The notes beneath the pieces are model-generated. The model was not told the origin of the DNA. It ran no database searches and saw only the letters and a list, made by a program, of their open reading frames with translations. The position numbers were made by a program, and so were the translations under genes. A stretch of DNA of 33,608 bases from IMG/VR virus record IMGVR_UViG_3300032236_000403, positions 1 to 33,608 of that record, one strand, 5' to 3'. This DNA is from a virus. Each line of letters begins with the position of its first letter. The stretch's first letter is position 1. Below, in pieces: positions 1 through 33,608 of this stretch.

Positions 1-237
1 ACCAACCAATTCGTTTGCAATAACAGTTGGCATAACACGACGAATTACTGGAAGAATAACGCGATTCAGAGTTGCGATATTACCAGCAGTTGTAGTGCCG
101 GCTGAACTTTCAGCGAGCAACTGCTTCTTTGTATTTTCAAGCAATACGCTCATCGTTGACTTGCGATTGCCCTTTAAGCCTTCTAGCAGGGCGTCTTTAG
201 TTTCGTCCCAACGGCTTTCTAAGAGTACTTTTGACAT
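1..237 (-). CDS. gp23: Major capsid protein, N-terminal fragment (gp23-like)
   Basis: This is the first 79 codons of a gene that continues past the left edge. The ATG at 235-237 is preceded by AGGAG about 9 nt upstream. The protein begins MSKVLLESRWDE and runs into NRVILPVIRRVMPTVIANEL, typical of the region just after the processing site in T4-type major capsid proteins. In T4 this protein forms the hexamers of the head shell and its N-terminal propeptide is removed by the gp21 protease after (L/I)-x-E. Here LAE at residues 41-43 is a likely cleavage point, and LLE at 5-7, 17-19 and 32-34 are further matches. It follows the scaffold gene by 27 nt in the order 20-21-22-23 known from T4. The rest of the protein cannot be judged. 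Confidence 0.9.
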   Translation of the reverse strand, partial: MSKVLLESRWDETKDALLEGLKGNRKSTMSVLLENTKKQLLAESSAGTTTAGNIATLNRVILPVIRRVMPTVIANELVG

Positions 238-264
238 TTTTATATTCTCCTAAACTATGTCTAA

Positions 265-1374
265 TTAAAGCCCTGCCAGGCGCTTAATATCGATTACATT
301 GTCTGTCTCAGATGAATCGATTTCTTCAATTTTCTTGGCAGTTTTATTACCAGTTGCTTCTACAATAACAGATTCATTTAGAGCCTTCTTTGTTGAAGTT
401 GGCTGTACTGAACCAGTATTAAGAACAGCTGGTAAATACTTATCGAAAGCGGCCGCCAGCTTTGGCGTTTGAACGCTTTCTAGTAAAGTCTTCATTACCT
501 GAGCCTTCTCCGCGTTTAGAGGAGCTAGGAGTTGACCTAGTGTTCTCTCACGATTAGTTGATTCTTTGATAATTCTAACTTCACGATCCTTGCTTTCTAC
601 TAGTCTTGCTGCTTGTTGCAGCTTATTAGTAGCTTCAGCGAGTTGACGGTCTTTGTGTGCAAGTGCCTTCATTACCTTACGAGTCTCAGCCTTATCGTTT
701 AGATAAGTTACTGAGAATTCGCTTGCAAATGATTCGAAAATCTTGCGACCGAAATTGTTTTCTTTGGCGAGCTTGATATCTTCCTTAAGCTGAGACAACT
801 CAGACTTAAGATGTGATGTGACTGCCTTGCTGACCTTCTTTGCGCTTTCTTCAATGAATCTAGCTTTGAGAGCGGTGAGTTGCTTGCGGCCTTCAGCGAC
901 GAGCTTGACCTTGGCTTCAACAACAGCTTGTCTATCTTGAGCGAACTCTTTGATTTCACGAGCTAAAGCATGAACAATGAATTGTTCTAGCTTCTTGTTG
1001 TTTTCCATTTGAAGTTGGCGATCTGCACGTAGCTCTCTAATTTCTTCGGCTAGTTTAGTAACCATAAAATCATTGAACTTTGTTGCATTTTCACGTAGCT
1101 TTAATTGAGCCTTTACACGGTCTTCGTTCATTGCCTTTCTTTCAGAAGCGAATTCTGCAATTTCTTCTGAGAGACTTTCTGTCATCATCTTATCAAGGGC
1201 ATCTACCATTACGCTACGATCATGCTCGTAACGATTAGCAAACTCCTCATGGAGTTCCGCACGAATCTCATTGCGAGCTTCATTTAATTTGGCTTCCCAG
1301 GCTTCATTTAACTGAACCCCGATGTCCTCATTAATAAGACCGCTTTCGAGTAGTGGTTTGATAGCATCTAACAT
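265..1374 (-). CDS. gp22: Prohead scaffold / core protein (gp22-like)
   Basis: This 369-aa protein is highly charged, rich in Lys, Glu, Ala and Leu, and almost entirely predicted helix. Residues about 20-280 form long coiled-coil-like stretches, including repeated units of the type L-A-(E/R)-E-I-(R/K)-E. This is the expected build of the T4-type scaffolding core, which fills the prohead and is digested by the prohead protease before DNA packaging. The (L/I)-x-E motifs ALNES and VIVEA near the C-terminus could be protease sites. The start at 1372-1374 has AGGGGA about 9 nt upstream. The gene lies between protease and capsid genes, as in T4. Sequence conservation is low in this family, so position and composition carry the call. 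Confidence 0.85.
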   Translation of the reverse strand: MLDAIKPLLESGLINEDIGVQLNEAWEAKLNEARNEIRAELHEEFANRYEHDRSVMVDALDKMMTESLSEEIAEFASERKAMNEDRVKAQLKLRENATKFNDFMVTKLAEEIRELRADRQLQMENNKKLEQFIVHALAREIKEFAQDRQAVVEAKVKLVAEGRKQLTALKARFIEESAKKVSKAVTSHLKSELSQLKEDIKLAKENNFGRKIFESFASEFSVTYLNDKAETRKVMKALAHKDRQLAEATNKLQQAARLVESKDREVRIIKESTNRERTLGQLLAPLNAEKAQVMKTLLESVQTPKLAAAFDKYLPAVLNTGSVQPTSTKKALNESVIVEATGNKTAKKIEEIDSSETDNVIDIKRLAGL

Positions 1375-1389
1375 GCTTAAATCCCCTTA

Positions 1390-2028
1390 TTATAATTTGA
1401 GTTCTGAGATGAGACGCTTTACTTCCTCACCTAAGAATCTCTGTACTTTTCTGTCACCGCCAGCTTCCTTAGCAATCTCTAACATTCTATGACCATGCTT
1501 CATATTCATGACGCCTTCATAGATTGCTTTGGGGTATGCGTTTGGTGCACTTGGTTGAGCAACAATGTCTACAGTGATTATTTCAAAATCACTGACACGG
1601 CCATCCATATCGTTTACATTACCTGATCCACGACTAGATACGCCTAGCTTTACTCCCGACTCCAACATCGTCTTTACAAGTTGTCCCATTGGAGTTGGAA
1701 GAATTTTCAGTTTCCCGAAACCATTGGGACCGTCCATCCACATACGAGTGATCATATGAGATACACGGTCCAAATTAATCTTTAAATCATCTGGGTGATC
1801 TACTTCACCCAACACCGAATAACCTTCTTCAATCTGTTTATTCAATGTATCTACTGCGTTTTCAATTTCGTTGACGGGGTAAACACGCTCGTTTGCGTTC
1901 TTTACCCCGCCTTGAATGAAAATACCTTTCATATACAGGGTTTTTAGCTTGTCGTCGCCTTCTGTTACGGACTCGACAACCATCCCTGCTCTATCAAAAG
2001 TCAGATTCTCTCTAAGATACAAAGCCAT
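1390..2028 (-). CDS. gp21: Prohead core protease (gp21-like)
   Basis: This 212-aa protein matches the length and motifs of T4-type prohead serine proteases. GEVDHPDD places the catalytic His at about residue 78, and GVSSRGSG at about 129-136 carries the nucleophilic Ser. The protease is encapsidated in the prohead, is activated after shell assembly, and cuts capsid, scaffold and internal proteins after (L/I)-x-E. The start MALYLRENL is preceded by GAG about 6 nt upstream and AAAGGA further away. It sits 16 nt downstream of the acidic core gene and 15 nt upstream of the scaffold gene, so the head genes probably share transcripts. Confidence 0.94.
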   Translation of the reverse strand: MALYLRENLTFDRAGMVVESVTEGDDKLKTLYMKGIFIQGGVKNANERVYPVNEIENAVDTLNKQIEEGYSVLGEVDHPDDLKINLDRVSHMITRMWMDGPNGFGKLKILPTPMGQLVKTMLESGVKLGVSSRGSGNVNDMDGRVSDFEIITVDIVAQPSAPNAYPKAIYEGVMNMKHGHRMLEIAKEAGGDRKVQRFLGEEVKRLISELKL

Positions 2029-2044
2029 TTGTTCTCAGATTCCT

Positions 2045-2911
2045 TTAACGGATTGGTCTACGAGCAGAACGTCTTGATTCTGCTACTGGGCTTCTGTCAT
2101 ACGCTGCACCGTCTTTAGTGACAGGCTTCGGAGTTGACTCACCCTTTTCCTTGAAGTTACCCTTACCAGGAGAGTTCTTGAATGAACCTGCGCCTGGAAG
2201 ATTACCTTCGCCCTTTGAATATGCATTGCTTGGACCCTTAGGACCATTTGGTGCAGATTCAGTGTCGCCTGCAAACTTTACTGGCTTGCTTGCCATTCCA
2301 GCTTGACCTGCGTTAGCGGCTGATCCAACTGCGCTCTTTGTTTGTACGCCGTTGTCGCCGTGTGTGACAGAAACCTTCTGAAGCTGAACAGCTTCCATCA
2401 TTGCTTCTTCGTCATCTTCGTCTCCGAAATCTTCAGCGCCTTCTTCATCGCCGAAGTCTTCAGCACCTTCTTCATCGCCGAAGTCTTCATCGCCACCGCC
2501 CATGATTTCTTCAAACTCAGCCATCAATTGGTCGAGCTTGTCTTCAATGCGAATTACTGCATCTTCAATTTCTTCATGTTCTGCTGCTTCACCTTCTTCG
2601 TCATGATCCATTTCCATGTCATGAGTGAGGTCTGCGCCTGCGTCTTCTGCATCGTCATCAAAGTCGATGTCTGCATCATCGTCATCTTCCATAACGCCTG
2701 ATTCTTCAGCATTAATCTCGTCAAGTAGATCGCCTACTTGTCCGCCCATCTTTCCTTCTTCCATATCGTCTTCTTCCATGTCATCGGCCATAATTGACTC
2801 GAAGATTTCACGGGACTTTTCAACGACGATTTCGTGGAATAGTTCACGGGCTTGAGCTACGTCCTCATTGATGATGAGGTCGTGCAATTGCGAAAATTTT
2901 CTAATATCCAT
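2045..2911 (-). CDS. gp67: Acidic prohead core / internal protein (gp67-like, enlarged)
   Basis: This 288-aa protein starts MDIRKFSQLHDLIINEDVAQ, a short helical segment ending in an A-x-x-L-F type motif that resembles the start of T4 gp67 (about 80 aa, very acidic). Residues about 45-175 are dominated by Asp and Glu and include three copies of a nine-residue unit close to DFGDEEGAE, encoded by a 27-bp tandem repeat. The C-terminal third changes to a Gly-, Pro-, Ser- and Lys-rich linker ending in an Arg-rich tail (ESRRSARRPIR). In T4, gp67 helps start the scaffold core and is cleaved to an internal peptide. The link rests on position between portal and protease, the acidic core and the N-terminal helix. 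AGGAG precedes the ATG. It is much longer than T4 gp67. Confidence 0.65.
   Translation of the reverse strand: MDIRKFSQLHDLIINEDVAQARELFHEIVVEKSREIFESIMADDMEEDDMEEGKMGGQVGDLLDEINAEESGVMEDDDDADIDFDDDAEDAGADLTHDMEMDHDEEGEAAEHEEIEDAVIRIEDKLDQLMAEFEEIMGGGDEDFGDEEGAEDFGDEEGAEDFGDEDDEEAMMEAVQLQKVSVTHGDNGVQTKSAVGSAANAGQAGMASKPVKFAGDTESAPNGPKGPSNAYSKGEGNLPGAGSFKNSPGKGNFKEKGESTPKPVTKDGAAYDRSPVAESRRSARRPIR
2414..2494 (-). repeat. Three tandem 27-bp in-frame repeats in the acidic core gene
   Basis: Copies lie at 2414-2440, 2441-2467 and 2468-2494. The second and third are almost identical and the first differs at about five positions. The length is a multiple of three, so each copy adds nine acidic residues to the protein and copy number could change without breaking the frame. 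Confidence 0.85.
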
Positions 2912-2989
2912 TGAATGTTTCTCCTGATAGAAATGGCTTTGTATAATTACTTATGCCGTAGTCAGGAAAAGTACTCAATAAGTATGCAT

Positions 2990-3019
2990 TTTTTGCATTT
3001 TTAGAAAAAAATGCAAAAA
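2990..3019. repeat. Perfect 13-bp A/T-rich inverted repeat between head genes
   Basis: The arms are TTTTTGCATTTTT (2990-3002) and its exact complement (3007-3019), with a 4-nt loop AGAA. It lies in the 121-bp gap between the 76-aa gene and the acidic core gene. On the minus-strand transcript it would form a hairpin just after the 76-aa gene. It could be an mRNA processing or attenuation element, or a 3'-end stabiliser. A clear U-run after the stem is lacking, so a classical terminator is not well supported. Confidence 0.7.
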
Positions 3020-3032
3020 GTTACTTACTAAG

Positions 3033-3263
3033 TTAAGGGGCGCCGGTTTGGTCGCCTTCGGGTTTAGCACCGTATTGTTTCTTCACTTTCTGAAGATATA
3101 GCTTACGCTCATAATTGCGAACGTCAATCATTCTACGTAATTTACGAATTTGTTTAAGTGTTAGTTTAGTCTTACGAGATGTTCGGTACACAGGCTTGCT
3201 ATTGTCAGCACTGACATCCTGTAGCCCCTGTACGGGCGGCTCAAACATCTCTAGAAGTTTCAT
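3033..3263 (-). CDS. Small basic protein of the head cassette, function unknown
   Basis: This 76-aa protein begins MKLLEMFEPPVQGLQDVS and has a Lys/Arg-rich helical middle (KTKLTLKQIRKLRRMIDVR) followed by a short tail ending GDQTGAP. It lies between the portal and acidic core genes, where T4 has gp67 and gp68, so a minor core or head-vertex role is possible but not shown by any motif. The ATG at 3261-3263 has no Shine-Dalgarno sequence. Instead the octamer GATAAATA ends exactly 5 nt before it, inside the 15-nt gap to the portal stop codon. Confidence 0.75.
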   Translation of the reverse strand: MKLLEMFEPPVQGLQDVSADNSKPVYRTSRKTKLTLKQIRKLRRMIDVRNYERKLYLQKVKKQYGAKPEGDQTGAP

Positions 3264-3268
3264 ACGAT

Positions 3269-3276
3269 TATTTATC
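3269..3276 (-). promoter_or_regulatory. Late-promoter-like octamer GATAAATA before the 76-aa gene
   Basis: This differs by one base from the T4 late promoter core TATAAATA. The spacer ATCGT and then the ATG follow directly. If the octamer covers about -13 to -6 as in T4, transcription would begin at the start codon. Confidence 0.55.
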
Positions 3277-3278
3277 TT

Positions 3279-5093
3279 TTATATCTGCATAGCGCCGGCT
3301 GCTCCGCCACCGCCGCCTAAGGGTCCAGCTCCAGCTCCAGCTCCTGCAGCGCCTTCAGGACCCGCAACCGGTCCTGCTGTTTCAGGTGCACCTGGTTCTT
3401 GTTCCATATCAGCATTTTCAAGTTCATCTGCGGTGCCTTGATCTGCTTCAAAGTCACCAGTAGACACCCCAACGTTTCTAAGATCAGAACCCTTAGGTTC
3501 TTCTGTGGTGTCTTCTGCGTTTTCTTCTTGCCAAAGCTGCTCGTTCTTCTTGATTTCTTCTTCACTCAAGCCTAAGAATCTTTCAAGTGCAAAACGCTTT
3601 GAAATATAAGGGAATGCTTCCATTGAAGCAAATGTTGATACTCGTGATGTATCTAATTCGCTCTGACGATATGCAGCAAAGTTCTGTGGAGGATTGAATG
3701 TGATATTGAACAATCCAGTATCAATATTGAATCCTCTCCAACGCAAGAATAGCTTGAACTCTTCATCCAACTTCATGCAGATATAGTTCTGTAGACGTTC
3801 ACAATACTGATTGAAACGAAACTCTTGAATCATTGCAGTACCAACACGACCGTCATTCATTGGGGTCGTATTATCATCAGGGCCAGTAGGCAGATATGAA
3901 CTCGGAACACGAAGACCACGTGCAAGACGATTATTGAAATACTTCAAGTCATCAATCTCACCGAGATTCTGACCACCAGGAAGAACTTCAACTGATGAAC
4001 CGCGACCTTCAGCAGTGACAGGGAAGAAGTAGTCTTCATTCATTGAAAGCGGGTTATACGAAGCATCAACGATTGACTGTCCGCCGTATAAAGAAGGGAT
4101 TCTGCGCTGGTGAATTTCGTTCTTAACACGTTCAACGAATGCCATAGCTAAGTGACTTGGCATGTTACCAACGTCAATCTTAAACATTCTACGTTCAGGA
4201 GCACGTTGTACACGATAGATTAGAACAGCGTCCTCTAATAGTTCCTTCTGCTTGTAGACCTTAAAAATGTTCTCAAGGATTGACTGACCGAATGGCCAGA
4301 ATCTGTCAAGACCCTCAGTCAATGACAAGTGAACAACGTGCTTTGCATCTACCGCAGACTCACTCTGTCCTAATGTGAAACGTGATCCTGAAGTATTGTA
4401 AGGCATTGCCGGAACAGTGTAGGGTGTGTTAGTTCCGCCACCGCTACCACCTAATCCAGTTGCTGGATTAGCAGCAAAGTCAGTATTGGTTTTCTGTGCT
4501 ACTGATAAGTTCTGTAGGTTGATATTGATGTCTTTAATGACATACTGTTCCGGCTTCTTGCCTTCTGACTCATTAACAATAACTTTAATGACTTTAACCA
4601 TATCAACCCAGTATAACTTGAAGTTTTCTGGATCACGAACAAATACTTGATCTCCGTACTTTACAACGTTACGGAAAATCTTGAACATGCGAACGTCAAA
4701 TTCATTAAGTTTGCACCACTGTTGTAGCTGCTTAGTGAGCAATTCTACTTCGCGTGGTGTAGGGTCTTCTTTGTATTCAAAAGAGAAAGGTGTCTTATTG
4801 TGTTCGTTGCGCTGAGTGGAGAATTCTGCGAGAATGTCTAAACACGCATTGATTTCAGCGTCAACGTCCATCATTTCATACTGATTGTAGCGTTCAATTC
4901 TATTAGGGTGTCCAGTATAGACTTCGGGAAGTCTGGACATATAGTTCTTATACCCAAATTCAGTATTGTTCCAGCCGCCTGTAGGACTTCCGTTTTGACC
5001 AGGAGAACCATTCCAAGCGCCCGAATTACTGTTCATGCCAGAAATCGGGCTAGATACGCCACTCTTGTTTAGAAATTTCTTCTTATATGCCAT
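3279..5093 (-). CDS. gp20: Portal vertex protein (gp20-like)
   Basis: This 604-aa protein is close to the usual T4-type portal length plus a C-terminal tail. Family-typical stretches include RLPEVYTGHPNRIERY near residue 55, MMDVDAEINACLDILAEF near 75, VYKQKELLEDAVLIYRVQRA near 285, and LARGLRVPSSYLPTGPD near 395. Twelve copies form the ring at the special head vertex that nucleates the prohead and passes DNA during packaging and ejection. The last 40 or so residues are a Gly/Ala/Pro-rich tail (GAAGAGAGAGPLGGGGG), not expected to be part of the fold. It is first in the head cassette, followed by core, protease, scaffold and capsid genes. Confidence 0.96.
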   Translation of the reverse strand: MAYKKKFLNKSGVSSPISGMNSNSGAWNGSPGQNGSPTGGWNNTEFGYKNYMSRLPEVYTGHPNRIERYNQYEMMDVDAEINACLDILAEFSTQRNEHNKTPFSFEYKEDPTPREVELLTKQLQQWCKLNEFDVRMFKIFRNVVKYGDQVFVRDPENFKLYWVDMVKVIKVIVNESEGKKPEQYVIKDININLQNLSVAQKTNTDFAANPATGLGGSGGGTNTPYTVPAMPYNTSGSRFTLGQSESAVDAKHVVHLSLTEGLDRFWPFGQSILENIFKVYKQKELLEDAVLIYRVQRAPERRMFKIDVGNMPSHLAMAFVERVKNEIHQRRIPSLYGGQSIVDASYNPLSMNEDYFFPVTAEGRGSSVEVLPGGQNLGEIDDLKYFNNRLARGLRVPSSYLPTGPDDNTTPMNDGRVGTAMIQEFRFNQYCERLQNYICMKLDEEFKLFLRWRGFNIDTGLFNITFNPPQNFAAYRQSELDTSRVSTFASMEAFPYISKRFALERFLGLSEEEIKKNEQLWQEENAEDTTEEPKGSDLRNVGVSTGDFEADQGTADELENADMEQEPGAPETAGPVAGPEGAAGAGAGAGPLGGGGGAAGAMQI

Positions 5094-5117
5094 AGGTACC
5101 TGTTCTCTTATTATATC

Positions 5118-5125
5118 TATTTAGT
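5118..5125 (-). promoter_or_regulatory. Late-promoter-like octamer ACTAAATA upstream of the portal gene
   Basis: On the minus strand this reads CACTAAATA, the same nonamer found twice at 12377-12401. It lies 25-32 bp upstream of the portal ATG, directly next to the stop codon of the lysozyme-bearing tape-measure-like gene. It would give the head cassette its own late start with a leader of about 19 nt. Confidence 0.55.
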
Positions 5126-5126
5126 G

Positions 5127-8100
5127 TCAAAGCGCATGTTTCAATAACTTCTTCTGCACATGGTTGGTACTTTCTATCTTATTCACTACTTTATCAAACT
5201 TTATAGCTAATGAATGAATCATTTCCTTAGTGATACCTGTAGTCTTTTTAGGAGTACCTGTAGTAGAAGTTGGTTTAGGAATTGCTTTTAGTGAGTCATG
5301 GTGTAGGTCATGTGCTATCGTCTCTGCATTTGTTGAAGCTAGCTTGCTAAGAATTGAATTATTATCAATTGGAATTACTAATTCAGTTCCGTGTAGCTCC
5401 ATAGGATAACCATCAGTTGGTCCATCAAATAAACCACCCTTTTTAGCTTTTTGAGCACCTGCCCGAATCATCGCAATATCTTCTTGCGCTCTTCTGCCAA
5501 CTTGTTTAGACCATTTACTACCTTCTAGCTGGCTAGCTGCACCCTGCACATCTCCTGAACCTAATGCTCGTGTAAAGTTTGGCCATCTTCTATACCAACC
5601 AGGACCCATATTGAATGTCATATCAATAAGTGCGCCCTTGCCCTTTTCATTTAGATTATTGAATCCCGGAATACCTGACGCAGCTTGTGCATGTTTTTGA
5701 TAGTCTTGCTGGAACATCGCTTTGACTTCATCTTTAGAGAACTCTCTATTATATTGAGCAGGCAAGCTACGACCATCACCAATCAAGTGTCCTACACCCA
5801 CAGTCCATAGACCAAGTGAATCTTTATAAGGTTTAGTTCTAACACCTTCGTGACCAGCAATAGAGTCCATAATCCAGTTACCGAATGATCCAAATGCACC
5901 AGATAGCTTGCTTCCTACCCAACTACCCGCAGAACCTAATGCACCCAAAGCTGCACTTCCTAATGAAGCTACTGCACCTATTGCACCACCTGCAACTGCT
6001 GCGGCCCCGTTTGCTAGTCCACTAAGCGCACCACCGCTCGCTCCCGAAAGCATTCCCATAGCTTTAGAGAAGTCAAGGAATGCTTTAGAGTTATCCAATG
6101 CGTTAGGACCTATATTATTTTTAGGATCGTTAAACTTATAAAAAGCATCTACTGCACTATCTTGTCCAAACAACGCATTCAGTTTAGCACCTGCAATAGT
6201 GCTTGCTGCACTAAGAACACCTTCGCCGCCTTTATACGATGACATTGCATCAGAAAAATAAACAAATGATATAGCATTTTTCTTGACTTGTTCTGGTTCA
6301 GAGTTTATGTTTGCAAAGTCTTGAAACTCTTGAAGAGGAAGTGTTGCTTTGAAATGTGATCTAATTCCGTCAGCAATAGATGCAGTGATAGAACCTAACC
6401 CGCTTCCGTATCCTTTGAACGCAGCCATAGCTTTTGAATAAGAAATCAGTGCTTCAGCGTTATTATCAACTTTCTTTTTGTTTATTGTTTTCTTGGTAAA
6501 ATCTTCTAATTCTTGGTATGGTAATTTTGTCTTGAAGTGTTCGCTGATTGCAGAAAACACCCCAGTTACAGTATGACCAACCCCTTCACCGATTGAACTA
6601 ACAGCATTCATTGCAGCAGCAAATGCACCTGCAGCGGCTGAAGCATCTTCTATTTTTTTAGAATCTACTTTAAGCTGCTTGAGTTCGTGCGCTTGCTTGT
6701 GTATTTCCCGCAGGTTCTTGATCTGCTGGCTGTTCTTTTCTATTCCTTTTTTAGTATTTTCTGCTGCTTCGTGGGCTGAAGATTTCTTGGGAGCTTCCAT
6801 AGTGTCGGAACCAAAACCCAACTTTTCTTTATTCTTATAAAGTTCATATGCTCCGTATCCTAGCCCTGCTACAGCAGCACCACCTAATCCTAGTTTTCCT
6901 AACTTACCGGCGCCGCTTAGTAAACGTCCGCCTAATCCGGTTGCGCCTTTTGCAGCTCCGCCGCCGCCCTTCTTAAAGAAACCTCCTAGCATACCGCGCA
7001 GGCCACCAGATGACAACAATTCTTTACCAGATGAAATTGCTTTAGCTGCTATGATAGCTGCAAATGATGCAGTGACTGCCCCTACTGCAACTGCAAACGC
7101 AGTAAACATACCAGTGTTACCAAGTAAAGGATTCATAGATAAGGTTAGATCGTCTAGTTTTTGACCTGCTAGAATTTGCATCTGCGTCATCTTATTTCTA
7201 GCTACCTGTGCTGGATCTTCATCTACGTTCTCGTTTGTTTTACCTTTACTAGGATCACCTATTGCCTTTTTAGCATCTTCGTTTTGTTTTTTGAAGTCAG
7301 TATTGGCATTAGTTGCCATATACGTTGACATCTCTAATGTTCCACCAAACTTTCTTGCTGTTTCATCACTGTACACCATTGCATCTCCTAGATTTTGGAC
7401 ATTATCTTCATATCCTTTTCTAGTCTGTTGCAATAGTTCAGCACGAGCTTCGCCTGCTCCCTTTTCCGCTTCAATCTCATCTGCTGAACGCTTTAGCTGC
7501 TTATTGACAATAGCATCTAAATCAACGTGCTGTCTGATGAGAACCGCACTAGTGCTATTGTACACACCCGTCGCTAACTTACTTCTCACCGCAGCAAGAT
7601 ATTGTTTATCACCTGTTTGCTGTGCAGCATTTATCAGTTGATCTTCAATCATCATGCGCTTGCGGATTTCATCTTTTTTAGCAGCACTGACTTTTGGATC
7701 ATCTAGCTGCATTTGTAACTGACGCTGGTGAATCTGAATGTCGTAGTTGGCTTTAGCCTCTTCCATTCCCTTTTTAGCTTCTTCAGCGTTTTTACCAGTT
7801 AGTGTAGAAATGACAGAAATAGTTTCAGCATACTCAAGCGCATGTTTTTGTGCAGTACCGTCTGCTAAATCTCTCTTACTGATAGCCAAACCAGATTGTT
7901 GCTGAAGTGCTGCGTAATCTGAGATTCTACCTATTAATGCTTCTTGATCAACACCTAGTCTTTGAAAAGCCATTCTTTGTTCAGGTAGAACAGTAGCCAT
8001 TCTTGCAAGTTGTTTTGCCCCGTCACCGGCTGTATCACCTAGCATGATCATGCTAGTTCTATTACGATCTACTGCTTTAGTAAATAGATCAAGATTCTGT

Positions 8101-8654
8101 GATGTAAGGCCCATGTTATGAGCCATGCCGTAAAGTTCTTTAGAAGTGATCTGTCCAGCAGAACCAACATTAGAAAGAGCATCAAGACCTTTTAATAGAC
8201 CATCAGCTTGTTTGAATGCTTGTTCGGCGACCTTGCTCAACCCGAAGCCTACAGCACCTAATATAGTACCTAAAGGCCCAAACGCTGATCCTAATTCTAG
8301 AGACGCTTTTCCAACTTGATTTATAGTGCTGCCGTATTTGGTAAAGCCTTCTTGATCACTTAAAACAGTTTGAGAAAATGTTCTTGCAGCGCCGCCTAAA
8401 CTGGTAAAGGCACTTGATATTTTATCTGATGCTATCTTACCGACCTCAGCAGCCTTTTTATTAGCTGCATCTATTCTGTCAATAGCACCTGTATTTTGTA
8501 TTTTGGCGTTGGCGCTTGACGAGTCTACGCCTGCTTTTCTGTTAATAGCATCAGTTGCTACCTGTATTGGTTTAACAATATCAGCTATAGCACCAGATAG
8601 ACCGGCAATAGTAGCATTTAGTTGTCTCAACTGTAAGTCTAAGTCTTGATCCAT
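5127..8654 (-). CDS. Tape-measure-like tail protein with GH24 lysozyme domain
   Basis: This 1175-aa protein is a full-length paralogue of the upstream gene. Residues 1-500 are Ala- and Gln-rich helix. A hydrophobic span near 515-540 (AFAVAVGAVTASFAAIIAA) and a Gly-rich segment near 565-615 could enter a membrane. Residues about 660-870 hold four degenerate ~65-aa repeats built on (Y/F)S-(K/D)-AM with a following (E/K)-x-F-x-x-F. Residues about 928-1075 are a T4-lysozyme-type GH24 domain: AGHEG carries the catalytic Glu, YKDSLGLWTVGVGH the Asp and Thr. After it comes GGLFDGPTDGYPMELHG, a tail motif common near the end of tape-measure proteins. The likely role is to set tail length and deliver a muralytic domain during DNA entry. 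No Shine-Dalgarno is seen. The upstream stop is only 5 nt away, so translation is probably coupled. A separate gp29-like tape measure elsewhere in the genome cannot be excluded. Confidence 0.75.
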   Translation of the reverse strand: MDQDLDLQLRQLNATIAGLSGAIADIVKPIQVATDAINRKAGVDSSSANAKIQNTGAIDRIDAANKKAAEVGKIASDKISSAFTSLGGAARTFSQTVLSDQEGFTKYGSTINQVGKASLELGSAFGPLGTILGAVGFGLSKVAEQAFKQADGLLKGLDALSNVGSAGQITSKELYGMAHNMGLTSQNLDLFTKAVDRNRTSMIMLGDTAGDGAKQLARMATVLPEQRMAFQRLGVDQEALIGRISDYAALQQQSGLAISKRDLADGTAQKHALEYAETISVISTLTGKNAEEAKKGMEEAKANYDIQIHQRQLQMQLDDPKVSAAKKDEIRKRMMIEDQLINAAQQTGDKQYLAAVRSKLATGVYNSTSAVLIRQHVDLDAIVNKQLKRSADEIEAEKGAGEARAELLQQTRKGYEDNVQNLGDAMVYSDETARKFGGTLEMSTYMATNANTDFKKQNEDAKKAIGDPSKGKTNENVDEDPAQVARNKMTQMQILAGQKLDDLTLSMNPLLGNTGMFTAFAVAVGAVTASFAAIIAAKAISSGKELLSSGGLRGMLGGFFKKGGGGAAKGATGLGGRLLSGAGKLGKLGLGGAAVAGLGYGAYELYKNKEKLGFGSDTMEAPKKSSAHEAAENTKKGIEKNSQQIKNLREIHKQAHELKQLKVDSKKIEDASAAAGAFAAAMNAVSSIGEGVGHTVTGVFSAISEHFKTKLPYQELEDFTKKTINKKKVDNNAEALISYSKAMAAFKGYGSGLGSITASIADGIRSHFKATLPLQEFQDFANINSEPEQVKKNAISFVYFSDAMSSYKGGEGVLSAASTIAGAKLNALFGQDSAVDAFYKFNDPKNNIGPNALDNSKAFLDFSKAMGMLSGASGGALSGLANGAAAVAGGAIGAVASLGSAALGALGSAGSWVGSKLSGAFGSFGNWIMDSIAGHEGVRTKPYKDSLGLWTVGVGHLIGDGRSLPAQYNREFSKDEVKAMFQQDYQKHAQAASGIPGFNNLNEKGKGALIDMTFNMGPGWYRRWPNFTRALGSGDVQGAASQLEGSKWSKQVGRRAQEDIAMIRAGAQKAKKGGLFDGPTDGYPMELHGTELVIPIDNNSILSKLASTNAETIAHDLHHDSLKAIPKPTSTTGTPKKTTGITKEMIHSLAIKFDKVVNKIESTNHVQKKLLKHAL

Positions 8655-8659
8655 CTATT

Positions 8660-11600
8660 TTATACCATTGAGTGCTTGAGTATTTTAGACTGAGTACTAT
8701 GGCTGTTGTCTAGTGCAGAAAGTACATAGTCTAGTTTGTGTTGAATCATGTTATACAATTCTAGATTCATTGCCCCTTGATCTTCGGCTGCATGATTAGG
8801 AGTATTTGCTAATGCCTTTGCTTGATTCAATGAATCTGCATTAGTTTTAGCTAACTTCATTAATAATGAATCAAGTTGCAAAGGTGCTAATTTTTTACCA
8901 CTAGGCATCGCTGGTTCATCAACTGCATTTCCAAAAATGCCACCGTCTTTAGCTTTCATTGAAGCTGCTTTCTTTAACCAGCCGGGAGTTGATGCACCTG
9001 TATAATCTGTTCCCCAAAGAGTTAATTGAGGGTGAGAATCGTCAATGTGAATGTGATTACCTTCACCACCGATTCCAGTAAACCCTGCTTTAATAGCTGC
9101 TTGCACGACCGCAGTTTGATCACCTGTAATTCCCAAATCTAAAGCTCTTTTGACTACGTGCGGATTGCTCTTGCTGCTTATAGTTCCTTTAGGGGTAATC
9201 CACCCTGCCGGTCTTGCACCACTCGTCACATAGATAGACTTGTTACCCAACGCGCCTTGAACTTTTCCAAACTTCTGTAGGGTGTTGGAGTCAACTCCAT
9301 CAGTTTTACCTATAAACTTGTTATAGATTGATTTACCAAAGTTTGTAGCACTACTCCAAGCAGAAGACGCTAGACTACCAAGATAAGATGCACCGCTACT
9401 AACAGCGCCTGCCGCTGCGCCTGCCGCTCGTGAACCGGCACTCATACCGGACGAGAACGACTCACTTAAGCCGCCCCCTCTATCGCCGCCGCTAGGAGGA
9501 GTGCCGCCACCGCCGCCACCGCCGCTGCTAAGTTTAGTTGCTGCTTGAGCATACTTGTAAAATGCATCGGCATTTTTAGCTGCATTAGGACCAAAATCTT
9601 GTTTAGTGAATTTCACAAAGGCTTCAACCGGACTATCTTGTCCAAATAGCATATTGAAACCTTTACCAACGAGTGAACTAATAGCATCCCCTAATCCCGG
9701 TCCGCCCTTATATTCAGCCATTGCATTCGCAAAGGCTACGAATGCTTGTGAGTTTTCTTTTGCTTTATGAGGATCAATAGGTAACGATGCGAAGTAAGCA
9801 AATTCTTTAACAGGAGGTTTTGCGTCAAAACTCTTAGTGATTGCCATTGCTATTGAATGACTTATATCACCTAACCCGCTTCCCATACCTTTATAAGAAG
9901 ACATTGCTTGAGAAAATGCAACGAATCCTTCAGCATTGTTCTTTACTTTCTTTACGTTTATGGTTGGTTTTGCGAATTCTTCTAGCTTGTCTAGAGGTGT
10001 TTTCTTTTCAAAACCTCTAGCAATCGTATTAGCTACGCTAGCTGCTGCATTGCTGGCTGCTCCAAGCTGTTGGAAACCTGCAGCTTCTGACATTGCTTTA
10101 CTAAAAGAAACTACTGCATCAGCATTATTTTTTATCTTATCTTTGTGCAATGGTATTGCTTGGAAAGCAGTAAGCTGTTTAGATAATGCCTTAATATCTT
10201 CTAGCTGTTTAGCTCGCTTCTTGACTTCTTCTTGTTCTTTTGATTCTTTAGATTGTCCACCTATGACTCCCCAATTCTTGTATACTCCGTATCCGGCACC
10301 GATCAAGCCGCCTACGCCAGCACCGATCGCAGTACCCAATCCCGGAACAATAGAACCTACAGCAGCCCCGATCAGTGCACCTGATGCAGCATCAGAACCT
10401 ACTGATACCCCTGCACCTATTTTTTCGTGCCCAGACTCTTTTAGCTTATCTGCTGCTTTATTTCCTAACCAACCCACTGCTAGACCACCTAAAGCTAGTC
10501 CGCCCGCTGCTAGTAATCCACCGCCTGCTGCGGCGCCGGCAGCGCCTTCTGCTGCGACTGCACCTTCAGCAGCCAATCCACCTTCTGCTGCAACTGCTCC
10601 TTCAGCAGCACCGGCCGCGCCTTCGGCCCCTTCAGCAGCTTCTGCGAGTTTCCCTACTTTGGATCCTTTCTTGAATAGATTACCTAATCCATCCTTTAAT
10701 GATCCTATTCCTCCAGACGCAGCTTGTGCAACCATTATCGCTGCAACTCCTGCTGCGGCGATAGCTAGCAGTTTCAAGGCACCCATATTGCCTAACAAAG
10801 GATTCATAGACTTTACTAAGTCATCCATCTTTTGCTTTGCAGCGATTTCCATATTGGTGAGATTGTTTCTAGCGACTTGTGCCGGATCTTCATCTACTTT
10901 CTTATTTGTTTTACCGTCTTCTGGTTTTCCAACAGCGTCTCGTGCTGCTTTGTTTACTGCGGCAGCATCTTTAGTAGACTGTCCTGCAGCGAAAGCCATT
11001 GATTGTACAGTAACACCGTACTGTTTAGCAGTGTCTTCATTGTGTACTAATGCACTTCCTAAATTTTTGACATTGTTTTGAATACCGTCGCGCATAGCTT
11101 TAGTGAGTGCTGCGTGTGCTTCCCCTGCAACCCCTTCATCTTGTAATTGCTTTAGGGTTTTCTTTTCACCTTCTTGTTGAATTTTATCAAAGTCAACGCC
11201 CATTCGCACTAAAGGTGCGCTGGCTGTAGTTATAGCACCGGTTGCAACTCGCGCTTGTGCAGCAGCTAACAATGCAGGATCGTTAGTCTGTTCTGCTGCA
11301 TTCAGCATTTGATTTTCAACTAGTAATTTCTTTTGAAGTTTTTCTCTGAGTTCGGCTGAAGTCTTAGGATCATCAATCTGCATTTGAAGTTTGCGTTGAT
11401 GAATTTGAACATTAACTGATGCACGTGCCCGTTCTTCCCCTTCTGCTGCTTCTTTAGCATTTCTACCAGTAATAGCTGAAATTACAGACAAGTCCTTAGC
11501 ATATTGCAGAGATTGTCTTGCAACAGTACCGTCTGCAAGGTCTCTTTTACTAATAGCTTGACCTGATTTTAGTTGCAATTGAATATAGTCAGCTTGACGC

Positions 11601-12334
11601 TGCATTAATTCTTCTTGACTTACACCTAATCGTTGAAATGCGTTACGTTGTTTTTGTGTTACAGCAGTTAGATTTGCAAACTCTTTAATACCGTCACCTG
11701 CGGTATTACCGAGTCCAATCATGCTAGTTCTAGCACTCGTCGCTGCTTTAGTAAAGATTTCAAGATTCTGAGAGTTGAGGCCCATCTTGTGGCCCATTTT
11801 ATACATCTCATCAGATGTTAGTTGGCCAGCAGCACCGATATCAGAAAGTGCATCAACCCCTTTTAGAAGTCCATCCGCTTGTTTGAAACCTGCTTCGGTT
11901 ACTTTACCTATAGCAAAGCCTAAACCACCTATGAATTTGCCAAGAATACCAAAGTTTTTACCAATGTCCCAGGCAGCTTTGCCCAAACCACTTACAGTAC
12001 TTCCGTACTTTTCAAACCCTGCTTGATTGCTTAAGACTGCTTGAGTAAAGCTGTTTAGCGCACCACCAGCACCGGTCAACCCCTTTTCTATTTCTGCGGA
12101 TTTTTGGGCTGCAATTTCTGCTGCTTTCTTGTTAGAATCCGCTATTCGGTCAATGCCAGTTGTGTTTTTGTTAGCGTCAGTATTTTTCTTTGTTGCATCA
12201 GTATTTTGATTAAGTGTGTTAGATGCAATATTGAGTGATTGTGCCATACCAGCCAAAGCAGAAGTTTGGCTAGCCAATACGGAATTAAGCTGACTTATAG
12301 AATCTTGTAACTCGCGTAATGATTCAGGATCCAT
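8660..12334 (-). CDS. Tape-measure-like tail protein with M15-type peptidase domain
   Basis: This 1224-aa protein aligns with the gene downstream of it over most of its length (shared NQAGFEKYGSTVSGLG-type N-terminus, QADGLLKGVDALSDIG, AISKRDLADGT, NPLLGN). The middle has Ala/Glu/Gly repeats (units like AAEGAVAAEGG, residues about 565-610) and a strong Gly-zipper hydrophobic segment (GAAVGSIVPGLGTAIGAGVG) able to span a membrane. Four degenerate ~65-aa repeats follow (residues about 720-940). The C-terminal domain, about 1010-1110, looks like a zinc D-Ala-D-Ala-type peptidase of family M15: H-x6-D in PHVVKRALDLG, then GNHIHID supplying the last His. It ends with GGIFGNAVDEP and a Leu-rich helix. 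The inferred role is tail-length ruler plus peptide-bridge cleavage during infection. It is transcribed divergently from the gp26-like gene. Confidence 0.75.
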   Translation of the reverse strand: MDPESLRELQDSISQLNSVLASQTSALAGMAQSLNIASNTLNQNTDATKKNTDANKNTTGIDRIADSNKKAAEIAAQKSAEIEKGLTGAGGALNSFTQAVLSNQAGFEKYGSTVSGLGKAAWDIGKNFGILGKFIGGLGFAIGKVTEAGFKQADGLLKGVDALSDIGAAGQLTSDEMYKMGHKMGLNSQNLEIFTKAATSARTSMIGLGNTAGDGIKEFANLTAVTQKQRNAFQRLGVSQEELMQRQADYIQLQLKSGQAISKRDLADGTVARQSLQYAKDLSVISAITGRNAKEAAEGEERARASVNVQIHQRKLQMQIDDPKTSAELREKLQKKLLVENQMLNAAEQTNDPALLAAAQARVATGAITTASAPLVRMGVDFDKIQQEGEKKTLKQLQDEGVAGEAHAALTKAMRDGIQNNVKNLGSALVHNEDTAKQYGVTVQSMAFAAGQSTKDAAAVNKAARDAVGKPEDGKTNKKVDEDPAQVARNNLTNMEIAAKQKMDDLVKSMNPLLGNMGALKLLAIAAAGVAAIMVAQAASGGIGSLKDGLGNLFKKGSKVGKLAEAAEGAEGAAGAAEGAVAAEGGLAAEGAVAAEGAAGAAAGGGLLAAGGLALGGLAVGWLGNKAADKLKESGHEKIGAGVSVGSDAASGALIGAAVGSIVPGLGTAIGAGVGGLIGAGYGVYKNWGVIGGQSKESKEQEEVKKRAKQLEDIKALSKQLTAFQAIPLHKDKIKNNADAVVSFSKAMSEAAGFQQLGAASNAAASVANTIARGFEKKTPLDKLEEFAKPTINVKKVKNNAEGFVAFSQAMSSYKGMGSGLGDISHSIAMAITKSFDAKPPVKEFAYFASLPIDPHKAKENSQAFVAFANAMAEYKGGPGLGDAISSLVGKGFNMLFGQDSPVEAFVKFTKQDFGPNAAKNADAFYKYAQAATKLSSGGGGGGGTPPSGGDRGGGLSESFSSGMSAGSRAAGAAAGAVSSGASYLGSLASSAWSSATNFGKSIYNKFIGKTDGVDSNTLQKFGKVQGALGNKSIYVTSGARPAGWITPKGTISSKSNPHVVKRALDLGITGDQTAVVQAAIKAGFTGIGGEGNHIHIDDSHPQLTLWGTDYTGASTPGWLKKAASMKAKDGGIFGNAVDEPAMPSGKKLAPLQLDSLLMKLAKTNADSLNQAKALANTPNHAAEDQGAMNLELYNMIQHKLDYVLSALDNSHSTQSKILKHSMV

Positions 12335-12377
12335 TCACATTCCAATTTCGGTAAAATAAATAACCAGGTTTTCGCCC

Positions 12378-12385
12378 ACTAAATA
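12378..12385 (+). promoter_or_regulatory. Late-promoter-like octamer ACTAAATA, rightward
   Basis: It would start transcription near 12391, giving a leader of about 44 nt before the gp26-like ATG at 12435. That ATG has AGAGGA about 7 nt upstream. Confidence 0.55.
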
Positions 12386-12392
12386 TCATATG

Positions 12393-12400
12393 TATTTAGT
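12393..12400 (-). promoter_or_regulatory. Late-promoter-like octamer ACTAAATA, leftward
   Basis: It is the mirror copy of 12378-12385 and would start transcription near 12387, leading into the tape-measure-like gene that begins at 12334. Confidence 0.55.
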
Positions 12401-12434
12401 GTAAGTCTAAAACCGAAATTTTAAGAGGAACTAT

Positions 12435-13262
12435 ATGGACAACAACCCGTTAAAGCAGTATTTCAGAAGACCATCTGTATACATGAAGCTACCTTCAGCC
12501 GGTCAAGGATATCCAGATGGATCATTGGATCTTCCAGAAAACGGAGAGCTTCCAGTTTATCCAATGACTGCGATTGATGAGATCACCGCTAGAACACCTG
12601 ACGCATTGTTCAATGGAACTGCAATCGCAGAGTTGATTACAAGTTGCTTGCCTAACATCAAGGATCCTTGGGTAGTTCCCAACGTTGATCTAGATGCGAT
12701 TCTTGTTGCAATTAAAGCAGCATCTTCACCGTCAGGTGAAATGGATCTTGAAACTGTTTGTCCGAAGTGTGATGAAATTTCTACTTATAAGATAAACCTA
12801 GCTGGCATTTTGACTGCAATCGCAAGTCCTGACTTCTCACAAGAGCTAGCAGTGGGTGATCTTAAAGTAAAGTTAAAAGCCGTCAGCTTCAAGGACATTA
12901 ATGCTGCATCTATGAAGCAATTTGAATTTCAAAGAGTAGCTTCTCAACTAGATGCAATTGAAAATGAAGCTGATCGCAACAAGCTATTGAAAGATTCATT
13001 AGAAAAAGTAACAGAGTTGACTATGGATTTACTATGTTCAGCTATTGAATACATTCAAACTCCTACTATTAAGGTTGATCAGAAAGATTTTATTCTTGAT
13101 TTCTTGAAGCACTGTGACCGTAATGTGTACATCTCTATTAGAGATCGTAGTGCTGAATTGCGCTCTGTCAGTGAAATCAAGCCAATGAAGATAACTTGCG
13201 GAAGCTGTCAGAATGAATTTGAACAAGCAATTACGTTGAACCCAACAGATTTTTTCGACTAA
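12435..13262 (+). CDS. gp26: Baseplate hub / tail assembly protein (gp26-like)
   Basis: This 275-aa protein resembles the T4-type gp26 baseplate family: KLPSAGQGYPDGSLDLPENG near residue 18, PMTAIDEITARTPDALFNGT near 43, then SCLPNIKDPWVVPNVDLDAI. Two Cys pairs, CPKC at 109-112 and CGSC at 255-258, could bind one zinc. In T4 gene 26 is needed to assemble the baseplate hub but is not clearly a stoichiometric part of it. Here the gene is next to the tape-measure-like genes, and its 3' end carries a -1 frameshift cassette leading into a 76-codon extension. That is the layout of lambda G/GT-type tail assembly chaperones. The zero-frame product stops at 13260-13262. Confidence 0.82.
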   Translation: MDNNPLKQYFRRPSVYMKLPSAGQGYPDGSLDLPENGELPVYPMTAIDEITARTPDALFNGTAIAELITSCLPNIKDPWVVPNVDLDAILVAIKAASSPSGEMDLETVCPKCDEISTYKINLAGILTAIASPDFSQELAVGDLKVKLKAVSFKDINAASMKQFEFQRVASQLDAIENEADRNKLLKDSLEKVTELTMDLLCSAIEYIQTPTIKVDQKDFILDFLKHCDRNVYISIRDRSAELRSVSEIKPMKITCGSCQNEFEQAITLNPTDFFD

Positions 13263-13298
13263 CGCTTCTTAAATCTGGACCCGAACAGATTAAGAAGC
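13250..13298 (+). promoter_or_regulatory. Putative programmed -1 ribosomal frameshift signal
   Basis: The heptamer T_TTT_TTC at 13250-13256 is in the zero frame of the gp26-like gene (GAT TTT TTC GAC TAA). After a 7-nt spacer, 5' arm GCTTCTTAAATCTG (13264-13277) pairs with 3' arm CAGATTAAGAAGC (13286-13298): 13 base pairs with one bulged A and an 8-nt loop. Slippery site, spacing and stem all fit the classical -1 frameshift layout, and the -1 frame stays open for 76 codons. Confidence 0.8.
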
Positions 13299-13486
13299 TG
13301 TTTGACTCGTATGAAGAAGATGTTGCAGGGATAAAGAAGACATCACTTGAAATGGCATGGCATATGCGAGGTGGTGCTACTTATGAAGATATCCTAAATA
13401 TGTCTTTTCAAGAGAGATCAGATATCAGTAAAATGATAGAAGAACACCTAGAGATCACGAAGAAATCACAACTTCCGTACTTCTAA
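13256..13486 (+). CDS. gp51: -1 frame extension of the gp26-like gene (gp51-like / GT-type chaperone half)
   Basis: There are 76 codons in the -1 frame, from RLTLLKSGPEQIKKLF to the stop TAA at 13484-13486. The frame opens at 13223 but has no ATG, GTG or TTG until an internal ATG at 13352, which lacks a Shine-Dalgarno sequence. Independent translation is therefore unlikely. The predicted fusion after slippage is 350 aa. The end (AWHMRGGATYEDILNMS...KKSQLPYF) resembles the C-terminus of small T4-type baseplate-hub catalyst or chaperone proteins as I recall them; the gp51 label is an inference. By analogy with lambda GT, the extension would recruit tail tube or tape measure protein. It ends 3 bp before the terminator stem. 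Confidence 0.68.
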   Translation, partial: RLTLLKSGPEQIKKLFDSYEEDVAGIKKTSLEMAWHMRGGATYEDILNMSFQERSDISKMIEEHLEITKKSQLPYF

Positions 13487-13489
13487 CTT

Positions 13490-13524
13490 AGAGGGAACTA
13501 TTCATTTAGTTCTCTCTTTTTTTT
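13490..13524 (+). terminator. Rho-independent terminator after the gp26/gp51 unit
   Basis: AGAGGGAACTA (13490-13500) pairs with TAGTTCTCTCT (13507-13517) across a 6-nt loop, 11 bp with one G-U pair, and runs into eight T residues (13517-13524). The wobble exists only in plus-strand RNA, which fixes the direction. Confidence 0.9.
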
Positions 13525-13548
13525 GGCTTCTATTCTAGTTCTCATTCA

Positions 13549-13600
13549 GAGTTGTCCTTCGGACAACTTATACCTTACTCACTTCGTTCGTTTCGGTATA
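13549..13600. repeat. Two adjacent hairpins just downstream of the terminator
   Basis: First hairpin: AGTTGTCC / GGACAACT at 13550-13568 with a TTC loop, extended by one G-U pair if read on the plus strand. Second: TATACC (13569-13574) with GGTATA (13595-13600). They touch each other with no spacer. They may be the 5' end of the structured RNA candidate or separate 3'-end elements. Confidence 0.6.
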
Positions 13601-13620
13601 CTCTTTCTCATTCTTTAATC

Positions 13621-14045
13621 GGTACTTCTATTATACACTTACTAAATCATATTGCCGTTTTAGAGCCATGGTAGTGCTGCACAGCACTACCAATGGTTTC
13701 GGTCATTGCCATGTCCCGTCGCCTTTGCTGTCTCTTCCCCGTCAATCTAGCTTTTCGTGCTGACTGACGCTACCGGTTGCCCTATAAAGTTCACTGGGAC
13801 TGTAGTGAGGCTATCTCTCGACTCCTCAGCAACGCATGTTCTGTATCCTCAAGACAGAGTACGATACAGACTCATTCAGGGTTCGCTTAACCTAACGAGA
13901 GCCCTGTCGGTATTCCATAGATGTAAACACCTATGCATTTTGAAGGAATGCACCTTCCGCTCCAGATTCCGTTCGCAGTGTTCCATGCGTCCTCAAGGAG
14001 GGTCGAGCTACCCCGACCAAACAGCTATGTAGGGTTCTGTGTTTT
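13621..14045. ncRNA. Candidate large structured non-coding RNA
   Basis: This is most of a 563-bp stretch (13487-14049) without a credible gene. GC over 13681-14040 is 182/360 (51%). Visible stems include 13666-13696 (10 bp plus CCAT/ATGG across one bulge), TCTGTATC/GATACAGA (13840-13847 with 13863-13870), CAGGGTTC/GAGCCCTG (13877-13884 with 13899-13906, one G-U on plus), CATAGATG/CACCTATG (13916-13935, G-U on minus), GGTCG/CGACC (14001-14018), and a possible long-range GTCGG/CCGAC (13906-13910 with 14013-14017). Strand is undecided because wobble evidence points both ways. I see no group I intron core, RNase P, tmRNA or tRNA signature. The class could be compared with large ornate phage RNAs such as GOLLD or ROOL, but I cannot match the sequence to either. 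Confidence 0.5.
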
Positions 14046-14049
14046 AAGT

Positions 14050-14613
14050 TTAGGTGTTGATTGTTAGTACGTTGGATGTAGACGAGGTGTCAATGTTTGT
14101 ACTAGGTGAGCCTGAATAAACTTTAAGAAGGTCTTTGTTGAGCTTGAAGAAGTGTTGAAATTCAATAATGATCCAGTCGCCAAACTTAGCGGATGTGTAA
14201 TAAATGAAGTTATCAGTAACCCAAGTACACTTTGCTTGAACAGCAACATACTTGCCTTTACGATTAAACTTCATGAATAGCACATTGCAATCATCTGCTT
14301 CTGCGACTGCCATCAGTTGATCTAACCAGCCGTCAATTTGCTTGCATTCCCCTGACAATAGAAGATGAAAGGGGAAGTCTGCATACGACTTGCACTCTGC
14401 GTTGAACTTAGTAAAAGTTTCGCCCGGAACGATATCACCCTTGAAGCTACGAATTTGACCTTCGTCTAAAAACTGTTTACGAGATTGGTTCTTTCCGCCG
14501 ATATACGCACCCGAACCAGGAGCCCGAATGAAACTTTCGTTGTATGTTTTTGACAGGAAGACTGCTACTTCTCGTTCGAACGAAGAGCCTTTTGCTTTGC
14601 TAGGTGAAGTCAT
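14050..14613 (-). CDS. Hjc-like Holliday junction resolvase / PD-(D/E)XK nuclease
   Basis: This 187-aa protein has the layout of archaeal-type resolvases. KGSSFEREVAVFLSKTY at the N-terminus carries the first acidic residue, IRAPGSGAYIGGKN a conserved basic loop, GDIV the Asp, and ECKSY the E-x-K of the catalytic core. These enzymes cut four-way junctions and other branched DNA; in a T4-type phage this would resolve recombination intermediates before packaging, the job of gp49 in T4, which belongs to an unrelated family. The gene is last in a minus-strand unit with gp47 and gp46. The ATG at 14611-14613 lacks a strong Shine-Dalgarno sequence. The last 25 residues are Ser/Thr-rich. A different PD-(D/E)XK nuclease role remains possible. 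Confidence 0.72.
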   Translation of the reverse strand: MTSPSKAKGSSFEREVAVFLSKTYNESFIRAPGSGAYIGGKNQSRKQFLDEGQIRSFKGDIVPGETFTKFNAECKSYADFPFHLLLSGECKQIDGWLDQLMAVAEADDCNVLFMKFNRKGKYVAVQAKCTWVTDNFIYYTSAKFGDWIIIEFQHFFKLNKDLLKVYSGSPSTNIDTSSTSNVLTINT

Positions 14614-14651
14614 ATACTATTTTATGCTTTCTTGATGTGCTGGTAATATTT

Positions 14652-16733
14652 TTATGCTATGTCTGTTGTCGTATTGTAACTTGTAAATCCGTTTTCTTTA
14701 ATCACCTTGAGAACGCTAGGAACACGTCCTGCAAGTTCTTCTCGGTGACTGACAAGCCATACAGATTTATTACGTCTACGGGACATTTCTTTTAGAATTG
14801 CCATTGAGTTTTCTACACCGATGCTGTCAAGACCGCTATCAATGAGTTCGTCAATGAACAGGGTATTGATTGGGAAGTATAGATTTTCCCAAACATCTCT
14901 GAATGCAAACGAAAGTCCGAGAATGAGACGATTACGTTCACCGCGTGACAGATTGTCAAAGTCTAGTTCACGGCCCAGTTCAGTAATCTCAACTGAGAGA
15001 TCGTTCATGAACACAACTGTATGCGGAAGTCCGATCTTGTCAAGATAATGAGTCAGCCTTGCGTTAAGATACGATAAGTTTTGATCAATGATCTTCTTAC
15101 GAACGAAGCTATCCTTGCTAGTCAGCAAGTCAAGCAGGAACTTCAAGTGATCTCCTAGCTTTGATAGATTGTTGATGATTTCAAAATCAACTGGTTGTAG
15201 AGCGTTTGCTTCCATATCACTGATTTGATCAATGTATGGATCAACATCCTCTGCCTTCTTCTCAATCTGCTTAATCAAACTTGCGACAACACTGCGATGT
15301 TCAATAGCTTCGGCTTCAGTATCATAGTGCGTGACTGGGGGAGCACCTAACACTTCATTGGTGCATTCTTCGTCAATCTGTTCTGCATACGGATCAGTCT
15401 CAGCTAATTTAGCATCAATCTGATTCTGAATGTTCTCAAGTTCGGAGCCGTGTTTGATTGCCTCTGCTTCAGAAGCGTAGTGTGTGACTGGAATCGTGCC
15501 CAAATCAAACAGAGAATTTTTATTTTTTTCTAAATCAGTTTGGGTTTGGGCAAGCTCAGTTTTTGCAGTAGCAAGAAGTTCACGTTTACTGTTTACAACT
15601 TCAGTATGATTTTCATCGTGAAAATCTTGCCCACAAGCATAACACTTGTTAGCTTCAAGTGTGCTTATCTCATCTTCTAACTTAGCTACAAGTGCGATAT
15701 CTTTCTTGAGAGTTGTTTCTAACGCAGCGATGGTCTTGTTGAGAGCGGCAAGTTCAATCTTATTGGCATTGTATACCTTAAGATCATAATGTGCCTGTAA
15801 CTCTGCTGTAATATCAATTGTCTTTAGATTGTCGTAGCTAGCCTGCAGGACAGCAACATCAGCATCTCGCTTCTGCAACCATGCAGTTTGTCTTGCGATG
15901 AGAGTATTACACGCATCTTGCTTCTTCTTTTTCTCGTTGTAGACTGTTAAGTCTTTATGAGCCTGAAGTTCTGCAACGATATCAATCTTACTCAACCCAT
16001 CATAATCACTGACTAGCTTATCAAGGTCTTCAGAGTGTTTTGCATTCCAAAGACGCTGGCGGCGGCGAAGATTCTCAATCTGTTCTTCAACTCGCTTGTT
16101 AGCTTCTTGAATGGTCTTAACCTTGAACTGTTCCTGTTCAATCGTTTCTTTATTGGACTTGATCTTTAGCTTAATCGCTTCTGCTTTCTCTGAAAGCAGA
16201 GTGATGCCGAGCAATTGTTCAATGATCTTACGCTGCTCACCTGCACCGAGTGATAGAAACGGTTCAGTATAGGTGTTCAATGCAACGATATGCTTGAACA
16301 TATCGTGAGACATGCCCAGAGTACGCTCAATTTCCTTTTGCGTATCCTTGTTCTCTCCCTGAGCAGTATCTTTGTCATCAGCCTGCTCAACCCCATTGAT
16401 GTAGAATCTGAGAACGTTTGGTCTACGACCGCGTTCAATCTTATAGTCAATCCCCTTAGAAGAATACTCCAACGTAACCATCATACCTTTACCATTGGTA
16501 CGATTGATCAGGTTGTCCTTACGAATCTTGTTGATCGGTGAGTCAAACGCAGCATATGACAACGCTTGCATAAGCGAAGTCTTACCCGTACCGTTACGAG
16601 AACCATCACCGCCTAAGTCTAGGTTTTCACCTAGAATAAGCGTGAGTTCTTTACTGTCAAAGTTTACAGCTTGTGTTACTGCACCAATTGACAAGAAGTT
16701 ACGAAGTGTGATATTCTTAAGTACGATACTCAT
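14652..16733 (-). CDS. gp46: Recombination endonuclease subunit, Rad50/SbcC-type ATPase (gp46-like)
   Basis: This 693-aa SMC-type ATPase has Walker A GDGSRNGTGKTS near residue 45, long coiled coils on both sides of a zinc hook CYAC near 365, signature LSRGERNRLILGLSF near 593, Walker B NTLFIDELIDSG near 622, and a switch His in LVSHREEL near 662. With gp47 it forms the complex that resects DNA ends for recombination-dependent replication. It is longer than T4 gp46 (560 aa), at least partly because each coiled-coil arm contains an internal duplication: about 56 residues at 243/299 (YD-x-L-x-x-IDI-x-AELQAH) and about 51 residues at 414/465 (PVTHY-x-x-EAEAI). Its start overlaps the gp47 stop by 4 bp (ATGA-type), so translation is coupled. 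Confidence 0.95.
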   Translation of the reverse strand: MSIVLKNITLRNFLSIGAVTQAVNFDSKELTLILGENLDLGGDGSRNGTGKTSLMQALSYAAFDSPINKIRKDNLINRTNGKGMMVTLEYSSKGIDYKIERGRRPNVLRFYINGVEQADDKDTAQGENKDTQKEIERTLGMSHDMFKHIVALNTYTEPFLSLGAGEQRKIIEQLLGITLLSEKAEAIKLKIKSNKETIEQEQFKVKTIQEANKRVEEQIENLRRRQRLWNAKHSEDLDKLVSDYDGLSKIDIVAELQAHKDLTVYNEKKKKQDACNTLIARQTAWLQKRDADVAVLQASYDNLKTIDITAELQAHYDLKVYNANKIELAALNKTIAALETTLKKDIALVAKLEDEISTLEANKCYACGQDFHDENHTEVVNSKRELLATAKTELAQTQTDLEKNKNSLFDLGTIPVTHYASEAEAIKHGSELENIQNQIDAKLAETDPYAEQIDEECTNEVLGAPPVTHYDTEAEAIEHRSVVASLIKQIEKKAEDVDPYIDQISDMEANALQPVDFEIINNLSKLGDHLKFLLDLLTSKDSFVRKKIIDQNLSYLNARLTHYLDKIGLPHTVVFMNDLSVEITELGRELDFDNLSRGERNRLILGLSFAFRDVWENLYFPINTLFIDELIDSGLDSIGVENSMAILKEMSRRRNKSVWLVSHREELAGRVPSVLKVIKENGFTSYNTTTDIA

Positions 16734-17746
16734 AGGTTACGATAAATCTCTAGCAATAGTTTCGGGTCATAGAAATCACTCTCAATCTTAGTGATTTGAT
16801 CAATAACAATTTGGTCAACACTTTCAAAGTTCACTTCGCCTGGTGCAAGATCCTGAGAAAACTCTGTATTCTTGATAGGAATCAATGACATTTCTCTTAG
16901 TCCATGTTGTGGAATGAGCGTTTCACGAATAAAATTAGCTTCTTCATATGAAATATCAATGTCAAGATGAACTCTGACACTAGACTTAGGAAGAAGAAGT
17001 CCTTCTGGATTGTCTAGAACATCACTTAGCTTATAGACACGAAAGACAGGTTGTCCAGGCCATGAATGAAACTCCGGGTCACCGCCCCACTCTAGAATCA
17101 TCATGCCTCTAGCATCATCCCCTGCGTCTGCATAGTTGTGCGGGAACGCATTACCTATATACCAAATGTTCTTGCGGCACTGACGCTTGTGAAAGTGACC
17201 AGAGAAGACCCACTCAAAACCCGAAACGTATTCTGAGTTGATCTCTCCGTGATCAGGCATCTCTACCATTGCGTTCATGTAGAAGTGTGGTAGTTCTAAG
17301 TGAGCAAATAGATACTTGCCCTTCATCTTGGGTAGCTTCTTGTAGTCTTCACCAACTAACCAGGGAGCGATGACTACATCATCTTGCTGAAACCAATCAT
17401 TTACGATGGTGACGTTAGGAAGATGATTAGCCCACTCTACTGAGTGAATGTCTCTACGATCACGATAGTAAAGGTCGTGATTGCCAGGAATGAAATACAC
17501 CCTGTCAAAGTTGTTGTTGAGCTTCTCTAACGCACGAAGCCCAAACTGAAGGGTGTGCATGTTGATGCTTGATCTATGGTGATTGTAGTCACCTAAGAAG
17601 AAACACGTTTCACACCCCTCAGCTTTAGCTTTAGCTATGAACCAATCTACGAATTCAATACAATCGGTATTGTGTTGTAGACTGTTACTCTTTAGTCCAA
17701 AATGAATGTCTGTGAAGACTGCCGCCTTCTTGAATAGTTCTGCCAT
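16730..17746 (-). CDS. gp47: Recombination endonuclease subunit, Mre11/SbcD-type nuclease (gp47-like)
   Basis: This 338-aa metallophosphoesterase matches the T4 gp47 length. Metal-binding motifs appear in order: FTDIHFG near residue 12, FLGDYNHHRS near 47, IPGNHDLYYR near 89, a His in FAHLELPHF, and SGHFHKRQ near 185. It is the nuclease partner of gp46 in end processing during recombination-dependent replication. The C-terminal 100 residues are the expected capping and ATPase-binding part. ATG with a nearby AAG and a more distant AAGGA. It is encoded directly upstream of gp46 and 49 bp downstream of the sigma factor gene. Confidence 0.95.
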   Translation of the reverse strand: MAELFKKAAVFTDIHFGLKSNSLQHNTDCIEFVDWFIAKAKAEGCETCFFLGDYNHHRSSINMHTLQFGLRALEKLNNNFDRVYFIPGNHDLYYRDRRDIHSVEWANHLPNVTIVNDWFQQDDVVIAPWLVGEDYKKLPKMKGKYLFAHLELPHFYMNAMVEMPDHGEINSEYVSGFEWVFSGHFHKRQCRKNIWYIGNAFPHNYADAGDDARGMMILEWGGDPEFHSWPGQPVFRVYKLSDVLDNPEGLLLPKSSVRVHLDIDISYEEANFIRETLIPQHGLREMSLIPIKNTEFSQDLAPGEVNFESVDQIVIDQITKIESDFYDPKLLLEIYRNL

Positions 17747-17795
17747 AATCTTACTATAGTGTCCTTAGTTGCAAATAGCAATCAGTTAGGTTACC

Positions 17796-18689
17796 TTAGT
17801 CTGCGGTCATCTTTACATCACGCATCTGTCTTGTGAATGAAGGATTAAGTCCGTTCATCTCAAGAATATCATCGCGGATGTTCTGATTACGCTTCTCTGA
17901 GTTAAGTACTCGGCAGAAGCTATTAGTAATGGCAGCAGTATAGTAAGCAAAAGGATTTGCAGACTTTGCTTCGTTGAAGCGAAGGCCAACATAGGTCAAT
18001 TGTAGAATAGCAGAGTTACGCATTTCGTCATTATATGTGTAACCACGCCAGTTGAACTTCATTGCATACTTCTCGCAGAGCATCATATACATACGAGCTA
18101 ACTTATTCGTGATGTTTCCGTGGTCCTTAGAGAAATGTCCGTTGTCAATTCCACCGACCCAGTGTGACTTTCCTACACATCTAAATGTGTTGGTTTCGTC
18201 TATCTTGAAATGTTGGAATGGAGGAAAGTTCACTTTAACGTGAACCATATCGTCAACTTCACCTTTTGTGGTCTTATCTTCTAAGTCAGAGAAGTCTTCT
18301 AAGTCATCATCTTCAAAAATGATGATGTCTTTTGCGGTCTTCTTCTTAGTTGTCTTGCGCGGTTGCTTCTGTGCGACTGGAATATGTTCCCAAGTCATTA
18401 CTCTGAAGACTAAATCTTCAGTAAGTATAGTGTCTGCTAGAATCTTCTCTCCCTTTTCTACAGAAAGCCAAGCTGCTCTAGTCTCTTTAGCTGCTTGAAT
18501 CTGATCGGGTTTTATTGCAAAATCTAGACTAGTTTCTAGCGGAGAATCAGGCATGTCAATAATTAAATCATATCTATTGTACTCCGGTTCAACAAAAGAA
18601 CAATAGGAGTTCTTACTAGTGTGGATTTCTTTTAGAATGTCTTTGTTGTTTAAGTAATTGGTCGGTCTCTTTGGTTTTGCTGCGATCAC
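17796..18689 (-). CDS. gp55: Late transcription sigma factor (gp55-like) with long N-terminal extension
   Basis: Residues about 175-297 carry the gp55-type sigma domain: CVGKSHWVGGIDNGHFSKDHG, RMYMMLCEKYAMKFNWRGYT, MRNSAILQLTYVGLRFNEAKSANPF, then a short tail with NPSFTRQM. T4 gp55 directs RNA polymerase to TATAAATA late promoters. The protein is 297 aa against 185 in T4. The extra N-terminal part has a folded-looking segment (YLNNKDILKEIHTSKNSYCS to LVFRVMTWEHIP, about 12-105) and a charged linker (KKTTKKKTAKD, then DDDLEDFSDLED). I chose the GTG at 18687-18689 because AAGGA lies 6 nt upstream. An ATG 7 nt further upstream is out of frame. This suggests damped translation. Confidence 0.88.
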   Translation of the reverse strand: MIAAKPKRPTNYLNNKDILKEIHTSKNSYCSFVEPEYNRYDLIIDMPDSPLETSLDFAIKPDQIQAAKETRAAWLSVEKGEKILADTILTEDLVFRVMTWEHIPVAQKQPRKTTKKKTAKDIIIFEDDDLEDFSDLEDKTTKGEVDDMVHVKVNFPPFQHFKIDETNTFRCVGKSHWVGGIDNGHFSKDHGNITNKLARMYMMLCEKYAMKFNWRGYTYNDEMRNSAILQLTYVGLRFNEAKSANPFAYYTAAITNSFCRVLNSEKRNQNIRDDILEMNGLNPSFTRQMRDVKMTAD

Positions 18690-18774
18690 GGGTCATCCTT
18701 TATAGTAACACAATTGTACTAATACCGTTGTATAAATGCAACAGCATTGGGTAAATTTTACGGTTTTTTGATAC

Positions 18775-18782
18775 GATAAATA
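18775..18782 (+). promoter_or_regulatory. Late-promoter-like octamer GATAAATA for the baseplate operon
   Basis: It would start transcription near 18788, about 26 nt before the gp48-like ATG at 18814, which has GAGGA upstream. It faces the octamer at 18795-18802. Confidence 0.6.
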
Positions 18783-18794
18783 CAATTAGCAGAG

Positions 18795-18802
18795 TATTTA
18801 TA
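18795..18802 (-). promoter_or_regulatory. Exact T4-type late promoter core TATAAATA toward gene 55
   Basis: This is a perfect match to the T4 core on the minus strand. The predicted start is near 18789, with a leader of about 100 nt to the sigma factor GTG. Late expression of the sigma gene from its own promoter class would be positive feedback. A chance match in A/T-rich DNA is possible. Confidence 0.5.
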
Positions 18803-18813
18803 CGAGGAAAAGT

Positions 18814-20307
18814 ATGACAAATCCGGTAACATTTGATGGAAGTAATGGTGGAACCATTGTTGCTACCCAAGATCCAAACACTGGACAACCTACCTACATT
18901 CTCAATTTACCGAGCGGTAAAACTCTGGGACCTATATCAAGTTCTGACTTCACTAGCGGAAATGCAAGTTTTAGTAGCGGGTTGACCGGAATAGGAACAC
19001 AACAAACAGCTACACTGTCATTAGGTAATTTTAGTTCAGGCGATGTTACTAGACCAGATGATATCGCGTTCTTACAAGGCCTCTATTCTAATGCACAAAG
19101 TATAGCATCACAGGCTCAGCAAGATTTTCAAACACAAGATACAACCGCACCAAACACTACTGCGGCAGACACCCCTTCAACTACTACGGGCACTACAGCA
19201 GATGCAGTAATTACAGCGGCCCCTATCACTGTTCCTCCAGTTGATACCTCAGCATTGCAAGTAACTCTGCCTCCTATTTCTGATCTAGCGACTGCTCCGC
19301 CCACTGTAGTTGTCACCCCACCTTCTTCAATTATTTCAGCAGATGTTCCTATTGCTATTAAACCGATCAGTTCTGCTGAGATTGCAAGTCTTGTACCGCC
19401 TGTTATTTTACCTGAAATCGGACCGACAGCACCTGCTGCTACTGGGGCGAGTTCAGGAATTACCGGCGCGAAACAGTCTGCTACTGCACAAGCAACTGCA
19501 CAGGATCAGGCTAATTTTAGTGCAGCAAAAGATTGGAGAGTTAGACTCGCTCTTGCTCCAGGAGCTAATTACCTATACAAGTCAAGTTCTCCTGGTATAT
19601 TAGAACCGCTTAAAGCTACAGATGGAGTCATTTTCCCTTATACTCCTACTATTAACGTAACCTATGCTGCAAACTATGATGCACAATCGGTAACGCATAG
19701 CAACTATAAAGTGTACCAGTATCAAAGCAGCAGCGTAGATTCAGTGAATGTTTCCGGTGACTTTACTTGCCAGGATGTGTTTGAAGCAAACTACTTATTA
19801 GCAACGATACATTTCTTTAGATCCATGACTAAAATGTTCTATGGTCAAGATACTAATCCAAAGAACGGAACTCCCCCTCCGCTCTGCTACATTTACGGTA
19901 TGGGCGGATATCAATTTGATGCATTGCCATTAGCAGTAACAGGTTTTACTTATAACTTACCGGCTGATGTTGACTACATCGCAACAACAGGAGCATCTCC
20001 TGCAGGGTCTCCTCAGCCATCTGTCACGAACAACAATACTAACAAATCTGCAAACTTTTTATCAGGCGCAGCGAGACTGCTAGGAATAAACATTGCACCC
20101 GGAGGCGCACCTAAACCACCTACATATCCTACTACACCAACTGCATCGGGGGAGAGTACGACTTGGGTACCAACTAAAATTCAACTTTCAATCACGTTTG
20201 CCCCAGTACAGAGCAGAAACATGGTATCAAACAAATTCAGCCTGCAAGAGTACGGCACTGGTAATCTTCTGCGTGGCTCTAAAAATCCAGGCGGAGGTAT
20301 GTGGTAA
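18814..20307 (+). CDS. gp48: Baseplate tail-tube cap/initiator protein (gp48-like)
   Basis: This 497-aa protein has a 220-residue N-terminal part of low complexity, rich in Thr, Pro and Ala (TTTGTTADAVITAAPITVPP), and a folded C-terminal part from about residue 235. Family-like stretches are DWRVRLALAPGANYLYK, VNVSGDFTCQDVFEANYLLA, ATIHFFRSMTKMFYGQD, LAVTGFTYNLPADVDYIATT and TWVPTKIQLSITFAPVQSR. In T4, gp48 and gp54 sit on top of the hub and start tube polymerisation. No separate gp54-like gene is seen in the window. The N-terminal tail has no parallel in T4 gp48. GAGGA precedes the ATG. First gene of the rightward baseplate unit. Confidence 0.72.
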   Translation: MTNPVTFDGSNGGTIVATQDPNTGQPTYILNLPSGKTLGPISSSDFTSGNASFSSGLTGIGTQQTATLSLGNFSSGDVTRPDDIAFLQGLYSNAQSIASQAQQDFQTQDTTAPNTTAADTPSTTTGTTADAVITAAPITVPPVDTSALQVTLPPISDLATAPPTVVVTPPSSIISADVPIAIKPISSAEIASLVPPVILPEIGPTAPAATGASSGITGAKQSATAQATAQDQANFSAAKDWRVRLALAPGANYLYKSSSPGILEPLKATDGVIFPYTPTINVTYAANYDAQSVTHSNYKVYQYQSSSVDSVNVSGDFTCQDVFEANYLLATIHFFRSMTKMFYGQDTNPKNGTPPPLCYIYGMGGYQFDALPLAVTGFTYNLPADVDYIATTGASPAGSPQPSVTNNNTNKSANFLSGAARLLGINIAPGGAPKPPTYPTTPTASGESTTWVPTKIQLSITFAPVQSRNMVSNKFSLQEYGTGNLLRGSKNPGGGMW

Positions 20308-20624
20308 TGTCAGGCAATCAGAATTTATATCCTAATACGAGTCCTTATAATGACACTAACGTAGTCTATGATAAGTTTTTAGACGTTATGGTTGCTCGTC
20401 CTATTCCAATGCTACCTAGCGATGTGTATATGGTACTTACTTCAGCTTACGAGTATAGACCTGATCTACTAGCTTACGACTTATACGGTGATGCTCGTCT
20501 TTGGTGGGTATTCGCTGCACGTAATCCAAATAAGTTGGGTCCTGATCCATACTTTAATTTTACGGCTGGCTCAGGCATATACATACCTAATATCAATACG
20601 TTGAAGACAGTATTAGGAACTTAA
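20307..20624 (+). CDS. gp53: Baseplate wedge subunit (gp53-like)
   Basis: A protein of 105 aa from the ATG at 20307, which overlaps the previous stop in TAATG and has GGAGGT 8 nt upstream. A GTG two codons earlier is less likely. The diagnostic stretch is YRPDLLAYDLYGDARLWWVF-AARNPN, followed by DPYFNF and IYIPN. This matches the gp53 wedge family, which joins wedge to hub in T4-type baseplates. It is shorter than T4 gp53 (196 aa), as in many T4-related phages. Confidence 0.88.
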   Translation: MSGNQNLYPNTSPYNDTNVVYDKFLDVMVARPIPMLPSDVYMVLTSAYEYRPDLLAYDLYGDARLWWVFAARNPNKLGPDPYFNFTAGSGIYIPNINTLKTVLGT

Positions 20625-20625
20625 A

Positions 20626-23571
20626 ATGGCATCACAGTCACAGACAGTAGGTGAAGTAACAATAACTGGTTCTAACTCAACAGCAGGTGGACCAGTAACT
20701 TTTTCTCTTAGCACTTCTATCGGAACTGTTTCTGGATTGAGTGCTAGTGATATTCAAAACGCAACCTATTCACCTGATCCAAATGACCCTAATAAAACTA
20801 TCGCTAATATCGGTAGTCATACAGTTTCAATGTCTAATGCAAAAGCACAATCACTGCAAGCAGGTGCTTCTTCTGCTGTAGATAGTATTACACAACAATT
20901 GTCGGCGGCGCCTGCTACTCCGCCGACTAACACTGCTACAGCAAACCCTGCGCCCGCAGCAGGTGGAACAACAGCAACCTCAGGTGGTAGTACCAACACA
21001 TTGACAGGCGCAGCGAACGGCGATAGCGGAGCACCGCAACCGTCTGCTCCGGGAACAGTACCGAAATCTCCTGCTGCAGGCGCTGGTGCAGGTGGAACGA
21101 CTGCTTCTACGGCTACAAACAATGCATCTACACCTCCGCCTAGCAAGCCTCAAAGTTCAACAAATAGTAATCTTCCCCCTACTCCTACTGGTTATCAATT
21201 TGAAGCAAGCAGTGCTAGTACTCAGAAAGTTGCTCCGATTTCTACCCCTGGCAAACGATTAAAAAATCCGTTAGGGGAGTTTCCAACTTATACGTATCAG
21301 ATTAGTTTATACATGATTACCCCTGATGCATATGAGGCGTTTGTTGCTAGCGGTAGAACAAAAGTTGATATTTTCAATAATCTTACTGCAGGAACAGGTG
21401 CAGGTGGAGCGTTCCTTGTTGCACAGAGCGGTGGTATCAACAACACTGTCAGTAAAAGAATGCCAGGCTTTGAGTTTGATTATGGTATTGACAATTTAGA
21501 AATCACACAGGCTATTAATGGTAAAGCTACACAAGATGCTAATGTTATTTCTGCTTATCAAATCAATTTTCAAATAACTGAACCATATGGTTTTTCATTT
21601 ATTCAAAAACTCAAACAAGCAAACGACATACTTGCTTCTTATGCCGGCGGCGCTCAAAATGCACCTCAAACAGGGTCCAGACAATTCTTTATTTTAGGAA
21701 TCAGATTCTTTGGATATAATACCGCAGGCGTGCCGGCTAAACCAACAGATACTATGTCTTACAATGGAACTGCTGCAGGACAGCCAAACAAGACTGGGGC
21801 AATTGATCCGTTGTCTGAAAACGGAGCAATATTTGAACATTTTTATGATATTACTATATCATCTCTCAAATTCAAACTTGATGGAAAGATGACTGTCTAC
21901 AATATTGAAGCAGCCAACGCAGGTACTCAAGCCGGATTTTCACAAAAACGAGGAACCATTAAGGAAAACACACCAATCACTGCAAGTACAGCAGCCGAAA
22001 TGTTAGACAAACTAGTAGTTAAATTAAACAAAGATCAACAACTTTTAGCTGATCAAAAGAAAATACAGTATCCTAACAAATATGAAATAGTATGGATGCC
22101 TGGAACACAGTCTATCATTGATGCTAGTATGATATCTGAAGCAGATAAAGACAAATCAAAGTCACCGGGCAGCGGCGCGACCTCAACTAAAGATGTGACT
22201 GCGGCAAACGAAGTGAAACATCAAACTGCTTCCACCGGAGTAGCACAAACGGTTACCTTTGGTCAGGGCACAAACATTATGGCAGCTATAACTCAGGTAA
22301 TTGCACAGAGTTCTTACATCAATGATGCATTAAAAGTAATTTACTCAACTCAACTAGAATCACCAGACTCTACTAAAGCACCGCCTGAAGTCAGTAATGC
22401 CCAAACAAAAAGAATTAGCTGGTTTAGTTGCTCTACCCAAATAAAAACTATTAAATGGGATAGCATAGTGAATGACTGGGCTTATGAGATGCAATACTTG
22501 ATTAATAAGTATGAAACACCGGTAGTAGACAGTGCATATGTATCCGCAGGAAAATCTTATCCTGGCGCACATAAACGATATGATTATTGGTATACTGGTA
22601 ACAACACAGAGATTCTTCAATATGAACAAACGTATGACAATTTGTTCTTCAACGTTGCAGTAAATCCTAGTGAAGGTTCAGCAGCGGCAACTCCAACTGG
22701 AAGCGGCGGCGCACCTGCTGCATCTGGTCCCTCTGCGCCAAACACTACGGCACTTGTTCCCGGAATGTTTACTTCTCAGCCGCGTATAGGTAAAACCGGA
22801 TACGGCATGGAAGCAACAAACAACTATATTACTTCTTTGTATGATCCAGGCTCATATGCTGAAGTAAACATGAGCATTTTAGGTGATCCTGATTATCTAA
22901 TACAGGAACCTGCTTTTAGTGAACAAGTTGTGTATGACAAAGTTTATGGTCCTAATGGATTTAATATTAATCCAGGTGGTGGCCAAGTATTCATTGAAGT
23001 TGACTTTAAAGAAGCGGTAGATTACACCAGTCAAACTGGTACATTAAGTATCAACGATTCTATTAGGTTTCAACCATATCCTGATGACATAGCTAAAAAA
23101 GTCAAAGGTATCTCGTACATGATTACTGATGTTGTTAGTAAATTTAAAGGAGGTTCTTTTACACAAGACTTGAAATTAGTAAATCCTCCTTTTGCTAGTG
23201 TAACTAGTGCAAATCCTGCTGCTGCCGATGGGGGAAGACCTCCTGCTGCCGCTACTCCAAATGCTGCTAATAACGGATCTCCTCCGGGCAATACTACACA
23301 AACATCAGGTAGCTCAGGAACAAAAGCTGATCCTACTTATAATTCAACAAATCCTACTTCTACCGCAACAAATACTAATAATCAAACACCTGCATCAGGA
23401 ACTACTCCTACTGGTCCTAATGCAGCTCCGGTTGCTAATGATGATGCTAGTTCAACTATTAACTATTCATCTAGTACAACAACTAATACAGTAACGGTAA
23501 ATGGTAGAACGACTAGCACAACTACTAATACAGTAAACGGTGTGACTACTACAACAACCCGAGGTGGATAA
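20626..23571 (+). CDS. Large baseplate hub-like structural protein (possibly gp27-type)
   Basis: This 981-aa protein has residues 1-190 of low complexity (Ala, Thr, Pro, Gly), a folded centre about 200-860 and a Ser/Thr/Asn-rich tail ending NTVNGVTTTTTRGG. The centre includes RMPGFEFDYGIDNLEITQAI, VISAYQINFQITEPYGFSFI and, at 770-850, a segment ending SYMITDVVSKFKGGSFTQDL. The last motif, a turn of type F-x-G-G-x-F-T-Q-x-L, is common at the C-terminus of hub proteins of the gp27 / gpD kind. It directly precedes the gp5-like spike gene, which supports a hub role. I do not recognise a closer family. The ATG at 20626 follows AGGA by about 8 nt. Confidence 0.55.
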   Translation: MASQSQTVGEVTITGSNSTAGGPVTFSLSTSIGTVSGLSASDIQNATYSPDPNDPNKTIANIGSHTVSMSNAKAQSLQAGASSAVDSITQQLSAAPATPPTNTATANPAPAAGGTTATSGGSTNTLTGAANGDSGAPQPSAPGTVPKSPAAGAGAGGTTASTATNNASTPPPSKPQSSTNSNLPPTPTGYQFEASSASTQKVAPISTPGKRLKNPLGEFPTYTYQISLYMITPDAYEAFVASGRTKVDIFNNLTAGTGAGGAFLVAQSGGINNTVSKRMPGFEFDYGIDNLEITQAINGKATQDANVISAYQINFQITEPYGFSFIQKLKQANDILASYAGGAQNAPQTGSRQFFILGIRFFGYNTAGVPAKPTDTMSYNGTAAGQPNKTGAIDPLSENGAIFEHFYDITISSLKFKLDGKMTVYNIEAANAGTQAGFSQKRGTIKENTPITASTAAEMLDKLVVKLNKDQQLLADQKKIQYPNKYEIVWMPGTQSIIDASMISEADKDKSKSPGSGATSTKDVTAANEVKHQTASTGVAQTVTFGQGTNIMAAITQVIAQSSYINDALKVIYSTQLESPDSTKAPPEVSNAQTKRISWFSCSTQIKTIKWDSIVNDWAYEMQYLINKYETPVVDSAYVSAGKSYPGAHKRYDYWYTGNNTEILQYEQTYDNLFFNVAVNPSEGSAAATPTGSGGAPAASGPSAPNTTALVPGMFTSQPRIGKTGYGMEATNNYITSLYDPGSYAEVNMSILGDPDYLIQEPAFSEQVVYDKVYGPNGFNINPGGGQVFIEVDFKEAVDYTSQTGTLSINDSIRFQPYPDDIAKKVKGISYMITDVVSKFKGGSFTQDLKLVNPPFASVTSANPAAADGGRPPAAATPNAANNGSPPGNTTQTSGSSGTKADPTYNSTNPTSTATNTNNQTPASGTTPTGPNAAPVANDDASSTINYSSSTTTNTVTVNGRTTSTTTNTVNGVTTTTTRGG

Positions 23572-23577
23572 GATAAT

Positions 23578-26500
23578 ATGGCACAAGACGTAGTAAAAAC
23601 AGTTGGAGCACCAAAATCTTCCAAACCGGATGCAGGCGGCGCGACTACAAAAAACTTTCCGGTATTCGGCATCGTAAAAGATAATATTGATCCAACACGC
23701 GCCGGACGTATCAAAGTGCTTCTAGCTGATAAATCACCTAATAACTCAGATGATGCATCTAATTGGGTGACAGTCAGTTTCTTATCTGACTTCTTCGGTA
23801 CGATTGGCGGTGCAGCCGGAACAGGTAAAGATGATCACGGAACTTATAAGTCAAATCCTACATCATACGGACAATGGCATGCTCCGCCCGACATTGGTAC
23901 AAAAGTAATCTGCATCTTTGTAAACGGTGACCCTAACTACGGTTTCTATATCGGCTGTGTTCCTGAAGCAGAAACGCTACAGATGGTACCTGCTATCGGA
24001 TCGTCGGACAATATTATAACTAACGAAGGCGAGGCAACTAGCTACGGCGGCGCAACTCGCTTACCGGTAACAAACTTCAACACTAATAACGCTACAAATA
24101 AAGACAGTCCGAATTTTAATAATAGTCCGCGTCCTGTACATAGTTATTCTGCTACGATCATGAATCAGCAGGGTATCATTCGTGATCCGATTCGCGGACC
24201 CATCTCATCCTCTGCATCTCGCGAACCTGCATCTCGTGTGGGTTGGGGAGTGTCTACACCTGGTCGTCCTATCTATGATGGCGGTTTTGATGATTCTACT
24301 GTGACTCAAAATTTAGATGCTAGTAAGAATGCACAATTGAAAGTCGTTGCTCGTAGAGGCGGTCACTCAATCGTAATGGATGACGGGGATATCATCGGGC
24401 GTGATCAGCTTGTCAGAATCAGAACAGCATTAGGGCATCAGATTCTAATGAGTGACGACGGTCAGACATTGATGATTCTACACTCTAATGGACAATCATA
24501 TATTGAGTTGGGTAAAGAGGGTACTATTGACATGTACTCTACTAACTCAGTGAACATTAGAACACAAGGTGATCTAAACTTACACGCTGACCGAAACATC
24601 AATATTCATGCTATGGAAAAACTCAACATCCAAGCAAAGAATATCCAGACCAACTCTGAAGAAAAGACTCAGGTAAGAGCAGGAAGCGATATTAATATGT
24701 CTGCTACTGGCAAGTTAACAGGTCTAGCAGGAGGAGCAATCGCATGGGGAGCCGGCGGCGATGCTAGTTTAGTCGGTGGTGGACAGGCATATGTAAACGG
24801 TAGTAAAGTAAATCTTAATAGCGGCTCTCCGGGAACATCGCCTGAAGCAGTATCACCTATTCCATTAGTAGCACAAACAGATACTCTGTATGACCAAGAA
24901 AAAGGATTTATGGCAGCTCCTGGGAAGTTATTATCTATTACTTCTCGTGCGCCCGCTCACGCTCCTTGGGCTAATGCGGGACAGGGTGTTGATGCTAAGA
25001 CAAATCTAGACGCTTCTAGTCAGCTTCCAGCTTCTCCTAGCCCAGCAGTACAATCAACTACAGCAGCCGCTGCAAATACTGGAGCAACTCCTCCTGCGGT
25101 AGCAACAGTCGCTTCAGCCCCGACAGCAGTCCCTGCGGTATCTGCTGCGGTTGATAAGAACACGACAGCAGCAGCATTGGGCGCAGTTGCAACTTCAGCA
25201 GCGAACGGGGCATTATCAGCAGCAGTATCGCAAGGTGCTGCAATTGTGTCAACTGCTGTGGGTAAAGTAGCCGCAGTAGGAGCATTTGCACAGACAGCTT
25301 CTCAGTTAGCTGCCGGTGGAGTATTGAAGCCAGGTTCAGCTACATTAGTTACTGGTCTAGTACAATCAGGAGCAAACATTGCTCAAGCAATGCCAACATC
25401 ATTGTTTACTGGTGTAGCAGGCGCATCTAATCTAACAAGCCTAGTGCAAAACACAACAGCACAGGCTACGTCTGTTGTTAATACGATGCAGCAAGCACAA
25501 ACTGCATTAGGAAAAGTTGGAGCAATCACAGGTTCAGAAGCAGCAGCGCAAGTTACTGGTATGGTAACAGCCGCGGCAACAGTCGGATTAGGAGCAACAG
25601 TATCAGCAGTGCAGCAAATAGGTGCAGCCGCTGCAACAGTTACGAGCGCATCTAATATAGTTACGAGCGCAACTGCTTCATTAACCGGTGCAGCAAGTCA
25701 AATTGCAGGGACAGCAGGAGCAATATCAGGTGTTGCAGGGGCAGCAGGCTCACTAGCAGGAACTGCAAATTCATTAACCGGATCATTGTCTGGTGCAGCG
25801 TCAGGTGCAATCAATAGCATATCTGGCGCAGCAACCGGAGCATTGAGTTCAGCAAAAGCAGCACTGGGTGCAATTGGTTCAGGTGCGGCAGCAGCAGGAC
25901 TAGCAGAAGCTATCGGTGGATTGGGCGGCATTCAAAGCGCACTCACTGCGATGGGCAATGTTCCTAGTTTAGCTGGACTAGTGGATAAGGAAAAAGGGGT
26001 AGCAGCGTCAGCCTTTAATGCAATTAAGAATTCATTCAAACCATTCAAGGCAGGTGTTCCTCAAAATCTAACACAGATTGCAAAAGCAAACGCAGCCGCA
26101 GCAGCTACTATCGCAAATCAAACAACACAAGCAAGCACTAACTTATTAAATACAGTAGGAAGTGCAACAGGTGCGCTGAGTTCAATAGCAGGTGCCGCAA
26201 CTGGTGCATTAGGTGCCGCAACTGGCGCATTGAGTTCTGTTGCAGGATCAGTCGGTGGTATTACTAATGCAGTAGCGTCAGTAAACAATAGTGTTTCTAG
26301 TATTACGGGCAGTGTTGTCTCTGCTACTAACTCTGTAACTGCTATTGCTGGTGCAGGGACAGCAATTTCTTCTACTATCAACAACGTAACTGCGGTTGCA
26401 AGTAGTGTGTCTAATGCAGTAACTGGTTCTGCGTTGAATACTACAATAGGTGGTGTGCAAAACGCAGTAAATTCAGTTAGCGCACTAGCAGGTGCCGGAG

Positions 26501-27348
26501 CGACTATTGCTGCCGGCGGCACGGTTGCTCTAACAAATGCAGCAGTATCTATACAACAAGGTGCTTCTGCTGCAACATCATCTGCCCTAGCAAGTGGCTT
26601 GAGTAATCTACCAGGAGGTGTTAATACTGTCAGTAACGTAGTCAATCAAGCTGCGGGTGCAATTAATACAATTCCTGGAACAAGTGCGTTGACAGGAGCA
26701 ATCAAGTCCGCAACGAGTGCCGCAATGAATGGGGTAGCCTCAGTAACAGCAGCAACTGGAGCATTATCTTCAGTTGCAAGTAATTTGGGCAATGTATCAG
26801 GTGCAATAAACGGTGCTTTAGGTAGTGCAACCGGTGCACTGAACAATGCTTTGGGTAGTGCAGCAAGCCAGCTCGGTGGATTAACTGCACTAGCTTCTGC
26901 CGGACTACCGGTAGGTGCAGTTGCACAGTTGCAATCATCTATCGCTGCATTAGCAGGGGGAACACCAGGAGCAATTGCACTTCCTTCTGTAGGATTTAAT
27001 ACGACAGATAGAGCATCAATCACTAAACAGATTGGTGCTACGTTGGGTGATCCAGGTATTCCGACTCCAAATCTCGTTGGGGCAATTCCAGAATCGGCTA
27101 AATCAGCGATTGATGATGCTAGACAGAAAGCTGAACAAGAATACAAGGATGCAGGTGCAGCATTTGATACTTATATTGTAAAAATAAAAGCAGCATTAGA
27201 TGAGTATAAAAAACTTGATGCAACTCTACCCCAGGGCGATCCTGCAATTGATGCTGCTTATCAGAAGTACCATGATCTTAACTATGGGGCAGAATGGATA
27301 GCAATTGAAAAACGATATACGGCTGCACTCAACTCAAAATATGCATAA
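23578..27348 (+). CDS. gp5: Central spike / hub protein with OB-fold and beta-helix (gp5-like), no lysozyme domain
   Basis: In this 1256-aa protein residues about 22-130 form an OB-fold typical of gp5/VgrG proteins (FPVFGIVKDNIDPTRAGRIK, then WVTVSFLSDFFG, PPDIGTKVICIFVNGD, YGFYIGCVP). Residues about 255-420 show the repeats of the triple-stranded beta-helix (IVMDDGD, VRIRTALGHQILMSDDGQTL, SNGQSYIELG, INIHAMEKLNI, DINMSATGKL). In T4 a GH24 lysozyme lies between these parts; here none is seen. From about 480 to 1150 the protein is Ala-, Ser-, Thr-, Gly-rich with degenerate units such as GAATGALSS, interrupted near 580-615 by GVLKPGSATLVTGL...SLFTG. A charged helical end (EQEYKDAGAAFDTY to LNSKYA) closes it. 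The likely role is the membrane-piercing spike. Confidence 0.85.
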   Translation: MAQDVVKTVGAPKSSKPDAGGATTKNFPVFGIVKDNIDPTRAGRIKVLLADKSPNNSDDASNWVTVSFLSDFFGTIGGAAGTGKDDHGTYKSNPTSYGQWHAPPDIGTKVICIFVNGDPNYGFYIGCVPEAETLQMVPAIGSSDNIITNEGEATSYGGATRLPVTNFNTNNATNKDSPNFNNSPRPVHSYSATIMNQQGIIRDPIRGPISSSASREPASRVGWGVSTPGRPIYDGGFDDSTVTQNLDASKNAQLKVVARRGGHSIVMDDGDIIGRDQLVRIRTALGHQILMSDDGQTLMILHSNGQSYIELGKEGTIDMYSTNSVNIRTQGDLNLHADRNINIHAMEKLNIQAKNIQTNSEEKTQVRAGSDINMSATGKLTGLAGGAIAWGAGGDASLVGGGQAYVNGSKVNLNSGSPGTSPEAVSPIPLVAQTDTLYDQEKGFMAAPGKLLSITSRAPAHAPWANAGQGVDAKTNLDASSQLPASPSPAVQSTTAAAANTGATPPAVATVASAPTAVPAVSAAVDKNTTAAALGAVATSAANGALSAAVSQGAAIVSTAVGKVAAVGAFAQTASQLAAGGVLKPGSATLVTGLVQSGANIAQAMPTSLFTGVAGASNLTSLVQNTTAQATSVVNTMQQAQTALGKVGAITGSEAAAQVTGMVTAAATVGLGATVSAVQQIGAAAATVTSASNIVTSATASLTGAASQIAGTAGAISGVAGAAGSLAGTANSLTGSLSGAASGAINSISGAATGALSSAKAALGAIGSGAAAAGLAEAIGGLGGIQSALTAMGNVPSLAGLVDKEKGVAASAFNAIKNSFKPFKAGVPQNLTQIAKANAAAAATIANQTTQASTNLLNTVGSATGALSSIAGAATGALGAATGALSSVAGSVGGITNAVASVNNSVSSITGSVVSATNSVTAIAGAGTAISSTINNVTAVASSVSNAVTGSALNTTIGGVQNAVNSVSALAGAGATIAAGGTVALTNAAVSIQQGASAATSSALASGLSNLPGGVNTVSNVVNQAAGAINTIPGTSALTGAIKSATSAAMNGVASVTAATGALSSVASNLGNVSGAINGALGSATGALNNALGSAASQLGGLTALASAGLPVGAVAQLQSSIAALAGGTPGAIALPSVGFNTTDRASITKQIGATLGDPGIPTPNLVGAIPESAKSAIDDARQKAEQEYKDAGAAFDTYIVKIKAALDEYKKLDATLPQGDPAIDAAYQKYHDLNYGAEWIAIEKRYTAALNSKYA

Positions 27349-27351
27349 ATA
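27344..27351 (+). promoter_or_regulatory. Late-promoter-like octamer CATAAATA before the gp25-like gene
   Basis: It overlaps the gp5-like stop codon (27346-27348). The predicted start near 27357 leaves a 12-nt leader containing AAGGGA before the ATG at 27369. Confidence 0.5.
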
Positions 27352-27368
27352 GTATAAAGGGATAACGA

Positions 27369-27872
27369 ATGCCACAATATATCGGATTCAGTACACAAAA
27401 TGCATGTTTGCCAAGAAGCACCAACATGCAAATCAACAGTTCTATGAATCAATCTGTTAGTATCAACGGACTTAATATTAATGGATACGGCGTCCCTACC
27501 GGATACGGTGGTATTGGAAATTCATTGATCCCTGGTAAAAAGTTCACTTTAACAGATGAACAGCTAGTTATTAGAGATTTTCTAAATGCATTAAACATTC
27601 CACTTGGAAGTGTTGTCGGTCAACCGCAATTAGGTACATCTCTTTGGTCTTTCTTGTTTGAACCAAACACATCAGACGTACAGGTTCAGTTAGAACAAGA
27701 ACTTCGTCGTGTTGCGGCGCAGGATCCTAGAATTGATCTTAACTTTATTAAGGCTTTCCCGCAAGAAAGTGGCATACTTGTAGAGATTCAATTTTCTATT
27801 GTTCCTTTCAATAATCCAAAGACTTTGAACGTATTTTTTAATCAACAAACCACTGTTGCTGCTCCAGTATAA
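27369..27872 (+). CDS. gp25: Baseplate wedge subunit (gp25-like)
   Basis: Residues about 55-165 of this 167-aa protein match the gp25/gpW-like wedge family: LTDEQLVIRDFLNALNIPLG, then VGQPQLGTSLWSFLFEP, VQLEQELRRVAAQDPRIDL, ILVEIQFSIVPFNNPKTLNV. The family closes the inner baseplate ring with gp6 and starts sheath assembly. The first 50 residues are an Asn/Gly/Ser-rich extension absent from T4 gp25 (132 aa). AAGGGA lies upstream of the ATG. Placed before gp6, as in many contractile systems. Confidence 0.93.
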   Translation: MPQYIGFSTQNACLPRSTNMQINSSMNQSVSINGLNINGYGVPTGYGGIGNSLIPGKKFTLTDEQLVIRDFLNALNIPLGSVVGQPQLGTSLWSFLFEPNTSDVQVQLEQELRRVAAQDPRIDLNFIKAFPQESGILVEIQFSIVPFNNPKTLNVFFNQQTTVAAPV

Positions 27873-27892
27873 TCAAAATCCACTTTTTTGAT
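27872..27892. repeat. Short inverted repeat between gp25- and gp6-like genes
   Basis: ATCAAAA (27872-27878) and TTTTGAT (27886-27892) are complementary around 7 nt. It begins at the gp25-like stop and lies just before the late-type octamer. It may act as a weak terminator or mRNA end, but no U-run follows the stem. Confidence 0.4.
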
Positions 27893-27895
27893 AAT

Positions 27896-27903
27896 GATAA
27901 ATA
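27896..27903 (+). promoter_or_regulatory. Late-promoter-like octamer GATAAATA before the gp6-like gene
   Basis: The predicted start near 27909 gives a leader of about 19 nt with GAGAG before the ATG at 27928. Confidence 0.6.
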
Positions 27904-27927
27904 TATTCATATCAAGAGAGTATAAGT

Positions 27928-30900
27928 ATGGCATCAAGTTCTAGACAATCAGCACTCTTCGGTCTTAATGACTGGAAGACCCTTTATCAGACGTATAATC
28001 AAGCTGACTTTCAGAGCTACGATTATGAGACCTTACGCAAGGCTTTCATTGATTATCTACGCCTATACTATCCTGAAACCTTCAATGACTATACTGAGTC
28101 ATCAGAATTCATCGCCTTAATGGACATCATTGCGTTCATGGGTCAGGGACTTGCTTTCCGTGATGACCTAAACGCTCGTGAGAACTTCATTGATACTGCT
28201 GAACGCCGCGACTCTGTTATCAAGTTAGCTAATCTCGTAAGTTATACTCCTAAGCGCAATCTAGCTGGACAAGGCTATCTAAAAGTCACTAGCGTACAGA
28301 CTACTCAGAATATTACTGACATCAATGGCATGAATTTAGGAAATCAGACTGTTCTCTGGAACGACCCAGCTAACCCAAACTGGTTAGAACAGATGAACAC
28401 TATCTGGAATGCTGCATTGATCAACACACAGCGTATCGGTAGACCTGGTAACACGACAGACATTCTAGGCGTAACGACTAGCGAATATTCACTACAGATT
28501 CCAACTACGTCTCTGCCAATTATTCCGTTCACTTCTGTCATCAACGGTATGAATATGAACTTTGAGTTAGTAAGCACTTCTACAATTGGTGAAGACTATG
28601 TGTATGAGATTCCTCCTGCTCCGTCAGGACGTTTCAACATGCTTTACCGTAACGACAAGCTAGGCTTTGGTTCCCCTGAAACTGGATTCTTTTTCTATTT
28701 CAAGCAAGGGTCGTTGCAGAATTATGACTTCACGCTTCAACAGCAGATTTCAAATCAAAACATTGGTATCGGAAACATTGAAGGCATCAATAACACTGAC
28801 ACTTGGTTATATCAAATCAATAGCGACAACACAAGAACTATTTGGGAGAAGGTAGATAACATATATGCCAACGCTTATCTACAGACTGAAACTTCGGGAA
28901 GAAAAATCTTCTCAGTAAATTCGGGCTTCAATGACACAGTGTCTTATATCTTCGGTGACGGTGTGTTCTCTGCTATTCCTTTAGGAAACTTCAGAGCATA
29001 CGTTCGTGCAGGTAATGCACTTACATACACGATTGATCCAAACGAGATGAATGGTGTTTCTGTAGCATTCACATATATTGATAGAACAGGTAAGATTCAA
29101 ACTCTTACTATTGGTCTAACACTTACTCTAACTGTATCCAATGCACAAGCCCGTGAAACACTACAGGATATCAAGCAACGCGCACCGACTCGTTACTACA
29201 CTCAGAACAGAATGGTAAATGGTGAAGACTACAATAACTTCCCGTATACACTCTATAGTTCAATCATCAAGTCTAAAGCACTTAACCGTTCTTCAATCGG
29301 TGTGTCTAAGAATCTAGATTTACTTGATCCTACTGGCAAATACTCAAGCACGAACTCTTTTGGTAGTGACGGTGCATTGTTCCAGAGTGATGCAGAAGGA
29401 TTTTTAGCTCTTACAATCACTAATAGCAGTGAAATTATTTCGTTCTTTACTAATACACTGGCTTCAGTTCTTGCTTTGAACAATGCTAATCAGTATTATA
29501 TTCAGAACTATCCTCGCTATACTGTAACTGATCCAACAACTACACCTGCATCACAGTTTGTATATTGGAAAACTAGTACAGTTGACACTAGCACTGAGTC
29601 AGGTTATTTGTACACTGTATTGGGTTCGCAGCAGCTACCGCAATCAGTAGGAACATTTGCATCCAATAATCTAATGTATATTACGAATGGTGCATTATGC
29701 AAATTCGTTGCTCCTATCGGATACTACTTTGATCCAAATAATAGATTGATTTCAGGCATCCCAGGATCAGGCGATTCTTCTTATATTTGGACTACTGTTC
29801 TAAATGTCGCAGGAGATGGTAGTAATAACAATCAAGGTACTTTTGCTAATGGCACTGGGCCAATCAAGATTAGCGGATATCTACCTGACGGGGCAATTCT
29901 AGCTCAAGTCATTCCAGTATTTGATAATGCAATTCCTTCTGCTGTCATTCAAGAATGCGTACTTAGAATGGAATTGCAACAGAACTTCACGCTTGAATTT
30001 GACAACTCACTGTTGATTAATCAGCAGCGTTGGTCTGTAGGTAAGATTGATAACCCAAATTACTTTGTCAAGTTTACTTGCACTGGCCCTAACCTCTATA
30101 AAATCACATATCGTTCATTGACTTACTATTTCGGTTCAGTTGCTGATACTAGATTCACGTTCAATAAAGATGAGATTGTTTATGATCCGTTCTCAGGAAA
30201 GATCATTCAAGATTTTGTAAATGTGCTATCAGTAAACACGCAACCAAATTCAACTCAAGCATTAGGTAAAGATTACAAGATAAACATTGTTGGACAAACA
30301 ACTCAAAGTGATGGGTATATCAATGACTTTGAAGTAGAAGTTTCTTCTACCGATGTTAATAATCGTCAGTTGATTTCAAATCCAGACTTCTTCAATGAAG
30401 TTACTGGATATGTTTCAGGTGGTACAAATACAGGAATCTATACGTTCTTTGAAACAGTGATAGATCCAATGAATCTATCTAGACAATATATCATCCCGAC
30501 AACTGATGTACTATACGTTTATCCGACTCTTAATCAAATTGAAGTTGTAAAGTATGATTATCCATTAGGACAAATCTTCTATGCTTCTAATGATAACAAG
30601 TTTTATACTTCAGTGCAGGATTATACTGTACTAACACCATCATATACTATGGTAGTACAACCTCAATACTCAGTATTGCCAGGTCGTCAGGGTATGTCTT
30701 TCCAATACAGACACAATTCTAACAATACAAATAGAATTGATCCGGCTACCACAAACATAATTGACTTGTATGTAGTAACACAGTCATACTATACTGCATA
30801 TCAGAATTATATTCAAGACACAACTGGTACAATTCCTGAACCAGAGCGTCCAACTACTAATGAACTCAGCCAAGATTACGGACAGATTCAAGATTATAAA

Positions 30901-31308
30901 ATGTTGTCGGATTCTGTAATTCTAAATAGTGTTGTGTTCAAACCTCTCTTTGGTCCTAAAGCAGAGTCTGCGTTGCAGGCTACAATTAAGGTCATTAAGA
31001 CAAGTAGCACAAGCGCAAGTGATAGTGAAATTAGAAGTGCTGTATTGACTGCAATGAACACTTATTTTAACGTTAATAATTGGGACTTCGGTGATACATT
31101 CTACTTCTCAGAATTGAGTGCTTATCTTCATGCTCAGTGTGGTGATTTGATTAGTTCTGCTGTTCTTGTTCCAAACGATCCACAAAAACCATTCGGAGAC
31201 TTATATGAAATTAAATGTTTACCATACGAGATTTTTGCGAACGCAGCAACCTCTAACGATATCGTAGTCATCGCGGCATTGACACCCGCAGAACTCCAAG
31301 TTGCATAA
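27928..31308 (+). CDS. gp6: Baseplate wedge subunit (gp6-like)
   Basis: This 1126-aa protein opens with a strongly conserved start: LFGLNDWKTLYQTYNQADFQ, YETLRKAFIDYLRLYYPETF, SSEFIALMDIIAFMGQGLAF-RDDLNARENFIDTAERRDSV, NLVSYTPKRNLAGQG. The middle shows the beta-rich part of the gp6/baseplate-J family (FSVNSGFNDTVSYIFGDGVF) and QRAPTRYYTQNRMVNGEDYN. The C-terminal region has paired helices and a short conserved end. In T4 twelve copies form the ring that triggers sheath contraction. It is longer than T4 gp6 (660 aa), matching the enlarged forms of other T4-related phages. The ATG follows GAGAG. Confidence 0.94.
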   Translation: MASSSRQSALFGLNDWKTLYQTYNQADFQSYDYETLRKAFIDYLRLYYPETFNDYTESSEFIALMDIIAFMGQGLAFRDDLNARENFIDTAERRDSVIKLANLVSYTPKRNLAGQGYLKVTSVQTTQNITDINGMNLGNQTVLWNDPANPNWLEQMNTIWNAALINTQRIGRPGNTTDILGVTTSEYSLQIPTTSLPIIPFTSVINGMNMNFELVSTSTIGEDYVYEIPPAPSGRFNMLYRNDKLGFGSPETGFFFYFKQGSLQNYDFTLQQQISNQNIGIGNIEGINNTDTWLYQINSDNTRTIWEKVDNIYANAYLQTETSGRKIFSVNSGFNDTVSYIFGDGVFSAIPLGNFRAYVRAGNALTYTIDPNEMNGVSVAFTYIDRTGKIQTLTIGLTLTLTVSNAQARETLQDIKQRAPTRYYTQNRMVNGEDYNNFPYTLYSSIIKSKALNRSSIGVSKNLDLLDPTGKYSSTNSFGSDGALFQSDAEGFLALTITNSSEIISFFTNTLASVLALNNANQYYIQNYPRYTVTDPTTTPASQFVYWKTSTVDTSTESGYLYTVLGSQQLPQSVGTFASNNLMYITNGALCKFVAPIGYYFDPNNRLISGIPGSGDSSYIWTTVLNVAGDGSNNNQGTFANGTGPIKISGYLPDGAILAQVIPVFDNAIPSAVIQECVLRMELQQNFTLEFDNSLLINQQRWSVGKIDNPNYFVKFTCTGPNLYKITYRSLTYYFGSVADTRFTFNKDEIVYDPFSGKIIQDFVNVLSVNTQPNSTQALGKDYKINIVGQTTQSDGYINDFEVEVSSTDVNNRQLISNPDFFNEVTGYVSGGTNTGIYTFFETVIDPMNLSRQYIIPTTDVLYVYPTLNQIEVVKYDYPLGQIFYASNDNKFYTSVQDYTVLTPSYTMVVQPQYSVLPGRQGMSFQYRHNSNNTNRIDPATTNIIDLYVVTQSYYTAYQNYIQDTTGTIPEPERPTTNELSQDYGQIQDYKMLSDSVILNSVVFKPLFGPKAESALQATIKVIKTSSTSASDSEIRSAVLTAMNTYFNVNNWDFGDTFYFSELSAYLHAQCGDLISSAVLVPNDPQKPFGDLYEIKCLPYEIFANAATSNDIVVIAALTPAELQVA

Positions 31309-31310
31309 AA

Positions 31311-31318
31311 GATAAGTA
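31311..31318 (+). promoter_or_regulatory. Late-promoter-like octamer GATAAGTA before the gp7-like gene
   Basis: It differs from the T4 core at two positions. TATAC follows, then the ATG at 31324, so the predicted start coincides with the start codon, as in front of the 76-aa head gene. Confidence 0.35.
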
Positions 31319-31323
31319 TATAC

Positions 31324-33608
31324 ATGGCTAGAGTAAGAACGCTTAATTTTCTCCCAGAGGTTTTTCAAACCCCTCCCAACGCACAGTTTTTGGCAGCAAC
31401 GCTTGACCAAATCGTAAATCCACCTAATGTAGCAAACATTCAAGGCTATGTTGGTAGTACGTTTGGTACAGGCGTCATGGCGACAGACGCCTACGTAACT
31501 GAACCTACAAAGACTCGTGCTGACTATCAGTTGGACCCTGGTGTTATTTTCACCAAACCAAATGAATCAACTGCTGAAGATTTCATCACATACCCTGGAA
31601 TCGTTGACGCACTCAAGATGGCAGGTGGAGCTACTCAGGACAATAATAGATTGTTCAAGAGCCAGTTCTATTCATGGGATTCTTTCACTAACCTGGATCC
31701 ATTAATCAATTTCAATCAGTACTACTGGTTGCCAGACGGTCCACCTACTGTTCAAGTTTCAGCTTCTACTGTATTTTCTAAAGAAGCATTTGTTGTAACT
31801 GACAACACTAACACTTACAGCATCGTCAGAGAAGGTTCTACAAAGTCAAATTCTAATCCGCCAATCACTCTATTGAGAGGTGGTACGTATACTTTTCAAG
31901 TAAATCAAGACACTCAGTTTTGGATTCAGGGCGCGCCTGGTGTTTCAGGATATAGTCCAACGCAGCCTAATCAGCCCGTACGAGATGTATATGGTGTAAT
32001 TGATAACGGTGCTACTTCGGGTCTCGTGACTTTTGAAGTTCCTCAGAGAAACGCACAAGATCAGTACATCTTCCCAACTACAGTAAACACAGACGTAATC
32101 AGCACGAGCCCGTTTGACGATGTTAATGGACAGTTTGTTAATTCATTTGCTGGCATTGACGGCATCACATCTCTGTTAGGATTGCGTGTAGCATTCTATG
32201 ATACACCTCAACCAACTGCATATGTTTCTTCTTACTTTGGTGAGACAGACTACGACACTAATGACCCTGCTCTAGTTCCCCCTGCCACACTCACTGTGTC
32301 AAGCTGCGATACGAATGCGTTCACATTAGCATCAGGTGATACTAGCGGATTGGTCGTCGGTGGCACAGTGACATTTGCTGGCATTGGGTTTGGTGGAATC
32401 AACTTAGGTCAAGTCTACTTCATTCATAGTATTCCGAACTCAACCTCATTCACTATTTCAACTGCATTGAATGGTAACTCAATCACATTGACTGCTGCAT
32501 CAGGCACTATGACAGTTAATGTCAATCAGGGTCTGTATGAAGATGGGTATAATGTAAATGTAGGAAATACTTTCTTCAAAGTCACTTACATTGGTGATCC
32601 GACTAATCCAATTATCAGATTAGTTCCAGACGGTGCTATTCCTTCTAATACTCGCATTCTACCTATTTATGGAACAGAGTGGAATAATAGACCTTTCTAT
32701 CTCAACGTAACTAATAATCTTGAATTGATCCCATACATCAGTGCACCTCTTGATGTTCTATATTATCAAGACGGAACTAATCCAAACAAGGTTGGTACTA
32801 TTCATCTTATTGAAGACAACTTGAATAACACCATTGATGTTGATATTCAAATTTTAGGTCATACTAATTATACTGCACCAAACGGTGTCGTGTTTACAAA
32901 TGGATTGAAAGTAAGTTTTGACGGTGACGTAATTCCTACTAGTTATCTAAATGGTGAATACTATGTTGAAGGTGTAGGTACTTCTATTGAATTAGTACCT
33001 GTAGAAACTCTAGTAGCACCAGAAAAGTTCAGTGAAGGTGAATACATCGCATGGGATGTCACAGATTGGGATATCGGTAACTACGATATTAGTCTTGACA
33101 TTCCGGTCTTAGCTGACTATATTACAATTGCACGTAACGCAATCAATAAGAATGCGTGGGCAAGAAGCAATCGCTGGTTCCATATTGATGTAATCACTGC
33201 AACAGCAACTTACAATGATGATCCTACTATTTTGACAACGTTTGGTAATGTTGCCAACAAAGCAGTACGCCCAATCGTTGAGTTTTATCCAAATCTAAAA
33301 TTATTCAACTCAGGTTCTACTGGTAAGAATCCTGTAGACTTTATTGATACTGTTAACACTGATGCATTGTCAACTGTTCCCGGTGCGCTTGCTTATTATC
33401 CAGACGTTCAAACTTACACAACTGCATCTGCAACTATCAATGCTACTCCTATAACTCCTGTAGCTGCTGGTTCATTTGTTCCTGGCAACACTTATCGTAT
33501 CAGTACATACGGTACGACAACTGATTGGAATACTGTTGCTGGAACAACAGACAAAAATTACGCAGTTGGAACTATATTCGTTGCTGCCGTTGCAGGAACA
33601 GGCAATGG
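31324..33608 (+). CDS. gp7: Large baseplate wedge protein, N-terminal part (gp7-like), cut by window edge
   Basis: There are 761 codons without a stop up to the right edge. The protein begins MARVRTLNFLPEVFQT and continues NAQFLAATLDQIVNPPNVAN, IQGYVGSTFG, KTRADYQLDPGV, NNRLFKSQFYSWDSF and NFNQYYWLPDGP, the usual start of the very large wedge protein that follows gp6 in T4-related phages. Gp7 links the central wedge to the tail fibres in T4. Two inserted segments look like mobile beta-rich modules of phage tail proteins: about residues 320-400 (VTFAGIGFGGINLGQVYFI) and about 715-761 (FVPGNTYRISTYGTTTDWNT). No Shine-Dalgarno sequence precedes the ATG. The assignment rests on position and the N-terminal pattern; the remaining length is unknown. 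Confidence 0.72.
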   Translation, partial: MARVRTLNFLPEVFQTPPNAQFLAATLDQIVNPPNVANIQGYVGSTFGTGVMATDAYVTEPTKTRADYQLDPGVIFTKPNESTAEDFITYPGIVDALKMAGGATQDNNRLFKSQFYSWDSFTNLDPLINFNQYYWLPDGPPTVQVSASTVFSKEAFVVTDNTNTYSIVREGSTKSNSNPPITLLRGGTYTFQVNQDTQFWIQGAPGVSGYSPTQPNQPVRDVYGVIDNGATSGLVTFEVPQRNAQDQYIFPTTVNTDVISTSPFDDVNGQFVNSFAGIDGITSLLGLRVAFYDTPQPTAYVSSYFGETDYDTNDPALVPPATLTVSSCDTNAFTLASGDTSGLVVGGTVTFAGIGFGGINLGQVYFIHSIPNSTSFTISTALNGNSITLTAASGTMTVNVNQGLYEDGYNVNVGNTFFKVTYIGDPTNPIIRLVPDGAIPSNTRILPIYGTEWNNRPFYLNVTNNLELIPYISAPLDVLYYQDGTNPNKVGTIHLIEDNLNNTIDVDIQILGHTNYTAPNGVVFTNGLKVSFDGDVIPTSYLNGEYYVEGVGTSIELVPVETLVAPEKFSEGEYIAWDVTDWDIGNYDISLDIPVLADYITIARNAINKNAWARSNRWFHIDVITATATYNDDPTILTTFGNVANKAVRPIVEFYPNLKLFNSGSTGKNPVDFIDTVNTDALSTVPGALAYYPDVQTYTTASATINATPITPVAAGSFVPGNTYRISTYGTTTDWNTVAGTTDKNYAVGTIFVAAVAGTGN

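Follow-up and report, generated by a model that had tools for sequence, protein, structure and literature searches.

A block of ~490 nt between the resolvase gene and the baseplate hub gene of a T4-like phage is a real folded RNA, encoded on the minus strand, and it belongs to a large, old superfamily of phage RNAs. Three versions of the superfamily, referred to as W (the type found here), M (environmental), and J (jumbo phages), could be linked to each other statistically and stepwise. Relatives occupy the matching genomic site in hundreds of phage sequences from the environment. The window, that is, the whole stretch of DNA analyzed (33,608 nt; IMG/VR record IMGVR_UViG_3300032236_000403), derives from a myovirus encoding a portal, a head protease, baseplate hub and wedge proteins, a late sigma factor, a RusA-like resolvase, and the SbcC/SbcD-like gp46/gp47. 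Its nearest cultured relatives, as judged by the portal, hub, and sigma proteins, are the jumbo phages Atu_ph07, Phosso, PA5oct, XbC2, CBB, GAP32, and 121Q, with identities below 60%. The block and its surroundings are organized as follows:

12435–13262, plus strand: baseplate hub gene (phrog_150, E 6.3e-14), the invariant downstream neighbor, on the opposite strand
13490–13517, plus strand: intrinsic terminator of the hub transcript, outside the RNA
~13545–14038, minus strand: structured noncoding RNA of ~490 nt with approximate ends (5′ end just past the RusA-like stop, 3′ end past the tail hairpin), delineated by nhmmer/blastn conservation, covariation, and the comparison of G-U with A-C cells
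14050–14613, minus strand: RusA-like Holliday junction resolvase gene (phrog_244, E 7.9e-19), the invariant upstream neighbor

An earlier, sequence-only reading had proposed a large structured RNA in a block without believable protein, elevated in GC, preceded by a plus-strand terminator, and ending at the resolvase stop; each of these descriptions held. Inside the block, a single ORF reaches 60 aa; it comprises 91 aa and begins with GTG (13757–14032, plus strand), and the longest open stretch in relatives ranges from 42 to 115 codons in differing frames and on differing strands, so that no protein is conserved. GC is ~0.51 at 13700–13899 versus ~0.40 in the surroundings. Folding energy, compared with dinucleotide shuffles, was stronger on both strands (z −2.8 for plus and −3.3 for minus). 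The strand, which had been left undecided, could be assigned from the alignment, where wobble G-U cells (38) exceed A-C cells (10), making the minus strand the RNA. ARAGORN predicted neither tRNA nor tmRNA within the 33.6 kb.

Searching IMG/VR with the flanking proteins returned 74 loci, and the block was kept as noncoding DNA in 30 distinct aligned sequences (the window included). A DNA pattern derived from two conserved core stretches matched at least 120 IMG/VR stretches; among the matches listed, RusA lay directly upstream on the same strand in all 105 loci with detectable RusA, and the hub gene lay downstream on the other strand in all 97 loci with detectable hub. W-type contigs, including one of 361 kb, were found to carry one copy of the RNA per genome. 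Neither blastn of the W block against cultured phages nor a W profile HMM against the jumbo phage loci gave a match. More distant relatives likewise have gaps at this locus or close to it (L064, 5100–5700, minus strand; L077, 14232–15247; L079, 19716–20380); they were recognized by neither model and may hold further diverged versions.

Two features of the neighboring genes were observed in passing. The 3′ end of the RusA gene contains GACACCANGTC (GAC-N5-GTC; ~14082–14094, minus strand), which is present in most W-type loci at a variable distance upstream of the RNA and is kept though the RusA C-terminus is unconserved; it may serve as a phage promoter or as a site for a regulator. In the hub frame, immediately ahead of the stop, the heptamer T TTT TTC (13250–13256, plus strand) would upon a −1 shift lead into a frame open to 13486 that has no obvious start codon, and 61 of 69 relatives keep TTTTTTC close to the hub stop. 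The stretch 13263–13486 is probably coding via this −1 frameshift, which looks like a conserved, programmed event yielding a hub/chaperone fusion.

The fold of the W-type RNA, read 5′ to 3′ on the minus strand, consists of the following parts:

13960–14026, minus strand: 5′ domain, in which the hairpin 14018–14012/14007–14001 covaries
14000–13992, minus strand: near-invariant CUCCUUGAG in the alignment of the 5′ domain
13966–13960, minus strand: UCUGGAG of the 5′ domain
14000–13997 with 13963–13960, minus strand: CUCC/GGAG, able to close the 5′ domain
13916–13935, minus strand: hairpin 13935–13929/13922–13916, with compensatory changes
13724–13914, minus strand: core domain, the basis of model R1
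13771–13912, minus strand: long-range helix P1 (13912–13908/13775–13771), enclosing P2; 97.4% of cells paired
13906–13902/13881–13877, minus strand: P2, inside P1, with a 3-bp continuation (13898–13896/13885–13883); 99.1% of cells paired
13840–13870, minus strand: hairpin H1 (13870–13865/13845–13840); 100% paired, both-side changes in six of six pairs
13728–13857, minus strand: pseudoknot PK1, H1 loop 13857–13852 with 13733–13728
13776–13833, minus strand: P5 (13833–13828/13781–13776; GUUGC...GCAAC); 97.1% paired
13827–13824/13810–13807, minus strand: hairpin P6, enclosed by P5; 79.1% paired
13736–13799, minus strand: pseudoknot PK2, 13799–13796 with 13739–13736, crossing P5
13740–13769, minus strand: hairpin P8 (13769–13762/13747–13740); 96.1% paired, double changes in seven of eight pairs, E 0.0035
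13669–13692, minus strand: hairpin P9 of the 3′ domain (GGUAGUGCU/AGCACUACC), conserved, with few compensatory changes
13550–13568, minus strand: tail hairpin AGUUGUCC-GAA-GGACAACU, with CGAACGAAGUGAGU upstream, seen in the alignments

In 23 W-type sequences, 96.8% of the cells of the named structure (47 pairs in nine helices, including the two pseudoknots) were paired, and 32 of the 47 pairs showed changes on both sides. When the partners were slid by one to three columns as a control, pairing fell to 31–41%. A tree-based covariation test (G-test with average-product correction and an R-scape-like null; a custom implementation, not R-scape itself) returned six pairs with E < 0.5, three of them with E < 0.05, whose cells are nearly all standard pairs. 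PK1 was 100% paired, with double changes in five of six pairs and E 0.015 in this test; PK2 was likewise 100% paired, its best pair reaching E 0.002. The structure was also examined in an independent set of 59 loci (50 distinct sequences), collected by sequence pattern without use of the structure and aligned with a model from which the pseudoknots were absent. Model R1 matched all 59 (E 1.5e-64 to 4.9e-32), and 97.2% of all cells and 98.0% of those in the two pseudoknots were paired (98.0% for PK1 and 97.9% for PK2), with 46 pseudoknot double-change cells versus 10.7 expected from shuffles. Stem-breaking changes in homologues, which the sequence-only reading had named as what would speak against it, were looked for and did not occur in either the covariation analysis or the independent set. 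The long-range closure suspected there corresponds to P1, and the check it proposed, covariation in phage metagenome relatives, supported the helices and added the two pseudoknots, which had escaped that reading. Its interpretation as a large structured phage RNA is thus supported.

CUCCUUGAG is similar to the 16S rRNA 3′ terminus (anti-Shine–Dalgarno), and its pairing partner GGAG to a Shine–Dalgarno sequence. A link of these two elements, which can also pair mutually, to the ribosome is conceivable from their sequence.

Of the two options named in that reading, one of the known ornate RNAs (GOLLD or ROOL) or a new class, the GOLLD/ROOL identity did not stand, as there was no Rfam match. At gathering score, no Rfam family (GOLLD, ROOL, OLE, introns, and RF01718 included) matched the window, and a permissive scan of 13400–14150 (E up to 5) gave chance-level matches only, none of them close to the gathering score and none to RF01718. 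A CsrB-like permissive match turned out to be the plus-strand terminator region, and a fragment of the glutamine riboswitch (E 3.4) was at chance level. The J copies tested were matched neither by RF01718 nor by the GOLLD and ROOL models. GOLLD, ROOL, OLE, intron, and tmRNA identities therefore failed every test applied. GOLLD, the 3′ part of which is conserved and the 5′ part variable (PMC12286853), is likewise large, elaborate, and phage-borne, but the present RNA lies between resolvase and hub genes instead of in the tRNA islands of GOLLD; tRNA genes, frequent neighbors of GOLLD and ROOL, are absent from the 33.6 kb. ROOL, for which several pseudoknots and no known protein partner are described (PMC12286853), is similar in size, phage-borne, and likewise pseudoknotted, but occupies another locus, and a J phage genome can hold as many as five conserved paralogues. 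The resemblance to large ornate phage RNAs thus holds in a loose sense, in size, complexity, and phage origin only.

The J type was found in cultured RaK2-like jumbo phages (121Q, Munch, GAP32, CBB, and RaK2), giant phages of Escherichia coli and Salmonella with up to five copies each. 121Q and XbC2 have gaps of 770–840 bp at the matching place, adjoining the hub and a nuclease gene, and the 121Q gap sequence matched 164 places in 42 phage records. In seven genomes, the copies, all on one strand, numbered four (121Q), five (XbC2, Munch, CBB, GAP32, and BF, each), and three (RaK2); in the deposited annotations, these loci are empty or occupied by small hypothetical genes. All 32 J copies have a TATAAT box at the aligned site, mostly following a TG, and ~20 nt upstream lies a TGRAAC-like element; every copy has a promoter-like sequence of the sigma-70 type. 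In 121Q, an intrinsic terminator is present on the RNA strand as well. Positionally matching copies of CBB, GAP32, BF, and XbC2 cluster together in the tree; as the copies group by genome position, the paralogues predate the genera of these phages, and they are positionally conserved between most genera. In CBB, the other four copies reside in gaps between unrelated genes. The J structure had 97.5% of cells paired and both-side changes in 34 of 40 pairs, and covariation of J alone recovered H1, the loop pseudoknot, the GUUGC/GCAAC helix, and the crossing helix, arranged one after another as they are in the window. Model R2 gave no credible match in Phosso, Atu_ph07, or PA5oct, the syntenic gaps of which may contain a diverged copy; the one match in Phosso had E 0.36 and was off the locus. 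The J copies within a genome are near-evenly spaced, for example, at 32395, 94341, 174463, 258183, and 336372 in KU574722.1.

A related core was found with the J model at the same locus in hub relatives that lack the W type. Against M loci, including those from the pattern scan, this model reached E 1.3e-5 at best, other matches being weaker. In 44 loci of subtype M1, covariation of their own gave the helix order of the window, and the spacing between the 3′ strands of PK2 and PK1 was 2 nt, equal to that in the window. Of 20 M loci scanned, 11 were matched by RF01718 (Polynucleobacter-1) immediately 5′ of the core and on its strand, with scores of 81.7–120.3 bits versus a threshold of 37. Model R3, built on the 5′ domain of the window, matched M loci with E 6.6e-5 and 6.3e-4, plus weaker matches, at a constant distance of 196–201 nt before the M core pattern; these loci belong to the second subtype, and R3 did not match the RF01718 region of M1, the subtype that carries the Rfam match. 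The M-type RNA is followed by the tail hairpin arranged as in the window, its stem being 99% paired with many compensatory pair types. Model R1 gave no credible match to J or M, and the core models gave no direct cross-detection between W and either of the two. W probably connects to M by way of the 5′ domain, together with the topology, the tail hairpin, and the locus that they share, and M connects to J by the core, giving a chain from W via M to J. Each alignment on its own shows the marks of the superfamily: H1 with the PK1 loop, P5 with GUUGC-like and GCAAC-like strands, PK2 crossing P5, and the 3′ strand of PK2 immediately before that of PK1. By eye, all three also have a 3′ domain hairpin with a flanking short repeated element (CGUCAG in J, GGAUAAU in M, and CCAUGGC in W). 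The M pattern occurred 10 times in bacterial genomes, probably by chance, as none of these matches was backed by R2.

What had been catalogued previously is one fragment of one version, namely, RF01718 as the 5′ part of M. Polynucleobacter-1 is listed in a table of Weinberg et al (2010; PMC2864571) for Burkholderiales and fresh water/estuary, with a tentative mark. It shares with the present RNA the freshwater sources and, in M loci, its place 5′ of the same double-pseudoknot core. It is a 141-nt motif, its mark in that table presumably meaning possibly cis-regulatory, whereas here it covers just the 5′ section of a longer RNA of phage origin. Beyond the Polynucleobacter-1 entry, no description of the RNA was found in the open-access literature, nor of the full-length superfamily, its phage locus, or its multicopy state.

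As to function, the reading we favor, with moderate confidence, is a stand-alone ~490-nt RNA gene on the minus strand of T4-like large phages, the product of which acts in trans as a compact scaffold or decoy particle. The RNA is laid out as a 5′ domain, the double-pseudoknot core, and a 3′ hairpin domain. In J phages, host RNA polymerase would make it early and abundantly (several gene copies, each with a strong promoter, while few genomes are present), which suits a stoichiometric rather than a catalytic role, and the particle, of RNA alone or with protein, would most likely sequester or scaffold some part of the machinery that expresses host or phage genes. We infer the action in trans, and the dosage argument applies to J; the single copy in W contigs weakens it for W. 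A clear sigma-70 promoter was not found for the W-type RNA, which could thus derive from the resolvase transcript as a processing product or an untranslated portion; in W phages, the RNA may be processed from, or started within, the end of the recombination-gene transcript.

This last point is shared by a cis-acting alternative, in which the RNA belongs to the 3′ untranslated end of the transcript spanning sigma/gp47/gp46/RusA and sets how that transcript is stabilized, processed, or terminated, or else restrains the hub transcript as an antisense RNA. Besides the lack of a clear promoter, the position of the W RNA, always directly after RusA on the same strand and facing the hub gene among the matches listed, is in line with it, as one fixed gene-adjacent locus is also expected of a cis element; the tentative mark of Polynucleobacter-1 in its table entry (PMC2864571), if read as cis-regulatory, points the same way. 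However, the syntenic copy in 121Q and CBB is opposite in strand to its neighbors, hub and EndoVII, that of 121Q has its own promoter-like sequence, four further CBB copies lie between unrelated genes, and the double-pseudoknot fold, at ~490 nt, is oversized for this kind of task. A cis role is possible in W; as an account of the RNA we consider it unlikely. An RNA for replication or packaging, be it a primer/R-loop origin or akin to the pRNA of phi29, appears more improbable still. The W RNA adjoins recombination genes, and the one-stranded J copies are spaced unusually evenly in five related genomes (gap test, P 0.002–0.005), but spacing is inherited, so that these genomes are not independent and the argument is weak; moreover, two of the seven, 121Q (0.05) and RaK2 (0.14), show it less, W genomes appear to be single-copy, and covariation indicates a folded RNA rather than a DNA origin sequence.

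Double pseudoknots are common in ribozymes, and the order of P5, PK2, and P8 resembles that of P3, the crossing P7, and P8 in the group I intron core. A ribozyme or degenerate self-splicing intron nevertheless has little to recommend it, as neither a sequence match nor an Rfam intron match was obtained, no gene is interrupted, the RNA residing outside any gene, and no guanosine-site helix is conserved: where group I introns would keep it fixed, the PK2 strands vary freely (for instance, UA, CG, GC, and AU at one pair). That the block is an artefact, folding by chance between genes or conserved for structure at the DNA level only, is very hard to believe; although the energy z-scores are modest when taken alone, the covariation already refutes it, and the G-U bias, the independent set, and the J promoters also argue against it.

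The trans-acting reading extends to a bolder possibility, which we regard as distinctly uncertain and rather doubtful as a whole: a single ancient superfamily of double-pseudoknot RNAs of ~450–500 nt would be a core component of T4-like large phages, kept at one invariant locus and expanded to five paralogues in RaK2-like phages, and would act as an abundant RNA-only or RNP particle reprogramming host expression early. Large structured RNAs without an assigned job are rare, and each new class has drawn wide interest. The present one is abundant in environmental phages, and through it an orphan Rfam motif can be understood as one portion of a longer RNA. As several copies are present in phages growing on E. 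coli (Sharanji on K-12 MG1655), its function is directly testable.
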